From an uncultured Draconibacterium sp. (GTDB lineage: Bacteria > Bacteroidota > Bacteroidia > Bacteroidales > Prolixibacteraceae), in contig NZ_OY776411.1 of assembly GCF_963675585.1 (NCBI RefSeq), forward strand, positions 625,001 through 689,000: a stretch of 64,000 bases of DNA. The letters run 5' to 3'. The notes under the pieces were generated by a model. It worked only from the letters and a program-made list of their open reading frames with translations, did no database searches and was not told where the DNA came from. Within the stretch, counting starts at the first letter, position 1. Each line of letters opens with the position of its first letter. This document shows, piece after piece, positions 1 through 64,000 of the stretch. Both the position numbers and the translations under genes were made by a program.

Positions 1-1634
1 TTATCGATCGACTTTACCTGAACACCTTTTGCGCGAACTCCAACTGACATGGCATTAAAGTCGCGTTGTTTCATACGAAAGTTTCCACCCAGATTTACTT
101 TCAACTTTTTAGCCTCGGTATCCACAAACTTAAACTCGTCTTTCAGGTATCCGTTTACTTCCGAATCTTCAATATTCTGAAGTGACTTACGTTGCTGAAA
201 ATCGCCAACGTGTGCAAACTGAACCGTGTTTTCGTCCAGCATATTCACCTCGTTCCTGATTCTATTTGGTTCATCAGCATTTACCCAGTTGTAACCCAGT
301 GCCCAGTTCACTTTGTTTTTATCGTTGATGGTGTGCGTTCCCAGCAACTGGTTGATGTAAATTTTTGTTTCTTTACTATTCTGATCGCGAACAAAAGCAC
401 CATCTTCCTGTGGATCCTGATCGCGAACATAACCTTCGCCATTTCTACCCTGTTCGTACAACTCATCCGTTGTTTTATAAATCAGCATGCTGTTAAAATT
501 CAGGTTGTGATTTTCGTTAAAATCATACGCAAGATTTAACAGCCCCGTGGTATTGTATTCCGTATTAAAAGTTTCCGCATCGGTAAATGAGTTGTTCAAA
601 CTATTCATGCGGTACTTTTTATAAACGCCGTTGCGGTATTCAAAATCGTTGGAGTGCGAAAGTGTTGCAAATACTGAAAAATCGTTGTCAAACAATTTCA
701 GTTTTTTCCCACCCATTAACGACAAACCTCTGTTTAGTGGGAAGCTTCTTTCGGTGGTATTCCAACTTTGTTTTTTAATGGCATCGATTGTTGCATATGG
801 TTTGGTGTACATGCCAAATGAAACATCTTCCATGTTTTGTGTTGATTTAAAATTTCCGAAAACTCCATCGGCAAACATATTGCTTGAACTCCCGGTTGAA
901 GCTTCGATTTCAATCTTATCAGAATAGGTTTTTGATCCGATATTTACCGCACCAGACGACTGGTCGCCATAGGTTTCAACGGCAAATGTTTTATTAATAC
1001 CTACGTTTCCAATAATGTCGGTTGAAAACAAATTGAGGTCGATGTTCTTTTTCTCAACATCATCGGATGGAATAGGCAATCCATTCATTGTAGTGGTTAA
1101 ATACCTGTCGCCTAAACCACGGATATAAATATCGCCGCTGCCTTCGTTTTTAGTAACGCCCGAAATTTTTGTTGTAGCCGCAGCCGCATCAGAAACTCCA
1201 AGACTGGACATTCGTTTTGAACTGATACTTTCCTTAATACCGGAAGCATTTTTCTGGTCAATCAGAAGCATGGCTTCCGACTCGCGTTTGGCCTTTGCCA
1301 CCACCTGTACTTCGCCAATATCGAGTGTTGCCGGAGCTAATGATACATTAACTACGGTTTCTTCGTTGGCTTTTACTTCTATTTCAAATTCCTGTGGATC
1401 GTACGAAATAAATGAAACGGCCAGGGTATATTTTCCCGGCTCTACTTTTTGGATTATGTAATTCCCATCGAAATCGGTAATACCTCCCTGGGTGCTACCT
1501 TTAATATAAACTGTTGTTCCGATTAGTGACTCGTTGGTTTTAGAATCGCTCACCGTTCCTTTAATTGTTCCGGTTTGAGCTGTTACCAACAATACTTGAA
1601 TTAGCAATAAACCGCTAATAATAATTTCCTTCAT
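1..1634 (-). CDS. TonB-dependent outer-membrane receptor, C-terminus cut by window edge
   Basis: The N-terminal 544 residues of a TonB-dependent receptor are visible; the barrel end lies beyond base 1. Translation from the ATG at 1634 gives a signal peptide ending near ...VTAQ (residue 20), a carboxypeptidase-like regulatory domain (about residues 22-105, with GTTVYIKGS and GGITDFDGNY), then a plug domain containing YIRGLGDRYLTTTMNGLPIP, then barrel strands. It acts in the outer membrane and imports a ligand using TonB energy. It is not followed by a SusD here. Its promoter carries four 11-bp-phased TGTAA/TTTAA repeats (1794-1831), so it is probably induced by phosphate starvation and may take up a phosphorus-containing compound. 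The substrate is inference. The family call is secure. Confidence 0.9.
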   Translation of the reverse strand, partial: MKEIIISGLLLIQVLLVTAQTGTIKGTVSDSKTNESLIGTTVYIKGSTQGGITDFDGNYIIQKVEPGKYTLAVSFISYDPQEFEIEVKANEETVVNVSLAPATLDIGEVQVVAKAKRESEAMLLIDQKNASGIKESISSKRMSSLGVSDAAAATTKISGVTKNEGSGDIYIRGLGDRYLTTTMNGLPIPSDDVEKKNIDLNLFSTDIIGNVGINKTFAVETYGDQSSGAVNIGSKTYSDKIEIEASTGSSSNMFADGVFGNFKSTQNMEDVSFGMYTKPYATIDAIKKQSWNTTERSFPLNRGLSLMGGKKLKLFDNDFSVFATLSHSNDFEYRNGVYKKYRMNSLNNSFTDAETFNTEYNTTGLLNLAYDFNENHNLNFNSMLIYKTTDELYEQGRNGEGYVRDQDPQEDGAFVRDQNSKETKIYINQLLGTHTINDKNKVNWALGYNWVNADEPNRIRNEVNMLDENTVQFAHVGDFQQRKSLQNIEDSEVNGYLKDEFKFVDTEAKKLKVNLGGNFRMKQRDFNAMSVGVRAKGVQVKSID

Positions 1635-1774
1635 ATTTATAAACTTGCAGTGTTTAATAATAAATTCATCTGTTAAGCATTGTCTATTTTTATGGCAACA
1701 GATGGAACCCCCACGCTTAATCATTTTCGTTAGCTGAAAACTTTATCCTGGTCGTTTCATTGAACTTACAGCGG

Positions 1775-1831
1775 CAAAGCAAGCCCTTATATGTTACAGG
1801 AAGATTACACTACATTTAAATTTGAATTACA
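1775..1831 (-). promoter_or_regulatory. Pho-box-type promoter of the TonB receptor
   Basis: On the plus strand TTACA occurs at 1794, 1805 and 1827, with TTAAA at 1816, all in exact 11-bp phase. Read toward the receptor this is TGTAA repeated four times. Eleven bases further is TTGCTTTG (1775-1782 complement), one mismatch from the Bacteroidetes -7 box TAnnTTTG. The layout matches three other promoters in the phosphate locus. A transcript from here would have a leader of about 130 nt. The leader holds an 8-bp inverted repeat (CATCTGTT at 1667-1674 and AACAGATG at 1697-1704). Nothing else was seen in the 1635-1988 gap apart from the divergent promoter. Confidence 0.6.
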
Positions 1832-1912
1832 TTACTTTAATCAATTTGTAATTATTCTCCTTAATCATAAGTCTGTACTACAGTAGAGCCATCCCAAAGC
1901 AAAACATTTAAG

Positions 1913-1969
1913 TTTATTGTAATCGTAACCATTGTGTAACAGATTGTTAATGGCAATTCGTCTAATTTG
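1913..1969 (+). promoter_or_regulatory. Pho-box-type promoter of the phosphoesterase/glycosyltransferase operon
   Basis: CGTAAC (1924-1929) and TGTAAC (1935-1940) are 11 bp apart, and GTTAAT follows in the same phase at 1946. TTTATT at 1913 keeps the phase more weakly. A -7-like TAATTTG lies at 1963-1969, 12 bp downstream, and the ATG is at 1989. This is the same layout as at 1775-1831, 12355-12414 and 16041-16086. The repeats fall inside the upstream extension of the open frame, which supports the start at 1989. Confidence 0.55.
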
Positions 1970-1988
1970 TAGCGCATACTGTAAAACG

Positions 1989-2825
1989 ATGAATACTAGA
2001 AAAGTAGAAGTTGCCGTACTCTCTGATTTGCACCTGGCAACACATGCGTGCAAACCCAAAAAGGTTTTAAAATACCTTAAGTCTATACATCCAAACATCC
2101 TTGTTTTAAATGGCGATATAATTGATTCGTGGCGTTTTAGCCGAAATTATTTTCCAAAAAACCACTTGAAAGTGATCCGCCAGATTATAAAAATGATGGA
2201 AAAGGGAACACCCGTGTATTACATTACCGGCAACCACGATGAGTTTTTACGAAAATTCAATCAGACACAAATTGGCAACCTTAAAATTGTTAATCAGCTG
2301 GTGTTGGAACTGGGAGGACAAAAAACCTGGATCTTTCACGGCGATATTTTCGACCATATTATTCACCAGGCCAAATGGATTGCCAAGGTAGGCGCAGCTT
2401 TTTACGAACTTATTACGGTAATTAATAAAATGCTAAACCGTGTTTTACTGCTTTTGGGTTTAAAAGAGATATTTATTTACAAAGGACTTAAAAAGCACTT
2501 GCTAAAAGAAAATTTCGCTTTGTCGAAGTTTGAGTTGGCACTAGGTAATTCAGCCATTTCGCAGGGATACGAATACGTAATTTGCGGACATACGCATGGC
2601 CCCAAAACTAAAAAAATTGAAATAAACGATAAATCGGTACAATACATAAACTGCGGCGACTGGGTGGAACATTTTACCGCGGCAGAATATTACAACAACA
2701 AGTGGCACCTCTTTTATTACAACGAAACGGAGGATGAAACCCATTTGTATGACGATTTGGATTATCCGGAGAAGAAACAACTCTACAATCAACTTCTGCA
2801 GGAATTAGCTTTTTCATCGGCTTAA
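1989..2825 (+). CDS. Calcineurin-type metallophosphoesterase, PlcP-like (UDP-2,3-diacylglucosamine diphosphatase family)
   Basis: This is a 278-residue metallophosphoesterase. Metal-binding blocks appear in order: SDLHL near the N-terminus, GDIIDSWR, GNHDEFLR, HGDIFD, CGHTHG and GDWVE. The family is usually annotated as LpxH-like. However, the GDIxDxWR, GNHDEFLR and GDWVE blocks match my recollection of rhizobial PlcP, a phospholipase C that removes phosphate head groups from membrane lipids under phosphate starvation. Supporting context is the Pho-box-like promoter, the downstream glycosyltransferase 11 bp away and the adjacent Pho/Pst locus. I chose the ATG at 1989 over upstream TTG codons because it starts just before the domain and leaves the promoter outside the gene. 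A true LpxH role in lipid A synthesis is the main alternative. Confidence 0.8.
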   Translation: MNTRKVEVAVLSDLHLATHACKPKKVLKYLKSIHPNILVLNGDIIDSWRFSRNYFPKNHLKVIRQIIKMMEKGTPVYYITGNHDEFLRKFNQTQIGNLKIVNQLVLELGGQKTWIFHGDIFDHIIHQAKWIAKVGAAFYELITVINKMLNRVLLLLGLKEIFIYKGLKKHLLKENFALSKFELALGNSAISQGYEYVICGHTHGPKTKKIEINDKSVQYINCGDWVEHFTAAEYYNNKWHLFYYNETEDETHLYDDLDYPEKKQLYNQLLQELAFSSA

Positions 2826-2836
2826 AATTTACAACT

Positions 2837-3943
2837 ATGAAAATACTTTATGCAATACAGGGAACCGGGAACGGCCATTTGGCAAGAGCCACTGAAATAG
2901 TGCCAATTTTACGTGAAATGGCCGACACCGATGTTTTGGTAAGTGGCAGCCAGGCAGATATAAAATTGCCCTTTTCGCTTCAGTACCAACATTACGGCAT
3001 AAGTTTTATTATCGGGAAACACGGTGGTGTTGCTCTTTTTAAAACCATTTTAAAACTTAAACCTGTGCGATTTATTCGCGATTTAATTCAATTGCCGGTG
3101 CACGATTACGATTTGGTGATTTCTGATTTTGAACCGGTTTCAGCGTGGGCTTGCCGTTTAAAAGGGAAAAAATGCATCGGCCTAAGCCATCAAAATGCAG
3201 TACTTCATTCAAAAGCTCCCCGCCCATCAAAAAGAGATTTAACCGGAGAACTCATTCTGAAATACTACGCACCAGCCACCGTTCAATGCGGCTTCCATTT
3301 TAAAAAACTCGACGATTTAAACAGCACACCTGTTATTCGGAAAAGTATAAAAGATGCAGTCCCTAAAAATAAAAAGCATTACACGGTGTATTTACCATCG
3401 TTAAGTAATCGCGAAATTGAAAAAACACTGGCTTTGTTTCCAAGCGTAAAGTGGGAGGTTTTTTCGAAACACAACAAGGAAGTTTACAATGTAAACAACA
3501 TTCACTTTTACCCCATTTCGCTCGAAAAATTTAACCAATCGTTTGTTCATTGCGAAGGGATACTTTGTAATGCCGGTTTTGAAACACCCGCCGAAGCTTT
3601 ACACATGGGTAAAAAACTTTGTGTAATACCCATGAAACATCAGTACGAACAGGCTTGTAATGCCGAATTCCTGCGGGAAATGGGTGTGTTAGTTCTGCCT
3701 GAAATTTACAATCAGAATCATCAGCTTGAAAACTGGATCAGCAGCAACAACCTCATCCGCATTAATTATCCCGATAACATTCGCGAAATTTTGAAACGAA
3801 TACTGTATCAAACCAACTCGCGCGACGAGATTTTATTTAGCGCCGTAAAACGATTAAAATATCCGCCGCTAAAATTACACCTTACCAATAGTTTTGAAAG
3901 ATTAGTAGAACTCAGAAATAGAAAAACAAAATGGACTCATTAG
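2837..3943 (+). CDS. Glycosyltransferase of MurG/UGT-like GT-B fold
   Basis: The 368-residue protein begins with the nucleotide-sugar glycosyltransferase loop GTGNGHLARA (residues about 9-18). It carries a C-terminal donor-binding segment with CNAGFETPAEALHMGKK and a following Q/E-rich helix, as in COG1819-type enzymes. No signal peptide or membrane span is present, so it should act at the cytoplasmic membrane face. It lies 11 bp after the PlcP-like phosphoesterase under the same Pho-box-like promoter. Together they could make diacylglycerol from phospholipid and then glycosylate it, as PlcP and Agt do in alphaproteobacteria. The sugar and acceptor cannot be read from the sequence. The end overlaps the next gene by 13 bp. 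Confidence 0.8.
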   Translation: MKILYAIQGTGNGHLARATEIVPILREMADTDVLVSGSQADIKLPFSLQYQHYGISFIIGKHGGVALFKTILKLKPVRFIRDLIQLPVHDYDLVISDFEPVSAWACRLKGKKCIGLSHQNAVLHSKAPRPSKRDLTGELILKYYAPATVQCGFHFKKLDDLNSTPVIRKSIKDAVPKNKKHYTVYLPSLSNREIEKTLALFPSVKWEVFSKHNKEVYNVNNIHFYPISLEKFNQSFVHCEGILCNAGFETPAEALHMGKKLCVIPMKHQYEQACNAEFLREMGVLVLPEIYNQNHQLENWISSNNLIRINYPDNIREILKRILYQTNSRDEILFSAVKRLKYPPLKLHLTNSFERLVELRNRKTKWTH

Positions 3944-4302
3944 CAAAACTTATTTTTAAAACACAAAGTTCAAATTTGCCCACCGATCTTCCGGCCTACT
4001 TTTATGGCTTACCAAACGGTAAAGTTTATGTCGTTTACTCGAGGTTTTACGAAGTTAACTTTGAAAAGACGGCCCTGGAATTTGTGGTGGCAATACAAAA
4101 AGAATTCACCTTTGACTTTGAAAGCGAGACTTTATTCTCACTGGTGCTGAACGAGGTGGTGCCTCCGGCCTATTACAAACTAATTGATAGTGCCGATCCC
4201 AAAATTAAGATAAAGAAAGTGTATCGAAACCTTCAGTCGTACAACGAAGTATTTCTGAAACTGAATAAAAAAGCAGAAAAGATGCAGAAGAAAGTCTTCT
4301 GA
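3931..4302 (+). CDS. Conserved hypothetical protein, third gene of the phosphoesterase/glycosyltransferase operon
   Basis: This is a 123-residue soluble protein with no recognised domain, signal peptide or membrane span. Its ATG overlaps the end of the glycosyltransferase gene by 13 bp, which indicates translational coupling. The C-terminus is lysine-rich and helical (NKKAEKMQKKVF). It probably works with the two upstream genes, but nothing in the sequence shows how. It ends 28 bp from the convergent sensor kinase gene, with no clear terminator between them. Confidence 0.65.
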   Translation: MDSLAKLIFKTQSSNLPTDLPAYFYGLPNGKVYVVYSRFYEVNFEKTALEFVVAIQKEFTFDFESETLFSLVLNEVVPPAYYKLIDSADPKIKIKKVYRNLQSYNEVFLKLNKKAEKMQKKVF

Positions 4303-4330
4303 TCTTTTCCTTTATAAAAGTTCATTCGAT

Positions 4331-6103
4331 CTATTTTTTCGAAAGCGTAAACAAGAATTCTATTCCACCCTCTTCTTTGTTTCGTGCCGATATTTTTCCT
4401 TTGTGCAGCAGTACTGCATTTTTTACAATCGAGAGTCCCAGTCCGGTGCCACCCATTTCACGAGTGCGGCCCGAATCAATCCGGTAAAAACGTTCGAAAA
4501 TTCGATGTAAGTGCTCTTCCGGAATTCCAACTCCTGTATCTGAATAACTGAAGTAATAATATTTTTTGTCTTCCAGGTAGTTTTTAACCTCAATGCTAAC
4601 GTTTTGTCCTGCATAATTTATCGAGTTTTCAATCAGATTCTGGAAAACCGAGGATAACAAAGAATCATTTCCGTGAACCAAAACTTCATCGTCGATATTC
4701 AATCTGCATTTAATATTTTTCGATGCCAGTCTGCTTTCCAGGTTCTCGATAACATCGGAAACAATGTGTTTTACATTTACCTGTTTAAATTCGAATAACT
4801 CGCCTGCATCCTCAATGTTGTTCAGCAAAGAAATATCGTTAAGTAACAGATTTAATCGCTCTGACTGCGCGTGTGCCCGCTCAATAAAATACTGCTGTTT
4901 TTCCTTGTCAATATTCGGGTTACCCATTAAAGTTTCAATGTAACCTTTTATCGAGGCAAGCGGTGTTTTTAATTCATGTGCAATATTCGAAGTGAGTTGC
5001 TGTTTTAGCAAGCGACGTTTTTCGGGACGAGTTACATCGGTAATCAGAATTTCAAAACTTTTGTCGGCAAATACAATACACAAAACCTTAAAGTAGCTTT
5101 CGTTTTTGTTAATGGTGTACTCCAGTTGCGGCAATTCACTATTTTGAAATTCGGTGTCTTTTTCCAGATATTCATCGAGAAAAGCATTAATCCGGTCAAA
5201 TTCGGGAATGTTAAAAAAGTTCTCGGCCGAAATAGTGGAAGAATCGGAAATCATACTTACATACTGAATAAAATGACTGTTAGCCAGCATTTTTTCTTTG
5301 TTGGGTTTGAAAAAAGAAATTCCTTCGTTCAGGATGTTCATGTGATTAAAAAGGCGATCTTTTTCCATGGCCACATCGTCCTTCGCCCGCCGTAATCTGT
5401 TGTAGATTTTTACAATTTGCGCTCCAATCTCACCAAGTTCATGATCCGGGAATTCGCTCTCATCCTCTTCAATTGGCTCATTTTTTCCAGCCTTAATGGC
5501 AAAGTCCTTCAACTTGGTAATTGAAATAGAAAGCCTTTTTGTAAGCTCGTTAATTACCAGCCAGATTACGATAAATATTCCGATAATAAAAAAGATAAAA
5601 AAGCGCTCTGCTTTCAGAAAATTCTCAACATCAACATTGTAAACCATGGCCGTACGAACAAAATAATCGCCATAGTTGTGGGCGTAATAATAAAAATCCT
5701 GACCGGTGGTTGCCGAGTGTCTGATATTAGAACCTTCTTCCGAATAAAGTGCCTTTTGCACTTCGGGGCGTTCAAAATGATTTTCCATTGAGCTGTAATC
5801 GTCCACAAAACTATCGTAAAGCACAAGCCCTTTTTTACTTATAACTGTAATTCTGATATTTTGCTGGGGAATAAGGTATTTTAATGTATCGGCCTGATGA
5901 AAATTCTGGTTCTGCATTAAACCGTAATGTTCAATGTAATTGTGGCTTACTTCGGTAACATTTTTCAGCGTATTTTCCAGCTGATCGGTTTTGTAATTCC
6001 TCTCGCGTTGCAGTTGAAACAGCAGAATTGCTACTGTAAACAACATAAATACAGCTATGAAGTAATAAAATATCTTTCTTCTGAATGTTTGTTGTGTTGG
6101 CAC
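4331..6103 (-). CDS. Sensor histidine kinase of the pst operon (PhoR type)
   Basis: A 590-residue membrane kinase. It has TM1 about 12-30, an extracytoplasmic domain of about 130 residues, TM2 about 168-186, a HAMP-like linker, a PAS-like segment (about 250-355), a HisKA domain with SNIAHELKTP (phosphorylated His376) and a HATPase domain with NLIENSINYA, DTGVGIP and GTGLGLSIVK. The large sensor domain differs from the short-loop kinase at 14974. It starts with GTG at 6103. The regulator gene ends 27 bp upstream, and both are at the end of the porin-pst-phoU operon. It likely senses phosphate limitation through the Pst/PhoU complex. That role is inferred from position. Confidence 0.9.
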   Translation of the reverse strand: MPTQQTFRRKIFYYFIAVFMLFTVAILLFQLQRERNYKTDQLENTLKNVTEVSHNYIEHYGLMQNQNFHQADTLKYLIPQQNIRITVISKKGLVLYDSFVDDYSSMENHFERPEVQKALYSEEGSNIRHSATTGQDFYYYAHNYGDYFVRTAMVYNVDVENFLKAERFFIFFIIGIFIVIWLVINELTKRLSISITKLKDFAIKAGKNEPIEEDESEFPDHELGEIGAQIVKIYNRLRRAKDDVAMEKDRLFNHMNILNEGISFFKPNKEKMLANSHFIQYVSMISDSSTISAENFFNIPEFDRINAFLDEYLEKDTEFQNSELPQLEYTINKNESYFKVLCIVFADKSFEILITDVTRPEKRRLLKQQLTSNIAHELKTPLASIKGYIETLMGNPNIDKEKQQYFIERAHAQSERLNLLLNDISLLNNIEDAGELFEFKQVNVKHIVSDVIENLESRLASKNIKCRLNIDDEVLVHGNDSLLSSVFQNLIENSINYAGQNVSIEVKNYLEDKKYYYFSYSDTGVGIPEEHLHRIFERFYRIDSGRTREMGGTGLGLSIVKNAVLLHKGKISARNKEEGGIEFLFTLSKK

Positions 6104-6130
6104 GTTTTTTCGATTTAAATTATTTACAAA

Positions 6131-6814
6131 CTACTCTTTAAAGGCGTAACCATAGCCTGATTTTCCTACAATATATTTTCCGTAATCACCTATTTTTTTT
6201 CGAAGGCGGGCAATATTCACATCCACATTTCTTTCAGTAACAATCACATCGTCGCTCCAAATACGGTCCAAAATTTCGTCTCTGCTAATGTATTGCCCCT
6301 GGTGTTTTAACAGCAGTGCAACAATTTCAAATTCTTTTCGGGTGAGGTTTATCTGTTCATCATCAATTGTAACCGACTTACTGTTTACATCCACCTCAAG
6401 TCCTTCCATGCGAAATACTTTTGGTGCACTTACTTCCTGACGGCCCCGTTTTAAAACTGCTTTAATGCGTGCTACCACTTCTTTAATCGAAAATGGTTTC
6501 GAAATATAGTCGTCGCCCCCCACATTAAATCCGGTCAGAATATCATTTTCTGCAGTTTTGGCTGTCATAAAAATTATGGGCACCGACAACTGCAATTCCC
6601 TTCTGATTTTATCGGCCATTTTGTAGCCCGACATTTCGCCCATCATAACATCCAGCAAAATCAGGTCGAACTCATCAAGCGATTTCTTTAATGCCTGCTC
6701 GGCAGAATGTGCGGTTGTAGTATCAAATCCTTCGCTCGAAAGGTTAAACTCCAAAATTTCACACAAATCCCTTTCGTCGTCAACAATAAGTATTTTCGGA
6801 ATAGAATTAGCCAT
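6131..6814 (-). CDS. OmpR/PhoB-family response regulator of the pst operon
   Basis: The 227-residue protein has a receiver domain with acidic pocket Asp12-Asp13, phosphoacceptor Asp55 (in LILLDVMM) and the conserved Lys of SKPFS. It is followed by a winged-helix DNA-binding domain (about 130-225) ending RNVDVNIARLRKKIG...YGYAF. It sits between phoU and the kinase gene, with 4 bp to phoU, so it is the partner of the kinase at 4331. The typical target of this family is direct repeats at 11-bp spacing. Such repeats occur upstream of this operon's first gene and at other promoters nearby. A second PhoB-like regulator (16107) could bind the same sites. Confidence 0.92.
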   Translation of the reverse strand: MANSIPKILIVDDERDLCEILEFNLSSEGFDTTTAHSAEQALKKSLDEFDLILLDVMMGEMSGYKMADKIRRELQLSVPIIFMTAKTAENDILTGFNVGGDDYISKPFSIKEVVARIKAVLKRGRQEVSAPKVFRMEGLEVDVNSKSVTIDDEQINLTRKEFEIVALLLKHQGQYISRDEILDRIWSDDVIVTERNVDVNIARLRKKIGDYGKYIVGKSGYGYAFKE

Positions 6815-6818
6815 TGTA

Positions 6819-7505
6819 TTATTCTACATTTTTTACGTGTCGTATGTCTTTCCCTTCGATAGAATAAATTGCTGCTTCGGCAATATTTGTGGCATGATCG
6901 GCAATACGTTCAATATTTGTAACCATACCATTCATGCTCATAAAATTAGTAAGCATCTCTTTGTCTTCTTTCGATGTACTGCTTTTCTTAATTGCCTTTT
7001 TTAACATTTTATGGTTAATTTCGTCAACCACAGTATCGTTTTTAATGGTCCAGATTGCAAACTCGCGATCGTCGGTTGTAAAGGCAAGCAAAGCCTTATT
7101 TACCATATTCGAAGCCTGCATCAGCATAGTTGAAACAACATCGAGTAAGTGCTCAAATACAGGTGTTCCTTTTACATTTTCGATGTGCCCGAGAATATTT
7201 ACAACCATATCGCCAACTCGCTCGAGGCTAATAATAATGCGGTAACAGGCAATTAATTTTCGTATATCGGATGCAACCGGTTGGTACAATGCAATTGTAT
7301 TTACAATTTTATCGCTGATTTTTACTTCCAGTTTATCCAGTTTTTTCTCGTTCTCGAGAATCTCTTTGTGACAAGTATTGGAAAGTTTTTCTTCGTCCGA
7401 ATTGATGTCTTTTTCCAACAGATCGAGCTGGCTCAACAAAAGATTTGCAAAGGCTTCAAAGTCGGATAGAATAGTATTTATTGCTTCGTCTTTTTTCGAT
7501 ATCAT
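6819..7505 (-). CDS. phoU: Phosphate transport regulator PhoU
   Basis: The 228-residue all-helical cytoplasmic protein has the two PhoU three-helix repeats. Typical metal-binding-type blocks are visible (RVGDMVVNILGHIE near residue 96, and NIERIADHATNIAEA near residue 199). PhoU links the PstSCAB transporter to the PhoR kinase and keeps the regulon off when phosphate is plentiful. It lies 31 bp downstream of pstB and 4 bp before the response regulator gene, the standard order for a pst operon. Length and motifs are normal for the family. Confidence 0.95.
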   Translation of the reverse strand: MISKKDEAINTILSDFEAFANLLLSQLDLLEKDINSDEEKLSNTCHKEILENEKKLDKLEVKISDKIVNTIALYQPVASDIRKLIACYRIIISLERVGDMVVNILGHIENVKGTPVFEHLLDVVSTMLMQASNMVNKALLAFTTDDREFAIWTIKNDTVVDEINHKMLKKAIKKSSTSKEDKEMLTNFMSMNGMVTNIERIADHATNIAEAAIYSIEGKDIRHVKNVE

Positions 7506-7536
7506 AACACTTTGTTATTTAGTGAAGTTAATACAA

Positions 7537-8319
7537 TTAACCAAATTTCCCTGTTAAATATTCTTCGGTACGGCGGTCTTTTGGTTTGGTAAACATGTCT
7601 TTTGTTTTGCCGTATTCAACCAATTCGCCCAAATACATAAACATTGAATAATCAGAGATTCGGGCAGCCTGCGACATATTGTGTGTTACCATTAAAATCG
7701 AATAATTCTCTTTCAATTTCACCAATAAGTCTTCAATTTTTGAGGTTGCCACAGGATCGAGTGCCGATGTGGGTTCGTCGAGCAAAATTACTTCCGGATC
7801 AAAGGCCAGTGCCCGCGCAATACAAAGCCGTTGCTGCTGTCCGCCCGAAAGGAAACTTCCTTTTTTGTGCAGTGTATCTTTCACCTCTTCCCAAAGTGTA
7901 ACATCGCTTAACGAGCGTTCCACAATATCGTCGCGTTCGGTTTTCTTTAAACGAATTCCGTTTAATTTATAGCCTGCAATAACGTTGTCGTAAATGCTCA
8001 TTGTTGGGAAGGGATTTGGACGTTGAAAAACCATACCCACTTTCCGGCGCAACTGAATGGTGGGCATATCGGTAATGTCTTTCCCATTCAAAATAAGATT
8101 GCCTTTGGTTTCAATGTTTTCGTAGAGTTCGTGCATGCGGTTAATGGCGCGCAACATGGTACTTTTACCACAGCCCGACGGCCCCATAATTGCCGTTACG
8201 GCATTGCGTTTAATATCGGCCGATACATTATCAACAGCATACTTTCCTTTGTCGTACGAAACACACAGGTTTCGAATGGAAAGTACCGGATCTTTTATTG
8301 TTACTGAATTATCGTTCAT
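7537..8319 (-). CDS. pstB: Phosphate ABC transporter ATP-binding protein PstB
   Basis: A 260-residue ABC ATPase. It has Walker A GPSGCGKST (about 46-54), the Q-loop in VFQRPNPFP, the signature LSGGQQQRL, Walker B VILLDEPTSALD and the switch His in MVTHN. The VFQRPNPFPMS-type segment and final EEYLTGKFG are characteristic of PstB. The frame is open further upstream, but the ATG at 8319 is chosen because it leaves the normal short N-terminus and avoids overlapping pstA. It powers high-affinity phosphate import with PstC and PstA. Confidence 0.96.
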   Translation of the reverse strand: MNDNSVTIKDPVLSIRNLCVSYDKGKYAVDNVSADIKRNAVTAIMGPSGCGKSTMLRAINRMHELYENIETKGNLILNGKDITDMPTIQLRRKVGMVFQRPNPFPTMSIYDNVIAGYKLNGIRLKKTERDDIVERSLSDVTLWEEVKDTLHKKGSFLSGGQQQRLCIARALAFDPEVILLDEPTSALDPVATSKIEDLLVKLKENYSILMVTHNMSQAARISDYSMFMYLGELVEYGKTKDMFTKPKDRRTEEYLTGKFG

Positions 8320-8332
8320 CTTTACTTTTCGT

Positions 8333-9217
8333 CTATTTTGTTCGGGCAGCAATACGTTTCGAAATTAAATTCAGAGCCAAAACCATTGCCATTAACAACA
8401 AGGAAGAACTCCATATTAAATCTACCATGTTCGGATCGTTGTAAAATTCCCAGATTAACAGTGGCACTGCACTGGTTGGTTTGCTTATGTCCAGATTTAT
8501 CATGGTACTTCCCAAAGCGGTGAGCATTAATGGTGCAGTTTCGCCTAAAACCCGCGAAATACCCAACAAAATACCCGTCAACAAACCGCTAAAGCTGGTA
8601 GGAACCAAAACTCTTAAAATTACTTTATAATACGGAACTCCCAAGGCCAAAGCAGCTTCTTTTATTGTTTGCGGAATCATTTTCAATGTTTCCTCGGTTG
8701 ATCGCACAATCATTGGCAACATCATAATCGATAAAGAAACACTTCCTGCCAGGGCAGAGAAACCGTTTGTTATCGGTTTTACAATCCACATGTAAGCAAT
8801 CAAACCTAAAACAATGGAAGGCACTCCCTGCAAAACATCAGATACATTTCGGGTTAAGTTGGCTAAAAATTTACCCGGATTTTCATACAAATAAATACCG
8901 GTTATAACCCCAACTGGAATTGCAATTACCGAGGCCAAAACCACCATCAAAAGCGTTCCGGTTAATCCGTTTGCAATACCGCCCGGAATCAATTCACCAT
9001 TACTCAAAGCTGTCATTGCTTCAAATGTGTCCGGTGGCGTTTTTAGTATAAAATCGAAACTTATCTGGCGATAACCTTTTACAACAAGTTGGTAAATTAT
9101 TAGTACAATAGGCGAAATAGTAATGGTAGAAAGTACGATTACCAGTACTTTATAGAACTTGTCTTTAAGCGTTCTTCGCCCAAGATTATCAACCATTAAA
9201 TTTGCTGAGCTACTCAT
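8333..9217 (-). CDS. pstA: Phosphate ABC transporter permease PstA
   Basis: A 294-residue inner-membrane permease with about six membrane segments. The coupling-helix signature is EAALALGVPYYKVILRVLVPTSFSGLLTG (discontinuous conserved EAA...G...I..P). It starts at the ATG at 9217, 1 bp after the pstC stop. The longer open frame would overlap pstC by 32 bp and adds no domain. It forms the membrane channel of the phosphate importer together with PstC. Thirteen bases separate it from pstB. Confidence 0.95.
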   Translation of the reverse strand: MSSSANLMVDNLGRRTLKDKFYKVLVIVLSTITISPIVLIIYQLVVKGYRQISFDFILKTPPDTFEAMTALSNGELIPGGIANGLTGTLLMVVLASVIAIPVGVITGIYLYENPGKFLANLTRNVSDVLQGVPSIVLGLIAYMWIVKPITNGFSALAGSVSLSIMMLPMIVRSTEETLKMIPQTIKEAALALGVPYYKVILRVLVPTSFSGLLTGILLGISRVLGETAPLMLTALGSTMINLDISKPTSAVPLLIWEFYNDPNMVDLIWSSSLLLMAMVLALNLISKRIAARTK

Positions 9218-9218
9218 G

Positions 9219-10070
9219 TTAAGCCATTTTTTTAATGATAAATTTTCCAATCGCGTTAATAATTCCCGTAATCAGGAACAACAACAAACCAATGGCAATT
9301 AAAGCACTGAGCTTTAAACCTTCAGCTTCACCAAACTGATTGGCAATTACCGAAGCCATTGTGTTTCCGGTACTGAAAAAACCGTCGGGAATTACATTTG
9401 AATTACCAATTAGCATAGTAACAGCCATTGTTTCACCAAGTGCCCGCCCTAACGACAGGATGTACCCGGCAACAATACCCGACCTGGCAGAGGGAACCAC
9501 CACATTAAATATTACTTCCGATTTTGTTGCTCCCAGTGAGTAGGCAGCCTCTTTGAGTTCGTTGGGAACCATTGAAATGATTTCGTTACTTAAAGAGGTA
9601 GCATACGGAATAATCATAATGGCAAGAATAATGCTTGCAGTAAAAATTCCAAATCCCTGGTTGGGCAAACCGATATCGATTAACAAAGGTCGAAGTACAT
9701 AAAATCCCCATAAACCATATACAATTGACGGAATACCGGCCAGTAAATCGACCATTGTGCCCAGCACTTTTGCCAATTTTGTACCGCGGTAATATTCGCC
9801 AATAAAAAGCGAAGCCGAAAACGACAGTGGCAAGCTAATTAACAAGGCTGCCACAGAAGTAATTATAGTTCCTGAAATAAATGGGAGAGCTCCGTAGTTC
9901 TCCTTTCCTTCGGTTGGATTCCAGTTGTTTGAAAAAACAAACTTAAATCCAAAACTTTTAAAGGCCGGAATTGCTCCTTCTACCAAAGAATATATCATGC
10001 CTCCCGCAACAAAGAGGATTAGCAACGAGGATAAAAGCAGTACTCCTTTTGTAATTTTATCGCTGTTCAT
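9219..10070 (-). CDS. pstC: Phosphate ABC transporter permease PstC
   Basis: A 283-residue permease with about six membrane spans and the EAA loop KEAAYSLGATKSEVIFNVVVP. The region around GIPSIVYGLWGFYVLRPLL is typical of PstC. The ATG at 10070 is preferred to an adjacent TTG. It follows pstS after a 149-bp gap that holds two strong hairpins, so its expression may be lower than that of pstS. It pairs with PstA in the phosphate importer. Confidence 0.95.
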   Translation of the reverse strand: MNSDKITKGVLLLSSLLILFVAGGMIYSLVEGAIPAFKSFGFKFVFSNNWNPTEGKENYGALPFISGTIITSVAALLISLPLSFSASLFIGEYYRGTKLAKVLGTMVDLLAGIPSIVYGLWGFYVLRPLLIDIGLPNQGFGIFTASIILAIMIIPYATSLSNEIISMVPNELKEAAYSLGATKSEVIFNVVVPSARSGIVAGYILSLGRALGETMAVTMLIGNSNVIPDGFFSTGNTMASVIANQFGEAEGLKLSALIAIGLLLFLITGIINAIGKFIIKKMA

Positions 10071-10119
10071 CAATTAGATGTTAGACTTTGAGATGGTTGG
10101 CAAAATCTGTTTAAAGCAA

Positions 10120-10207
10120 ATTTTACGAACGAAGAGAAAAGCTTGTTATTACAACAGCCTCTCTTCTTCGTAAAATGTCATGGCACATCAAGTTTGTGTG
10201 AACTTGA
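10120..10207 (-). promoter_or_regulatory. Two inverted repeats between pstS and pstC (processing or attenuation structure)
   Basis: Reading leftward after pstS, the first hairpin is CAAGTT / AACTTG with a 6-nt loop (10188-10207, 7 bp with the outer pair). The second is a long imperfect stem. Its arms are at 10120-10142 and 10157-10176 and share ATTTTACGAA, then AAGAGA. There is no long T-run after it, so it is not a classic terminator. Such structures between a binding-protein gene and its permease gene commonly protect the upstream mRNA or cause partial termination, which would raise PstS over PstCAB. Confidence 0.6.
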
Positions 10208-10219
10208 GGTAATGTATTT

Positions 10220-11290
10220 TTACAATAACGGTGTTCCGTCGAAAGTAACCGAGCGTAAAATTACTTTTGCTTTTTCAGCAGCAGCATCAGGAAGCGGTGC
10301 ATAATGCACTTTTTCTGCTTGTCCCTGAGCATCAGCACTTACCAACCAATCGAGGAAAGAAACTGTAGCCAATGCCTGTTCTTTTGAACGACCGTTGTAA
10401 TTCTGTTCTTTGTAAAGAATAATCCATGTAAATCCACTGATTGGATATGCATCCGGATCATCCGAATTGGTCAACATAATTCTTGTATCGGCAGGAATTT
10501 CGCCTTTTGCTGCAGCACTTACCGAAGCAATTGAAGGAACGATATAATTACCGGCGCTGTTTTGAACTTTTGCAGTTTGAATTTTTTGTGCAAACGCATA
10601 TTCCGAACCTATATAGCCAATGGCACCTTCGGTTTGTTTAATGGTTCCGGCAACACCAGGGTTACCTTTTGCTCCCATTCCAACAGGCCACTGCAACGAT
10701 TTTCCGGCGCCAACTGCATCAGCCCATTTCGAGCTAATTTTGGTCATGTAATCGCTAAAAATAAAAGTGGTTCCGCTACCGTCCGAACGATGTACAAATG
10801 TAATATCCATGTCAGGCAGAGCAACACCTTCGTTGTTTGCTTTTAATGCAGGATCGTTCCATTTTGTAATTTCGCCCATGAACATTTTCTCCAGCAACTC
10901 GTTCGACAATTTTAAATCGTCAACACCCGGCAAATTGTAAGCAATAACAACTGCTCCCAATACGGTTGGAATGTGAACAACTTCAGCTGGCATTTCAGCC
11001 AATTTATCGTCGCTTAAATACGCATCGGTTGCACCAAAGTCTACTACTTTATCGGTAAGGCTTCGGATACCTCCACCAGAACCAATACCACCGTAAGTTA
11101 AAAGTGTACCTGTTTCTGAAGTATAGGCTTTAAAAACCATATTGTAGTAAGGCATTGGGAAAGTTGCTCCTGCCGCTGTAAGAGCTACTTTTGAAGTGCT
11201 TGCCGACTTTTCGCCACCATCCTTTTTAGGAGAGTTTGAACAGCTGGCCAAAAAAAATACTGCGACTAATAACAATGCAAAATTTTTCAT
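10220..11290 (-). CDS. pstS: Phosphate-binding lipoprotein PstS
   Basis: A 356-residue phosphate-binding protein. The signal peptide ends in the lipobox LASC (Cys17), so the mature protein is lipid-anchored in the periplasm. PstS motifs include GAGATFPMPYY near residue 41, GGIGSGGGIRSL, DFGATDAYLSDD, the phosphate loop HRSDGSGTTFIFSDY and TEGAIGYIG. It delivers phosphate to PstCAB. It is transcribed after the porin gene with a 47-bp gap that contains no promoter I recognise, so it should share the Pho-box promoter at 12355-12414. Confidence 0.96.
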   Translation of the reverse strand: MKNFALLLVAVFFLASCSNSPKKDGGEKSASTSKVALTAAGATFPMPYYNMVFKAYTSETGTLLTYGGIGSGGGIRSLTDKVVDFGATDAYLSDDKLAEMPAEVVHIPTVLGAVVIAYNLPGVDDLKLSNELLEKMFMGEITKWNDPALKANNEGVALPDMDITFVHRSDGSGTTFIFSDYMTKISSKWADAVGAGKSLQWPVGMGAKGNPGVAGTIKQTEGAIGYIGSEYAFAQKIQTAKVQNSAGNYIVPSIASVSAAAKGEIPADTRIMLTNSDDPDAYPISGFTWIILYKEQNYNGRSKEQALATVSFLDWLVSADAQGQAEKVHYAPLPDAAAEKAKVILRSVTFDGTPLL

Positions 11291-11337
11291 TTTCTATTTC
11301 TTTTAAATTTAATTTTCTAGTTTTCTGTTTCTTATTT

Positions 11338-12321
11338 TTAGAATTTCAACTCAAGGTTCAAATACAAATACGAGGTATTTGGCGAGTCATCAGCAGTACT
11401 CCACAAACGGTAGTTTGGTGCAACTTTAATCCCTTTTACCGGGCTAAATTCAACACCTGCCATAATAAGCTGACCATCTTTTCCGATGTTCCAGGCTTCG
11501 CTTTCTCCTTCCAGTTTTTTCGATTTTAAATCATCAAAACGACCAAATATTTTAATCTTGTTATTTGGTTTAAAGGTTCCGTAAAAAGATGTACCGTAAA
11601 TATCGTGTCCATCTTCCATGCCCATATTTTGCTGATAATTGTATTCAGCACCCAGTACAACTTTTTCTCCTGTATAGGCCAGGAAAGTTGCCAACGATTG
11701 TTGTTTAACCTCGTCGCCCATGTAATCGGCAAATACTCGTGCAGTTACATTTTTTACAGGTGTTGCAGTAATACCAAGTCCCGGGCGAACAAAATCATCG
11801 CTCTGAATTACTTTGTAACCCTCACCATTTATAACTGAAAAATCGGCACTTACAAAATCGTTGAATTTGTATTCCATATTAAAACCAAAATCGGCGCTTG
11901 AATTAAATTTATACGCATCCTGAAATGATTTCTCAACATAACGATACCCCCAGATTTTTTCTGAAGCTTTAAACTGAGTGGTGGAAATCATACCAAAATA
12001 GGCTTTAAAGTTTCCACTTTTGTACTGCACATAAGCGTTTTTCAAATAAGCAACACTTTTTAATGCACCAACTTTTGGATCTCCCACGTCAAAAACAACT
12101 TTTGCATAAAACTCTTTGCTAAAATTATATTCGTATCCTAAATACGCACGTGTAATACCAAAAGCAGGATTGGTTTCACCGTCGGAAAAAGCGGTATTAA
12201 AGTTTGTGAATATCAAAGCGAGTGGTTTTCCATTTGGTTCAAATTCGTCGGTTGAATTTTGCGAAAAACTTGTTGACACAATGCTTAGCATAGCCAACAA
12301 TAAAAAAGTTAATTTTTTCAT
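11338..12321 (-). CDS. Outer-membrane porin, first gene of the pst operon
   Basis: A 327-residue beta-barrel protein with a signal peptide (cleaved after ...STSFSQ, about residue 21), alternating beta-strand sequence and a terminal Phe typical of outer-membrane assembly (LYLNLELKF). It resembles the short porins found beside Bacteroidetes pst genes and phosphate-selective porins, though I cannot assign a precise family. Being first in the pst operon behind a Pho-box-like promoter, it most likely lets phosphate or small phosphate compounds cross the outer membrane. Specificity is inferred from position. Confidence 0.85.
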   Translation of the reverse strand: MKKLTFLLLAMLSIVSTSFSQNSTDEFEPNGKPLALIFTNFNTAFSDGETNPAFGITRAYLGYEYNFSKEFYAKVVFDVGDPKVGALKSVAYLKNAYVQYKSGNFKAYFGMISTTQFKASEKIWGYRYVEKSFQDAYKFNSSADFGFNMEYKFNDFVSADFSVINGEGYKVIQSDDFVRPGLGITATPVKNVTARVFADYMGDEVKQQSLATFLAYTGEKVVLGAEYNYQQNMGMEDGHDIYGTSFYGTFKPNNKIKIFGRFDDLKSKKLEGESEAWNIGKDGQLIMAGVEFSPVKGIKVAPNYRLWSTADDSPNTSYLYLNLELKF

Positions 12322-12354
12322 TTTACTTAAGATTGAATTTTTGTCTATTTACAA

Positions 12355-12414
12355 TGGCAAAAGTGTAGCATTGCTATTACACACAAGTTACAAATTTGTT
12401 ACAAAACGATTAAA
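12355..12414 (-). promoter_or_regulatory. Pho-box-type promoter of the porin-pst-phoU operon
   Basis: TTACA occurs on the plus strand at 12377, 12388 and 12399, and TTAAA at 12410, all exactly 11 bp apart. Toward the porin gene this reads as repeated TGTAA(C). About nine bases further is a -7-like element ending in TTTTG (12355-12368 complement, TACACTTTTG), and the gene starts at 12321. This is the clearest Pho box in the window. Confidence 0.7.
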
Positions 12415-12500
12415 TTATTCCGTACAGATACAATTAACCTCCTGGAAAAAAGGGAAATATGTAATTGCAAATTGTGTTACAAAAATATTACAACAACAAA

Positions 12501-12525
12501 AAGGCCGGACAAATTGCCCGGCCTT
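12501..12525 (-). terminator. Rho-independent terminator of the PiT gene
   Basis: An inverted repeat AAGGCCGG ... CCGGCCTT with a 9-nt loop. Reading leftward it is followed by TTTTTGTTG. It lies 25 bp after the stop codon of the leftward PiT gene, upstream of the porin promoter. Confidence 0.85.
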
Positions 12526-12549
12526 CGTGTATCTAATATGTTATTGAAT

Positions 12550-14823
12550 CTATTTCGATTGACGTGTATAAGTAATAAAGTCGCGTTGCGCTTTTACCAA
12601 ATTTACTGTGTGCAACAACAAGTGTTCAATTTCAGATATCATTTTAAAGAACAGCTGCGAATTACGTGTATTAACTTCTTTGTTTTTGATACGTTTAATT
12701 TGATTTTTCTCCAATTTATTTAATTCACCCAAAATCTTATCGCGTTCTTTAATTAAATTATCCAGCTCATCAAACTGTTCTTCTTTAACAGCGTGTAATA
12801 CAAAATTGTAAAAAGTATCGGTAGCTGTTATAAGCGCATTAAGTTCTTTTGCCTGTTCGGCTATAAATGGTTTGTGATTGTTTTCGATATGAACAATCAT
12901 TGGTTCAAGCATAAAATGAACGGCATGTGCCATTTCTCGTTTATGCTCCATCATTTGAACATAAAAATGACTGGTTTCAATTGGTCCACCCGAAATCTTA
13001 GAAACAATGGAATATACTTTATCCCTGTTTCGTTTTGATTTCTTTGAGAAAGCAGCACTCGATTCCTGCGCTTTCTTTAATCCCGCTCTGTCTTCTTTAA
13101 TAAAACTTTCAATACCCAAAGTAATAATCTGGTTACTCGATACAACTGCTTTAATCATTTGTTTCGAGCTTTTTGCCATAATTTGTTCAAAGGCATCTTC
13201 TTCAACAATTTCTTCTTCTTCGTTTTCAACTTTTGCTGCAGAACGTTTTTTAAGAAGAGTATGTGTGCGAATTACCATGAACAGGGCAACACCACAGAAT
13301 ACAAAAATCATAAACTTACCACTAACGGCAATAAGCAATGCAACAAGTCCCGAAACCGAAAAAGCGATTAATGCGGTTAAGAACCATCCACCAATTACGG
13401 CGAATACACCCGAAATACGGTAAACTGCACTTTCACGATCCCATGCACGATCGGACAACGAGGTTCCCATTGCAACCATAAACGTAACATAGGTGGTTGA
13501 TAAAGGAAGTTTTAATGAAGTACCAATGGCAATAAGAATACTGGCCACAACCAGGTTTACCGATGCCCTGATTTTATCAAACGATGGCGGATCCTGATCG
13601 TCTTCTGCAACATACGAATGTGGTTCGAATCGTGATTGTATTCCTCTTGAAAATGAACCAGGCAGTAGTCGTACTAATTTTTTATTGAAATTAGTAGCTC
13701 CACGAACCATAACCCGTGCGCCAAATGAAGATCCAAAACGCTCTTCTCCTTCGTTCTGACGCGAAAGATCGAGTGATGTGGCAATTACAGATTTTGCTTT
13801 TTTCGACATAATCAGTGTAACAATCATCACTAAACCTGCAACTAATAACATATACGTTGGAGTGCCTACCTTACCTGCAAGCATTGCCATTGAGTAGGTG
13901 TCTGGATTTGTTGCACCATCGGCCATCCAGGCTTGAAAAGAATTATAACCGGCCAACGGTACTCCAATAAAGTTTACAAGGTCGTTTCCGGCAAAGGCCA
14001 TCGCCAAAGCAAATGTACCTGCCAACACAACTACTTTTAATATTTTAATGTTGAAAATCCACTTTAATAATTGGATAAAAACAACCCAAAATCCGAAGCT
14101 ATACAGCATTACCAATCCTGAATTGTGCTTAAACCAGTCTTGTAAAGTTTCTCCGCTGCTTAATTCAAAATCAGCATACGACGAACCTTTCATTCCTTTA
14201 ATAAAAATGAAATAAGTTATGGCAGTAATGGCCAAACCTCCGAAAATTGCACCATAATACTTCATTGTATCCCGGTACTTAAAGGTAAATATCAACCGGG
14301 CGATGTACTGCACAATGGCACCAACACTAAAAGCAATAAACACCGACACCAGTATTCCGGTGATAATTGCCAGCGCTTTACTGGAGTTAATGTACTGCGC
14401 CAATTCCATAACCACAGAACCTCCGGCTGACTTAATTTTTACTATTGAAACTGCCACGGCAGCACCAAGTAATTCAAAAACGATTGAAACTGTTGTGGAA
14501 GTTGGCATTCCGAAGGTATTGAACATATCCAGCAAGATTACGTCGGTAATCATTACGGCCAGAAAAATGATCATGATTTCGGAGAAGTAGAACATTTCAG
14601 GATGAAATATCCCCTTCCTGGCTACTTCCATCATTCCGTTTGAAAAAGTAGCACCAATTAAAACCCCCAAACTAGCCATCAAAAAGATCAACCATTTGGG
14701 AGCAGCTTTCGAACCAATAGCAGAGTTCAGAAAGTTGACAGCGTCGTTACTAACACCTACAATCAAATCTGAAATTGCAAGTGCGAAAAGAACGACCACT
14801 AAAATCAAGTAAAAATTTTCCAT
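12550..14823 (-). CDS. PiT-family inorganic phosphate transporter with C-terminal PhoU-like domain
   Basis: A 757-residue protein. Two PiT repeats form the membrane part: the N-terminal one contains VGVSNDAVNFLNSAIGSKA and MPTSTTVSIVFELLGAA, and the second contains AGNDLVNFIGVPLAGY and LKLPLSTTYVTFMVAMGTSLSDRAW. These are the conserved GANDVANA-type and P(T/L)STT motifs. About residues 535-755 are soluble and helical, rich in Glu/Lys, and resemble PhoU/DUF47 bundles often encoded by a separate gene beside pit. It imports phosphate with cations at low affinity. The fused domain suggests built-in regulation. A consensus -7 box and degenerate 11-bp repeats precede it. Confidence 0.93.
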   Translation of the reverse strand: MENFYLILVVVLFALAISDLIVGVSNDAVNFLNSAIGSKAAPKWLIFLMASLGVLIGATFSNGMMEVARKGIFHPEMFYFSEIMIIFLAVMITDVILLDMFNTFGMPTSTTVSIVFELLGAAVAVSIVKIKSAGGSVVMELAQYINSSKALAIITGILVSVFIAFSVGAIVQYIARLIFTFKYRDTMKYYGAIFGGLAITAITYFIFIKGMKGSSYADFELSSGETLQDWFKHNSGLVMLYSFGFWVVFIQLLKWIFNIKILKVVVLAGTFALAMAFAGNDLVNFIGVPLAGYNSFQAWMADGATNPDTYSMAMLAGKVGTPTYMLLVAGLVMIVTLIMSKKAKSVIATSLDLSRQNEGEERFGSSFGARVMVRGATNFNKKLVRLLPGSFSRGIQSRFEPHSYVAEDDQDPPSFDKIRASVNLVVASILIAIGTSLKLPLSTTYVTFMVAMGTSLSDRAWDRESAVYRISGVFAVIGGWFLTALIAFSVSGLVALLIAVSGKFMIFVFCGVALFMVIRTHTLLKKRSAAKVENEEEEIVEEDAFEQIMAKSSKQMIKAVVSSNQIITLGIESFIKEDRAGLKKAQESSAAFSKKSKRNRDKVYSIVSKISGGPIETSHFYVQMMEHKREMAHAVHFMLEPMIVHIENNHKPFIAEQAKELNALITATDTFYNFVLHAVKEEQFDELDNLIKERDKILGELNKLEKNQIKRIKNKEVNTRNSQLFFKMISEIEHLLLHTVNLVKAQRDFITYTRQSK

Positions 14824-14848
14824 TTATTTAGTATTTAATGTCGGCCGG

Positions 14849-14936
14849 CAAATATAAGCTAAGTATAAAGTTTAATCGTTTTGTAATATTACGAAATTAT
14901 TAATAAACCGTAAAATTACTGTTACTCAACAAATAG
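14849..14936 (-). promoter_or_regulatory. Promoter of the PiT gene with degenerate Pho-box-like repeats
   Basis: Toward the PiT gene a perfect -7 box TATATTTG lies at 14849-14856 (complement CAAATATA), 26 bp from the ATG. Further upstream, hexamers AGTAAC, TTTTAC, ATTAAT and CGTAAT fall at 11-bp steps (about 14898-14936). Their distance to the -7 box is larger than at the clear Pho boxes, so phosphate control here is a weak call. The -7 box itself is good. Confidence 0.4.
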
Positions 14937-14947
14937 CGGAAATTTTA

Positions 14948-14955
14948 TACTTTTG
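14948..14955 (+). promoter_or_regulatory. -7 box of the PhoR-type kinase gene
   Basis: TACTTTTG matches TAnnTTTG, and the ATG of the kinase gene is 18 bp further on. A clear -33 TTTG is not seen. Transcription would start near 14962, leaving a leader of about a dozen bases. Confidence 0.5.
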
Positions 14956-14973
14956 CGCAAATATTTTTTTCAT

Positions 14974-16017
14974 ATGAAAACGTACTCTTCGAAGTTTCTT
15001 GCCGTGGTTGTTTCTGTAACCTTAACCATACTTGCACTGGCCATTGCTTTGCTTGCTCATTATTACAACAACCACTTTTGGATTATCATAGTTCCAACAA
15101 TTTTGTTTTTTGTAGCCTCTTATTATTCAATTGTATTTATTATTCAGAAATACATAATCGACCGAATTAAACCCATTTACAATACCATTCGCGATTTGCC
15201 TTTAAGCGGGAAAAAGCTCGAAGAAGCGAACCTAAACACCAACAGTTTATTGTTAAATGTAAAAAACGAAGTAGAAGAGTGGGCCAAAACACAACTAAAA
15301 GAAATAGAACGATTAAAAGAACTTGAGAAATACCGTAAAGATTTTGTAGGAAACGTTTCGCACGAGTTAAAAACGCCCATCTTTAATATTCAGGGTTATG
15401 TTTTAACCTTGCTCGAAGGAGGATTGGATGATCCGAAAATTAATAAGCTTTATTTGCGGCGTACCGAAAAAAGCATAGACCGAATGGTATCGATTGTTGA
15501 AGACCTTGAGTCGATTACCAAACTTGAATCGGGAGAATTGAAATTGAACTTTATAAAATTTGACATTGTAAAAACAGTAGCCGAAGTAATAGAAATGGAA
15601 ACATGGCAGGCTTCGGAAAGTAAAATTAAAGTTCAGATTATTGATAAACCTGACAAACCTATTTTTGTTAAAGCAGATAAAAAACGAATTCTGGAAGTTA
15701 TTACAAACCTGATTGTTAACGGAATAAAATACGGAAAAAAGAAGGGTTATGTAAATATAAGTTTCCACGATTTGGAAGACAACATAATTGTTGAAGTTGC
15801 CGACAATGGAATTGGAATGGAGAAAAAAGATTTGCCACGTATTTTTGAACGATTCTTCCGTGTTGACAAATCGCGTTCGCGCGAACAAGGAGGAACCGGG
15901 CTGGGTTTATCAATCGTAAAACATATTATCGAGGCACACAATCAATCGATTAATGTGCGCAGTGTAGTTGATCAGGGGACAACCTTTAACTTTACACTTG
16001 AAAAAGCCAAATATTAA
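14974..16017 (+). CDS. PhoR-type sensor histidine kinase
   Basis: A 347-residue kinase with two adjacent membrane helices (about 8-28 and 35-57) and almost no periplasmic loop, as in classical PhoR. A cytoplasmic coiled linker follows, then HisKA with NVSHELKTP (phosphorylated His130) and a HATPase domain with NLIVNGIKYG, DNGIGM and GTGLGLSIVK. The ATG at 14974 is chosen over an upstream TTG because a -7 box sits just before it. It is divergent from the PiT gene and 89 bp upstream of its regulator gene, which has its own Pho-box-like promoter. It probably monitors phosphate through PhoU/Pst rather than an external ligand. Confidence 0.9.
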   Translation: MKTYSSKFLAVVVSVTLTILALAIALLAHYYNNHFWIIIVPTILFFVASYYSIVFIIQKYIIDRIKPIYNTIRDLPLSGKKLEEANLNTNSLLLNVKNEVEEWAKTQLKEIERLKELEKYRKDFVGNVSHELKTPIFNIQGYVLTLLEGGLDDPKINKLYLRRTEKSIDRMVSIVEDLESITKLESGELKLNFIKFDIVKTVAEVIEMETWQASESKIKVQIIDKPDKPIFVKADKKRILEVITNLIVNGIKYGKKKGYVNISFHDLEDNIIVEVADNGIGMEKKDLPRIFERFFRVDKSRSREQGGTGLGLSIVKHIIEAHNQSINVRSVVDQGTTFNFTLEKAKY

Positions 16018-16040
16018 CCTAACTTTGTGTTTATTATAAG

Positions 16041-16086
16041 TTTAAAGATAAGTTAACGGTTCTGTAACAAAGGGCGCGTAACTTTA
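16041..16086 (+). promoter_or_regulatory. Pho-box-type promoter of the PhoB-like regulator gene
   Basis: TTTAAA (16041), GTTAAC (16052) and TGTAAC (16063) are spaced exactly 11 bp. Ten bases after the last is TAACTTTA (16079-16086), one mismatch from TAnnTTTG, and the ATG is at 16107. It points to autoregulation of the response regulator, as for PhoB elsewhere. Confidence 0.6.
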
Positions 16087-16106
16087 TCACAATTTATTAT
16101 ACAATT

Positions 16107-16805
16107 ATGAGTGAAAATGAATTTAAAGTTCTGTTGGTTGACGACGAGTTGGACATTCTGGAATTTCTAAGTTACAATCTGGAAAAAGCCGGATACAAAG
16201 TATATACAGCAAAAAATGGTGTTGAAGCCCTTCAGATGGCCGAAAAGCATACACCTCACCTTATTATTTTAGATGTAATGATGCCCGAAATGGACGGAAT
16301 TGCAGCTTGCGAAGAACTTCGTAAAATGCCTTCGTTAAGCACTACCATTATTGCATTTTTAACTGCTCGTGGCGAAGATTATTCTCAAATTGCAGGATTT
16401 GAAGCCGGAGCGGACGATTACATAACAAAACCGGTTCGCCCGAAAGTGTTGGTAAGCCGTGTTAAAGCCTTATTAAAAAGAACCGGCGAGGCAACTCAAC
16501 CTGTTGAGGTTATTGACACAAATACTGTAACCATTGGCGACTTGCTAATTGATAAAGAAAGATACCTGATTCGCATCAGCGACACCGAAATGATTCTTCC
16601 ACGAAAAGAATTTGAATTGCTTTCGTTATTGGTTTCGAAACCGGGTAAAGTATTTACGCGCGAAGAAATTTATTTCTCGGTTTGGGGCGAAAATGTTGTT
16701 GTTGGAGACCGTACCATCGACGTTCACATTCGCAAACTGCGCGAAAAAATTGGCAACGACCACATTAAAACCTTAAAAGGAATTGGTTATAAATTTGTTG
16801 AGTAA
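16107..16805 (+). CDS. PhoB-like response regulator
   Basis: A 232-residue OmpR-family regulator. The receiver has acidic residues Asp12-Asp13, phosphoacceptor Asp56 (LIILDVMMPEMDG) and Lys of TKPVRP. The winged-helix domain (about 130-230) has a recognition region GDRTIDVHIRKLREKIG and ends GIGYKFVE. The kinase gene precedes it. The gene has a Pho-box-like promoter, so it is the better candidate for the main phosphate regulator, while the regulator at 6131 may modulate the same sites. A factor-independent terminator follows. Confidence 0.93.
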   Translation: MSENEFKVLLVDDELDILEFLSYNLEKAGYKVYTAKNGVEALQMAEKHTPHLIILDVMMPEMDGIAACEELRKMPSLSTTIIAFLTARGEDYSQIAGFEAGADDYITKPVRPKVLVSRVKALLKRTGEATQPVEVIDTNTVTIGDLLIDKERYLIRISDTEMILPRKEFELLSLLVSKPGKVFTREEIYFSVWGENVVVGDRTIDVHIRKLREKIGNDHIKTLKGIGYKFVE

Positions 16806-16828
16806 GAACAGATTACTTTTAAAAGATA

Positions 16829-16857
16829 TAAAAGGGGCTTATTTGGTCCCTTTTTTT
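16829..16857 (+). terminator. Terminator after the PhoB-like gene
   Basis: AAAGGG and CCCTTT arms surround a short loop, followed by a run of T to 16857, 24 bp after the stop codon. Confidence 0.7.
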
Positions 16858-16886
16858 ATGCCTAAAAATGATTGAAAACCAATTCG

Positions 16887-17492
16887 TCAAAAGAAATAGA
16901 TGACGCAATATAAAATTGAAAAGCCTAAACCGTAACCTGCAATTAATTGCACAATGGTATGTTTCTGTAAAATTAACCGGGCAGTTCCAACAAGTCCTGA
17001 AATTAATACCACAATCATTATGGAGTAAACCGGATTTATTCCACCCCGAAACGACAAAGCAAACAAAGTACCGGCCAGGCCACCAATTGCAGCCATGTGG
17101 TTGCTTATTTTCCACTTAAACGAAACAATAAGTAAAACAGTAATTACCAAAACCGAAGCCAGCAAAAACAGTTTAAACTCGGGAAAAGCCCTTGCTTTAT
17201 TCAGCAACATAAATCCGAGGTAATAAAATATTGAACTCGACAGAAGTGGCATTACCCGGTCGCGGCTGTTTGGCATCATTATATTAAAGCGTGGATTTAA
17301 GGCCATAATTGCCACCGATAAAAGTGGAAGTATACAAGTAGAAAAGAACACAACCAACAAAACAAAGCGTTTTGCCTCCCACGACAACATTGTAAAATAA
17401 AATCCTGAATTTAAAAGCAGCAATAATCCCAAAGTCGGAAGTAAAACGGGATGAAAAATAATGGATAATACCTTTGCTATTTTTTCCGACAT
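16887..17492 (-). CDS. PAP2-like integral membrane protein
   Basis: A 201-residue protein with about six membrane segments. It shows the three PAP2 phosphatase regions in weak form: NSRDRVMPLL (R..P of motif 1), SNHMAAIGG (PSGH-like motif 2) and ARLILQKHTIVQLIAG (R-x5-H-x3 motif 3). The usual Asp after the motif-3 His is Gln here. It could hydrolyse a lipid phosphate such as undecaprenyl or phosphatidyl phosphates. The weak motifs leave room for an inactive or divergent enzyme. It starts 1 bp downstream of the rpoN stop, so it is probably cotranscribed with rpoN. Confidence 0.6.
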   Translation of the reverse strand: MSEKIAKVLSIIFHPVLLPTLGLLLLLNSGFYFTMLSWEAKRFVLLVVFFSTCILPLLSVAIMALNPRFNIMMPNSRDRVMPLLSSSIFYYLGFMLLNKARAFPEFKLFLLASVLVITVLLIVSFKWKISNHMAAIGGLAGTLFALSFRGGINPVYSIMIVVLISGLVGTARLILQKHTIVQLIAGYGLGFSILYCVIYFF

Positions 17493-17493
17493 A

Positions 17494-18945
17494 TTACAAT
17501 TCCTTTCTTAAACGTGCCACCGGAATTCCCAACTGCTCGCGATATTTAGCCACTGTACGACGTGCAATGTTGTACGATTTTTCTTTAAGAATTTGAGCCA
17601 GTTTTTCGTCGGTTAATGGTTTGTGTTTGTCTTCGTTCCCAATACAATCCTGTAAAATTTTCTTAATCTCACGGGTTGAAACTTCCTCTCCATCATCTTT
17701 TTGCATTCCTTCCGAGAAGAAATATTTAAGCGGATAAATTCCGAAATGTGTTTGAATGTATTTGCTGTTCGAAACTCTCGAGATAGTAGAAATGTCGAGA
17801 TTTGTACGTTCAGCAATGTCCTTCAGTATCATCGGACGAAGTTTTGTTTCGTCTCCTTCCTGAAAATATTCCTTTTGAAAGCTAATAATTTCCGACATGG
17901 TAAGCAGCAAAGTTGTTTGTCGCTGCTGAATGGCATCGATAAACCATTTTGCCGAATCAATTTTTTGCTTAACAAAAAGTGCGGCTTCCTTACTGTTTTT
18001 TTGCTCTTTCTGGTTTGCACTTAAATTGCGCAACATGTCCTGGTACGTGTCGTTTATAATTAAATTCGGCACGTTTCGCTGGTTTAACGAAAGATTTAAT
18101 TCACCGTCGAGATTATCTAAAATAAAGTCGGGAACAATATGCTGGTTCGATTTATTTAAAGGATTACTGTACGAACTTCCGGGCTTGGGATTCAGTTTTA
18201 ATACCTGATCGATGCCTGCCTTTAACTCCTCCTCCGAAAGCTCAAGTTTTGCGCGAATTTTATCGTAATGTTTTTTGGTAAATTCAACAAAAAAATCTTT
18301 TACAATAGCTTTTGCCAAATCGTACGCCTTGCCTTCTTTTCTTTTTAACTGCAGCATCAGGCATTCGCGCAAATCGCGGGCACCAATTCCAGGTGGGTCC
18401 AGCTCCTGAATCGACTTTAAAATTACCTCCAGTTTTTCTTCCGGAACATCCAGGTTCATATTAAAGGCCAGATCGTCGCTGATCGACATTAAATCGCGGC
18501 GCAAATAACCGTCATCATCAATATTCCCGATAATGTATTCGGCTAACTCCTGTTCTTCTTCCGAAAGACTAACCATTCCAAGTTGCTCGTACAAAAACTC
18601 ATGAAATGTTGTACCTACCGAAAACGGAACATCAATGTATTTGTCGTCCTTCGAAAAGTTGTTGGTATTTAATTTATAGGTCGGAATTTCTTCGTCTTCA
18701 TAATAATCATCCATCGAAAACTCCTCGTTATCAACATCACGATTATCCTCCCCTTCCTGGTTTCCTGAATCATCGAGGGAAGAAGGATTATCTGATTCCA
18801 ATTCTAAAACAGGATTTTCTTCGAGCTCCTTTTTTATCCGTTGCTCGAGTTGCATAGTTGGGATCTCCAAAAGCTTGATCACCTGTATTTGCTGAGGCGA
18901 TAGCTTCTGGAGCAGCTTCTGTTGTAATGTTAGTTTTTGCTCCAT
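17494..18945 (-). CDS. rpoN: RNA polymerase sigma-54 factor RpoN
   Basis: A 483-residue sigma-54. The N-terminal glutamine-rich activator-contact region begins LQQKLLQKLSPQQIQVIKLL and runs to about residue 48. It is followed by an acidic stretch (about 50-85), the core-binding domain and the DNA-binding domain ending with the RpoN box ARRTVAKYREQL (about 461-472). It directs polymerase to -24/-12 promoters that need an ATP-driven activator. No such activator gene lies in this window. The PAP2-like gene follows immediately. Confidence 0.96.
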   Translation of the reverse strand: MEQKLTLQQKLLQKLSPQQIQVIKLLEIPTMQLEQRIKKELEENPVLELESDNPSSLDDSGNQEGEDNRDVDNEEFSMDDYYEDEEIPTYKLNTNNFSKDDKYIDVPFSVGTTFHEFLYEQLGMVSLSEEEQELAEYIIGNIDDDGYLRRDLMSISDDLAFNMNLDVPEEKLEVILKSIQELDPPGIGARDLRECLMLQLKRKEGKAYDLAKAIVKDFFVEFTKKHYDKIRAKLELSEEELKAGIDQVLKLNPKPGSSYSNPLNKSNQHIVPDFILDNLDGELNLSLNQRNVPNLIINDTYQDMLRNLSANQKEQKNSKEAALFVKQKIDSAKWFIDAIQQRQTTLLLTMSEIISFQKEYFQEGDETKLRPMILKDIAERTNLDISTISRVSNSKYIQTHFGIYPLKYFFSEGMQKDDGEEVSTREIKKILQDCIGNEDKHKPLTDEKLAQILKEKSYNIARRTVAKYREQLGIPVARLRKEL

Positions 18946-19007
18946 ATCCCAAATGTTAACTCCGTAAATTTAATATTTTTTTCGGAGCACGGTTCTATAA
19001 ACTTATT

Positions 19008-20441
19008 TTAGAACTCGGCATTTTTAGGTGTACGTGGGAAAGCAATTACATCGCGAATATTACCCATACCTGTTACAAACAATATAAAGCGCTCGAAACC
19101 AAGACCAAAGCCACTGTGCTCCACCGATCCGAATCTACGGGTATCTAAATACCAATCCATTTCTTCAGCCGGAATATCCATTTCTTTCATTCTTGTTTGC
19201 AGCTTCTCTAGGTTTTCTTCACGCTGCGAACCACCAATAATTTCACCAATTCCCGGGAACAAAACATCCATTGCACCAACGGTTTTTCCGTCGTCGTTTT
19301 GTTTCATGTAAAAGGCTTTAATGTCTTTCGGATAATTGGTAAGAATTACAGGACATTTAAAGTGTTTTTCAACCAAATAACGTTCGTGCTCGCTTTGCAA
19401 ATCGGTTCCCCAATCAACCGGAAACTGGAATTTCTTTTTCTTGAATGGTTTTGAATTCCTTAAAATATCAATTGCTTCGGTATATGTAATGCGGATAAAG
19501 TCGTTGTTTAAAACAAATTCAAGTTTTTCAATTAAATCCATCGAACGATCAGCTTCCGGCTTGCCTTTTTCTTCTTGTTTTAAACGTTCGGCTAGAAATT
19601 TCAGATCGTCCATGCAGTTGTCCAATGCATATTTAATACACGACTTTAAAAAATCTTCAGCCAAATCCATGTTGTCTTTCAAATCGTAAAAAGCCATTTC
19701 CGGCTCAATCATCCAGAACTCTGCCAGGTGACGGGTTGTGTTTGAATTTTCGGCACGAAAAGTTGGACCAAAAGTGTAAATTTCGCCCAAAGCCAAAGCT
19801 CCAAGTTCTCCTTCGAGCTGTCCCGACACAGTAAGGTTGGTAGCCTTACCAAAAAAATCTTGCGAAAAATCAACCTTTCCTTCTTCTGTTAAAGGTGGAT
19901 TTTTAGGATCCAAAGTCGAAACACGAAACATTTGTCCGGCACCTTCTGCATCACTTGCCGTTACAATTGGAGTATGCAAATAGTTAAATCCTTTTTCGTT
20001 AAAATATTTATGAATGGCAAATGCCATGGCATGACGAATACGAAATACGGCGCTAAACGTGCTGGTACGAAAACGTAAGTGTGCATTTTCGCGCAAAAAC
20101 TCAAGCGAATGTTTTTTCGGCTGAATGGGATATTTGTCAGGATCGGCACCACCTAAAAGCACCAATTCTTTGGCATTTAATTCGATGTTTTGTCCGGCAC
20201 CGGCCGATTCAACCAATTCTCCTTTTACCGAGATTGCAGCCCCGGTATTTATATCGCGCAATGTTTCTTCGAAACTTTCAACATCAACTACTACTTGCAA
20301 ATTATTAATAGTAGAACCATCATTTAAGGCAATAAAATTTACATTTTTACTTCCTCGTTTTGTTCGTACCCAACCTTTGGCAACAACTTCGCTACCTGCC
20401 TTTCCCTCTTTCAGGATGTCTTTAATTTTCAAACGTGTCAT
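19008..20441 (-). CDS. asnS: Asparaginyl-tRNA synthetase
   Basis: A 477-residue class IIb synthetase. It has an OB-fold anticodon-binding domain (about residues 15-105), then the catalytic domain with motif 2 [21 protein letters not shown] and motif 3 FGLGFERF near the C-terminus. The Asn-specific features and length separate it from AspRS. It charges tRNA-Asn with asparagine in the cytoplasm. It is 62 bp upstream of rpoN on the same strand. The 319-bp stretch behind its start, to the LuxR-type gene, contains short inverted repeats only (for example TCTGTT ... AACAGA near 20523-20540). Confidence 0.97.
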
Positions 20442-20728
20442 GATGTTCTTTTTGATTCACTATTTATAATCTTCAGCCTGTGGCCTTTTTCTCTGTCAAA
20501 TTTGAGGATACAAATTTATACTTTCTGTTCAATAAACAGATAGATGTATATAAAATCGAAGTTTTTTTAATGAAACAACAATAAAATGATGGTACAAAAA
20601 GAAAATAGTTGAGAAAAAACGATTTGTTCTGTGTAAAAAACAGGCTTTCAGTAAAAATTGCAAATTAGATGTATCCCAATTTTAAATTTCTCACCTGCTG
20701 GTTAATGGTAATATAATTGAGGTGCCGG

Positions 20729-21409
20729 TTAAATTTTCTCGCAACAAAACTTACAATTATTGCAAACGGGTTCCATTTCAAAATCCGTGACATTGTTTTT
20801 ACAGGCATAAACCATCATTTCAATTCGATTTAAACTTCCTGATTTTTGCCTGATGTTTTTCAAGTGAGTGCGCACCGTAGACTCGCTGATATTTAACCGG
20901 TCTGCAATTTCACTGTTCTCATTCGAAGTTAACCATATGGATAGAATCTCTTTTTCCCTTCTTGTCAGTGAGTGGTTCTTGTTCTCTGGAAAATTATGCA
21001 CAAATTCCTCTATCTCCTGCGAACACAAATATTTATCTGACTTCATTAAAGCATGAATGGCTTCAATTATTTTTTCACCTCTGCATGTTCTTATCAGATA
21101 CCCATTAACCATGGACATCACTTCCACCAAGGCGTCATGAGAGAGTAATTCTGAGATGATTAAAAGTTTCGTATTTTTTAAGATCGCAGAAAATTTACGA
21201 ATGTAATCAATGTAATGTCTGGGCCATCTGGCAATTTCGAGAATTGCTATTTCCGGATTGTATTTTTGAATGGATTGTAAAACTGATTGGTCATTTTTAA
21301 TGCACGCGATAACATTCAAATCTTTCTCAAGAGTCAGAATTGCTGCAACACCATCTGCAATTAGCTGTTGGTCGTATCCGATGAGCACATTGATTTTTTT
21401 GTTTAGCAT
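20729..21409 (-). CDS. LuxR/NarL-family regulator with degenerate receiver and Cys-rich tail
   Basis: A 226-residue regulator. The N-terminal receiver-like domain keeps the fold but has Glu58 (in PEIAILEIARWP) where the phosphoacceptor Asp should be, and only one acid (Asp13) in the acidic pocket. The LuxR helix-turn-helix (about 150-205) has SLTRREKEIL, NSEIADRLNISESTVRTHLKNIRQK. The last 12 residues contain CNNCKFCC, a possible metal or disulfide site not found in normal NarL proteins. The ATG at 21409 is chosen over a GTG 15 bp upstream. It is divergent from a lipoprotein gene and could control it. Control is probably not by normal phosphorylation. Confidence 0.85.
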   Translation of the reverse strand: MLNKKINVLIGYDQQLIADGVAAILTLEKDLNVIACIKNDQSVLQSIQKYNPEIAILEIARWPRHYIDYIRKFSAILKNTKLLIISELLSHDALVEVMSMVNGYLIRTCRGEKIIEAIHALMKSDKYLCSQEIEEFVHNFPENKNHSLTRREKEILSIWLTSNENSEIADRLNISESTVRTHLKNIRQKSGSLNRIEMMVYACKNNVTDFEMEPVCNNCKFCCEKI

Positions 21410-21531
21410 GGATTGAAAGTTCACTAGTTTACGGTTGATACGTAGGATTTTCTTTTTTGTTTGTTTGTTTGGCCATTTGTTTACTTATTATACAAATCTC
21501 GTTGAAATATATTCGACAAATACAGCAGGAA

Positions 21532-21550
21532 AATCCACACTTGGTGGATT
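21532..21550. promoter_or_regulatory. Perfect inverted repeat in the LuxR/lipoprotein divergent region
   Basis: AATCCAC and GTGGATT flank a 5-nt loop, followed on the plus strand by GACTTTTTTA. It is 93 bp before the lipoprotein start and 123 bp from the luxR start. It could be an operator for the LuxR-type protein or a leader attenuator. Confidence 0.4.
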
Positions 21551-21642
21551 GACTTTTTTAACATAATTAGCTACCTTTTACTTTACTTACCCAATCATTC
21601 TGTGCTTCCGGAGCAAACATGTATTAACTTAAAATTACTGCT

Positions 21643-23118
21643 ATGAAAAAGTTAACTTTTTTTATTTTTCTTATGTTATTTGCATTCGCCCTGGGTACCA
21701 ACTCTTGCCAGGAGAGTTATCTTCCTGAGGAAGATTCTGACGACGTAGTACTGAAAAAAGCAGGTAAACCTGCCGATGTAGAAGAAGGAGATCTCTATGG
21801 AGATTTAATTGAAGTAGAACGCAATTTTGCAGGTGTCCCGGTTTTGTACCCTCTTGCCTACGCAATTGAATACCAGGATGAAATGGTAACCGGAATTATT
21901 GACGTTCACAACCCTCGTTTAACAGGGAGTTTTATGCTGAACAGTCAATTAATCAGTCCGGTAAATGGTTTTATCGAAAATCCACTTGTCCTTTACGATG
22001 CAGAAGGTGAACTGCTTGAAGCTGTTACAGCTTACGTTTATCCCATCGAACAAGGACGTCTCAATTTAGTTCGATCGCCGCGTGCGGTTCTGGCATCGCG
22101 TATGACAGAGGTGCTTAAAAATTTTGGAGATGGCACTGTAGCCGATGTAGTACGAGATTATTGTGGACGCCTTTATATGATTCGAACTCAAGCTGCTTTA
22201 AATTTAGGAATTGGAGATAAGCCCATTGATTCGCCTCTTGAAAATTTAGCCCTGTATTACGAACTCATGAACTTTGGTTTTTCACGTTCGGCTTCCAGCA
22301 ATGGATTAAATTTTTTAACCGAGGACGACAATGGATTTGGAGGCTTTCGCTTTCAATCGCGGCTTGACAATGAGTGGGGAATCGGTGCCAGACAATTTCC
22401 CGACCTAATCGACCAGATAAAACAAAGACAATTTGTTGCAAACCTGGCAGCAGCCTGTGTAGCAGCAGCGTCCGACAAATCAAACTTCCTTACTTTCGAC
22501 GAAATATCCTACCTCAATCAGTTCATGGGAATTCCTTATATCCCAAATTTCGACTCTAGTAAGGACCAATATAACGAGGTACAATGTTTCTTTCCCGTAA
22601 TCCAGCAAGAAGTTCGTATGATAAATAAAACCGATAAAACCCAGTATTCAAAATACAGGTATTATGTTGATTATTCAAACTTCGTGTATAACCGATTTAA
22701 ATTTGCCGATACCAAACTGGATTTATACTCCATTGAATACGATGATTCAACCGAACCTCCCACAATAAACCGGGTACTGGTAGAAGCAGGTTTGGCTTTA
22801 GATGATATTTTATCGGGTGGTTATGAAGGTGATGTACTTGCAAGCTATCGCTACACTGAAATGAAAGACGAACGCATCGGTGCATTAGGATTTTCGAATC
22901 AGGCCGACGATTATGTACAAGCACTTGAAGTTGTTCACAACAACGAAGAATTTTTAGTGTGGCAAATGCCAACACCCACCTGGAGCAACGCCGACCACAT
23001 AATCAGAAATACAATATCTCCATTCTTATTTGAGGCAGTTGAAGAATCGCATGGAAACAAGCCTCCCGGCAAAGGTGATACAGAGACTTTAAGTAGTAGA
23101 GGTAGTGGAAGACGATAA
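21643..23118 (+). CDS. Uncharacterised secreted protein, probable lipoprotein
   Basis: A 491-residue exported protein. It has a hydrophobic signal (residues 4-18) and Cys22 in a weak lipobox (TNSC), then an acidic stretch EEDSDD. No known domain is recognised. The mature part is mixed alpha/beta with several Asp/Tyr-rich patches, and the C-terminal tail is polar and ends SSRGSGRR. It is divergent from the LuxR-type regulator and is followed, after 145 bp, by another lipoprotein gene. It is probably surface or periplasmic. No function can be assigned. Confidence 0.75.
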   Translation: MKKLTFFIFLMLFAFALGTNSCQESYLPEEDSDDVVLKKAGKPADVEEGDLYGDLIEVERNFAGVPVLYPLAYAIEYQDEMVTGIIDVHNPRLTGSFMLNSQLISPVNGFIENPLVLYDAEGELLEAVTAYVYPIEQGRLNLVRSPRAVLASRMTEVLKNFGDGTVADVVRDYCGRLYMIRTQAALNLGIGDKPIDSPLENLALYYELMNFGFSRSASSNGLNFLTEDDNGFGGFRFQSRLDNEWGIGARQFPDLIDQIKQRQFVANLAAACVAAASDKSNFLTFDEISYLNQFMGIPYIPNFDSSKDQYNEVQCFFPVIQQEVRMINKTDKTQYSKYRYYVDYSNFVYNRFKFADTKLDLYSIEYDDSTEPPTINRVLVEAGLALDDILSGGYEGDVLASYRYTEMKDERIGALGFSNQADDYVQALEVVHNNEEFLVWQMPTPTWSNADHIIRNTISPFLFEAVEESHGNKPPGKGDTETLSSRGSGRR

Positions 23119-23263
23119 ATGGAAAACATAAATAATTCGCAACAACATTTATAGCATTTCCTAATCGATTTTTACAAATCTTGAAATAAGACTGAGGTAA
23201 GCGCAAGTTTTCAAAATAGTTGGTGTCATAGTACTATTAGTTCAACATTTAAAACAATTTATT

Positions 23264-24088
23264 ATGAAGAATTCTGGAAAACTTATAATGCTATTCACCG
23301 CATTTACCGTTCTCATATTTTTGTATTCGTGCAACAAAAATGAAGATGTATCCAAAAATAAAATAGCAATTACATCAACCGATGATTACCTGAAAATAGC
23401 GGATGCATTTTCGTTGGCAGCAGAGGAAGAAATTACAACTGACGATGAATCGTTAAAATCGGCATCCCTGTCAAGTTGCCTGACAGTTACAATACACGAA
23501 AATGAAAACGGCGAGTTTTGGCCACGTAGCTGGACACTTGACTATGGTACCGAAAACTGCGAATGCTTCCTGGGAAATATGAAAAGAGGAATGATCCATG
23601 TTAATCTGTCGGATTGGTGGAGAAACGAAGGCTCGGAAAGACAAATAACTTTTGAAGACTTTTACATGAACGACAACAAAATGGAAGGCGTTAAAACCAT
23701 TTTGAACACAGGATTAAATGATGCAGGAAATTTAACTTTCCTGAAAAAAGTGGCAGATGCCAAACTAACAAATCCAGATGGGCTGGTTATGACCTGGGAG
23801 TGTGAAAAAACCAGCGAACAAATTGAAGGAGGAGAAACGCTGCTTTTTGCAGATGACGTGTGGTCTGTTACCGGTTCAGGATCGGGTGTAAATCTTGATG
23901 GGAATTCCTATACTATGGAAATTACATCAGCATTAATATACAAGAACGGATGTTTTTATCCGCTTAGCGGAACAATTGAAATTAAAACCGACGGTGAAAA
24001 CAGCCAGACCATTAACTATGGGGAGGGTGAGTGTGACAAATTAATTACCGTAACAACGGATGGAGTTACAGAAACAGTAGAATTATAA
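23264..24088 (+). CDS. Uncharacterised lipoprotein
   Basis: A 274-residue protein with a signal peptide and a lipobox LYSC (Cys23). The mature part has an acidic linker (EEEITTDDESLKS) and a region rich in beta-strands, with paired cysteines (SSCLTV, ENCECF, WECEK, NGCFYP, EGECDK) that could form disulfides in the periplasm or at the surface. Proteins of this type are common in Bacteroidetes and are annotated as hypothetical. It is followed by a strong terminator, so it ends the transcription unit. Confidence 0.75.
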   Translation: MKNSGKLIMLFTAFTVLIFLYSCNKNEDVSKNKIAITSTDDYLKIADAFSLAAEEEITTDDESLKSASLSSCLTVTIHENENGEFWPRSWTLDYGTENCECFLGNMKRGMIHVNLSDWWRNEGSERQITFEDFYMNDNKMEGVKTILNTGLNDAGNLTFLKKVADAKLTNPDGLVMTWECEKTSEQIEGGETLLFADDVWSVTGSGSGVNLDGNSYTMEITSALIYKNGCFYPLSGTIEIKTDGENSQTINYGEGECDKLITVTTDGVTETVEL

Positions 24089-24125
24089 ATTTCATTAACT
24101 AAAGTTTGGTTCTGCTGAAAAAGTT

Positions 24126-24178
24126 GAAATTGAGATATCGGGTAAAATTACATATGCCCGTATTTCAATTTCTTTTTT
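24126..24178 (+). terminator. Terminator after the lipoprotein gene
   Basis: A long imperfect stem: left arm 24126-24142 with GAAATTGA and CGGG, right arm 24157-24172 with CCCGTATTTCAATTTC. A run of six T follows. It separates the lipoprotein unit from the PqqD-like operon. Confidence 0.85.
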
Positions 24179-24204
24179 CTCGGCAAACAGACCTCTTTTT
24201 TACA

Positions 24205-24231
24205 TAATTTGCTGTAAATTAGATAGTCTAA
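24205..24231 (+). promoter_or_regulatory. Promoter and palindrome before the PqqD-like operon
   Basis: A -7-like TAATTTG (24205-24211) is followed by the perfect inverted repeat TTAGA-TAG-TCTAA (24219-24231). The repeat would overlap the transcription start, a typical repressor position. The operon's first ATG is at 24265. Confidence 0.35.
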
Positions 24232-24264
24232 CAATCAACTTCGGAATACCTTTAAAATTAGATC

Positions 24265-24528
24265 ATGAAAATTACAGATGAAATTAAAATCAGCGATAAT
24301 GGTTTTGTTTTTAATTCACGAACCGGCGACTCGTTTAGTTTAAATCCACTCGGACTTCAATTGTTAAGAGACCTGGAAGCAGGCAAAGATTTTGATGTTA
24401 TAAAAGCAGAGATGCTTGAGCGTTATGACATTGACGATCTTTCGCTAGAAAAAGATTTTTACGAATTTTTTGCACTCTTAAAACACCATCAGATTTTAAC
24501 GCAGGAAGATCCACTTAATTTCCAGTAA
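24265..24528 (+). CDS. PqqD-like peptide-recognition protein (RRE fold)
   Basis: An 87-residue protein with the PqqD family pattern: ISDNGFVFNSRTGDSFSLN, then NPLGLQLLRDLEAGK, a central helix, then a C-terminal helix LEKDFYEFFALLKHHQIL. PqqD-like proteins are winged-helix RiPP recognition elements that hold the leader peptide of a precursor for a modifying enzyme. Here no separate short precursor gene is visible, but the decarboxylase two genes on starts with a leader-like segment. It is the first gene of a seven-gene operon, with 5 bp to the ATP-grasp gene. Role in the pathway is inference. Confidence 0.75.
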   Translation: MKITDEIKISDNGFVFNSRTGDSFSLNPLGLQLLRDLEAGKDFDVIKAEMLERYDIDDLSLEKDFYEFFALLKHHQILTQEDPLNFQ

Positions 24529-24533
24529 ACGGT

Positions 24534-25580
24534 ATGAACAAACAAAAAATAACACTGGCAGTTACCGGTTTAAACAATACTGACAATCCGGGCCCCGGAG
24601 TTCCGGTTATTCGAGGAATTAAAGAATCGGCCGAATTCGATGTACGTATTATTGGCCTGGTATATGAAAACCTCGAGCCGGGAATTTATATGGAAGATTT
24701 ATGCGACCGTATTTTTCAGGTTCCATATCCTTCCGCAGGTTCAAACGAATTAATCGAACGTATTGAAACAATTAATCAACAGGAAAAAATTGATGTATTA
24801 ATTCCCAATCTCGATGCCGAACTATTTTCATTTATGAAAAATGAAGAAAGATTAAAAAATCTGGGAATACATACTTTTTTGCCCAACCTAAAACAGTTTC
24901 AGGAAAGAGATAAAGATAAACTTCAGGAGTTTGGTAAAAAGTACGATGTTAAAGTTCCGGGCAGCTTAAACATGGGAAGTACCAACCAGATTTCCGACCT
25001 GGAAGATAAATTCGATTACCCGATAATGATTAAAGGACAATTTTACGATGCTTATGTAGCTAAAAACAAAGAGCAGGTAAAACAAGCTTTTCACGATATT
25101 TCATCGAAATGGGGATTACCGGTAATTGCCCAGGAATTTGTAAAAGGAACCGAAGTAAATGTAATTGCACTGGGCGATGGCTTAGGCAATACAATTGCGG
25201 CTGTTCCCATGCGAAAACAATACATTACCGATAAAGGAAAAGCCTGGGGAGGAATTACACTTGCCGACGACAAAATGATGGAACTGACTCGTTCAATCAT
25301 TCAAAAAACAAAATGGAAAGGCGGAATGGAGCTTGAGCTAATAAAAAACAGCAAAGGCGAATACTACCTGATTGAAATAAATCCGCGAATACCGGCCTGG
25401 GTTTACCTGGCTGTAGGAGCGGGTCAGAATATACCCGAAGCACTTGTAAAACTGGCTTTGGGACACGAGGTAAAACCAATGACAGAGTACAAAATTGGAA
25501 AAATGTTTGTGCGGTATTCGTACGATGTAATTGTTGACCTTGAAAAATTTGCGGCCATTTCAATGAATAAAGAAATATAA
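24534..25580 (+). CDS. ATP-grasp ligase
   Basis: A 348-residue carbamoyl-phosphate-synthase-like ATP-grasp enzyme. It has an N-terminal Rossmann-like domain (about 1-110), then the ATP-grasp fold with FDYPIMIKGQFYDAYVAKN (nucleotide-binding Lys), QEFVKGTEVNV, and GGMELELIKNSKGEYYLIEINPRIPAW (metal-binding Glu and Asn). Such enzymes join a carboxylate to an amine through an acyl phosphate. It sits between the PqqD-like gene (5 bp) and the decarboxylase gene (13 bp). A likely job is forming an amide on a peptide or amino-acid substrate, but the substrates are unknown. Confidence 0.88.
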   Translation: MNKQKITLAVTGLNNTDNPGPGVPVIRGIKESAEFDVRIIGLVYENLEPGIYMEDLCDRIFQVPYPSAGSNELIERIETINQQEKIDVLIPNLDAELFSFMKNEERLKNLGIHTFLPNLKQFQERDKDKLQEFGKKYDVKVPGSLNMGSTNQISDLEDKFDYPIMIKGQFYDAYVAKNKEQVKQAFHDISSKWGLPVIAQEFVKGTEVNVIALGDGLGNTIAAVPMRKQYITDKGKAWGGITLADDKMMELTRSIIQKTKWKGGMELELIKNSKGEYYLIEINPRIPAWVYLAVGAGQNIPEALVKLALGHEVKPMTEYKIGKMFVRYSYDVIVDLEKFAAISMNKEI

Positions 25581-25593
25581 AACCTGAGATATT

Positions 25594-26934
25594 ATGACAA
25601 AATTAGCATACGAAAAACCGGTTATCAGTAAAATAACTGCCGGTGTTCCCAATAAATTTGGCTTACCCACCAAACAAAAAATCATTTCAGAAATTGATGG
25701 AATTCCTGTTGGAAAAATAATGGAAGAATATGGTTCTCCCGTATTTGTTCTGTCCGAAAAAACCATTCGCGAAACATACGCCGAGGCGAAACAGGCATTC
25801 GAAACGCGTTACCCAAAAGTACAATTTGCCTGGTCGTACAAAACCAATTACCTCGACGCAGTTTGTAGTGTTTTTCACGACGAAGGTGCATGGGCAGAAG
25901 TAGTTTCGGCATTTGAATTCGAAAAAGCACTAACGCTTGGAGTGAACGGTTCAAATATATTATTTAACGGCCCCGAAAAATCGGCCGACGATTTAAAGCT
26001 GGCCATCAATCACAACGCCTGCATACACATCGACCATTTCGACGAATTGTATTTATTAATAAAAGTTACCCGCGAACTCAATAAAAAAGCCAGGGTTGCC
26101 ATCCGTGTTAATCTCGATGCAGGGATTTATCCAATTTGGGATCGCTTTGGATTTAACTACGAAAACGGCGAAGCCTGGAATGCAATAAATCGGATAATGC
26201 TGGCCGATACACTCGATTTTATTGGATTACATACACACATCGGTACGTATATTATGTCGGCAAATGCCTATGCGGTTGCAGCTTCGAAACTGGCCAACTT
26301 GTATGTTGCCACTCACCGTAAATTCGACCACTGGTTAAAATACATTGATTTAGGCGGCGGATTTGCCTCAAAGAATACATTAAAAGGAGCTTATATGCCC
26401 GGCGTTGAAACCTGTCCATCGTTTGATGAATATGCTGAAGCCATATCAAATGCTCTTATTTCTTCTGAGATTCCACATGAAAATCTACCCGTTCTGTTTT
26501 TAGAAACCGGACGTGCTTTGATCGACGACGCCGGTTATTTACTTACAACCGTGCTGGCCAACAAACGCTCAACCAACGGGCGCAGAACAATGGTAATTGA
26601 TGCCGGAGTGAACCTGCTGTTTACAACTTTTTGGTACAACCTGGGTGTTTATCCCACGCGCGAACTTTCGTCGCACGTTGAAGAAAGCACAATTTATGGC
26701 CCGCTTTGTATGAACATCGATGTTATTCGCGATGCCATTAATTTTCCGCAGGTAAAAACCGGCGAACAGCTTGTAATAGAACGGGTAGGTGCATACAACA
26801 TGACACAATGGATGCAATTTATCACTTACCGCCCCAATGTTGTACTGATTGATTTGGATGGTAAAATACATATCGTTCGTAAAAAAGAATCGCTGGAATC
26901 GTTACAGAATTTTGAACTGAACCCAAAAAGATAA
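25594..26934 (+). CDS. PLP-dependent decarboxylase (DAP/ornithine decarboxylase fold) with leader-like N-terminal extension
   Basis: A 446-residue fold-type III enzyme related to diaminopimelate decarboxylase (LysA) and BtrK-like enzymes. It has PLP lysine Lys83 (FAWSYKTNY), HTHIGTY, the glycine loop LGGGFAS, ETGRAL for phosphate binding, YGPLCMNIDVI and ERVGAYNMTQW. The catalytic domain starts near residue 34 (IDGIPVGKIM). The first 33 residues are extra: AYEKPVISKITAG resembles RiPP leader sequences (Y-x2-P-x-I/L motif) that bind PqqD-like proteins. It lies 13 bp after the ATP-grasp gene. It is not an obvious housekeeping LysA, because no other lysine genes are nearby. Confidence 0.88.
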   Translation: MTKLAYEKPVISKITAGVPNKFGLPTKQKIISEIDGIPVGKIMEEYGSPVFVLSEKTIRETYAEAKQAFETRYPKVQFAWSYKTNYLDAVCSVFHDEGAWAEVVSAFEFEKALTLGVNGSNILFNGPEKSADDLKLAINHNACIHIDHFDELYLLIKVTRELNKKARVAIRVNLDAGIYPIWDRFGFNYENGEAWNAINRIMLADTLDFIGLHTHIGTYIMSANAYAVAASKLANLYVATHRKFDHWLKYIDLGGGFASKNTLKGAYMPGVETCPSFDEYAEAISNALISSEIPHENLPVLFLETGRALIDDAGYLLTTVLANKRSTNGRRTMVIDAGVNLLFTTFWYNLGVYPTRELSSHVEESTIYGPLCMNIDVIRDAINFPQVKTGEQLVIERVGAYNMTQWMQFITYRPNVVLIDLDGKIHIVRKKESLESLQNFELNPKR

Positions 26935-26939
26935 TTTGT

Positions 26940-29165
26940 ATGTCGGTACCCACTATAATTAAAAAAGAAATCGTGCAATCGGTTTTAAATTCGTATTCGC
27001 AGATCTTCTTTTCAAGCTCGAAACTGCTTGCTTTCTCTTTAATCATCATTAGTTTTTTTGATTATGGAGCAGGGATTGGTGGTTTGCTTGCTGTTATAGT
27101 GGCAAACTCGTTGGCGTGGGGATTGGGTTACAACAAATACCTTGTTGGCACGGGTTTTTATGGCTACAACGCTTTGCTTGTGGGTTTAGGAATTGGCTTG
27201 TTTTATCAGCCTTCCATCGAAGTTTATGTGCTGATTATTATTGCCGCCATTTTAACCTTTTTTATTACCATCGTATTTCAGGGGGTGCTCGGAAAATATG
27301 GACTGCCGTTTTTAAGTATTCCTTTTTTATTTGGAATATGGATTGTGGCACTCTCGGGAGGTGAACTTTCGGCATTAAACATGAGCGAACGTGGTATTTT
27401 TACTTACAACGAACTCTATTCAATCGGAGGTCAGAATTTCGTGAATTTTTACGATTTCCTTGAAAATAACATTCGGAGCTCGTTTATCCAGATCTATTTT
27501 CGTTCGCTGGGAGCCATCTTTTTCCAAACACATTTGCTGGCAGGAATTATAATTGCAGTTGGCTTACTTTTTTATTCGCGCATTACCTTTGTTTTGTCGC
27601 TTTTAGGGTTTACAACTGCCTATTTGTTTTACAACCTGGTTGGTATCGAGTTCAACTCGCTGGGCTATACTTTTATTGGTTTTAATTACATTTTAACCGC
27701 AATTGCATTGGGTGGTTATTACCTGGTGCCCGGCCGAATCAGTTTTGGCTGGATTATTATTCTGTTGCCTGCGGTTGTATTAATTACAACCAGTACCCAG
27801 CAGATATTTTTACTGTTAAAAGTTTCGGCTTATTCACTGCCTTTTAACATCGTTGTTCTCATGTTTTTATACGCACTCAAATTACGTGAAAAACGTCCGC
27901 GAAAACTTTTGGAAACACCGGTACAGTTAGGAAAACCCGAGAAAAATCTGTACCTATATTCAGGTAATTTAAAACGTTTTCCGGCGGCTTACCCGGTATC
28001 GGCCACTTTGCCTTTTTTTGGCGAATGGACTGTAAGTCAGGGACACAGTGGCGAACATACACACAAGGGTGCATGGAAACACGCCTGGGATTTTGTAGTA
28101 ACCGATCGCAATGGAAAACAGTTTAAAGGTTCGGGCGATTATCACGAAGACTATTTTTGCTTTGGCAAAGCCGTGGTTGCACCATTCGACGGTACCATTA
28201 TTGAAGCGGTAAACCACATTGCGGACAACACAATTGGCGATGTAAATACAAAAGAAAACTGGGGAAATACAGTAATTATTAAACACAACGATTACCTCTA
28301 TGCAAAACTCAGCCATTTAAAATACCACTCGCTCGAAGTAAAAGTGGGAGATGCTGTAAAAAAAGGGCAGCTACTCGGAAGATGCGGAAACACCGGAAGA
28401 TCTCCGTATCCGCATTTGCATTTTCAGTTTCAGGTAACTCCTTACATTGGTTCGGTAACACTCGATTATCCTTTTGGAAACTTTTTGCTAAAAGAACAGA
28501 ACGGGTTTTCGCTTAAGAACTTTGAATTTCCTCAGAAAGACGATATTGTAGTAAATCCTACAAAAAATGATTCGCTTGCCAAAGCACTTCATTTTATTCC
28601 CGGACAACGGTTAAAAGTTGAAGTTGAAGTTGATTCGGAAAGTAAAAAATGGCGAAAAATGGCCGGTGAATATTCGTGGCTGGTGCAAACCGATGTGTAC
28701 AATACAACCTTTATTCAATGCGAAAAAGAAGGTGCTGTTGCCTACCTGCACAACAACAACGAACTTCATTACTTTACCAATTATGTAGGGAAAAAATACT
28801 CTGCTCTTTTTTGGTTTTATACCGTACTTTTTAAAGTGCCTCTTGGATTTTTACCCAACAGTAAAATCAGCGATTCAATCCCGATTAACATGATGTTTGG
28901 CGGCCTCTTAAAAGTGCTGCAAGACTTTGTAGCCCCGCTGTACCTGTTTCTGAACATCGATTACCAGCTGCTGCTGAAAGATGCCGGCGACATTCTATCA
29001 TCGGGAGACATTGAAATGAATGCGGAAATATCAAAACGAATATTTGGCAAGACAGTCAATACTTATGAAGTAGAAATAAAAATTACACCTGAAAATGTGA
29101 TTGAAATTTCTGTGATTTTTAACAAAGCTAAGATTAAAATAAAATGTCAAAACGAATTGGACTAA
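26940..29165 (+). CDS. Urea-transporter-like membrane domain fused to M23 peptidase domain
   Basis: A 741-residue fusion. Residues about 25-315 form roughly ten membrane helices like the SLC14/urea transporter fold, with GTGFYGYNALLVGLGIG and the repeat LGYTFIGFNYILTAIALGG, then SLPFNI. Residues about 355-500 are an M23/LasA-type metallopeptidase with His381 and Asp384 (HAWDF), LSH459 and HLHF (His492, His494), which covers the zinc ligands. A further 240 residues have no recognised fold. It starts 5 bp after the decarboxylase gene and overlaps the next gene by 22 bp. It may move a small product across the membrane and act on peptidoglycan or a peptide. The combination is unusual. Confidence 0.85.
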   Translation: MSVPTIIKKEIVQSVLNSYSQIFFSSSKLLAFSLIIISFFDYGAGIGGLLAVIVANSLAWGLGYNKYLVGTGFYGYNALLVGLGIGLFYQPSIEVYVLIIIAAILTFFITIVFQGVLGKYGLPFLSIPFLFGIWIVALSGGELSALNMSERGIFTYNELYSIGGQNFVNFYDFLENNIRSSFIQIYFRSLGAIFFQTHLLAGIIIAVGLLFYSRITFVLSLLGFTTAYLFYNLVGIEFNSLGYTFIGFNYILTAIALGGYYLVPGRISFGWIIILLPAVVLITTSTQQIFLLLKVSAYSLPFNIVVLMFLYALKLREKRPRKLLETPVQLGKPEKNLYLYSGNLKRFPAAYPVSATLPFFGEWTVSQGHSGEHTHKGAWKHAWDFVVTDRNGKQFKGSGDYHEDYFCFGKAVVAPFDGTIIEAVNHIADNTIGDVNTKENWGNTVIIKHNDYLYAKLSHLKYHSLEVKVGDAVKKGQLLGRCGNTGRSPYPHLHFQFQVTPYIGSVTLDYPFGNFLLKEQNGFSLKNFEFPQKDDIVVNPTKNDSLAKALHFIPGQRLKVEVEVDSESKKWRKMAGEYSWLVQTDVYNTTFIQCEKEGAVAYLHNNNELHYFTNYVGKKYSALFWFYTVLFKVPLGFLPNSKISDSIPINMMFGGLLKVLQDFVAPLYLFLNIDYQLLLKDAGDILSSGDIEMNAEISKRIFGKTVNTYEVEIKITPENVIEISVIFNKAKIKIKCQNELD

Positions 29166-30463
29166 CACTTGTTTTCTTTGCCTTTTTATATGTGCTTAGT
29201 GCGCAACAAAAGTGGAATTATCCCGAGGTGGATAAACAATCGTACGAGCTTTTTCAGCAAAAAAAGTGGGACGAGTTAATTGCTTTTAATGCCGAAGCAC
29301 GCGAAAAAGGAATCGACTATTTTAATTTGCAGGCGCGAACCGGAATTGCCTATTACAACCTTAAAAAATACAGAAAAGCAAGCACCTGGTTTTTAAAAGC
29401 CTGGGAAAACGACAAAGAACAGGAATGGCTGCAGGAATATGTTTATTACAGTCTTGTGTACTCGGGAAGAAGTATTGAAGCCAGCAAACTGGCCGCTCAT
29501 TTTACCACGCAGCTTCAGGAAAAAATATACTATCAAAAAATGAAACCACTGCGGGTAGCATTTGAAGCCGGTTATTCTTTTAATCCTGATTTCGACAAGC
29601 TTTTAAACAGCGAACTGGATGTTGAAGCTGGTGTTGGCAGTGATTATGGAGAAGCTTTCTTTTTAAAGAATTACAAATTTGGAGCACTCGATTACAGCCA
29701 TCAAATTGCTCCGGGTGTAAACCTGAATCATAACTTTACATACATTGATGTTAACCGTACAGAACAGTTATTCTGGGGAGACCGAAATAATTTTCCGATC
29801 GATATCAAACAAAACCAGTACTTTCTAAATCCTTATTTTAGTCTGGGGAAATGGCACGTTTCAACCTCGATTAATGCAATCTGGGGAAAATCAGGATTAA
29901 TTTTGGGAGACTACGATCCAAATACCTTCTACACATCGAGCCTGAAATATTCCGATTTTATTTTTTCAGCATCGGTTTGGAACAACTGGGGAAATATAGC
30001 TCCCGGAGCCGAAATAAATCGTGCAAATATTTATAACGAAGGATTTACCCAGGCATCTGTTTGGATCACCTTTTATCCGCTTTCGAACAATAACTTTTAC
30101 CTTACACCGCGCGTGTATTTTAAAGGCGATAACGAAAGTAGTTTTGCCTACAACACTTTAGGTCTTTCGGGAGGATTTCAAATGGGCCAGGTTCATTTTT
30201 ACGGAAGCTATTTAAACGGAGAAATGAAAAATTTCATCGAATCGGGAGGTTATGTAATTGCCAATTTCCCGGGTCGATCGACCCGCAAATATATGGGAAG
30301 CCTTTATTTCCCTTTTGCGAAACATCATCAGTTTGTTGTTCGTTACCTAAACCAGGATGTAATTGAGAGCTACCAGGTATACAGCAACGCAACTCCAAGC
30401 CATTCAATTGAATACAAATACATAAAACATACTATAACAGCCGGAATATCATGGAATTTTTAA
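29144..30463 (+). CDS. Outer-membrane protein with N-terminal TPR region and C-terminal beta-barrel (YaiO-like)
   Basis: A 439-residue exported protein with a signal peptide (cleaved near ...LSAQ, residue 21). Helical TPR-like repeats cover about residues 35-140 (FNLQARTGIAYYNLKKYRKASTWF). A beta-barrel of about 280 residues ends in WNF, the outer-membrane assembly signal. The layout resembles YaiO-type proteins. It overlaps the transporter/peptidase gene by 22 bp and the following TPR gene by 13 bp, so it belongs to the same machine. It may form the outer-membrane exit or anchor for the pathway's product. Substrate unknown. Confidence 0.75.
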   Translation: MSKRIGLTLVFFAFLYVLSAQQKWNYPEVDKQSYELFQQKKWDELIAFNAEAREKGIDYFNLQARTGIAYYNLKKYRKASTWFLKAWENDKEQEWLQEYVYYSLVYSGRSIEASKLAAHFTTQLQEKIYYQKMKPLRVAFEAGYSFNPDFDKLLNSELDVEAGVGSDYGEAFFLKNYKFGALDYSHQIAPGVNLNHNFTYIDVNRTEQLFWGDRNNFPIDIKQNQYFLNPYFSLGKWHVSTSINAIWGKSGLILGDYDPNTFYTSSLKYSDFIFSASVWNNWGNIAPGAEINRANIYNEGFTQASVWITFYPLSNNNFYLTPRVYFKGDNESSFAYNTLGLSGGFQMGQVHFYGSYLNGEMKNFIESGGYVIANFPGRSTRKYMGSLYFPFAKHHQFVVRYLNQDVIESYQVYSNATPSHSIEYKYIKHTITAGISWNF

Positions 30464-31077
30464 AAAAGAAAATCAGTACACTACTCCTTTTAATGGTAGT
30501 AGCCTCATCAATAGTTGCTCAAAACAATCAACAGGTACTTGAAGCGGCTTACGCCAAAAGCTACGAAAAAGAAAAAAGCGGAGATTTTTCGGCCGCCATG
30601 GATGCTTTAAAAAGTGTATACGATAAATCGTCGTATGAAATAAATTTAAGATTAGGATGGTTAAATTACAACGCGGGCCTGTTCGACGAATCGATAATAT
30701 TTTATACGAATGCCCACCAGTTAAAACCATATTCCGAAGAAGCGCGATTTGGCTTGATTCTGCCAAAAGCCGCCCTGGGACGTTGGAACGAAGTAATAGA
30801 ACTTTACGATAAAATTCTGGAAATAAACCCAAACAATACGGTAGCACTATACCGTTTAGGATTGGTTTACTACGGAAGAAAAGACTACAACAAAGCTTTT
30901 CCGCTGTTCCAAAAGGTAGTCGATCTCTATCCTTTTGGCTACGATGGTTTGCTAATGCTTGGATGGACTTCCTATTTCCTTGGCAATTACAACCAGGCAA
31001 AAGTTTTGTTTAACAAAGTAAAACTTTACAATCCCAATGATGCATCGGCAAACGAAGGCTTACAACTCATCAAATAA
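30451..31077 (+). CDS. Periplasmic TPR protein
   Basis: A 208-residue exported protein with a signal peptide ending near ...SSIVAQ (residue 23). About four or five tetratricopeptide repeats follow (for example INLRLGWLNYNAGLFDESIIFYTNAHQ discontinuous; NTVALYRLGLVYYGRKDYNKAF; LLMLGWTSYFLGNYNQAKVLF). TPR proteins act as scaffolds. The 13-bp overlap with the barrel gene suggests the two proteins bind each other. No enzymatic motif is seen. Confidence 0.8.
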   Translation: MEFLKKKISTLLLLMVVASSIVAQNNQQVLEAAYAKSYEKEKSGDFSAAMDALKSVYDKSSYEINLRLGWLNYNAGLFDESIIFYTNAHQLKPYSEEARFGLILPKAALGRWNEVIELYDKILEINPNNTVALYRLGLVYYGRKDYNKAFPLFQKVVDLYPFGYDGLLMLGWTSYFLGNYNQAKVLFNKVKLYNPNDASANEGLQLIK

Positions 31078-31099
31078 AAACACTAAAAATCCAAAAACC

Positions 31100-31891
31100 A
31101 TGAAACAACTATTCATTTTGGTGCTGGCAAGCACACTGTTTCTGACCTCAAAAGCTCAGGTAACGCTCGATCGCACTTACAACTACTCAACCACCGTGGT
31201 AAAACTCGAAACAAACGGCTATAAATATTATTTAATGGATGTGCCCAATGCACAGTGCCGCATTTATAATTTAGACCATTCGCTATTTAAAACCATAAAC
31301 TGCAGCGTTCCGAATAACTTTTATCTGGCTGATATAAAATACGTTTCGGAAAAACTCTTTGACAACGACTCGGGAATTGAACTGGTTTACACCTACTACA
31401 AGTACAACAATTCGGCACAGTATTACGAATACGACAGTAAAATTATTAACGAAGATGGTTCAGCCATAACAACCATTGACGGTGCCCGGTATGTTTACGT
31501 AAACCAAACAGAAGCAAATACATACAAAGTGTTTGCCTATTGTTACGATTATTCTGTTTTCCCGGAAATTATCTGGACCAATATTTACAGTTTGCCGGGT
31601 GAACCGGTTTCTGCCTTTGCCGGCCCCGAAACAACCAAAAATAATTTTGTCAATGTATTTCCAAATCCTGCAACAAACACGGTAAAAGTAGCTTACAAAC
31701 TTCCGGAAAATATAAATGAAGGAACATTGTATTTAATCGATAACAGCGGAAACACAGTTAACCAGTACATTGTAGATACTCACACCGATCATTTATCAAT
31801 CAGTGTTAATGAGCTGGCCAGTGGGGTTTATCATTATTTTATTGCGTACAATAACACCAAAACCGATTCTAAAAAATTGGTAGTCCGGTAA
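31100..31891 (+). CDS. Secreted protein with T9SS type A C-terminal sorting domain
   Basis: A 263-residue protein. The ATG at 31100 gives a clean signal peptide (MKQLFILVLASTLFLTSKAQ); the upstream extension of the open frame runs over the end of the TPR gene and is rejected. The middle (about 20-175) has no known fold. The last 75 residues are a type IX secretion sorting domain with VFPNPATNTVKV and ASGVYHYFIA, ending KKLVVR. It would be exported and attached to the surface. It is the last gene of the PqqD-like operon, 22 bp after the TPR gene, and could be a surface component or substrate of the system. Confidence 0.8.
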   Translation: MKQLFILVLASTLFLTSKAQVTLDRTYNYSTTVVKLETNGYKYYLMDVPNAQCRIYNLDHSLFKTINCSVPNNFYLADIKYVSEKLFDNDSGIELVYTYYKYNNSAQYYEYDSKIINEDGSAITTIDGARYVYVNQTEANTYKVFAYCYDYSVFPEIIWTNIYSLPGEPVSAFAGPETTKNNFVNVFPNPATNTVKVAYKLPENINEGTLYLIDNSGNTVNQYIVDTHTDHLSISVNELASGVYHYFIAYNNTKTDSKKLVVR

Positions 31892-31958
31892 TTCATATTG
31901 GGGTCAATTTAGTAAAACCACAGTTGAATAATACAAGTTGGATACTGGTTGAAACAGT

Positions 31959-32594
31959 TTAATTATTACCAATAATTTCGTCAAATCTTTCCTGGTCCAG
32001 AAACCTGGGAATGTAATTTATGCCTTCATTTGAAAGTGCAAGTACGAATGCCCGCAAGTGATTTTCAGATCCGTCGAGCAAGTTGCCATACACCTGATCG
32101 ATATTTTTCACGTCGGTTAAATCCTTTAATTCCTGAATATCAAGAATATCAGTTTCCTCAATTATAGCGCCAACCACCAATGCAGAATCTAATTCCATAC
32201 TTCCAAGTGCCATTAAAAAATCGTGCAACTGTTGCAATTCTTCATTTTCAAATTCACCAATGTCGTTCCCTAAAGCCGGATCATCGAGGGTGTAAAAATT
32301 AATTAGTCTCAATATTGCATCTGTATGACTTTGTTCACTCTCTGCAATATTTTCAAAAGTGTTGTGAGGAAATAAATCACCCAACTGCAAATACACATCG
32401 CGAGCCAATTTTTCTTCTTCCCGCATAAATACTATTCCTTCAATTTCATCGTCGGAGAGATCAACTTGCGAGCTGGCGTTTCCACTTTTTTCATTTGTTT
32501 CCAATGCCTCGTTAGGAGCAATGTTGGAACACGCTGACACAATGCAATAAAATGCCAGTACGCTAAGGATAAAAAACAGGTTTCTAAATTTCAT
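31959..32594 (-). CDS. DUF2202 ferritin-like lipoprotein (copy 1)
   Basis: A 211-residue protein with a signal peptide and lipobox SAC (Cys22). It holds the DUF2202 helical bundle with the family's blocks: VFMREEEKLARDVY, SEQSHTDA, GAIIEETDILDL and NLLDGSENHLRAF. These Glu and His residues lie as in ferritin-like di-iron proteins, but metal binding is inference. It has 35-45% apparent identity to the two other DUF2202 proteins in this region, by eye. It does not have the ECF promoter motif seen at the other two units. It is convergent with the T9SS gene. Confidence 0.85.
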   Translation of the reverse strand: MKFRNLFFILSVLAFYCIVSACSNIAPNEALETNEKSGNASSQVDLSDDEIEGIVFMREEEKLARDVYLQLGDLFPHNTFENIAESEQSHTDAILRLINFYTLDDPALGNDIGEFENEELQQLHDFLMALGSMELDSALVVGAIIEETDILDIQELKDLTDVKNIDQVYGNLLDGSENHLRAFVLALSNEGINYIPRFLDQERFDEIIGNN

Positions 32595-32840
32595 GATTTT
32601 TGATTTTTTAGATGTAACAACAATTCAATCAATTGTTTATTAAATCAAAAGAAGGTGCACGTATTGGAAAGTCAGATAATAGTTTTTATACGGTTTTTGA
32701 CAACGATAAGTTTGAAAAACCATTATCAATTTCACGAAAAAGAATGTATTTCGCCCCTGTTTTTTAAAACGAACATCCGGATGGAAGAATAAATACAAAC
32801 AAACGTAAATAATAGAGGCCAGAATCAAATTAGGTCAAGC

Positions 32841-33860
32841 TTATCGAGCGAGTTTAATGTTTGCTTTTTCGAGTAACCAGGTAAGCAAAATTGTAACTGC
32901 AAATATTCCGCTAAACCAGTATATATATGTATTTATACTTTGGGTTTGATAGATGGCAGTTGCAATATTTCCAATTATTAACCACTGTATTACATAAAAC
33001 TGAGTGATGTTTTTTCCCAGCCATTTTAAAAAATTACCAATAATGCTGGTCGGGTATTTTTGCACCAGGAACCGAAGAAAAACAACCCACAATACAATTA
33101 CTGCCATTCCCCACATCGCAAACCAAAATGTGTGATGATAATAATCGGGCAAGTTAATGGTTGTGCGTATTCCCCATTGCCCAAATAACACCACAAAAAA
33201 ACCGGCAACAGCTAAAATTGCTATTCGTATTAATTTGTGCGCTGAATAAAATCGAACAATGGTTTCTTCTGAATAAAAAAAGGCGAAACCAAATAATGGA
33301 TAAGCCAGCCAGGGGAACAAAGGGAAATATGCCCACGAATAAGTTCCAGCTATAAATGGCAAAAGATAACTGCGCTCGGTAACCATCAGAAACGCATTCA
33401 TTGGAGCAGTAAAAATTAAAACCAGAAATGCGAGAACAAACGCAACAAGAGTCTTTCCTCTTTTCAGGCTTTTTAATAAAGCCAAAACAACAATACTAAG
33501 CCCTGCCAGATAAAATATATCAACGCCCCAAATGTATTCCCATGGATTTATTTGCCACCCTGCATATTTTATCTTGATCAACAAATTGGCATTCAGTCCA
33601 ATATTCAGCAACAATCCGAGCACAAAAACCTTAATTCCCCGAATTACATTTTGCCATGGTTTCTTTTTGCTTTTGGCAATAAAATAACCCATTACCATCA
33701 TAAAAACCGGCACACCAACCGGCCCACCCAAAAGAAGCAAAACTTTCCCAAACAGACTTTCTCTTCCCGGATAATCAATAAATGTTTCAATAATATGTAC
33801 CGGAACAATCAGGAAAACTGCAAATCCTTTTAGCAAATCAGGAAGTGGATATCGTTTCAT
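32841..33860 (-). CDS. Multi-span acyltransferase-like membrane protein (HGSNAT/DUF1624-like)
   Basis: A 339-residue membrane protein with about ten helices. It starts YPLPDLLKGFAVFLIVPVHIIETF, the pattern of acyltransferase-3 and heparan-alpha-glucosaminide N-acetyltransferase-type proteins. A conserved His (VHI) in the first helix fits that group. Such proteins move acyl groups to sugars or lipids across the inner membrane. It lies 12 bp after the second DUF2202 gene, in the same unit under an ECF-type promoter. The 246-bp gap after it, toward DUF2202 copy 1, contains nothing I recognise. Confidence 0.65.
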   Translation of the reverse strand: MKRYPLPDLLKGFAVFLIVPVHIIETFIDYPGRESLFGKVLLLLGGPVGVPVFMMVMGYFIAKSKKKPWQNVIRGIKVFVLGLLLNIGLNANLLIKIKYAGWQINPWEYIWGVDIFYLAGLSIVVLALLKSLKRGKTLVAFVLAFLVLIFTAPMNAFLMVTERSYLLPFIAGTYSWAYFPLFPWLAYPLFGFAFFYSEETIVRFYSAHKLIRIAILAVAGFFVVLFGQWGIRTTINLPDYYHHTFWFAMWGMAVIVLWVVFLRFLVQKYPTSIIGNFLKWLGKNITQFYVIQWLIIGNIATAIYQTQSINTYIYWFSGIFAVTILLTWLLEKANIKLAR

Positions 33861-33872
33861 TAAACTAAATTT

Positions 33873-34556
33873 TTAATTGTTAGAGCACCGATTCCTGTTG
33901 CCGCGGTTTCGCATACGTTTTTGTTTGTTGACTTGCTGGTTGTTACAATTGCCTTGCGGAACCACACAATTTCCACGGTTTCCGCATTCAAATTGAGAAT
34001 CGACAATAGTTGCATACACTTCAGAAGACAGAACAACAGGCGTATATTCTCCATACCTGGATGACAATTGCCCTGTAAATGCTCTTAAATGATTTCCCGA
34101 TGCCCGCAATAAATTTCCAAATACCACTGCAATGGTCTCATCCGGATTTAAATCTAACTGCTCCTGTAAATCTTTAATATCAACCTCCTCAATGTAGGCA
34201 CCAACCTCCAGTGCATCCTGCAACGATTTGGCACCTTTGGTAACCAGCGTTTCGTACAATGCAGCAATATCCTGATTTTGAAATTTCCCGGGTTCAGAGA
34301 ATGCGATGTCTTTTACGTCATAAGTTTCAAGTAAATATCCTACGGCATCGAAATGGCGACTTTCGCTATTGGAAATATTCCGAAAAACCGGGAGTTCCCA
34401 TTTTTCATATAGCACCAAATACACATCGTGGGCCAGTTTTTCTTCTTCGCGCATTAGTTGCAAACCTTGTTTTTGTGCATCACTTAATTCATTGCATTCA
34501 ACCAACTTCGGTAGAATTGTAACTGCCATCAGAAAGAAAAAGAATACTGTTTTCAT
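33873..34556 (-). CDS. DUF2202 ferritin-like secreted protein (copy 2)
   Basis: A 227-residue protein. The ATG at 34556 gives a signal peptide (MKTVFFFFLMAVTILPKLVEC). The DUF2202 core has LMREEEKLAHDVYLVL, SESRHFDA, GAYIEEVDIKDL and NLLRASGNHLRAF. The C-terminal 40 residues are unusual: rich in Asn, Gly, Arg and Cys (CGNRGNC, GNC, RMRNRGNRNRC), similar in style to the tail of the protein at 35576. The gene heads a two-gene unit with the acyltransferase-like gene, preceded by the ECF promoter motif at 34687-34712. Confidence 0.85.
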   Translation of the reverse strand: MKTVFFFFLMAVTILPKLVECNELSDAQKQGLQLMREEEKLAHDVYLVLYEKWELPVFRNISNSESRHFDAVGYLLETYDVKDIAFSEPGKFQNQDIAALYETLVTKGAKSLQDALEVGAYIEEVDIKDLQEQLDLNPDETIAVVFGNLLRASGNHLRAFTGQLSSRYGEYTPVVLSSEVYATIVDSQFECGNRGNCVVPQGNCNNQQVNKQKRMRNRGNRNRCSNN

Positions 34557-34686
34557 CTCATTAAAATTATTAGTTTCAATTGTATTCAATGTATCTCGCT
34601 TTGAATTTTAATCCTTCTTTTATGAATTTGTAGAATTAAAACTCATACTCGTTTCATTGGTTAAATCTTTTTGTTTGTTTAAGTAG

Positions 34687-34712
34687 GACACATTTTACAC
34701 AAAAAACTTGCG
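34687..34712 (-). promoter_or_regulatory. ECF-type promoter motif, copy A
   Basis: Reading leftward: CGCAAGTTTTT, nine bases, TGTGTC, then CTA. The same two blocks with the same nine-base gap occur at 37240-37265 and 38736-38761. It would give a leader of about 120 nt before the DUF2202 copy 2 gene. Confidence 0.75.
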
Positions 34713-34740
34713 AATATATGTTCCATAAAGTTATAAAAAC

Positions 34741-34774
34741 AATAACTCCCGAAGAAGAATCTCCGGGAGTTATT
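34741..34774 (-). terminator. Terminator after DUF2202 copy 3
   Basis: AATAACTCCCG and CGGGAGTTATT arms with a 12-nt loop, followed leftward by TGTTTTTAT. It ends the anti-sigma/Spy/DUF2202 unit 31 bp after the stop codon. Confidence 0.85.
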
Positions 34775-34804
34775 TATTGTAGTTTTCTGGTTTTCAAAAA
34801 GATA

Positions 34805-35557
34805 TCAGGCATTAGGCCCGGTTCCGTCGCAAACACCAGTTCCCGGAACGAAGGTATCATCTGTATCCTCAGTATTATCATCTGTATCGTCATCTCCGGC
34901 AATAATTTCGTCGTAGTAATCCTGCGAAATTACAGTTGGTTCATACGCTTCTCCCAAACGGTTCAACGCTGCGGTATACGCTTTTAAATGAAATTTTGAT
35001 CCGCGTAAAAGATTAGCATATACACGTTTAATACTTTCGTTTTCGGTAGTTTCCAGCAAACGTTCCAAATCGGCAATATCATACTCTTCAATAAATGCGC
35101 CTACTTTTAAAGCATCGGCCAAACTGGTACTTCCCTGCTCGGTTAACGAAGCGTATAAAGTTGTAAATAAGTCGTCGTTAAACTCGCCAATTCCTTCCAG
35201 TGCAGGATCAGCCAGGCCAAATCCATCAATCAGATATGCAACTGCTCTTGAATGTGCATCTTCGCTTTTCGAAATGTTGTTGAATACAAAATATTCATAG
35301 GTTTCGTAAAAGTAGATGTAAACATCCCGCGCAAGTTTTTCTTCTTCGCGCATTTCCATTAAACCAACTACCTCTTCTTCGGATAAAACCGCTGAAAAAT
35401 CGCAGGTGTCACCAAAATACTCGACCATTTCCGAACTCTTAACATCGCCTTCAGCAATTAAAGTTTCTTCTACATTTGTTCCCGACTCTGAACAGGCTGC
35501 AAAAAACATTGCCAAACCTGCTACCACTAGCATTGTTACTAATTTTGTTGTTTTCAT
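34805..35557 (-). CDS. DUF2202 ferritin-like lipoprotein (copy 3)
   Basis: A 250-residue lipoprotein with lipobox FAAC (Cys22). The DUF2202 core contains LMEMREEEKLARDVYIYF, SEDAHSRA, GAFIEEYDIADL and NLLRGSKFHLKAY. The C-terminal tail is strongly acidic (DDDTDDNTEDTDD) and ends GTGVCDGTGPNA, a possible cation-binding segment. It is last in the unit started by the anti-sigma gene, 18 bp after the Arg/Asn-rich Spy-like gene. It likely takes part in an envelope stress or metal response. The biochemical role is unknown. Confidence 0.87.
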   Translation of the reverse strand: MKTTKLVTMLVVAGLAMFFAACSESGTNVEETLIAEGDVKSSEMVEYFGDTCDFSAVLSEEEVVGLMEMREEEKLARDVYIYFYETYEYFVFNNISKSEDAHSRAVAYLIDGFGLADPALEGIGEFNDDLFTTLYASLTEQGSTSLADALKVGAFIEEYDIADLERLLETTENESIKRVYANLLRGSKFHLKAYTAALNRLGEAYEPTVISQDYYDEIIAGDDDTDDNTEDTDDTFVPGTGVCDGTGPNA

Positions 35558-35575
35558 TTTCTTTCTAATTACTAT

Positions 35576-36163
35576 TTATGAATTAAATCTGCATCTGTTA
35601 TTCTGATTTCCACGAAAATTTCCGTTGTTTCTGTTTCCGTTTCCACCTCTTTGTATGCAATTGTTTCCTCTCTGACCATTTTGACCGGCAGCAACATTAT
35701 TCCCGTTTCCGCGGCAACCAACACAATTTTGCCGGCCATAATTTCCTGCTGAATTTCTACCCCGGTTGTTTTGAGCATACCGTTGATTTTTGTACAAGCC
35801 TCCGTTGTTTTGCAGCTGCTCGTATTCAGCCTTCTGATCTGCAGTCAGCAAACCTTTTACATCGTTCTGATGGGTTTGTACCTGTTTTAACATTTCAGTT
35901 CTGATTTCACTTTTTTCTACTGCATCAATGGTGGATCGACGTTGGGTTCTTAACTCTTCCATTGTTTCCCGGTGACCGGCTTCCAGTTTTTCAATTTCCG
36001 TTACCTGCTGATCGCTAAGGTTTGAAATTTGAGTTACACAGGGTAAATTTTGATTGTCTTGAATCCTGTTTACGTTTCTCCTTCCTTGTGCATAAACGCT
36101 TGTTGTTGTTACAATTAGGGCAAAAAACACCCAGAACAACTTTTGTAAGTTACTCGTTTTCAT
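35576..36163 (-). CDS. Spy/LTXXQ-like periplasmic protein with Asn/Gly/Arg-rich tail
   Basis: A 195-residue exported protein with a signal peptide (cleaved near ...VYAQ, residue 26). Residues about 45-115 are helical and charged (SDQQVTEIEKLEAGHRETMEELR discontinuous; LTADQKAEYEQL), matching the LTXXQ/Spy chaperone type. The last 75 residues are low-complexity, rich in Asn, Gly, Arg and Gln with four Cys (NCVGC, NC, RC). Spy/CpxP-type proteins sense or buffer unfolded protein or metal in the periplasm. It lies 77 bp after the first Spy-like gene and 18 bp before DUF2202 copy 3. Confidence 0.75.
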   Translation of the reverse strand: MKTSNLQKLFWVFFALIVTTTSVYAQGRRNVNRIQDNQNLPCVTQISNLSDQQVTEIEKLEAGHRETMEELRTQRRSTIDAVEKSEIRTEMLKQVQTHQNDVKGLLTADQKAEYEQLQNNGGLYKNQRYAQNNRGRNSAGNYGRQNCVGCRGNGNNVAAGQNGQRGNNCIQRGGNGNRNNGNFRGNQNNRCRFNS

Positions 36164-36240
36164 GATATTAACTTTTAATGATTTTGTTTTACTCTTTTAC
36201 TGCAGAGTTTTATTAAAGATTTTAATTCGTGTAAATATTT

Positions 36241-36777
36241 CTAATTTCTGGGGCCACCCCCTCCTCTAAATCCTCTCCCTCGTTTGGGAAGTGAAACATC
36301 TTCTTTTGCTTTCGACACAGTAAGAAAAATCTCTTTTAGTTTTTTCTGCTGCACCGAGTCGCACACATCTTTCATTCCGAGGTAATACGAAACAGTTAAT
36401 TGTTTTAACTCTGAATGATTTTGTCCAATTTTTTCAGCTATCGAATTTAAAACCTGCTGCGATGGTTCTTCTTTGGCCATTTCGGAAACCATTTGCACGC
36501 GTAGGTTTTCCAGCTGATTTGAGATAAGTCGCGCGTTGCGGTTGTACTCTCGGTTTAAATCTCTGAACTGATCTACCTGGGTAAGGCTTAAATCCAGCTC
36601 ATCGCGGAAAAAGCGGGTTCGCTGTTCGGATGGCATAACCGTTTGCTCGCTGGTGGTTTCCACCTCCTTTTTATCCTGTTGTTTATGGTACCAAAACGAC
36701 AGTGCCATCGACAAATTGGTAGCCACCAGTATTACAATTACCCAAATAAGTATGCGATATGTATTTCTATTTGCCAT
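36241..36777 (-). CDS. Membrane-anchored Spy/CpxP-like (heavy-metal resistance type) protein
   Basis: A 178-residue protein with one N-terminal membrane helix (about 8-29) and a helical periplasmic part. LDLSLTQVDQFRDL is the LTxxQ-type motif, followed by a long amphipathic helix pair. The tail PKRGRGFRGGGGPRN is Gly/Arg-rich. It resembles CnrX/Spy/zinc-resistance proteins that sense periplasmic stress and act next to sigma/anti-sigma pairs. Its ATG is 3 bp after the anti-sigma stop. It may be the sensor that controls the anti-sigma factor. Confidence 0.75.
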   Translation of the reverse strand: MANRNTYRILIWVIVILVATNLSMALSFWYHKQQDKKEVETTSEQTVMPSEQRTRFFRDELDLSLTQVDQFRDLNREYNRNARLISNQLENLRVQMVSEMAKEEPSQQVLNSIAEKIGQNHSELKQLTVSYYLGMKDVCDSVQQKKLKEIFLTVSKAKEDVSLPKRGRGFRGGGGPRN

Positions 36778-36780
36778 GGT

Positions 36781-37218
36781 TTATTTTAATAAAAAAGATT
36801 CGATCGGTTCTGAATCCATTCCATTCCAGAACGGGATCATTTCATCGTCTGATAAAACACTGGTTTCCTGAACGGGACTGCCCACATTTCCCATTTTTAT
36901 ACCACCATAAATACCAAGTAACAACAACACAGAAAATGCAACAGGCTGTAATAAGCGTATCAAAATTGGTCTTGCAACCTGTATTCTTTCTGCTTCTTCC
37001 TGGTTTTCGAGTTTTGCTTTTATACGGGTATATAAAAATGGATTATTCTCTGTCGCTTTTTCAGTTTCTAAAATACTGAGCGTTTTTTTCATTTCTTCGG
37101 CAAAAAGAGCACAATCCGGACAAGTGTCAAGATGTTCCTGCACCTGTTTCATTTCTAAAACCGGCAGCTCTTTTTCAAGAAAGAAAATTAAATTGTTATG
37201 TACTGTTTTACATTTCAT
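36781..37218 (-). CDS. Zinc-finger anti-sigma factor
   Basis: A 145-residue protein. The N-terminal cytoplasmic part has the ZAS motif HLDTCPDC (H-x3-C-x2-C) after a first Cys/His segment (CKTVHNN). A single membrane helix (about 85-103) leads to a short periplasmic tail. This layout is the standard anti-sigma partner of ECF factors. It lies 48 bp downstream of the sigma gene, and an ECF promoter motif fills that gap, so it can be expressed apart from sigma. Confidence 0.88.
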   Translation of the reverse strand: MKCKTVHNNLIFFLEKELPVLEMKQVQEHLDTCPDCALFAEEMKKTLSILETEKATENNPFLYTRIKAKLENQEEAERIQVARPILIRLLQPVAFSVLLLLGIYGGIKMGNVGSPVQETSVLSDDEMIPFWNGMDSEPIESFLLK

Positions 37219-37239
37219 TGTTTCAGTATTTATTTATAT

Positions 37240-37265
37240 GACACATTCATTATTAAAAACTTGCG
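37240..37265 (-). promoter_or_regulatory. ECF-type promoter motif, copy B
   Basis: CGCAAGTTTTT, nine bases, TGTGTC, then ATA, reading leftward. It abuts the sigma gene's stop codon (37267-37269) and drives the anti-sigma, Spy-like and DUF2202 copy 3 genes, with a leader of about 14 nt. Confidence 0.78.
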
Positions 37266-37266
37266 C

Positions 37267-37848
37267 TTACATGCACTTTTTTTTGTAACAACTATACAAT
37301 TTCTTTTGCAGCCCTTTTTTAGCACGAAAAAGCAAGGATTCCACCGACGATACCGAGAGCTCCATAATTTCTGCAATTTCCTGATACGAGAGTTCTTCGT
37401 ATTTACTTAAAGTAAAAGCTACTTGCTGATTTTTGGGCAAACTTCCAATGGCTTCGTGCAAAATAAGTGCCCGTTGTTTGTTTTCCAATTCAAACTCCGG
37501 ATGGTCTGATTTTGAAGTAGCCAGTTGTTGCAGCTTTTTACTTTTCTCAGTTACTTCATCTTCAAACGATTGAAACCATTTTTGCTTTTTATTATCGCGA
37601 ATATGGTTTAACGACCGGTTTACAGCAATACGATACAACCAGGTTGATAGTTTCGACTCGGCTCTAAAGCGATCAATGTTCCGAAAAACCTCAATAAACA
37701 CTTCCTGCGCAATGTCTTCAGCATCTTCCCGGTTATGAACCAAACCAAAACAGGTATTCACTACCAGTTTCTGATGTGTTTCAACCAGCTTTCGAAATGC
37801 CTGCTCATTGCCTTCCTGTAACTGTTTTATGATCTCGGTATCCGACAT
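37267..37848 (-). CDS. ECF-type RNA polymerase sigma factor
   Basis: A 193-residue sigma-70 family protein. Region 2 includes DAEDIAQEVFIEVFRNIDRFRAESKLSTWLYRIAVNR (split; -10 recognition and core binding), and region 4 includes ALPKNQQVAFTLSKYEELSYQEIAEIMELSVSSVESLLFRAKKGLQKKL as discontinuous conserved blocks (-35 recognition). The C-terminus ends CYKKKCM. It is 39 bp after the DUF4405 gene and should be made from the same promoter (38736-38761), which has the putative recognition motif of this factor. That implies a positive loop held by the anti-sigma factor. Confidence 0.93.
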   Translation of the reverse strand: MSDTEIIKQLQEGNEQAFRKLVETHQKLVVNTCFGLVHNREDAEDIAQEVFIEVFRNIDRFRAESKLSTWLYRIAVNRSLNHIRDNKKQKWFQSFEDEVTEKSKKLQQLATSKSDHPEFELENKQRALILHEAIGSLPKNQQVAFTLSKYEELSYQEIAEIMELSVSSVESLLFRAKKGLQKKLYSCYKKKCM

Positions 37849-37887
37849 TTATCAACGAAAATTAACACAATAGATTTGGATTGGGAA

Positions 37888-38703
37888 CTATTCAGAAAAT
37901 AACTTATAAACATCTCGCGGAGGAAGATTATTGTTTTCACCAATGGTACGCAAGGTTTCTTTTGCCTGCGCTTTAATGTTGTTCTCGTGCAGAATTGCCA
38001 AAATCTCATCAACACTTTTATCCAGTTCTGCGGCAAAATCTTCCACAGTTTTCCGGCCAATTCCCGAACCCTGTTTCTGATTAGCTGCCTGTTTCGAAAT
38101 TATTTCGTAAATAGCCAATGGTGTTGTATTATTTAACTTTGCAATATCTTGTAAAGTTTGACTGTTGGTATTATCAAAGTTAATTTCATGAATTTTCAAT
38201 TTTCGTGTAATTTCGTCTACCGACGTTAAATGCATCTGTTCGGCAAGTTCGGTTAAAGTCAATTGCTCAGCATGAGGAACGGGAGCACGTTCTTCCACCT
38301 TTTCCCACGACTCGGTAAAATGTTCGCCCAAATCCATCACACTTTTAAAGGGAGGAACAGAAAAAACTGTCCCGAAAAAGATGAGCAGAACCAATACAGT
38401 GGCACCAATAAACTCTCGCTTTTTATTGAATTTTGCGGCCGATTTTGACTTAAAATACCAAACAAATGCTCTCCAGTTTATCCATATTAAATGCAAAGCC
38501 GAAAGCACAATAAAACCCAACGAAAAAAGTGTATGAATGGCTTGCCACTCTTCTTTTGTAAATCCCCAGATTGTCCAGTTTACCCAGTGTGCGTATCGTC
38601 CCGGAGGCGAAACGTACAACATAATTCCGGAAATCAATAGTACAATCATGGCATAGGTTAAGCCAAATGAGATAAATGCGCGCCAACTAAATTTGTTTTT
38701 CAT
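37888..38703 (-). CDS. DUF4405 membrane protein with duplicated C-terminal helical module
   Basis: A 271-residue protein. Three or four membrane helices (about 8-115) contain spaced His residues (RYAHW, WQAIHTLF, LSALHLIW) as in cytochrome-b561-like DUF4405 proteins, so heme binding is possible. The C-terminal half (about 145-271) holds two similar modules of about 50 residues. Each has a first helix (LTELAEQMHL; VEDFAAELDK), VDEI, then a helix with L..I...N..P..IY (ALNNTTPLAIYEII-like; GENNNLPPRDVYKLF). The gene heads the sigma-factor unit behind ECF motif copy C. Confidence 0.75.
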   Translation of the reverse strand: MKNKFSWRAFISFGLTYAMIVLLISGIMLYVSPPGRYAHWVNWTIWGFTKEEWQAIHTLFSLGFIVLSALHLIWINWRAFVWYFKSKSAAKFNKKREFIGATVLVLLIFFGTVFSVPPFKSVMDLGEHFTESWEKVEERAPVPHAEQLTLTELAEQMHLTSVDEITRKLKIHEINFDNTNSQTLQDIAKLNNTTPLAIYEIISKQAANQKQGSGIGRKTVEDFAAELDKSVDEILAILHENNIKAQAKETLRTIGENNNLPPRDVYKLFSE

Positions 38704-38735
38704 TTTAGTGAATTATTGTTTTTAATCATCAATAA

Positions 38736-38761
38736 GACACAGTGCAAATAAAAAACTTGCG
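38736..38761 (-). promoter_or_regulatory. ECF-type promoter motif, copy C
   Basis: CGCAAGTTTTT, nine bases, TGTGTC, then TTA, reading leftward, 33 bp before the DUF4405 start. It is identical in both blocks and gap length to copies A and B. Confidence 0.78.
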
Positions 38762-38773
38762 CCCAAAATAAAA

Positions 38774-39649
38774 TTATTCTGTACTTGGATCCTGGTAAGG
38801 AGATTGTAATTTGCGCCCGCGATATGAAAAGCGTTTCGACATTAAATTCAGAATTTCGTTTGCCGTGCTTTCAATCGGTTTATTTGAAACATTTACAACT
38901 GTAAATCCGCCCCGGTCGAACACAAACATGGCTTTTCTGATTTCTTCGCGCACTGCACGCTGATCGATGTATGATTCGCTGTGATGATTGTTCCAGTTCT
39001 GTATTCGTTTCATGCGGTGAGCAATTAACTGGCTGGCACCAATGTGCAGGCCAAAAACCCGGTTCGGATCTATTTCAAAAAGTTCAGGCGGTGGCTGTAC
39101 TCCCGGAACCAACGGAATGTTTGCTACTTTCCATCCGTACATAGCAAGGTAAACACTAAGCGGGGTTTTCCCTGCCCGCGACACTCCGGTTAAAATTATT
39201 TCGGCGTTGTGTAAACGCTGCGGACTCATACCATCGTCCTGAGAAAGTGTAAACTCGATTGACTCAATTCGGTCGAAATACTGATGATTTAATTCACGAT
39301 AAAGCCCCGGATGTTTTAATGGTTCTACTCCCAATGTTTCATCCAAATAGTCGGCCAGTTTTCCCATTAGGTCAACTACCGGAACTGCAAATTCTTCGCA
39401 AATTTCATTCACTTTAACACGAAGTTCCGGATTTACCATGGTATGAGCAATCAGGCCTCCATCGGTTTTGGCTTTCATTACGGTATCAAAAACCGTGTCT
39501 TCATCCGAAACATGTGGAACGATAATTATTGGCACTTCATTATCCGGATACTGAATCAGAATAGACTGCACAAGGTTGTTGCCTGCGATACCACGCCCCC
39601 CGGAAACCACATAAATTGGCGAATTACCCGATTTTTTGCTCAAGTTCAT
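38774..39649 (-). CDS. Pyruvate,phosphate dikinase / PEP synthase regulatory protein (DUF299)
   Basis: A 291-residue bifunctional kinase/pyrophosphorylase. The P-loop is GVSRAGKTPLS (about residues 154-164), followed by YGWKVANIPLVPGVQPP and IDPNRVFGLHIGASQL, all typical of the family. N-terminal YVVSGGRGIAGN is also conserved. It inactivates PPDK or PEP synthase by ADP-dependent phosphorylation and reactivates it by phosphorolysis, controlling gluconeogenic flux. No dikinase gene is in the window. It starts a leftward run, 72 bp after the acylase gene. Confidence 0.9.
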   Translation of the reverse strand: MNLSKKSGNSPIYVVSGGRGIAGNNLVQSILIQYPDNEVPIIIVPHVSDEDTVFDTVMKAKTDGGLIAHTMVNPELRVKVNEICEEFAVPVVDLMGKLADYLDETLGVEPLKHPGLYRELNHQYFDRIESIEFTLSQDDGMSPQRLHNAEIILTGVSRAGKTPLSVYLAMYGWKVANIPLVPGVQPPPELFEIDPNRVFGLHIGASQLIAHRMKRIQNWNNHHSESYIDQRAVREEIRKAMFVFDRGGFTVVNVSNKPIESTANEILNLMSKRFSYRGRKLQSPYQDPSTE

Positions 39650-39721
39650 TAGTCCTTTTTTTCATAGAACACCAAACCCGGGCTGTGGGTTTAAAAGCGA
39701 TGATATTTTTAAAAATTAATC

Positions 39722-42109
39722 TTAATCCGGAAGTAAACTCATTCTAAAGGCGGCTGCATTTTCTACCTCAGTTTTACTGAAAGGATCGGCGTGGTATTTA
39801 TTGTTAATGTACATTTCGGTTTGATCGAGATAAAACTTACTGGCCGGAATTCCACTTGTTCCGGTTGGTATAATGGTTTGAGAATTGTCCCAGTTTTGAG
39901 TATCGAAAATATGGCGGTGCGATGCTCCATGGTTAGCCTTGTACAAATTGGTAAACGAATACGAATACGGACAAACGGTATGGTAGCTACCCGGCATTCC
40001 AAATGGTCCGCGATTTAGTTTCAGTACTTTGTTTAAAACCGGAACAACTCCCAGCGGGTGGCTGATGGTAAATGTATGTATATTTTCCCATTTCCATTGG
40101 TCAACATCATCACCCAAATCAGTTCTCAAATCAGCTACTGTCTCCTTAAACGACTGTATAACAATATCGTCGAACGTCTCAATTTTCTCGGTTTTACTAT
40201 TGTCAATCCATCCCGAATTTTGTTCTTCCAATACATTTATCATCAAATTTTCGAGCAACATTTTTTCACCCAAAATTCTTTTAAAAAGTTTATCCGACAA
40301 ATCATCTTTTACCATATTCTCCATTGTTTTCCGGTACAGAATTTCAAAGATCGAAGCGGCCTCACTTTCACGTGTTAATCTGTAATCCCAGGCTTTCAAC
40401 TTTTCAAAAGCCTCCTTTTCAATAGCACTCCAACCTGTTTCGTTTAGCAACGAAGTAATAAAAACAGGAGTAAGTTGTGTGGCCGTGTTCGATTTAAAAT
40501 CGCTGTGCATGGCTTTAAAATCGTCGATGCCCAACTTGTCTTTTTCTTCGAGCATTTCACGAATTCGGTTTATGCGGCTTGGTGTGGCAAACCAATGACT
40601 AATATAGTGAGGATAATCATCGGGTACCGTTTTATTGTTGGCCGACGAAACATATCCGCGTTCGGGATTAAATTCGTAAGGTAATTCTTCAAAAGGAACC
40701 AGTCCTTTCCAATCGTATTTGCTGCTGTCGCCCGGATAAACCTGAATACCTGAACCTTCGCGAATGGGCAAGCCGGCACTGCATTGTAAACCAATATTTC
40801 CTTCGGTATCGGCATAAACCACATTTTGGCTAACCGAAATAAATGTACTTACTGCATCACGAAATTCGGTCCAGTTTTTAGCCCGGTTTAATAAATAAAC
40901 AGTTCGGATTTCGTTACTAAGTTCGTTGCCCAGCCAGCGTATTGACAAAGGTGTTTCCTTCTCGTTTTTAAACTGGTTTACCATGGGCCCGCGGTGCGTA
41001 AATTTTAAAACTTTTTCAACGCTTTCTCCTTCTTTGGTTGCAATATTTTCTTTTCTGATATCCAAATCTTTCCATTCACCGTCGAACAAATATTTTGTTG
41101 AATCTTCATTCAATTTTTCAGCATAAAAATCAAGATCGTCAACCATTACATTGGTCATTCCCCAGCCAATATTTTGGTTATGCCCCGCAATTACAAAAGG
41201 CTGCCCGGGAACAACAACCCCGGTTACATTCAATTTTCCCTCAACAACCTGGTGCATTTGGTACCAAATTCCCGGAGAGAACAATCCCAGATGCATGTCG
41301 TTTGCCATCAAAGGTTTTCCACTTTTACTTTTTTTGCCCGATACGGCCCAGTTGTTACTGCCATTAAATATTTCAATTCCCAAATCTTTCAGGTTTTGCG
41401 ATGCCGATAGCAGAGTCGTTTCAGCATCCGGATTTATGTTCCCAAATTCAGGATAAATTGCCGTCTTTTGATTGCTCATATTTGGAATCAGTTCTGCAAT
41501 TTTATCGTCGGAAACCTCGGCACGCAACTGATGCAAAAAATACTCGGTCCCCCATCCCATCGATAAATCCCACGACATGTAACCAATAAGATTGATACAA
41601 TGTACCGGTTTCCATGGCTCCGGTTTGTACCCCAAAACCTTAAATTCCGGCGGCATTGCATTATTTTCGATGTAATGATTAACACCTTTTGCGTAAGCTT
41701 CCAAGGCGGCAACAATTTCGGGCGACGATTTTGCCAATATCTTTTCCGATTTTTCCTGAATACGCAATGCACGCATCATTAAATCGGTATTTACCTGGTC
41801 TTTCCCTAAAATTTCTGATAATCGTCCTTGTGTTACCCTGCGTAACAAATCCATTTGCCACATCCGGTCTTGCGCCATTACAAACCCAATTGCATAATAC
41901 AAGTCGGCTTCCGTTTCGGCATAAAGGTGCGGTACACCAAACTCGTCGCGAAAGACTGTAACTTCAGAGCTGAGTCCTTTTAGTTCAACATTTTTGTTGT
42001 AATCGGGAATGGCAGCGGTTTTTATGTTTTGTAAAAAAACGGCAGCTCCAATTAGTGCTAATACAACTAAAATTAACAAGCCCAGCAAAATTCTTTTTAC
42101 AGTCTTCAT
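39722..42109 (-). CDS. Penicillin acylase family protein (peptidase S45)
   Basis: A 795-residue Ntn-hydrolase precursor. It has an N-terminal signal or anchor (about 7-27), the alpha-chain with VFRDEFGVPHLYAETEADLYYAIGFVMAQDRMWQMD (conserved in this family, given in part), and the autocleavage site NG/SNNWAVSG, making Ser251 the N-terminal nucleophile of the beta-chain. Members cleave amide bonds of acyl-amino compounds, including beta-lactams and acyl-homoserine lactones. It should be periplasmic. The real substrate is unknown. Length is usual for the group. Confidence 0.92.
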   Translation of the reverse strand: MKTVKRILLGLLILVVLALIGAAVFLQNIKTAAIPDYNKNVELKGLSSEVTVFRDEFGVPHLYAETEADLYYAIGFVMAQDRMWQMDLLRRVTQGRLSEILGKDQVNTDLMMRALRIQEKSEKILAKSSPEIVAALEAYAKGVNHYIENNAMPPEFKVLGYKPEPWKPVHCINLIGYMSWDLSMGWGTEYFLHQLRAEVSDDKIAELIPNMSNQKTAIYPEFGNINPDAETTLLSASQNLKDLGIEIFNGSNNWAVSGKKSKSGKPLMANDMHLGLFSPGIWYQMHQVVEGKLNVTGVVVPGQPFVIAGHNQNIGWGMTNVMVDDLDFYAEKLNEDSTKYLFDGEWKDLDIRKENIATKEGESVEKVLKFTHRGPMVNQFKNEKETPLSIRWLGNELSNEIRTVYLLNRAKNWTEFRDAVSTFISVSQNVVYADTEGNIGLQCSAGLPIREGSGIQVYPGDSSKYDWKGLVPFEELPYEFNPERGYVSSANNKTVPDDYPHYISHWFATPSRINRIREMLEEKDKLGIDDFKAMHSDFKSNTATQLTPVFITSLLNETGWSAIEKEAFEKLKAWDYRLTRESEAASIFEILYRKTMENMVKDDLSDKLFKRILGEKMLLENLMINVLEEQNSGWIDNSKTEKIETFDDIVIQSFKETVADLRTDLGDDVDQWKWENIHTFTISHPLGVVPVLNKVLKLNRGPFGMPGSYHTVCPYSYSFTNLYKANHGASHRHIFDTQNWDNSQTIIPTGTSGIPASKFYLDQTEMYINNKYHADPFSKTEVENAAAFRMSLLPD

Positions 42110-42201
42110 ATAATTTGGTTTTAAAAAAGAAATGGATTTAACAGAATGAACTTCAATTATTTCTATATTTAGTCCACTAAAATTAAATCAAAATCTAAAG
42201 T

Positions 42202-42645
42202 ATGAAAAGATTATTTATTCTTTTTTTCCTCGGAATTTATGCAATGGCAGGATTTGCGCAGGAAGCCGATAAAATTGTTGGCGTATGGTGGAACGATGAA
42301 AAGACTACAAAAATTGAAGTAGAGAAAAAAGATGGGAAATACATCGGTACAATTGTATATATGATTCCGGAGAAGTACGAAAACGGATTGCCTCCAAAAG
42401 ATGACGAGAATCCGGACGAAGCTTTACGCGAACGTTCAATTATTGGTATTCAGATTTTAAAAGATTTTGAATACAATGCCAAAGACAAAGAATGGAAAGA
42501 CGGAACCATTTACGACCCCAAATCGGGTAAAACCTACGATTGTTATGCCTGGCTGGAAAGCGAAGACTTGTTGAAACTTAAAGGTTTTGTTGCCGGGATT
42601 CGCTGGATGGGCAAAAGCTCGGAATGGTATAAAACAACGTTGTAA
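42202..42645 (+). CDS. DUF2147 secreted protein
   Basis: A 147-residue exported protein with a signal peptide (cleaved near ...AGFAQ, residue 20). DUF2147 features include IVGVWWNDEKTTKIEV, GKYIGTIVYM, IIGIQILKDFEY, GTIYDPKSGKTYDCYAWLES and VAGIRWMGKSSEW. It is a small lipocalin-like beta-barrel family found in many Gram-negative bacteria, with no settled function. A copy of the short dispersed repeat follows 48 bp after the stop. Confidence 0.88.
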   Translation: MKRLFILFFLGIYAMAGFAQEADKIVGVWWNDEKTTKIEVEKKDGKYIGTIVYMIPEKYENGLPPKDDENPDEALRERSIIGIQILKDFEYNAKDKEWKDGTIYDPKSGKTYDCYAWLESEDLLKLKGFVAGIRWMGKSSEWYKTTL

Positions 42646-42693
42646 TTGTTATTTTTAGATAATTATTCCAGTAGTACGTTGGTAACACAGATT

Positions 42694-42760
42694 CGTCATG
42701 CTGAACTTGTTTCAGCATCTTTTTATCCAATGAAGATTCCGATGTAAATTCGGAATGACG
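42694..42760 (+). repeat. Dispersed two-hairpin repeat, copy 1
   Basis: A 67-bp element bounded by CGTCAT and ATGACG. The left half folds as a hairpin (CTGAA ... TTCAG) and the right half as another (ATTCCGA ... TTCGGAAT). The copy at 44347-44410 is the same element in reverse orientation. It is REP-like, lying between the DUF2147 gene and the radical SAM gene. Confidence 0.75.
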
Positions 42761-42787
42761 GAAAGACAAACGAAGGGTGCAACAAAA

Positions 42788-43567
42788 CTACCCGGAAACC
42801 TGCACATCAAAACCGATCTTTCGAAGCCGGTCCGCAATTGAATTCAGTTCATTAAGCGGAACTTTTTCGAGCGTTTCGATGGGTGTATCCCTTGCAATGG
42901 TATAAATCATAACCTGCAAGGGATTTATTTTTTGTATCAATTCAAGCCAGGCCGAAATTTCCTTTTCCGTAGTATTATCAATGTTTTGTCCTTTAAAACT
43001 GCCGCGCACAAACATGGTTTGAATGATTACTTTCCCTTTGAAGGCCACCAGCTGCTCAATGGTACGTTGCAGGTTAAAAGTTCCTTTCGGACAGTCGAGC
43101 AGTTTTACTGTTTCTTCAAAAGCCGAATCGAGTTTTTGAATATTATCCTTGATTTTTAGCAGTGCATCAAACACCGGTTTGCGGTGAATCATTGTTGCAT
43201 TCGACAAAACTGCAATGCGCGCATTTGGCGTAAGCTGATCTCGTAATTCAATGGTGTCGTCAATTATTCCGGCAAACTCGGGATGCAAAGTGGGTTCTCC
43301 GTTTCCGGCAAAAGTAATTACATCAGGCAGCTGATTTTCAGCAATCATTTCCTGCAATTTTAACTTCAGTTTTTCACGCACTTCACTCCGCCCGGGCAGT
43401 GTAACTTTTTCTTCGTATTCTTTGGGCGTAAAACCACATTCGCAGTAAATACAATCAAACGAACAAACTTTTACATGAGTTGGCAAAAGATTAATACCCA
43501 AAGAAACTCCCAAACGCCGGCTTTTTACAGGGCCAAAAATAATTTTATCAAAAAGGAATGTCGACAT
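42788..43567 (-). CDS. Radical SAM protein (COG0731-like)
   Basis: A 259-residue radical SAM enzyme. The iron-sulfur motif C-x3-C-x2-C is CSFDCIYC, followed by a fourth and fifth Cys-Cys type segment (ECG). The SAM-binding loop is FAGNGEPTLHPEF and the N-terminus FGPVKSRRLGVSLGINLLP is typical of COG0731 Fe-S oxidoreductases. The substrate is unknown. It is divergent from the MBL gene, with 81 bp between the two starts, and both sit between the two copies of the repeat. Confidence 0.88.
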   Translation of the reverse strand: MSTFLFDKIIFGPVKSRRLGVSLGINLLPTHVKVCSFDCIYCECGFTPKEYEEKVTLPGRSEVREKLKLKLQEMIAENQLPDVITFAGNGEPTLHPEFAGIIDDTIELRDQLTPNARIAVLSNATMIHRKPVFDALLKIKDNIQKLDSAFEETVKLLDCPKGTFNLQRTIEQLVAFKGKVIIQTMFVRGSFKGQNIDNTTEKEISAWLELIQKINPLQVMIYTIARDTPIETLEKVPLNELNSIADRLRKIGFDVQVSG

Positions 43568-43648
43568 GCCGCAAAGATAACATCATTTTAAAATGATTCT
43601 TGCTCAATGAAAACTTGATTTGTGGTACTTTAGAGAAAATATTTTACG

Positions 43649-44344
43649 ATGCCAAAACCAAAAATTATTTACAAACGAATTGGTTATTCAAACAGTATTT
43701 TGATTGCTAATGGGAATAATTCTATTCTGGTTGATACCGGAGTAAGCGGGCGCATGAAAAATTTCAGGATACTGTTTCGTGAGGCAGGATTGGAACCTGA
43801 AGATATCAAACTGATCGTTTTAACACACACGCACTACGACCACACAGGAAACCTTCGTGAACTGGTAAAATACACCGGGGCAAAAGTTTTAGTGCACCAA
43901 AACGAATTCGGGAACCTGAAGAGTGGTTTTACACCCATTCCGCATGGGCAGGGCAAGTATTCCAATTTTATTTCAGAATTAGGCCGAAAGTTGCATCCTA
44001 CCTATGCTTCGCCCCGGCCATTTGTTGCCGACATAATTAATCCGGATAAATTCGACTTAAGTGCTTTTGAAATTGAAGGTGAAATAATATCAACTCCGGG
44101 GCATACCAATGGTTCACAATCGGTTTTAATTGGCAAAGATTTAATTGCCGGCGATACGTTTCTGAACATGCGAAATGGCCGGATATTTCCACCTTTTGCC
44201 AACGATCCAAAAGTTTTGCTGGAGACCTGGGAGAGCCTGTTTCAACTAAATATCGAAACAATTTATCCCGGACACGGGAAACGTTTTACAATAGAAAAAT
44301 CATATAAAGATTATGAATTGTGGAAACAGAAACTCTATCACTAG
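43649..44344 (+). CDS. MBL-fold metallo-hydrolase
   Basis: A 231-residue cytoplasmic protein of the metallo-beta-lactamase fold. Zinc ligands are HTHYDHTG (His-x-His-x-Asp-His), STPGHTNGS, IAGDTF and YPGHGKRF. The family covers glyoxalase II, lactonases and other hydrolases. This short form has no extra domain, so the substrate cannot be told. The stop codon is 2 bp before the second repeat copy. Confidence 0.9.
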   Translation: MPKPKIIYKRIGYSNSILIANGNNSILVDTGVSGRMKNFRILFREAGLEPEDIKLIVLTHTHYDHTGNLRELVKYTGAKVLVHQNEFGNLKSGFTPIPHGQGKYSNFISELGRKLHPTYASPRPFVADIINPDKFDLSAFEIEGEIISTPGHTNGSQSVLIGKDLIAGDTFLNMRNGRIFPPFANDPKVLLETWESLFQLNIETIYPGHGKRFTIEKSYKDYELWKQKLYH

Positions 44345-44346
44345 TT

Positions 44347-44410
44347 CGTCATTCCGAACTCGTTTCGGAATCTCAATCAAAGCAGATACTGAAATAAATT
44401 CAGCATGACG
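44347..44410 (-). repeat. Dispersed two-hairpin repeat, copy 2 (inverted)
   Basis: A 64-bp element with the same CGTCAT / ATGACG ends. Its reverse complement aligns with the copy at 42694-42760 along the whole length, differing mainly in the central spacer. It sits immediately after the MBL gene. Confidence 0.75.
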
Positions 44411-44430
44411 ATTTAATGTCGTTAAATGAA

Positions 44431-45330
44431 TTATTTGATCTCAAGAGTGGTTTCGCCAATCTCGTTTCCATCGGCAAATAAATTTACAACGTAAACACCC
44501 GGCATTAATTCGGCTTCGTTGGTATTGTCCCAAAAAATAGCAACGGGTAAATCATTCCCTTCGTACACCACTTCTCTCATCGCCGAATATTGAATCTTCA
44601 AATCTTCAAACTGAAATACATCGTTTTCCGATTTTACCATTAACAGTTGGTCGGGGCGCATTATTCGTGCATAAATATCTTTCGCACCACGTTTGGCAGT
44701 TGCATTTTTCCCCAAAACAAAATAGATCCTGATCTTTTCAGCACGTTTTGCAAACTTGGTTTCCTTGCTTCGGTTATTTAAGGCTTCAGCAATTAACTCG
44801 CGCGCTTCAAGCATGGCAGCTCGCTTTAAGTTTTGCTGCAAATTTTCCTTTTCTTTATTCAGTTGCTGATTTTTTTGCTCTACTTCTTTGTATTGCTCTT
44901 TTACTTCCAGGTTTTCAGCCATCAGCTCTTCATTTCGTCTGTTCAGCGAATCAATTTGAACCACAAAATCGCGCATGATTCCGCGTAAAGTCGTTACCTG
45001 TTTCTGGTAGCCCGAAATTTTAGAATAACTCACTTTTTTAGTTTGTTCCACTTCAAGCAACAAGTCTTTCACTTTTGCCTGAGCCACAATCAAAGCCTCA
45101 TTAATCGTATCATTTTCGGTTTTTAGCGAGTCGTAACTGCTTGCAATTTGTGTTAATTCAAACTGAATGGAATCTTTTTCAGTATTAATTTCATTTAGTA
45201 TTACACCGTGCTCGCGACGTTGCATAAAGTACATGACTATTACTGCAATTAATAATACCGAAAGTACAATGACAATTATGTTGTTCCTTTTGTCCTTTGA
45301 TCTGGAAATATTTTCAATCTCGCTACTCAT
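44431..45330 (-). CDS. Single-span membrane protein with long coiled coil
   Basis: A 299-residue protein. One N-terminal membrane helix (about 17-36) precedes a coiled coil of about 130 residues (heptads through QIDSLNRRNEELMAENLEVKEQYKEV given in part). A C-terminal beta-rich domain (about 200-299) contains RIYFVLGKNATAKRGAKDIYARI and GDLPVAIFWDN-like strands. It resembles the many Bacteroidetes proteins annotated as hypothetical with a coiled coil. It is probably anchored in the inner membrane and faces the periplasm. No neighbour explains its role. Confidence 0.75.
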   Translation of the reverse strand: MSSEIENISRSKDKRNNIIVIVLSVLLIAVIVMYFMQRREHGVILNEINTEKDSIQFELTQIASSYDSLKTENDTINEALIVAQAKVKDLLLEVEQTKKVSYSKISGYQKQVTTLRGIMRDFVVQIDSLNRRNEELMAENLEVKEQYKEVEQKNQQLNKEKENLQQNLKRAAMLEARELIAEALNNRSKETKFAKRAEKIRIYFVLGKNATAKRGAKDIYARIMRPDQLLMVKSENDVFQFEDLKIQYSAMREVVYEGNDLPVAIFWDNTNEAELMPGVYVVNLFADGNEIGETTLEIK

Positions 45331-45450
45331 GGCTGTTATCCTTATTATCTAGTTGACTAACGTTGCAAAATTAATAATCTTTTATCCGGCAGCAAATCAT
45401 TCTGCCATAAGCTTTCCATTGAACAATTCTATGAGTTAATGTTTTAATCT

Positions 45451-45503
45451 ATTTAGATTCTATCTAAATTATTTGCTTGCAGAAAGCGGCGTACTTATTT
45501 TTG
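45451..45503 (+). promoter_or_regulatory. Promoter with palindromic operator before the TonB receptor gene
   Basis: A perfect 8-3-8 inverted repeat ATTTAGATTCTATCTAAAT (45451-45469) lies directly before a -33 TTTG (45472-45475). The -7 box TATTTTTG (45496-45503) is 20 bp further, the Bacteroidetes consensus spacing, and the ATG is at 45529. The palindrome resembles operators of DtxR/MntR-type metal regulators. Identity of the regulator is inference. Confidence 0.6.
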
Positions 45504-45528
45504 AAAATAAAACTGAAATTCAGAAAAC

Positions 45529-47859
45529 ATGATAAGAATATATACTTTGTTAATCCTGTTCATCTTTGTTGGGAGCACTATAAATGCACAGGAAAACCAC
45601 AGCGATGCTGTAATTATTGGCCATGTGGTTTCAAATGGCGAACACATTCCTTTTGTAAATATCTATCTGGAAGGAACAAACTACGGAACGGCAACCGATG
45701 TTACCGGTCATTACATGTTAATTGATTTGCCTACCGGAGAATTTACCTTGGTGGCTAAAATGGTTGGTTATAGACTGGGTAAAAAACAAGTTGTCTTAAA
45801 AGCCGGAGAAACAGTTGAAGTAAAATTCGATCTGGAAGAAGATGTAATCCACATGGATGAAGTGGTGATTACAGGCACCAAAACTTTTAAGCGCCAAACG
45901 GAAAGTGCGGTTATCGTAAATGTACTCGATGGAAAAACAATCGATAAAGTTGCTGCACAAACGATTTCAGAATCGCTTAGTTTTCAACCGGGTTTACGCA
46001 TGGAAACCGATTGCCAAACCTGTAATTACACGCAGTTGCGAATGAATGGTTTGGGTGGAGCCTATAGTCAAATTCTCATCAACAGCCGTGCGGTTTTTAG
46101 CCCTTTAACCGGATTGTACGGTTTAGAACAGTTGCCCACTGCTTTGGTAGAACGCATAGAAGTTGTGCGCGGAGGGGCTTCGGCTCTTTACGGATCGAGT
46201 GCCATTGGCGGAACGGTAAATATTATAACCAAAGTTCCACAGCGTAACTCATACGAAGTTACTTCCAACAACACCATCATTGGTTCGGATGCACTTGATT
46301 ACAATGTGAATGCAACACTAACGGCTTTATCGCAAAAACGAAATGCGGGAATGGCCATGTATGCTTTTCATCGCAATCGTGATGCTTACGATGCCAACGG
46401 CGATAATTTTTCGGAACTACCGGAAATCACCAATAACTCCTTTGGAATAAATTCCTTTTTTCAACTGGATGAAGATCAAAAGATTGAAGCCAACTTTTCG
46501 GCCACAAACGAATACCGTTACGGAGGCGAACAAATTGAGGGTCCGGCCTATATTGCTAAACAATCGGAAGAACGCACCCACGATATTATTATGGGAGGAA
46601 TTGACTACAGTTACAACAGAAGCATGAATACCGGTTTTGTTGTTTATACAGCCGGACAATACACAAAACGGAAACATTATACCGGAATAGCACCCGATGG
46701 CGGAGATGAATTGCAGGATTTTAACAATGCCCCTCCATACGGACATTCAAAAAATTACACCTATCAATTTGGCGCACAACTCAATCATGCAGTTAACAAT
46801 TTTGTGGGTGCAGGAACAAATATTTTAACGTTTGGTGCCGAGTTTGTTACCGACGATGTGTACGACCAGATTGAAGCATACGATTATTTAATTGATCAAA
46901 CCACAAATAACTTTGGAGCCTTTGTTCAAAGCGATTGGTCCATCACTCAAAAAACAACTTTACTCGCCGGTATCCGTGCCGACAAACACAACTTTGTTGA
47001 TGACCTGATTTTAAATCCACGAGTTTCATTGTTGTTAAAACCAAATTTGAACACACAACTTCGCTTGTCGTGGTCAACCGGATTTCGTGCTCCGCAGGCC
47101 TTCGATGCCGACATGCACATTGCTTTTGCAGGAGGAGGAATTCAGACCATTAAACTTGCCGAAGACCTTGAAGCAGAACGCTCTCAAAGTGTAAGTACTT
47201 CGCTAAACTGGGACAAACCCAGCGAAAAACACATTTACGGATTTACCCTCGAAGGATTTTACACCCAGCTAAAAGATGCATTTATACTTGAAGAAACGGG
47301 TACCGATGAATCGGGAAATTCGGTAATGGAAAAAAGAAACGGCGGCAACAGTTATGTTTACGGAGCCACTTTTGAAGCACGCACCAACTTAAACCGGAAG
47401 CTACAAATAGAAGCAGGTTTTACACTTCAAAAAAGCCGGTACGAAGAAGAGGTTATCTGGTCGGAAGAACTTCCGGGAACCAAAGACTACTTAAGAACAC
47501 CCGATGCATACGGATATTATACCTTAAGCTGGACACCAACTCAACGATTTAGTGCATCGCTGTCGGGAGTTTATACCGGAACAATGTTGGTGCCGCATTA
47601 CGGACTTGCAGGCGATGCCGGAACTATTGATGAAGATGTTTTGTTTGAATCGCCGGCTTTTATGGAAACAAACATTAAACTGGGATACACCATCAACCTA
47701 AAAAGGATTGATTCATCTATCGAATTTTTTGGGGGTGTAAGCAATCTTTTTGATGAATATCAGGATGATTTTGACAGTGGTAAAAATCGTGACAGCGGCT
47801 ATATTTACGGCCCGGCAAAACCGCGTTCCGTATTTTTTGGTGTGAAACTGTTTAATTAA
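45529..47859 (+). CDS. TonB-dependent receptor with CxxC plug (probable metal or cofactor uptake)
   Basis: A 776-residue outer-membrane receptor. It has a signal peptide (to about residue 20), a carboxypeptidase-like domain (25-105) and a plug domain with Cys162-x2-Cys165 (DCQTCNYTQLRMNGL) and VERIEVVRGGASALYGSSAIGG. A 22-strand-type barrel follows. The CxxC in the plug is shared with the paralog at 47951. The barrel ends GVKLFN. Palindrome-controlled promoter and the neighbouring His-rich protein suggest uptake of a metal or a metal complex. The call is by context only. Confidence 0.92.
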   Translation: MIRIYTLLILFIFVGSTINAQENHSDAVIIGHVVSNGEHIPFVNIYLEGTNYGTATDVTGHYMLIDLPTGEFTLVAKMVGYRLGKKQVVLKAGETVEVKFDLEEDVIHMDEVVITGTKTFKRQTESAVIVNVLDGKTIDKVAAQTISESLSFQPGLRMETDCQTCNYTQLRMNGLGGAYSQILINSRAVFSPLTGLYGLEQLPTALVERIEVVRGGASALYGSSAIGGTVNIITKVPQRNSYEVTSNNTIIGSDALDYNVNATLTALSQKRNAGMAMYAFHRNRDAYDANGDNFSELPEITNNSFGINSFFQLDEDQKIEANFSATNEYRYGGEQIEGPAYIAKQSEERTHDIIMGGIDYSYNRSMNTGFVVYTAGQYTKRKHYTGIAPDGGDELQDFNNAPPYGHSKNYTYQFGAQLNHAVNNFVGAGTNILTFGAEFVTDDVYDQIEAYDYLIDQTTNNFGAFVQSDWSITQKTTLLAGIRADKHNFVDDLILNPRVSLLLKPNLNTQLRLSWSTGFRAPQAFDADMHIAFAGGGIQTIKLAEDLEAERSQSVSTSLNWDKPSEKHIYGFTLEGFYTQLKDAFILEETGTDESGNSVMEKRNGGNSYVYGATFEARTNLNRKLQIEAGFTLQKSRYEEEVIWSEELPGTKDYLRTPDAYGYYTLSWTPTQRFSASLSGVYTGTMLVPHYGLAGDAGTIDEDVLFESPAFMETNIKLGYTINLKRIDSSIEFFGGVSNLFDEYQDDFDSGKNRDSGYIYGPAKPRSVFFGVKLFN

Positions 47860-47884
47860 ATACCGGAAATTATTTCAGAAAATA

Positions 47885-47918
47885 GAAATGGCTGCGTTTA
47901 TATAAACACAGCCATTTC
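47885..47918. terminator. Bidirectional terminator between convergent TonB receptor genes
   Basis: A 34-bp near-perfect palindrome with arms GAAATGGCTG and CAGCCATTTC and an inner GTTTATATAAAC. It lies 26 bp after one stop codon and 33 bp after the other, on opposite strands. Confidence 0.8.
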
Positions 47919-47950
47919 AACGTTAATGCTACTTTATTTTGTATTGTTCC

Positions 47951-50320
47951 TTAGTACAAATTCCCAATTTTTAATCCCAGATAAACCGTTCGGGGAGAAA
48001 GTGGACCGTACACATAAGCCGGATCACGATCAATACCCGAATCAAAATCGTTTTGATAGCTGTTGAATATGTTTTTTATTCCTCCGTTCAGCTGAATTTT
48101 AACATCGTCGCTTACTCTGAAATCGTAACTTAATTTTACTCCGGTATCAAAAAACGAACTGCTTTCGCGTAACTCTCCAACTTCGGGATTTGAAAGCTGT
48201 GGACCAAAGTAAGGCACAAGCATATTACCTGTATAATTTCCTGTAAATGCCATGTTAAATAAGGGGACCGGATTGTAATTCATACTTAAATAACCGTATG
48301 TATTTGGTGTCCGGAAAAACTTTGTTTCGCCAAATTCCTGTGCTTCGTCAAATTCACTTTTCTGAAAGGTAAACCCTGATTGCAACTGAAGTTTACCCGA
48401 TGGCGAAGCATTAAATTCAACATTAATGCCTTGCACACTGGCTCCATCTTCAGCATTTACACGGGTGTAAACAACTGTTCCGTTTTCATCAGGAGAACCG
48501 TATTCATTGGCAAAAGGATCGATCAGCCGGGTATAAAAACCTTCTACCAGAATTTGGTATTGCCAGTTGCCACTGTGGTTTGAATAATCCAGCGATGCCG
48601 TAAAACTATTTGATGACTCCTGTTTTAAATCCGGATCATTTTCATGAATCACTTTTCGCGATCCTGACGTTTCAATGTGCAAATCTTCGTCGAAAATTTG
48701 TGGCGCCCTAAAACCTCGGCCATAACTTCCGCGGAACTGCAAATGCCCGGATAAATTGTACAGCAAACTCACACGTGGACTCACTACATTTCCGGCAACG
48801 TCGTCGGTATTCGCTGATTTTTCCTCTATTTTATAATGATCAAAACGTAAACCGGCACTAAACACCAGCTTTTTTGCTTTCCATTCCGATTGCACAAAAG
48901 CGCCGCTTGTTGTTAACGACTGGTCGGCAACCAGCGTATTTCCATAATGAATATCGTCAACAGGATCGTAGTAGCCCAGTTTTTTGTCGGTTAACGAGCT
49001 TCCATTTGATTCAATTCCTGATGTAATTATTGCCGGAGAAATTAAAAACCAATCCAAATTGCGGATGTACTGGGCTCCCAACGCGTAGGTAAAATCGTTG
49101 GTGGCACCGTAAGCCGATAAATCTTTGTTGGCACCATAATACGATCCCCTATCCACACCCTGCATCGAGGTATATAAAGAGAGTTTGTCACTTTCGCGAA
49201 GCAATAAATCAAAATTAACGGCACCCGAATTTATCTGGTGTTGCACACTTTCAGTAATGTCTGCTTCGTGCATGGGCAAATCAAAATTGTTCCCTCCGCG
49301 CCGATCTTCGTTAATGTTAAAATAATCGATGGTAAGTTTACCACGACTGGCAACACGCTGATAAAACCGTGCACCAATTGTGGTGTTATTAATTTGCGAC
49401 AATTCAGAAAAACCATCGCCGTTGGCATCGAAGGCATCGCGTTTGCGGTGAAAACCAAACAAACTCATACCGGTTTTGTAATTATCGGTAACAAATGAGC
49501 CATTCAAATTTATATTGTAATCGCTGGCGGCATCAAAACCTTCTCCAACTCCGACCAAACTATTTGAAACTGCTGCCTCAAAGTTATTCGAAACGGGATC
49601 TTTTGTTATCAGATTTATTGTACCGGCAATGGCATTACTTCCGTACATCGACGAGCCCCCACCACGAATTACCTCCACCCGTTCAATCATATTTGCGGGA
49701 ATTAACTCCAATCCGTAAACACCTGCCAATCCGCTAAACACGGGACGCGAGTTAATCAGAATCTGCGAATAAGGTCCTTCCAGTCCATTCATACGAACCT
49801 GCGAGAAACCACAATTCTGGCAATTGTTTTCCATTCGCAATCCTGGTGAAAAATTTAAACCTTCGCTTAAGGTTACACTTTGTACGCGCTCAAACAGTTT
49901 CGGGCTAATGCTGTTCACCACTGTTGGAGTTTCTTTTCTGCTTTTGGCATTTCTATCCGCCGAAACAACCACCTGCTCAAGCCCGATGTTGTCGGTTTTT
50001 AATTCAACCAAAATGGTAACACTTTTTTTGGCCTCTAATTCTACTTCCTTTTCAACAGCCTGGTATCCAATTGCCGAAATTACTACCGTTTGTTTCCCAA
50101 CAGGTAAGTTGGTCATTTTAAAATGGCCCGATAAGTCGGCCGCGGTTCCAATGGTTGTTCCTTTAATGGTAATGGTTGCAAAAGGTATGTGTTCTTCTTC
50201 CGATTTTACATCGCCAAAAAGCATGGCATCGGTTGCTGTTTTATTCTTGTCCTTATCGTCGTCGGCTTTGCTTATTGTAGTACCAAACAATACCACAATA
50301 AGTATTAATATTCTCTTCAT
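47951..50320 (-). CDS. TonB-dependent receptor with CxxC plug, paralog of the convergent gene
   Basis: A 789-residue receptor. It has a signal peptide, a carboxypeptidase-like domain (about 32-110), then a plug with Cys167-x2-Cys170 (NCQNCGFSQVRMNGLEGPYS) and MIERVEVIRGGGSSMYGSNAIAG. The barrel ends ...LKIGNLY. It shares the plug and much barrel sequence with the receptor at 45529; the two are an inverted, convergent pair. The gene follows a His-rich small protein by 65 bp, probably as one unit. Confidence 0.92.
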   Translation of the reverse strand: MKRILILIVVLFGTTISKADDDKDKNKTATDAMLFGDVKSEEEHIPFATITIKGTTIGTAADLSGHFKMTNLPVGKQTVVISAIGYQAVEKEVELEAKKSVTILVELKTDNIGLEQVVVSADRNAKSRKETPTVVNSISPKLFERVQSVTLSEGLNFSPGLRMENNCQNCGFSQVRMNGLEGPYSQILINSRPVFSGLAGVYGLELIPANMIERVEVIRGGGSSMYGSNAIAGTINLITKDPVSNNFEAAVSNSLVGVGEGFDAASDYNINLNGSFVTDNYKTGMSLFGFHRKRDAFDANGDGFSELSQINNTTIGARFYQRVASRGKLTIDYFNINEDRRGGNNFDLPMHEADITESVQHQINSGAVNFDLLLRESDKLSLYTSMQGVDRGSYYGANKDLSAYGATNDFTYALGAQYIRNLDWFLISPAIITSGIESNGSSLTDKKLGYYDPVDDIHYGNTLVADQSLTTSGAFVQSEWKAKKLVFSAGLRFDHYKIEEKSANTDDVAGNVVSPRVSLLYNLSGHLQFRGSYGRGFRAPQIFDEDLHIETSGSRKVIHENDPDLKQESSNSFTASLDYSNHSGNWQYQILVEGFYTRLIDPFANEYGSPDENGTVVYTRVNAEDGASVQGINVEFNASPSGKLQLQSGFTFQKSEFDEAQEFGETKFFRTPNTYGYLSMNYNPVPLFNMAFTGNYTGNMLVPYFGPQLSNPEVGELRESSSFFDTGVKLSYDFRVSDDVKIQLNGGIKNIFNSYQNDFDSGIDRDPAYVYGPLSPRTVYLGLKIGNLY

Positions 50321-50385
50321 ACACTGTAATGAATTGATTAATAATGCTGTATGTAAACTTTTGGGGGTGAAAGAAATTTTGAAAT

Positions 50386-50742
50386 CTAAGCAGGTGGGCC
50401 GCGAGGTACAGAAGTTAAGAATAGAGAAACAGAGTCTGCTCTATCGTTTTCAATAAAATATGCGTTATACGTTTCGTTTAAATCGATGAATAAGCCTGCA
50501 ATTACAGGTGGTTCATAAAAATCTAAATGCAACGAGCTGTAAAGACAAATTTCAGTTTTGGAGTGGTCGTGCTTGTTGATTGGCTCGTTGCTTTCCTTGT
50601 TAAAAGGATGCGAGTGAGTAACAACAATTCCGTTGGCATAAACATGGGTATGTTTGTTGAGTATTGAATTCTGAACGATATAAAAATACACCGGCAGAAT
50701 AAATACAAACAAAATATTTATATGTTTTCTGATAAATGCCAT
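50386..50742 (-). CDS. Small His-rich exported protein upstream of TonB receptor
   Basis: A 118-residue protein. The ATG at 50742 gives an N-terminal membrane or signal helix (KHINILFVFILPVYFYIV). The mature part has clustered histidines (HTHVYANGIVVTHSHPF, NKHDHSK) that could bind Zn, Cu, Ni or Co, and a C-terminus SVPRGPPA. Small His-rich proteins beside TonB receptors are frequent in Bacteroidetes and are probably linked to metal uptake; I have no named family. It lies 65 bp upstream of the receptor gene on the same strand. Confidence 0.7.
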   Translation of the reverse strand: MAFIRKHINILFVFILPVYFYIVQNSILNKHTHVYANGIVVTHSHPFNKESNEPINKHDHSKTEICLYSSLHLDFYEPPVIAGLFIDLNETYNAYFIENDRADSVSLFLTSVPRGPPA

Positions 50743-50760
50743 GTTCTGTTTCTGAAGAGG

Positions 50761-50790
50761 CAAAGCTATCAATTTTTAAAGATTCTAAAT
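50761..50790 (-). promoter_or_regulatory. Promoter of the His-rich protein and TonB receptor unit, with half-conserved operator
   Basis: A perfect -7 box TAGCTTTG lies at 50761-50768 on the minus strand, 18 bp before the ATG. At 50772-50790, over the spacer toward the -33 position, is a 19-bp stretch sharing one arm (TCTAAAT) and ATTT with the perfect palindrome at 45451-45469. Confidence 0.45.
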
Positions 50791-50823
50791 AAGATATTTG
50801 TTAGTTTTGAAAATTAATTAACA

Positions 50824-51207
50824 ATGGCAAAAAAACGACCTACATTTAAAATGTATAGTTACGGCGAGTACTCGAAATGGGACCGTGAAAGCCGCGACAT
50901 TCCAAAGATTTTAGACTTCAATACAGAAATAGATGCTAAAATCGGGACTGAATTTGGCTATGTGCTGCACATTAAAAATGGCAAAGGCGAAACCATCGAT
51001 TTTAAAATAGACCACCCTCCTTTTACCGATGACGAAGGAAAAATTCGCCCTCCTTTTACCGGCGAACAATTTATTCGAACCAACGATTTTGAATTTTACC
51101 TGGGCGATTGTATTTGCGACCCCCTGGAAGATAAATTAGGAAAATGGGAGCTTACAACTTTTTATCAAGGTAAAGTTGTAGCTCACAAAATTTTTACGCT
51201 AAAATAA
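50824..51207 (+). CDS. Conserved hypothetical protein, DUF3859-like
   Basis: A 127-residue cytoplasmic protein. It is probably a beta-sandwich, with IDFKIDHPPFTDDEGKIRPPF and FEFYLGDCICDPLEDKLGKWELTTFYQGKVV. The pattern resembles DUF3859, though the assignment is from memory. No signal peptide. It is divergent from the His-rich gene and has a short 10-bp gap to the convergent gene that follows. Function unknown. Confidence 0.7.
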   Translation: MAKKRPTFKMYSYGEYSKWDRESRDIPKILDFNTEIDAKIGTEFGYVLHIKNGKGETIDFKIDHPPFTDDEGKIRPPFTGEQFIRTNDFEFYLGDCICDPLEDKLGKWELTTFYQGKVVAHKIFTLK

Positions 51208-51217
51208 ACCAGCAAAA

Positions 51218-51514
51218 CTACTTAGCAACTTTTTTTATTTCAGCCGACAGTTTTTCAAGCGAAGAATCAACAGCAACCAACATGTCCTGAATGAGTGCTT
51301 TGTAATATTTTTTTACCAGTTTTGGATTGTCTTTTCCATCAGGATGTATGGCGCGCAAACGCAATTCGCGATGTTTCTGAACAATTTCACCCGCAATTTC
51401 ATACACTGCTTTTTCATCTACTTTTTGATTGTATTCAAGCACATAAAAACAATCGCTTAAAGCCAACGACAAAATTAAATCAATGTCCTTTTTCAGATCT
51501 CTAACACTTGCCAT
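51218..51514 (-). CDS. Conserved hypothetical helical protein
   Basis: A 98-residue all-helical, charged protein (RDLKKDIDLILSLALSDCFYVLEYN at the start, LEKLSAEIKKVAK at the end). It has no signal peptide or known domain. It is convergent with the DUF3859-like gene and 60 bp downstream of the Ig-like lipoprotein gene. A typical small Bacteroidetes orphan family; no function can be assigned. Confidence 0.65.
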   Translation of the reverse strand: MASVRDLKKDIDLILSLALSDCFYVLEYNQKVDEKAVYEIAGEIVQKHRELRLRAIHPDGKDNPKLVKKYYKALIQDMLVAVDSSLEKLSAEIKKVAK

Positions 51515-51574
51515 AATTTTCTGTAATTAAGTTTTATTAAAGGTAAAATAATTAATGGGAATGAGCGCTAAATG

Positions 51575-53518
51575 CTACTGGTATTGTTTAGTAGTACTGC
51601 CCGAACTGGTATTCCCAGGTTTAAACATGCTGTTATTTTGTTCCTCCTTTTTTGCCTTTTCAGCTTTTTCAGCAGCTTCTTTTCGTTTCTTTTCTTCCAG
51701 TTCTTTATCCCGAATATTTTTTTCGTAAGTAATGTCTGGTGTTAAATCCCACTCATGACTTTCACTCCAGTTTGAACGAAGTTTTATTACTTCAGGCACG
51801 TAGGCAACCCTCTCCGACTGGTATTTATCCTGATAACTTCCCTGGTCCCACTTGCCATTTCCATTTTCGTCGTAGATAACTTTAACCTTGTATTTTTCGG
51901 GAGGTAAATAGTTAAATGTTAGCGATCCGTCTTTATCAATCGATAACTGACGCAACACTTCTTCTTCGTCATTATTTTTTAGGATTTGAACCAACATTGG
52001 CATTTCAACATTCGTTAAATTGAAAGTTATATTACCGTAATAATCTTCTTCGCGCACCTTAAACGATTTGGAAAATGCCTTGCTGGTAACACCATAAATG
52101 TTGGTGCTGGCTGCCGAATCAACAGCAAATGTATACTGTGTTTCGGGTTCCCAAGTGTACGAAATTATATACGAACGAAATGCAGACTTATCTTCTGTAA
52201 ATTTGATATTAAGCGGTGTTTTTAAGGTATCATCCGACAAATACAAGGCCATTTTTGTACTATCGAAATCCGAAAGTGGTTCAGGAGCGACCAAACGAAT
52301 TATCCCGTTTAGCTCCATCGAATTCGACAAATTGTTTTGCCAGCTAAATTGCGGAATTGGTTCAACAGTAATTTCCTCTTCTTCTTCCCTTCGTCTCTTT
52401 TTCTTTTTATCTTCTCCCTTTTTATCTTCAAACATCATTAAAATAGTGTCGTTTTGCACATATTTTTCCTGAGCAGAATCAAGTAAGGAATAAGAAAGCT
52501 CCATAAAAAGTGAGTCTTGTTTCGATACCAAAGTGTCCGTAATCCACATCACAATGGAGTCTGCCTTTTTATTGTATTCAAAAAGTTGCCAGTTATCCGA
52601 TTCGGCATTTATTAAACGCACGCCAAAAGTATCTGCCACCGATTCGTTAAACAAAAACAAACACTTATTACGGGTTTCCCTTTCTGTCGATTCAATGTAA
52701 GGTTCGTAAATATCCTCCATAAAATAACGCATGTAAAAAGGATCGGGATGAAAATGAGAGTGCCCCAAAATCAGCATCGAATCAACACCACTAACGATTG
52801 TGTCAAGTGCTTCATGAAATTCTACCGACGGAACAACAACACTGTCAACAAAAGCAATTTCTTCGGCTCCTTCGTTATAGAGCATATCGCCGTTTAAATC
52901 GTTTAAAGCAAAAAGATGATAGCTGCCGGGAGCAATGTTGTCGATCATAAACAACCCCTCTTCATCGGTTTTTGCAATGTAATCGGGGCGAACACGAAAA
53001 ACAGCCGAGTCGTGCAAATTGGATTGCAACAATACAAGTATTTTTTCAATGGGCTCGAGGTTAAACGAATTAACCACACGACCTGCCACTCGCAGTGAAT
53101 CGAAAACATCGCCGGTACTAAACGAAAAACGTAAATTTTCCAATGGGTTTTTTTCGTTGTTGTCAACTATCGAGTTCTTAAAGTCGAGCGAATAAGTACT
53201 GCTGTCCTTTAAGTCTTCGTTAAACTGAATAATCAGCGTTTTAGATTTTGTTTTTATAAGCGGACGTTTTTCCAGAGGCGGCGAAATTACAAGTGTTTCC
53301 GAAATTTGATCGGTTTGTAGGTATTCGCTAAAAGTAAGTTTTACACTTTTCCCGCTAAAATTTAGCGCTTTGTACTCCGGATCGGTACCTAATAAAACCG
53401 GTGGTATACTATCTTTGGGACCACCCGTTGGCATACCAATGTTGGCACACGACGAAACAACAACAACCCAGGCCAAAGCAGCCACTATTAATAATGGTAA
53501 TTTTCCCTTTAAACTCAT
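51575..53518 (-). CDS. Large Ig-like (Big_5) domain lipoprotein
   Basis: A 647-residue exported protein. The ATG at 53518 gives a signal peptide with lipobox SSC (Cys24 in VVVVSSCANIG). The mature N-terminus has an SbsA-type Ig-like domain (GGPKDSIPPVLLGTDPEY, VKLTFSEYLQ). A second beta-rich part and a carboxypeptidase-like repeat follow (NGDMLYNEGAEE, YDENGNGKWDQGSYQDK). A poly-basic/acidic insert (EDKKKKRRREEEEE) lies at about 380-395. The C-terminus is Lys/Glu-rich. This is a common Bacteroidetes family of unknown role, probably in the outer membrane. Confidence 0.8.
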   Translation of the reverse strand: MSLKGKLPLLIVAALAWVVVVSSCANIGMPTGGPKDSIPPVLLGTDPEYKALNFSGKSVKLTFSEYLQTDQISETLVISPPLEKRPLIKTKSKTLIIQFNEDLKDSSTYSLDFKNSIVDNNEKNPLENLRFSFSTGDVFDSLRVAGRVVNSFNLEPIEKILVLLQSNLHDSAVFRVRPDYIAKTDEEGLFMIDNIAPGSYHLFALNDLNGDMLYNEGAEEIAFVDSVVVPSVEFHEALDTIVSGVDSMLILGHSHFHPDPFYMRYFMEDIYEPYIESTERETRNKCLFLFNESVADTFGVRLINAESDNWQLFEYNKKADSIVMWITDTLVSKQDSLFMELSYSLLDSAQEKYVQNDTILMMFEDKKGEDKKKKRRREEEEEITVEPIPQFSWQNNLSNSMELNGIIRLVAPEPLSDFDSTKMALYLSDDTLKTPLNIKFTEDKSAFRSYIISYTWEPETQYTFAVDSAASTNIYGVTSKAFSKSFKVREEDYYGNITFNLTNVEMPMLVQILKNNDEEEVLRQLSIDKDGSLTFNYLPPEKYKVKVIYDENGNGKWDQGSYQDKYQSERVAYVPEVIKLRSNWSESHEWDLTPDITYEKNIRDKELEEKKRKEAAEKAEKAKKEEQNNSMFKPGNTSSGSTTKQYQ

Positions 53519-53852
53519 TACAAAAAATTGGTTTACAAACATACAAATTCCTGCTAATACTGTGTGTTATGAGTTGTTAAATAAATTCAACGATTGGGGC
53601 ACAGGCACTAAAACACACCTAAAAGGCAGAATTGAACAAATGAAGCTATTTTTCGTTTTATTTGTATTCGCGCACAAAAAACAACCGCCAGCAACAATTC
53701 AGAACAGAACCTTAAAAACTCAAACAAATTATTTTACACCGTTTCACAAATTTTATTCCCGACCAAATCATAATTATTTTCAACAAAATTCACTTATTTA
53801 ATAAGTTATTTCAGAAATGTTATAACTTGTTTTTGATTTATACATTTATACA
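53519..53852. other. Intergenic region without a recognised feature
   Basis: About 330 bp between divergent genes (the Ig-like lipoprotein and RNase R). It is AT-rich, especially 53700-53850. It must carry both promoters, but I found no clear pair of boxes, hairpin or repeat. Confidence 0.5.
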
Positions 53853-56027
53853 ATGACAAAAAAGAAAAAGAAGATATTCCGGAAGAAAAAACAGTCCGGA
53901 ACATACAACAAGAAAAAACTTAAAAGCGCCATACTTTCAGTCCTTTACGAAACTCCCGGCAAAACAATAAACTACCGTCAATTATCAGGAATGCTGGGGA
54001 TTAAAGATCCCGAAACACGGAAGTTGATTAATGTGGTTTTGCAGGAACTGGCCGACGCAGGAACACTGGATCAGATTTCGCGCGGAAAATTTAAGTTAAA
54101 AGCCAAAACCGGAACTGCTACCGGAATTGTAGAAATGCAACCCAAAGGTTTTGCATATGTTAACAGCGAAGAACTGGAACAACCGGTACTCATCTCATCG
54201 AGCAATTTAAAACACGCCATGTCGGGCGACAAAGTTCGTATTCATGTTTACGCCCGGCGGAAAAAACACGATCTTGAAGGAGAAGTTACCGAAATTCTGG
54301 AACGGGCAAAAACAGTTTTTGTGGGCACAGTTCAGGTTTCGCGGAACTTCGCATTTTTAATTCCAACCGGTAAAGTCGGCTTCGATATTTTTATTCCGAA
54401 AGACAAATTAAATGGTGCAAAAGACGGGCAAAAAGCCATTGCCGAAATAAACGACTGGCCGGCAAAAGCGCGCAGTCCGTTTGGCGAAGTGCTGGAAGTA
54501 CTGGGAGACACAGGAGATAATGACGCAGAAATGCATGCAATTCTTGCCGAATTTGAATTGCCCCATATTTTTCCGGACAATGTGGATAAAGCAGCCGAAA
54601 AAATACCACTTGAAATCCCGGAAGACGAAATTAAAAAGCGCCGCGATATGCGTAAAACAACCACTTTTACCATTGACCCGCTTGATGCCAAAGATTTTGA
54701 CGATGCACTTTCGCTTAAAAAACTAAGTAACGGAAACTGGGAAATTGGCGTTCACATTGCCGATGTAACCCACTACGTTCGCCCAAATACCATTATTGAA
54801 ACCGAGGCACAAAACCGCGCCACATCCGTTTACCTGGTCGACAGAGTTGTTCCCATGCTTCCCGAGCGACTTTCGAATGGTGTGTGTTCGCTTCGTCCGA
54901 ATGAAGATAAACTGTGTTTTTCGGCCATTTTTGAAATGACGGAAGATGCCACCTTAAAAAAACAATGGTTTGGCAAAACAGTCATTCATTCCGACCGACG
55001 TTTTACCTACGAAGAAGCTCAGGAAATTATTGAAACCGGCGAAGGTGATTTCTCTTCAGAAATACTAAAACTGAACGAGCTGGCAGTAAAATTGAGAGAC
55101 GAACGTTTTGGATCCGGCTCGATCGCATTCGATCGTGTTGAAATTAAATTCAACATTGACGAAAAAGGCAAACCACTTTCGGTGTATTTTAAAGAAGCAA
55201 AAGATTCGAATAAACTTATTGAGGAATTTATGCTGCTTGCCAATAAAAAAGTAGCCGAGTTTGTTGGTAAAGTACCTGAGAAAAAAACACCAAAAACCTT
55301 TGTTTACCGTATTCACGACAAACCCGATCCCGACAAACTGGTTTCGTTTAATACGTTTATAAAACGATTTGGGCACGATATTCAGTTGAGTACACCACGT
55401 GCAATTGCAACCTCGCTCAACAAACTTCTAAGCAATGTAAAAGGAAAAAGCGAACAGAATGTGGTTGAAACGCTGGCAATTCGTACAATGGCCAAAGCCG
55501 CCTATTCCACGCGCAACATTGGGCACTACGGTTTGTCATTCGACTATTATTCGCATTTTACTTCGCCAATTCGCCGCTATCCCGACATGATGGTACACCG
55601 CTTACTTGAAAAATACCTCGATGGCGGGCGTTCGGCAAACGAACAGAAATACGAAGATCTTTGCAAACATTCATCCGATATGGAAGCAAAAGCAGCCAAC
55701 GCTGAGCGTGCTTCAATTAAGTACAAACAGGTTGAATTTATGCAAGACCACATTGGAAAAATATACCCGGGAACAATTTCGGGAGTAACCGATTGGGGAA
55801 TTTATGTAGAACTGGAAAATAAAATCGAAGGAATGATTCCAATCGCTGAGTTGGACGACGACTTCTATATTTTTGATGAAAAAAATTATGCTCTGGTTGG
55901 ACGGCATTCGCACAAAAGTTACCAATTGGGAGAAAATATTAATGTACAGGTGTGGCGTACCAACCTCGAAAGAAAACAGCTTGATTTTCGACTTGCCAAG
56001 GGTGAAATAAAGAAAGATTTCGAATAA
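53853..56027 (+). CDS. rnr: Ribonuclease R
   Basis: A 724-residue 3'-5' exoribonuclease of the RNB family. It has an N-terminal winged-helix segment, cold-shock domains (about 80-220), the RNB catalytic domain with TIDPLDAKDFDDALSL (catalytic Asp residues) and a C-terminal S1 RNA-binding domain (YPGTISGVTDWGIYVELEN). A Lys/Arg-rich N-terminus (MTKKKKKIFRKKK) is typical. It degrades structured RNA and works in rRNA and tmRNA turnover. The upstream gap gives no clear promoter. Confidence 0.96.
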   Translation: MTKKKKKIFRKKKQSGTYNKKKLKSAILSVLYETPGKTINYRQLSGMLGIKDPETRKLINVVLQELADAGTLDQISRGKFKLKAKTGTATGIVEMQPKGFAYVNSEELEQPVLISSSNLKHAMSGDKVRIHVYARRKKHDLEGEVTEILERAKTVFVGTVQVSRNFAFLIPTGKVGFDIFIPKDKLNGAKDGQKAIAEINDWPAKARSPFGEVLEVLGDTGDNDAEMHAILAEFELPHIFPDNVDKAAEKIPLEIPEDEIKKRRDMRKTTTFTIDPLDAKDFDDALSLKKLSNGNWEIGVHIADVTHYVRPNTIIETEAQNRATSVYLVDRVVPMLPERLSNGVCSLRPNEDKLCFSAIFEMTEDATLKKQWFGKTVIHSDRRFTYEEAQEIIETGEGDFSSEILKLNELAVKLRDERFGSGSIAFDRVEIKFNIDEKGKPLSVYFKEAKDSNKLIEEFMLLANKKVAEFVGKVPEKKTPKTFVYRIHDKPDPDKLVSFNTFIKRFGHDIQLSTPRAIATSLNKLLSNVKGKSEQNVVETLAIRTMAKAAYSTRNIGHYGLSFDYYSHFTSPIRRYPDMMVHRLLEKYLDGGRSANEQKYEDLCKHSSDMEAKAANAERASIKYKQVEFMQDHIGKIYPGTISGVTDWGIYVELENKIEGMIPIAELDDDFYIFDEKNYALVGRHSHKSYQLGENINVQVWRTNLERKQLDFRLAKGEIKKDFE

Positions 56028-56173
56028 TAAATGCTAATGTATCAGCTAAATAAGGGTACTCAGCCTGCAACGGCATGTTGTCGTCCATTAAAGTAAAATG
56101 TTCAAAAAAGATGTTGGGAAAAATAATTGGTTATATTTGTCATCAAATATAACTAAGCAAAACGTTTCGACTC

Positions 56174-56776
56174 ATGCAAACTTTAAGCGATAGTGCAAAC
56201 AAAAAAGACCTTAACAGGGAGAATATTTTAAAAATTGCACGCGAAATTTTTAGCAAATACGGCTTTAAAAAAACAACGCTCGACGACATTGCAAATGCTG
56301 TTCGTAAAGGAAAAAGTTCACTTTACTATTATTTTAAAAGTAAAGAAGATTTGTTTCAGGCAGTAATAATGAAAGAAGTAGAAATACTTGGGCGCGAGTT
56401 GGAAATCGTGATAAACAGAAATACCGATCCGGTAGATAAATTACGGGATTATATACTTACCAAAATGGCGACCTTCCGTAACCTGGCAAACTTTTACCAT
56501 GCCATTGAAAACGATGTTACGGCAGTTGGTTTTATCGACGAGGTAAAAATTAAATACGAGCAAGACGAAATTAGAATGATTAAAAGAATTCTGATTGAAG
56601 GTGTTCGTAAAAATGAATTTGAGATTTACGACTTTAATCTTGCTGCAATTGGAATAACAACAGCCATTAAAGGATTGGAAATGCCACTTACAGCAGGAAA
56701 TTATGGCGATGTTAACCTGGAACGCAGCGTTGATATAATCCTGAAAATTATGTGCTACGGCATTATGAAAAGGTAG
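56174..56776 (+). CDS. TetR/AcrR-family transcriptional regulator
   Basis: A 200-residue repressor. The N-terminal helix-turn-helix has ILKIAREIFSKYGFKKTTLDDIANAVRKGKSSLYYYFKSKEDLF in discontinuous form (about residues 20-63). The ligand-binding domain is all-helical and has no sequence clue to the effector. A strong terminator follows. No adjacent transporter or pathway gene shows its target. Confidence 0.92.
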   Translation: MQTLSDSANKKDLNRENILKIAREIFSKYGFKKTTLDDIANAVRKGKSSLYYYFKSKEDLFQAVIMKEVEILGRELEIVINRNTDPVDKLRDYILTKMATFRNLANFYHAIENDVTAVGFIDEVKIKYEQDEIRMIKRILIEGVRKNEFEIYDFNLAAIGITTAIKGLEMPLTAGNYGDVNLERSVDIILKIMCYGIMKR

Positions 56777-56793
56777 CACCAGAAAAAATACAT

Positions 56794-56833
56794 AAAAAAA
56801 GGCCGGTTATTAAATTAATAACCGGCCTTTTTT
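56794..56833 (+). terminator. Terminator after the TetR gene
   Basis: AGGCCGGTTATT and AATAACCGGCCT arms form a perfect stem with a 5-nt loop, flanked by runs of A and T, so it could act in both directions. Confidence 0.9.
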
Positions 56834-56933
56834 ATGGGTTAGAAAATAGGATAGTGTTAAGAAATTTGAAACTTTTTCTTCCCACACATTCTTTAAATGT
56901 GTTTTTGACACTTTCTTCAAAAAAAGGCAAAAT

Positions 56934-57023
56934 AAAAGGCTGCCCTTCTGACAGCCTTTTTAACCTAAACCAACTAAACCTAATAAACCTCAAACCTACC
57001 AGAACGGCAGGTCTGGTGTTTTT
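56934..57023 (+). promoter_or_regulatory. Leader-like stretch: two hairpins around AAACC repeats
   Basis: The first hairpin is AAAAGGCTG ... CAGCCTTTT (56934-56960). Next is a C/A-rich run with AACC units at 56963, 56968, 56977, 56986, 56994 and 56999 area. The second hairpin is ACCAGA ... TCTGGT (56998-57017) with five T after it. No open frame covers it. It resembles the 5' leaders seen before Bacteroidetes outer-membrane genes and may be a relic or an attenuator. The rest of 56834-57246 shows nothing clear. Confidence 0.35.
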
Positions 57024-57246
57024 CTTAAATATTTTTACAAATACCTTACCGTATTTGATACGACAAAGATATACTTTTTTTTTAGTTGAAAAACCAATAC
57101 CGCCTTTTCTCCACTCATTTTTGTGCAGTCACAAAATTAAGTTCATTACTATCTATAATTCTGATACTTAACATGGATTTTGCAATCGAAAGAAGCTTTT
57201 AAAAGAAATATTCTTTTTTTAAATTTTTTCAAAAGTCCAAATACTC

Positions 57247-57254
57247 TATTTTTG
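57247..57254 (+). promoter_or_regulatory. -7 box before the GHL10 gene
   Basis: TATTTTTG matches TAnnTTTG. The ATG at 57261 is only 7 bp away; the in-frame ATG at 57276 is 22 bp away and may be the real start. Confidence 0.4.
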
Positions 57255-57260
57255 TTACCA

Positions 57261-58868
57261 ATGAAACATAAAAACATGAACCTCACAGTAAACCTTTTTA
57301 CCCGGCCAAAGCCAAAACAGAAAGCATTTTACCTGCAACCGTTTGCCACTTTAAAATACAAGGGCTTGAAACAAACTCTGCTAACAATTGGCTTTTTTCT
57401 CCTTTGGTTTGCAAGTAGTATTGCTCAGCCCAAACACGAATTTCGTGCGGTTTGGGTAGCAACAGTTGTTAATATCGACTGGCCATCGAAAAAGGGATTA
57501 AGTACCGAAGCACAACAAAAAGAAATTACGGATATTCTAGACATGCATAAAAAACTGGGCATGAATGCGATTATCTTACAGGTACGCCCAACTGCAGATG
57601 CCTTTTACCAATCGGAGCTGGAACCCTGGTCGCAATACCTCACAGGAACTCAGGGACAAGCACCAAACCCTTTTTACGACCCATTGGAATTTTGGATAAA
57701 CGAAAGCCATAAAAGAGGGATGGAATTACATGCGTGGTTAAATCCATATCGTGTGGCAATGAAACCCGATGATCCGCTATCAACGACGCACATTGCATTT
57801 CAACACCCCGATTGGATAGTAAAATATGGAGAAAAGCTGTACTTCGATCCGGGGATACCGGAAACAAGGTTGTTTGTAACCTGGGTAGTTAAGGATATTG
57901 TTTCTCGTTACGATTTGGATGCCATTCACCTGGACGACTATTTTTATCCCTATCCGCTAAAAGATGCATTTCCCGACACAACATCATTTAGCTTATTCAA
58001 CCGGGGATTTTTACCAGAAGATATTGGCGACTGGCGCCGGGAAAACGTTGACATTTGTATTAAAATGCTGAACGATTCGATAAAAGTGACAAAACCATGG
58101 GTAAAATTTGGGATTAGTCCCTTTGGCGTTTGGCGAAACATAGCCGACGATCCGCAAGGTTCCGATACAAAAGCAGGAGCTACCAACTACGATGATTTGT
58201 ATGCCAACATTATAAAATGGCAGCAAGAAGGATGGATAGACTATTGTTTACCTCAGTTGTACTGGCGCATTGGCCATCCGCTTGTTGACTTTACTTTACT
58301 GGCCAACTGGTGGAAAAACCACGCTTACGGGCGAGCCATGTACATTGGACATGCACCCTATAAAATTGATGCCAACTCGAAAACGAAAGAGTGGACAGAA
58401 CCGGATCAACTGCCAAAACAAATTAAAGTATTACGAAATATTCCTGAAATTAATGGTTCGGCTTTTTACAGCAGCAAGTGGTTTAAAGGAAATTTATTGG
58501 GTTTTCAGGACAGTTTAAAGCTGAACTACTTCAAGAGTCCGGCAATAATCCCGGCCATGCCCTGGCTCGATAACACTCCGCCACAACACATTGCACAGCT
58601 CAAACGATCGGGTAAAAAAGTAAAATGGGAAACCTTTGCCGCAACATCTGAAATGGACAAACCCTGGCAATATGTAATATATATAAATGAAGTTGGACAA
58701 ACGTTTGATGCAGAAAACAGTGATTTTATCCACTCAATCGTAAAATCCAAAGAAATCAAATTTCAAAAAATCAACAGGAAAAAGAAAAAATACGAAGTCA
58801 GGATTTCGGTACTCGATCGTTTAAGTAACGAGAGTAGAATTAGCGAACCGGTACAACTTAAATTGTAA
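57261..58868 (+). CDS. GHL10/DUF187-family glycoside hydrolase-like protein
   Basis: A 535-residue protein. After a polar N-terminus a hydrophobic segment (LLTIGFFLLWFASSIAQ) works as signal peptide. The catalytic (beta/alpha)8 domain begins FRAVWVATVVNIDWPSK and has MNAIILQVRPTADAFY, HAWLNPYR, FDPG, DAIHLDDYFYPYP and GISPFGVWRN. These are the GHL10 blocks of YngK/DUF187 enzymes, acting on glycans or peptidoglycan in the periplasm or at the surface. The C-terminal 120 residues are fibronectin-III-like. It is 5 bp before the GH9 gene, so both are one unit. Confidence 0.9.
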   Translation: MKHKNMNLTVNLFTRPKPKQKAFYLQPFATLKYKGLKQTLLTIGFFLLWFASSIAQPKHEFRAVWVATVVNIDWPSKKGLSTEAQQKEITDILDMHKKLGMNAIILQVRPTADAFYQSELEPWSQYLTGTQGQAPNPFYDPLEFWINESHKRGMELHAWLNPYRVAMKPDDPLSTTHIAFQHPDWIVKYGEKLYFDPGIPETRLFVTWVVKDIVSRYDLDAIHLDDYFYPYPLKDAFPDTTSFSLFNRGFLPEDIGDWRRENVDICIKMLNDSIKVTKPWVKFGISPFGVWRNIADDPQGSDTKAGATNYDDLYANIIKWQQEGWIDYCLPQLYWRIGHPLVDFTLLANWWKNHAYGRAMYIGHAPYKIDANSKTKEWTEPDQLPKQIKVLRNIPEINGSAFYSSKWFKGNLLGFQDSLKLNYFKSPAIIPAMPWLDNTPPQHIAQLKRSGKKVKWETFAATSEMDKPWQYVIYINEVGQTFDAENSDFIHSIVKSKEIKFQKINRKKKKYEVRISVLDRLSNESRISEPVQLKL

Positions 58869-58873
58869 AATCA

Positions 58874-61342
58874 ATGAAACCAATCCTTGTTATTCTTCTC
58901 TTTTGTTTTGCCTTTTTACCAAGCCAGTCGGCAAATGTTGTTCGCATCAATCAGCTTGGCTACCTGCCACAATCAACAAAAGTTGCGGTTTTTCTATCAA
59001 CCGAAGAAATAACAGAAAGTAGTTTTACCGTTCACAACGCACTATCAAACGAGGTTGTTTTTACCGGTAAAACCCGCAATACTGATGCGCAGAACTGGGG
59101 CATGAAAACGGCGTATCGTCTTAATTTCTCCGGAATGGAACAGGAAGGTGGCTATTACATTAAAATTGCGAATACCCGCTCTCCAAATTTTCGGATTAAC
59201 TCTGATGTTTACGAGGGAACTGCCGATTTTATATTGAACTATTTACGCCAGCAACGCTGCGGATACAATCCATATTTAAAAGATTCGTGTCATTTACACG
59301 ATGGGATTATTGTTGATCACCCTTCAAAAACCAGTGAAAAGATTAATGTAACCGGGGGCTGGCACGATGCTTCCGATTATTTGCAATATTCAACTACTTC
59401 GGTAAATACCGTTTTTCAGATGATGTTTGCGTACCAAAATCATCCTGAAATTTATGGCGACACACATAAAGCAAACGGAGGAACAGGAGCAAACGGAATT
59501 CCGGATATTCTGGATGAAATTAAATGGGGACTGGATTGGATGTTAAAAATGAATCCGGCACCCAACGAAATGTACAACCAAATTGCAGACGATCGTGATC
59601 ATGCAGGATTTCGATTGCCAAACAAGGACTCGGTAGATTATGGTTATGGCAAATACCGCCCCGTTTATTTTGTTACCGGTAAACCACAAGGTTTAGCCAA
59701 ATTCAAAAATCAGAGTACCGGAGTTTCGTCAATTGCCGGCAAATTTGCATCGGGTTTTGCACTGGGGTCACAACTTTTTAACAAACTCGATCCTGCCTTT
59801 TCTACTCAGTTAAAAAGAAAGGCTCATGATGCTTGGGAGTTTGCACTTTCCGACACCGGTTTCTGCCAAACAGCCTGCAATGTATCTCCCTATTTTTACG
59901 AAGAAAAGAATTACACCGACGACCTGGAATTGGCTGCTGCTCAGATGTATCTGCTAACAAGTGAAAACCGGTTTCTTGATGAGGCTGCACATTGGGGACA
60001 AAAAGAAAAAGTATCGCCATGGATAAAAAATGGCACGGCGCGGCATTACGAATCCTACCCTTTTATAAATCTTGGCCATTATTTTTTAGCTGATAACAGA
60101 AAAGACGACTTTACCAACAACTATAAAAAGGGATTAGACTTGTTGCACGAAAGAGGAAAAAACGATCCGTTCTTTAATGGTGTGCCATTTATTTGGTGCT
60201 CTAACAACCTGGTTGCTGCAGCCATAACCCAAGCAAATTTATATAAAAAGATAAGTAGCAGCAGCGAATTTGATGAAATGGAAGCGGCACTTCGCGATTG
60301 GTTATTTGGATGCAACCCGTGGGGAACAGCAATGATTTGCGGGTTACCGGGTGTGGAAGATTCACCCATGTTTCCGCATTCCTCCATAACTTTTATAAAC
60401 AACGAAACCACATTTGGCGGACTGGTTGACGGACCGGTTTACACCTCAATTTATAAGAGCTTAATCGGTATTGAATTGATGGAAACCGATGAATATTCAG
60501 CATTCAACCAGGGGAAAGCCGTGTATCACGACGATATTGGAGATTATTCAACAAACGAACCAACAATGGACGGCACAGCCAGTTTGAGTTATTTGTTAGC
60601 CAGTTTGGAAGCGGAGGGAAGAGAACAAAATACCAACAAAAGCAATTTTGAAAAAGATAATTTCGGAACAATTATCAGAATTCAGCCTTCCGTAAAAAAT
60701 ATCTATTTGTGTTTTACTGCCGACTCTATGTTTGAAGGAGGTGATTCTATTCTGAATACTCTGAAAAAAAATAAAATCAAAGCCTCTTTCTTTTTTACCG
60801 GCAATTTCCTACGGCTTTCGTCTGAACAGGAAACAATAAAAAAGATCGTAAAAGCCGGACATTATATTGGTGCTCACTCCGATAAACATGTATTGTATTG
60901 CAGCTGGGATCAACGGGATGCGACACTTATTTCTGAAAAAGAGTTTGAAACTGACATGCAAAACAATTATTTAGAGTTAGAGAAATTCGGCATAAAAAGT
61001 TCGGATGCCCGCTTTTTTATGCCTCCTTATGAATGGTATAACCAGGATATTTCGGACTGGAGTAAGAACATGGGTCTGTGCTTGATTAATTTCACTCCGG
61101 GAACCGGAACCAATGCCGATTATACTACTCCTGACATGAGCAACTATAAATCGTCTGAAGAATTATTGAAACACTTAAAAGGCTATGAGACAGGCAATGA
61201 TAACGGATTAAATGGGGCAATTCTTCTTATTCATCCCGGAACTTCGGAAAAACGAACTGACAAATTTTATACAAAACTGGATGAAATAATTCAGTATTAT
61301 TCCGCAAAGGGATACGCATTTAAGTCGCTAAATGAATTGTAA
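58874..61342 (+). CDS. GH9 family hydrolase fused to atypical CE4-like deacetylase domain
   Basis: An 822-residue fusion. It has a signal peptide (to ...SQSA, about residue 19), an N-terminal Ig-like cellulase domain (about 20-110) and a GH9 (alpha/alpha)6 domain (115-600), with GGWHDASDYLQY for the Asp pair and STNEPTMDGTASL for the catalytic Glu. A C-terminal polysaccharide-deacetylase-like domain (about 612-822) has HSDKHVLYCSWD for the metal His pair and IHPGTSEKRTDKFY. In its first motif the usual TFDDG is replaced by CFTADS, so the base and one metal Asp are altered. It probably degrades a beta-glucan or glucosamine-containing polymer. Confidence 0.9.
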   Translation: MKPILVILLFCFAFLPSQSANVVRINQLGYLPQSTKVAVFLSTEEITESSFTVHNALSNEVVFTGKTRNTDAQNWGMKTAYRLNFSGMEQEGGYYIKIANTRSPNFRINSDVYEGTADFILNYLRQQRCGYNPYLKDSCHLHDGIIVDHPSKTSEKINVTGGWHDASDYLQYSTTSVNTVFQMMFAYQNHPEIYGDTHKANGGTGANGIPDILDEIKWGLDWMLKMNPAPNEMYNQIADDRDHAGFRLPNKDSVDYGYGKYRPVYFVTGKPQGLAKFKNQSTGVSSIAGKFASGFALGSQLFNKLDPAFSTQLKRKAHDAWEFALSDTGFCQTACNVSPYFYEEKNYTDDLELAAAQMYLLTSENRFLDEAAHWGQKEKVSPWIKNGTARHYESYPFINLGHYFLADNRKDDFTNNYKKGLDLLHERGKNDPFFNGVPFIWCSNNLVAAAITQANLYKKISSSSEFDEMEAALRDWLFGCNPWGTAMICGLPGVEDSPMFPHSSITFINNETTFGGLVDGPVYTSIYKSLIGIELMETDEYSAFNQGKAVYHDDIGDYSTNEPTMDGTASLSYLLASLEAEGREQNTNKSNFEKDNFGTIIRIQPSVKNIYLCFTADSMFEGGDSILNTLKKNKIKASFFFTGNFLRLSSEQETIKKIVKAGHYIGAHSDKHVLYCSWDQRDATLISEKEFETDMQNNYLELEKFGIKSSDARFFMPPYEWYNQDISDWSKNMGLCLINFTPGTGTNADYTTPDMSNYKSSEELLKHLKGYETGNDNGLNGAILLIHPGTSEKRTDKFYTKLDEIIQYYSAKGYAFKSLNEL

Positions 61343-61372
61343 TTAACAATTGTTGGTAGCTGAATAATGGTT

Positions 61373-61771
61373 TTACGAAGGTGCAAGTACCGAAAACGGG
61401 TACCAGGGCAAATTTCGAAGAATCCAAAAGATCACTACAATTGCAAAAACTACCCAAGGCGTATTTTTCATATAAAAAACATTGGGCAACTTCCACTTAA
61501 ACAGCCGGTTTAAAATGGGGTGTATATAATGATAGAGGATAACTAGTGCAGCCGGAAGAAAAAGAAAATTATAGCCAATCACTCCCTTTATGTCAAAATG
61601 CAATAAACTGTGAAGTGCCCTTTGCGAGCCGCATCCCGGGCAGTAGGCACCGGTTAAGGAATGAAACAAACAACGCGGAAACAGCTCGTGTTTATTCGGA
61701 TCTAAAACAAAAAACAAGACTGCTACTCCCAAAATAAGAAGCAGCAGTCCGCTATTTACAATTTTCTTCAT
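61373..61771 (-). CDS. DUF2752 membrane protein
   Basis: A 132-residue membrane protein with three or four helices. The DUF2752 motif CPGCGSQRALHSLLHFD (about residues 43-59) is clear, with RCLFHSLTGAYCPGC before it. The function is unknown. It starts 3 bp after the CD225-like gene's end, so the pair forms one unit, a common Bacteroidetes arrangement. Confidence 0.88.
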   Translation of the reverse strand: MKKIVNSGLLLLILGVAVLFFVLDPNKHELFPRCLFHSLTGAYCPGCGSQRALHSLLHFDIKGVIGYNFLFLPAALVILYHYIHPILNRLFKWKLPNVFYMKNTPWVVFAIVVIFWILRNLPWYPFSVLAPS

Positions 61772-61774
61772 TTA

Positions 61775-62071
61775 TTACATGTCAAATCCACCAAACGACA
61801 TACCGGCTAGTACACCAAAAATGGATAATAAAGTAGCAATAATTGCAATACCTATTCCACTGGCAAAAGCAATCCATGCCCATAATTTTGCATTTTTACT
61901 CGCCGCAATCGCTCCTTCTAAATCGCCTGCATTCCATTTCGAGTTTACCTGCGCAGCAAACACAATAGATACAATTCCCAAAATCTGGCAACAAAAGATT
62001 GTAACCAGAATTGCAAATACCAAATAATTTGAAGGTGGTGTTTGTTGTTGATTCATTTGTTCGTTCATCAT
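61775..62071 (-). CDS. CD225/dispanin family membrane protein
   Basis: A 98-residue protein with two membrane helices (about 18-40 and 68-95). It has the CD225 pattern: NYLVFAILVTIFCCQILGIVSIVFAAQVNSKWNAGDLEGA, given in part, then KNAKLWAWIAF. It is often encoded beside DUF2752 proteins. Function in bacteria is unknown; it may alter membrane shape. Either of two adjacent Met codons may be the start. Confidence 0.88.
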   Translation of the reverse strand: MMNEQMNQQQTPPSNYLVFAILVTIFCCQILGIVSIVFAAQVNSKWNAGDLEGAIAASKNAKLWAWIAFASGIGIAIIATLLSIFGVLAGMSFGGFDM

Positions 62072-62165
62072 TTTTAGATTTATCGATAATTAAAGGTTGA
62101 TACACAAATGTAAAGCATGCTATCTTAAAAAAAAATAAATTTTTATCCGAAAAATCGATTAAGTG

Positions 62166-62288
62166 TTTGAATTACTGTTACAAATTATATTTTTGCTTTG
62201 ATCATTTGGATTAAAGGGCAGAGGCACTTTTTTCCATAGATTTTAAGTTTTGGTAAAATGCCTCCCTAAAACAAGGGTGGCATTTTTT
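62166..62288 (+). ncRNA. Candidate small RNA or attenuator with promoter and terminator
   Basis: A -33 TTTG (62166-62169) and a -7 TATTTTTG (62188-62195) with 18 bp between them predict a transcript start near 62203. A strong terminator follows: AATGCC-t-CCCT ... AGGG-t-GGCATT, then TTTTT (62257-62287). The predicted RNA is about 85 nt and has no open frame. GAGGCA (62221-62226) can pair with TGCCTC (62259-62264), which is an alternative to the terminator stem, so it could switch. The length and pairing are read by eye. Confidence 0.4.
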
Positions 62289-62329
62289 ATTTCATTTAAA
62301 GGTTTCATCCCAACTTTTCTTCTCATACA

Positions 62330-62960
62330 AACATCAATTTTAATGGATCACCCGTAAAGTCCGGTGGATTTAACTTTTTCAAGCAAATATTTTCGCTACT
62401 CTTCTGGCAAGGAAATATAGATTCATCATCGAATATATTGTTTAAAACAGTACGTTCTTTCCTGCCGGAAGCATTCATCCCGATTCAATCGGGACGAATC
62501 AGAAAGATCAAGGCTTCTTTTGTGCTTCTCGCATCATCTTTACAAAACCTAACTTCGGACGGGTGATCTTCTCACACATTCGAAGCTTCCCGCTCTCCGT
62601 AAGGCTTTGTTTTGATTCAGCACTCGACCAAAAGAGGCCGACTCACGATCGGATGGTATAAAATATTGCATGGTTTGTAGCCCGCAAGTCCGCCTTCAGG
62701 AAAATGCGTTAAGAAATTTTGGGAATGCAGCGTTAAGAAAGAAAAGCTGTTTGACACTGACCAGAAGAATGAAGTGTCAGTGGAGTTCTTTTCTTTTAGC
62801 GGAGTTCCTAAAATTTTAGCAATTTTCATGTCAGCGGTGGGCTCAGAAATGCCTTCTTCGTGCTGACTTTTTTTGCTGTAGAAAAAAGTTAGTCGCAGCA
62901 AAGCGAGAAAAATGGTTTAGGTAGTGAATTGATAATTCGTCCACCAGAATTTCAATGTGA
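62330..62960. other. Long region without a convincing gene, possibly a dispersed element
   Basis: About 630 bp. The only frame of size (62617-62901, minus) has a poor composition and no domain. Structure is present: TCCCGATT-C-AATCGGGA (62485-62510 area), a stem TGACACT ... AGTGTCA (62753-62780 area) and a direct repeat GCGTTAAGAAA (62707 and 62730). The base composition is richer in G/C than the flanks. I believe similar stretches recur in related genomes, but cannot check. Nothing else is recognised from 62289 to 63066. Confidence 0.35.
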
Positions 62961-63066
62961 TCCATTTTAATCACGTTAACAACACATTAACATCATCAGA
63001 TTAAACTATTAAAAGACAATTTGGTCTTAATATAAGATTAAAAACATATTTAACTGAAAAAAGGAG

Positions 63067-64000
63067 ATGAAAAACATTGTTCTTATAATGTTCGTGCTGA
63101 TAAGTCTGGGTGGATTTGCTAATACTGACGGCGAAATGAAGTCGGTGAATCCCGATGATGATGGTAAAGGTAAAATAACGGGAATTGTAGTTGAACACAC
63201 TACTGAAACTCCCATGGAGTTCGCAAATATAGCAGTCTACAATCTTATGGATTCGTCGTTAATTACCGGCGGAATTACCAATGAGAAAGGTGAATTCGAA
63301 ATTGCAGATGTGCAATTTGGAGAATACTTTCTGGAGGCAAATTTTATAGGATTTAATAAATCAACCGTTACTACAATTACCCTGGATCGTGGAAACCGAA
63401 TTTCAAATGTGGGAGAAATTGAGTTAAGTCCGTCGGCTGTAGCCATAGGCGAAATTGACGTAGTTGCCGACAAAGCAGCTGTTGAGTATAAATTAGATAA
63501 AAAGGTAGTAAATGTAAGCCAGGTAATAAGTGCGATTGGAGGAACCGCAGTTGATGTACTCGAAAACACACCCTCCGTTCAGGTTGACATTGAAGGAAAT
63601 GTGTCGTTAAGAGGATCGGGAAATTTTACGGTACTGATTGATGGCCGACCTAGCGTACTTAGCGGCAGCGATGCACTGCGTCAAATTCCGTCCTCGGCAA
63701 TCGAAAACATCGAAATCATTACAAATCCATCGGCAAAATACGAACCCGACGGAACAGCAGGTATTATAAACCTGGTAATGAAAAAGAATTCAATGAATGG
63801 ATTAAACGGGATTGTGAATGCCAGTATTGGAACAAAAGACAAATACAGCGGCGATTTTATGCTCAATTACCGATTGGAGAAAGTCAATTTATTTTTCGGG
63901 GCCGACTGGCGCGACGAAACAAATTACGGAAAAATGCTTTCGAAACGAGAAACCTATTACAACGATACTACCGAGTATCTGAATATGGAAGGATCGCGAA
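63067..64000 (+). CDS. Outer-membrane beta-barrel (TonB-receptor-like) protein, C-terminus beyond window
   Basis: The first 311 residues are visible. A signal peptide (MKNIVLIMFVLISLGGFA) is followed by a carboxypeptidase-like regulatory domain (about 33-110, GKITGIVVEHTTETPMEFANIAV in part, ITNEKGEFEIADV). Then comes a plug domain with VDVLENTPSVQVDIEGNVSLRGSGNFTVLIDGRP and SAIENIEIITNPSAKYEPDGTAGIINL in discontinuous conserved form, typical of outer-membrane beta-barrel family proteins (OMP_b-brl_3). An AGGAG lies directly against the ATG at 63067, closer than a working Shine-Dalgarno. No SusD partner can be seen because the window ends. Confidence 0.9.
   Translation, partial: MKNIVLIMFVLISLGGFANTDGEMKSVNPDDDGKGKITGIVVEHTTETPMEFANIAVYNLMDSSLITGGITNEKGEFEIADVQFGEYFLEANFIGFNKSTVTTITLDRGNRISNVGEIELSPSAVAIGEIDVVADKAAVEYKLDKKVVNVSQVISAIGGTAVDVLENTPSVQVDIEGNVSLRGSGNFTVLIDGRPSVLSGSDALRQIPSSAIENIEIITNPSAKYEPDGTAGIINLVMKKNSMNGLNGIVNASIGTKDKYSGDFMLNYRLEKVNLFFGADWRDETNYGKMLSKRETYYNDTTEYLNMEGSR

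Follow-up and report, generated by a model that had tools for sequence, protein, structure and literature searches.

We analysed a window of 64,000 nt from an uncultured Draconibacterium sp. (GCF_963675585.1, NZ_OY776411.1, positions 625,001 to 689,000, forward strand), which contains a sigma factor locus transcribed, as predicted, from the minus strand. The locus begins with a gene for a DUF4405 membrane protein (37888..38703; PF14358, E=4e-14), in which a repeat-rich C-terminal region is visible by eye and which lies 5' of the sigma gene in 27 of 30 same-genus loci. The following gene (37267..37848) encodes a short protein of 193 aa with sigma regions 2 and 4 only (PF04542 at 21-88, 8.5e-21; PF08281 at 129-178, 1.9e-18), the domain content of an ECF sigma factor (group IV sigma-70). 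It scores 120.6 bits against TIGR02937, above the cut-off of 42.9, and 118.6 bits against the Bacteroides expansion family TIGR02985, which is under the curated cut-off of 126.4 for that family. The neighbouring gene (36781..37218; PF13490, 1.8e-7, 31.5 bits, cut-off 22.2) encodes a predicted anti-sigma factor of the zinc-finger type (ZAS, class I), with an H-x3-C-x2-C motif (HLDTCPDC) inside the PF13490 match, one apparent membrane helix by eye and a short C-terminal tail. The zinc finger is present in 14 of the 46 anti-sigma members scanned.

Two Spy-like proteins are encoded next on the same strand. The first (36241..36777; PF13801, 25.9 bits, under the cut-off of 29.2) is assigned to the Spy/CnrX superfamily, and its long N-terminal helix resembles a membrane anchor. 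The second (35576..36163; PF07813, 8.2e-5, 23.7 bits, under the cut-off of 24.3) is of the LTXXQ type and, judged by eye, apparently secreted. Beyond them lie DUF2202 copy 1 (34805..35557; PF09968, 1.2e-47), DUF2202 copy 2 (33873..34556; PF09968, 1.9e-47) and an acyltransferase-like membrane protein (32841..33860; PF01757, 5.3e-20). The start of DUF2202 copy 2 is more likely the ATG at 34556, by eye, than the TTG at 34589 that opens the longest reading frame.

The initial annotation had reported three identical minus-strand motifs with the same gap and differing flanks. An exact scan of the window agrees: CGCAAGTTTTT-N9-TGTGTC-N-TA occurs at 38733-38761, 37237-37265 and 34684-34712, all on the minus strand with zero mismatches, and neither the flanks of the three copies nor the spacers between their blocks are alike. 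We refer to these putative promoters as P1, P2 and P3. P1 is of ECF type and stands 5' of the DUF4405-sigma unit, with 29 bases between it and the DUF4405 start (predicted start ~38726). P2 is a putative internal promoter 5' of the anti-sigma gene, separated from the sigma stop codon by one base (predicted start ~37230). P3 precedes the second DUF2202 and acyltransferase genes (predicted start ~34677). A terminator-like hairpin of 15 pairs followed by a T-run (34741..34774, minus strand) lies between DUF2202 copy 1 and P3 and has the longest stem of those listed; the region holds six such hairpins against a shuffle mean of 7.0, so counts alone lend no support.

The genome scan that the initial annotation had called for places every exact copy of the motif at the sigma locus, three in 6,032,436 bases. 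With up to three mismatches, the window contains four matches, compared with a mean of 0.04 and a largest value of 1 in 100 dinucleotide shuffles. The fourth site, absent from the initial annotation, is at 23202-23230 on the plus strand and has two mismatches to the pattern described there; this putative promoter, P4 (predicted start ~23237), stands 5' of a lipoprotein-PqqD cluster. Genome-wide, the full pattern at up to three mismatches gives 6 matches and its reversed control 4 (a control total over all mismatch levels), so 3-mismatch matches carry little information by themselves.

We refined the element from 60 sites, comprising P1 and P2 of the 30 same-genus loci. GTGTC is kept in all 60 and so is the final A; the T-run keeps its last T less strictly (44/60), and any of the four bases can stand immediately 5' of GTGTC (T 27, C 16, G 12, A 5). 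The 17 fixed bases of the initial annotation are therefore identical in the three window copies but overstated across the wider set, and the first T of TGTGTC is corrected to a non-conserved position. As read from these sequences, the element consists of a putative -35 block GCAAGTTTT(T), a fixed spacing and a putative -10 block GTGTC. A 13-base core searched with up to one mismatch in the window's own genome gives 12 matches, as does its reversed control, so weaker targets of the sigma factor cannot be listed; with the full pattern also near its control at three mismatches, we dropped a genome-wide list of extra targets.

Both sites at the sigma gene are conserved in place. P1 was found in 30 of 30 same-genus loci, with 0, 1, 2 and 3 mismatches to the refined pattern in 10, 16, 3 and 1 of them, and P2 likewise in 30 of 30 (20, 3, 2 and 5), always between +573 and +584 relative to the sigma start. 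Over the stretches that gave these sites, the reversed pattern had at least 5 mismatches for P1 and at least 7 for P2. Of 474 random 1080-bp segments drawn from these loci, which may include other regulon sites, 19 held a match at up to three mismatches, as did 1 of 474 segments of 80 bp. Among 37 genomes, the core GCAAGTTTT-N11-GTGTCnnA has 47 matches in 20 genomes (reversed control 0), including 19 of the 23 same-genus genomes and 1 of the 14 others. This single exception (G046) carries a sigma factor 51% identical to that of the window, with sites before and after its gene. Motif presence thus mostly follows the sigma orthologue; a core site without an orthologue match occurs in two genomes (G014 and G018), which incompleteness or a contig end could explain.

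The element extends beyond the genus at the end of the sigma gene. Between -20 and +60 relative to the sigma stop, the -35 block was found with up to one mismatch at 101 of 224 other sigma loci (permuted 9-mers: mean 1.6, maximum 14) and exactly at 57 of 224 (permuted mean 0.06, maximum 4). The -10 block varies among these 224 loci, and in 109 of them neither place showed a site with TC.

Part of this variation follows the sigma factor itself. The -13 base and residue 81 of sigma, in region 2.4, covary: Asn occurs with T, and Asp or Glu with C. The window sigma carries Asn81. In a discovery set of 182 loci, 73 were without a -35 call and 10 more without TC at the spacing; the rule pairing Asn with T and other residues with C holds in 98 of 99 loci, in 73 of 74 when the genus is limited to three members, and in 47 of 49 loci of a further set. 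The -13 base holds 0.85 bits, of which column N81 of the sigma alignment explains 0.78 and the next column 0.51. On a tree built without column 81, the residue and base labels each change at seven points; six of these agree with the rule and the seventh is the exception L216, giving about six parallel changes of residue and base. The other exceptions are L314 and L373 in the further set, and a second site at L361 (GTATC with Glu) also breaks the rule. For the -12 and -14 bases no single sigma column dominates, so we claim no rule for them.

Site position, conservation, tracking of the sigma orthologue and the -13/residue 81 covariation together support autoregulated ECF-type promoters, as the initial annotation had predicted from the sequence alone. 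We consider it very probable that the ECF sigma factor encoded at 37267-37848 recognises the motif as its promoter and through it drives the units behind P1 to P4. The motif could instead be a promoter for another ECF sigma factor of the genome, to which the local sigma gene is merely a neighbour. The genome had 67 sigma candidates at first look (three at E<=1e-25, the local one included), and one genome that is 99% complete (G016) retains a weak, 3-mismatch site before its PqqD gene yet has no orthologous sigma match. However, the sites flank the local sigma gene in all 30 same-genus loci and, beyond the genus, turn up again at the sigma stop, the -13 base shifts with residue 81 of this particular sigma factor, and most genomes without the orthologue also lack the motif, which makes this alternative improbable. 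Less probable still is that a classical DNA-binding regulator, repressor or activator, uses the motif as its operator and the housekeeping sigma factor transcribes the genes: although three identical copies before related units would fit a regulator site too, the two conserved blocks at fixed spacing have an ECF-like layout, are non-palindromic by eye and include a -10 block whose variation tracks a sigma residue. That three perfect copies inside 4.1 kb are functionless and arose when intergenic DNA was recently duplicated in place is the least credible explanation, contradicted by their differing flanks and spacers, by P1 and P2 kept in place at 29 other loci and by conservation of the P4 site elsewhere.

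If the local sigma factor does recognise the motif, a periplasmic or envelope signal would cause the membrane-bound anti-sigma factor to let go of sigma. The freed factor would transcribe, from P1, its own DUF4405-sigma unit; from P2, the genes for the anti-sigma factor, both Spy-like proteins and DUF2202 copy 1; from P3, the second DUF2202 and acyltransferase genes; and from P4, at 23202(+), the cluster behind it. Placed between sigma and anti-sigma, P2 would supply extra anti-sigma and so may act as a brake. The regulon listed in the initial annotation needs amending: it omits the P4 cluster, and the first Spy-like protein probably fits better as a sensor.

Ten same-genus loci have a gene whose match was best assigned to the second DUF2202 protein (D2202b). 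In 9 of them, the window included, a counterpart of P3 lies within 125 nt upstream, with no mismatch in the window and 3 in each of the other eight; L060 has no P3-like site within 125 nt upstream of its D2202b match. The P4 cluster starts with a lipoprotein-like gene (23264..24088, +), 33 nt before whose ATG the site lies (44-45 nt in the orthologues of G011, G019 and G022), and continues on the same strand with genes for a PqqD-like protein of 87 aa (24265..24528; PF05402, 9.9e-7), an ATP-grasp ligase-like protein (24534..25580; PF15632, 1.3e-10) and a PLP decarboxylase of the DAP/ornithine type (25594..26934; PF02784, 3.2e-30), which from the gene spacing probably belongs to the same operon. 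The PqqD gene has an upstream site (0-3 mismatches) at 15 of 15 same-genus loci, the window included, and at 0 of 6 PqqD loci outside the genus.

The family profile of the first Spy-like protein matches Spy, VirG-like, NccX and CnrX. Its predicted structure (pLDDT 86.9) has helices at 4-42, 50-61, 65-100, 107-138 and 141-156, and an N-terminal membrane anchor is apparent by eye. The top Foldseek matches of this model are ZraP and CnrX (E 0.03-0.1; TMt 0.74-0.82 for the first CnrX chains), and none of its 538 matches reaches E<=0.001. From this CnrX/ZraP-like predicted fold, the protein is more likely a sensor subunit partnering the anti-sigma factor than an effector. Unlike CnrX, it has, by eye, no His at the positions that the profile aligns to the NccX histidines, which we take to be the CnrX metal ligands; some other family members have His at the last of these positions. 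We dropped a reading as a metal sensor by direct CnrX homology, the ligand positions not being conserved in the window protein.

SigR-RsrA and RpoE-RseA are autoregulated regulons of an ECF sigma factor and a class I (zinc-finger) anti-sigma factor. The present locus resembles them in its predicted sigma factor with regions 2 and 4 only, the adjacent anti-sigma gene, the RsrA-type H-x3-C-x2-C motif and the bipartite putative promoters before its own operon, with C at -10; it differs in the conserved promoter-like site between the sigma and anti-sigma genes. The clustering of sigma, anti-sigma and a protein of predicted CnrX-like fold with an apparent anchor recalls CnrYXH/NccYXH of Cupriavidus metallidurans, although the gene order of cnrYXH differs. 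The anti-sigma factor here has a zinc finger, whereas CnrY is class II according to a passage of PMC7406223. The -35 block GCAAGTTTT differs from the GGAACTT that PMC8103513 gives for E. coli RpoE. Excerpts of PMC8103513 and PMC11588781 attribute an ECF promoter-specificity code to Todor et al. 2020 PNAS and put autoregulated ECFs at ~55%. Class I anti-sigma domains are associated with only 6% of Bacteroidetes ECFs in the passage of PMC7406223 concerned, so a well-bounded class I example is useful. The literature searched, Draconibacterium sigma factors included, yielded nothing on the present system and names DUF2202 nowhere; DUF4405 and 'sigma factor' are co-mentioned in one paper, apparently on tetrachloroethene respiration. 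Gene families of no known function, such as DUF2202 and DUF4405, thereby gain a candidate regulon.

A similar layout is found in many relatives, and P4 suggests a second operon under the same control. A broader reading, for which we see about an even chance, is that many Bacteroidota possess a three-part ECF system of sigma, anti-sigma and a CnrX-fold sensor working without the metal site of CnrX. A sigma-dependent promoter kept at the sigma stop would provide anti-sigma and sensor in excess of sigma, the promoter code would drift as residue 81 (Asn, Asp or Glu) and the -13 base (T or C) change in pairs, and DUF2202 and PqqD/ATP-grasp functions would have been captured in this genus. If true, the three-part system would offer a natural series of coevolving sigma factors and promoters. 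Across the natural sigma-promoter pairs described here, a single residue and a single base vary jointly, which opens specificity to direct testing, along with the role of the promoter between sigma and anti-sigma.

Downstream of the listed regulon lies a gene for a third DUF2202 protein (31959..32594, minus strand; PF09968, 5.6e-48), upstream of which the window scan found no motif at up to three mismatches; it is a candidate regulon member at most. Its product is a homologue of the solved MJ0754 (2.6e-41).

We found all three of the identical minus-strand ECF promoter motifs proposed in the initial annotation, each without a mismatch: P1 (38733-38761), before the DUF4405-sigma unit; P2 (37237-37265), at the sigma stop codon and before the anti-sigma gene; and P3 (34684-34712), before the second DUF2202 gene and the acyltransferase gene. 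Their flanks and spacers differ. With the conserved C of GTGTC set as position -10, predicted transcription starts at about 38726, 37230 and 34677 come out close to those first suggested. A fourth site, P4, lies on the plus strand (23202-23230; two mismatches to the same pattern, predicted start about 23237) before a lipoprotein-PqqD-ATP-grasp-decarboxylase cluster. Shuffled versions of the window gave a mean of 0.04 matches with up to three mismatches (maximum 1 in 100 shuffles), and a scan of the whole genome, a check proposed beforehand, returned the exact pattern at P1, P2 and P3 only. The regulon first described was right in kind but too narrow in extent; P4 falls outside it. It is well supported as a new instance of an already known kind of system.

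Pfam identifies in the cluster DUF4405, the ECF sigma factor, a zf-HC2 anti-sigma factor, an acyltransferase and three DUF2202 proteins, together with one Metal_resist-like and one LTXXQ-like protein below cut-off. P2 is set off from the sigma stop codon by a single base, and the leader from its predicted start to the anti-sigma ATG is 12 nt. A terminator-like hairpin of 15 pairs (34774-34741) stands downstream of the first DUF2202 gene and ahead of P3; it is one of six terminator-like sites in the region, a number not above that in shuffles (mean 7.0). DUF2202 is homologous to MJ0754, a solved protein, and the family presumably has a ferritin-like fold, in line with the weak MiaE and PaaA_PaaC matches in Pfam. 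The third DUF2202 gene (31959-32594, minus strand) is downstream of the acyltransferase gene and has no motif of its own. In the DUF4405 protein (37888-38703, minus strand) the C-terminal part seems to have several short helical repeats, which by eye would follow three membrane helices, and it gives IF2_N and HTH_Mga matches, each below cut-off.

At E<=1e-25 the sigma search matched 41 of 61 genomes, weaker paralogue matches being counted in, and we compared the window with 29 same-genus loci. With the base before GTGTC left free, P1 and P2 were matched with 0-3 mismatches in all 30 loci; the reversed pattern reached a minimum of five mismatches in the P1 stretch and seven in the P2 stretch. 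In windows drawn at random from these loci, which may include other regulon sites because these were left in, such a match turned up in 19 of 474 draws at 1,080 bp and in 1 of 474 at 80 bp. P2 is intergenic, in a space of about 50 nt, so coding constraint does not explain it. Across the 60 P1 and P2 sites, GTGTC and the final A are invariant (60/60 each) and CAAG almost so. DUF4405 was found in 27 of the 30 loci; in the others (L061, L062 and L065) a P1-type site is located 57-154 nt upstream of sigma. The match best named as the second DUF2202 gene occurred in ten loci, nine of them with a site within 125 nt upstream (0 mismatches in the window, three in each of eight other loci); L060 has no site within that distance.

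For P4, orthologues of the lipoprotein gene (23264-24088) carry a site 44-45 nt before the ATG in G011 (0 mismatches), G019 (1) and G022 (3). In other same-genus genomes the site directly precedes a PqqD-like gene encoding 87 aa, the orthologue of 24265-24528; in several of the loci examined (L092, L102, L106) an ATP-grasp gene comes next. By raw count, an upstream site is present in 15 of 15 same-genus PqqD loci including the window, right before PqqD in 11 and before an intervening lipoprotein gene in four, and in 0 of 6 outside the genus. These site positions point to the lipoprotein gene and PqqD cluster forming one transcription unit, whose probable extent is read from gene spacing. The PqqD-like, ATP-grasp and PLP decarboxylase genes (24265-26934, plus strand) may encode a small-molecule or peptide pathway; for the decarboxylase, the best NCBIfam models, N-citrylornithine decarboxylase and diaminopimelate decarboxylase, score below cut-off. 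Five nucleotides past the decarboxylase gene starts a gene (26940-29165, plus strand) for a 741-aa protein with a urea-transporter domain (PF03253, 5.9e-52) and an M23 peptidase domain (PF01551, 9.5e-17).

The core GCAAGTTTT-N11-GTGTCnnA has 47 matches in 37 genomes, against none for the reversed pattern, and is present in 19 of 23 same-genus genomes versus 1 of 14 others. That single genome, G046, has a sigma 51% identical, with sites before the gene and after its stop. An exact core is missing from four same-genus genomes: G015 and G022 encode the sigma and have mismatched sites, and in G001 (86% complete) and in G016 no sigma orthologue was matched. The opposite, a core site with no sigma orthologue match, is seen in G014 (70% complete) and G018; the G018 locus retrieved stops inside DUF4405, 641 bases past the start of the site-region match. 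The motif largely follows sigma among the genomes compared; G016 is a counterexample, retaining a three-mismatch site before PqqD. Separately, L085 and L099, from two same-genus genomes, each have a 129-aa ORF with a core site some 100 nt upstream; the two ORFs look alike and may belong to the regulon as well. The window's genome has a fifth exact core site, on contig C4, which lies 146 bp before the gene for a 413-aa protein resembling an outer-membrane efflux protein and may be a chance match, and the same 28-bp near-match at four places on contig C3 (L078-L081) suggests a repeated element.

Beyond the genus, sigma homologues, some of which may be other than orthologues, were sampled by class (matches in 37 of 395 genomes), phylum (123 of 395) and order (58 of 298). 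We used a subset of the matches, namely the loci returned by these searches and 60 regions picked to spread over families. With the best 80 of 520 named-genome relatives (Prolixibacteraceae, Flavobacteriaceae, Chitinophagaceae, Chlorobium, KSB1 and others), this gave 253 loci whose sigma C-terminal sequences differ, 29 from the genus and 224 others, the latter including L071, a paralogue encoded in the same genome as the window. Allowing at most one mismatch, 101 of the 224 have the 9-base -35 element at the sigma stop, 47 have it upstream of sigma and 25 in both places (means for permuted 9-mers, 1.6, 3.5 and 0.04). When TC at the fixed spacing is also demanded, the counts are 95, 43 and 23, with at least one site in 115 loci and none at either place in 109. 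The site layout is common in this sample but not universal.

The -10 block itself varies with sigma. Sites were called by -35 and position, the -10 being read at fixed spacing with only its last two bases, TC, demanded; among 182 loci (30 from the genus) the -35 was called in 109 and TC in 99, and ten were dropped. In 74 loci (the window, two other genus members and all non-genus loci), the -13 base holds 0.85 bits, of which the column of Asn81 in sigma region 2.4 carries 0.78 and the next best column 0.51. The 99 loci comprise 41 Asn-T pairs, 48 Asp-C, 8 Glu-C, one Met-C and, in L216, one Asn-A. On a tree built without column 81, several of whose branch supports are modest, residue, base and joint label each change seven times by Fitch counting, compared with a mean of 33 for shuffled labels; six of the seven label changes obey the rule and the remaining one is L216. 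A further 71 loci, from the best 80 of 520 named relatives, include none identical to the earlier ones but overlap them in families, so that independence is incomplete: the -35 was called in 51 and 49 were scored, of which 47 obey the rule. The exceptions are L314 (Asn, with ACGTC after the stop and GTGTC before sigma) and L373 (Gly with GTATC). Where a locus has two sites, their -13 bases are equal in 21 of 23 cases, L314 and L361 being unequal. Earlier work has established that a few residue-base pairs govern ECF specificity (Todor et al. 2020, as related in PMC8103513 and PMC11588781). In the present case an acid side chain would contact the amino group of C. L379, on a contig labelled candidate division KSB1, encodes a sigma homologue that has Asn in column 81, and GTGTC occurs in a site past the sigma stop.

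Open reading frames after sigma were catalogued in 48 of the best 80 (of 520) named relatives, where the first has 90-170 aa in 45 and the second 140-220 aa in 42. With the window added, 14 of 46 first-ORF proteins match zf-HC2. In the second-ORF set (41 plus the window, L339 left out), 28 of 42 match Metal_resist and 18 of 42 LTXXQ at E<=0.01, and the family profile matches Spy, VirG-like, NccX and CnrX chains. The predicted model of the window's Spy/CnrX-like protein (pLDDT 86.9) is closest to ZraP and CnrX, but with the best E above 0.001. Because its long N-terminal helix resembles a membrane anchor, we read this protein as a periplasmic sensor, which would hold or free the anti-sigma factor. 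The positions that we take to be the CnrX metal ligands are not kept in the window protein, and a metal signal is therefore unsupported. In the window's genome, a second sigma, that of L071 (39% identical, start at 8001), showed no motif site and is followed by a stretch weakly matching the Spy/CnrX-like protein.
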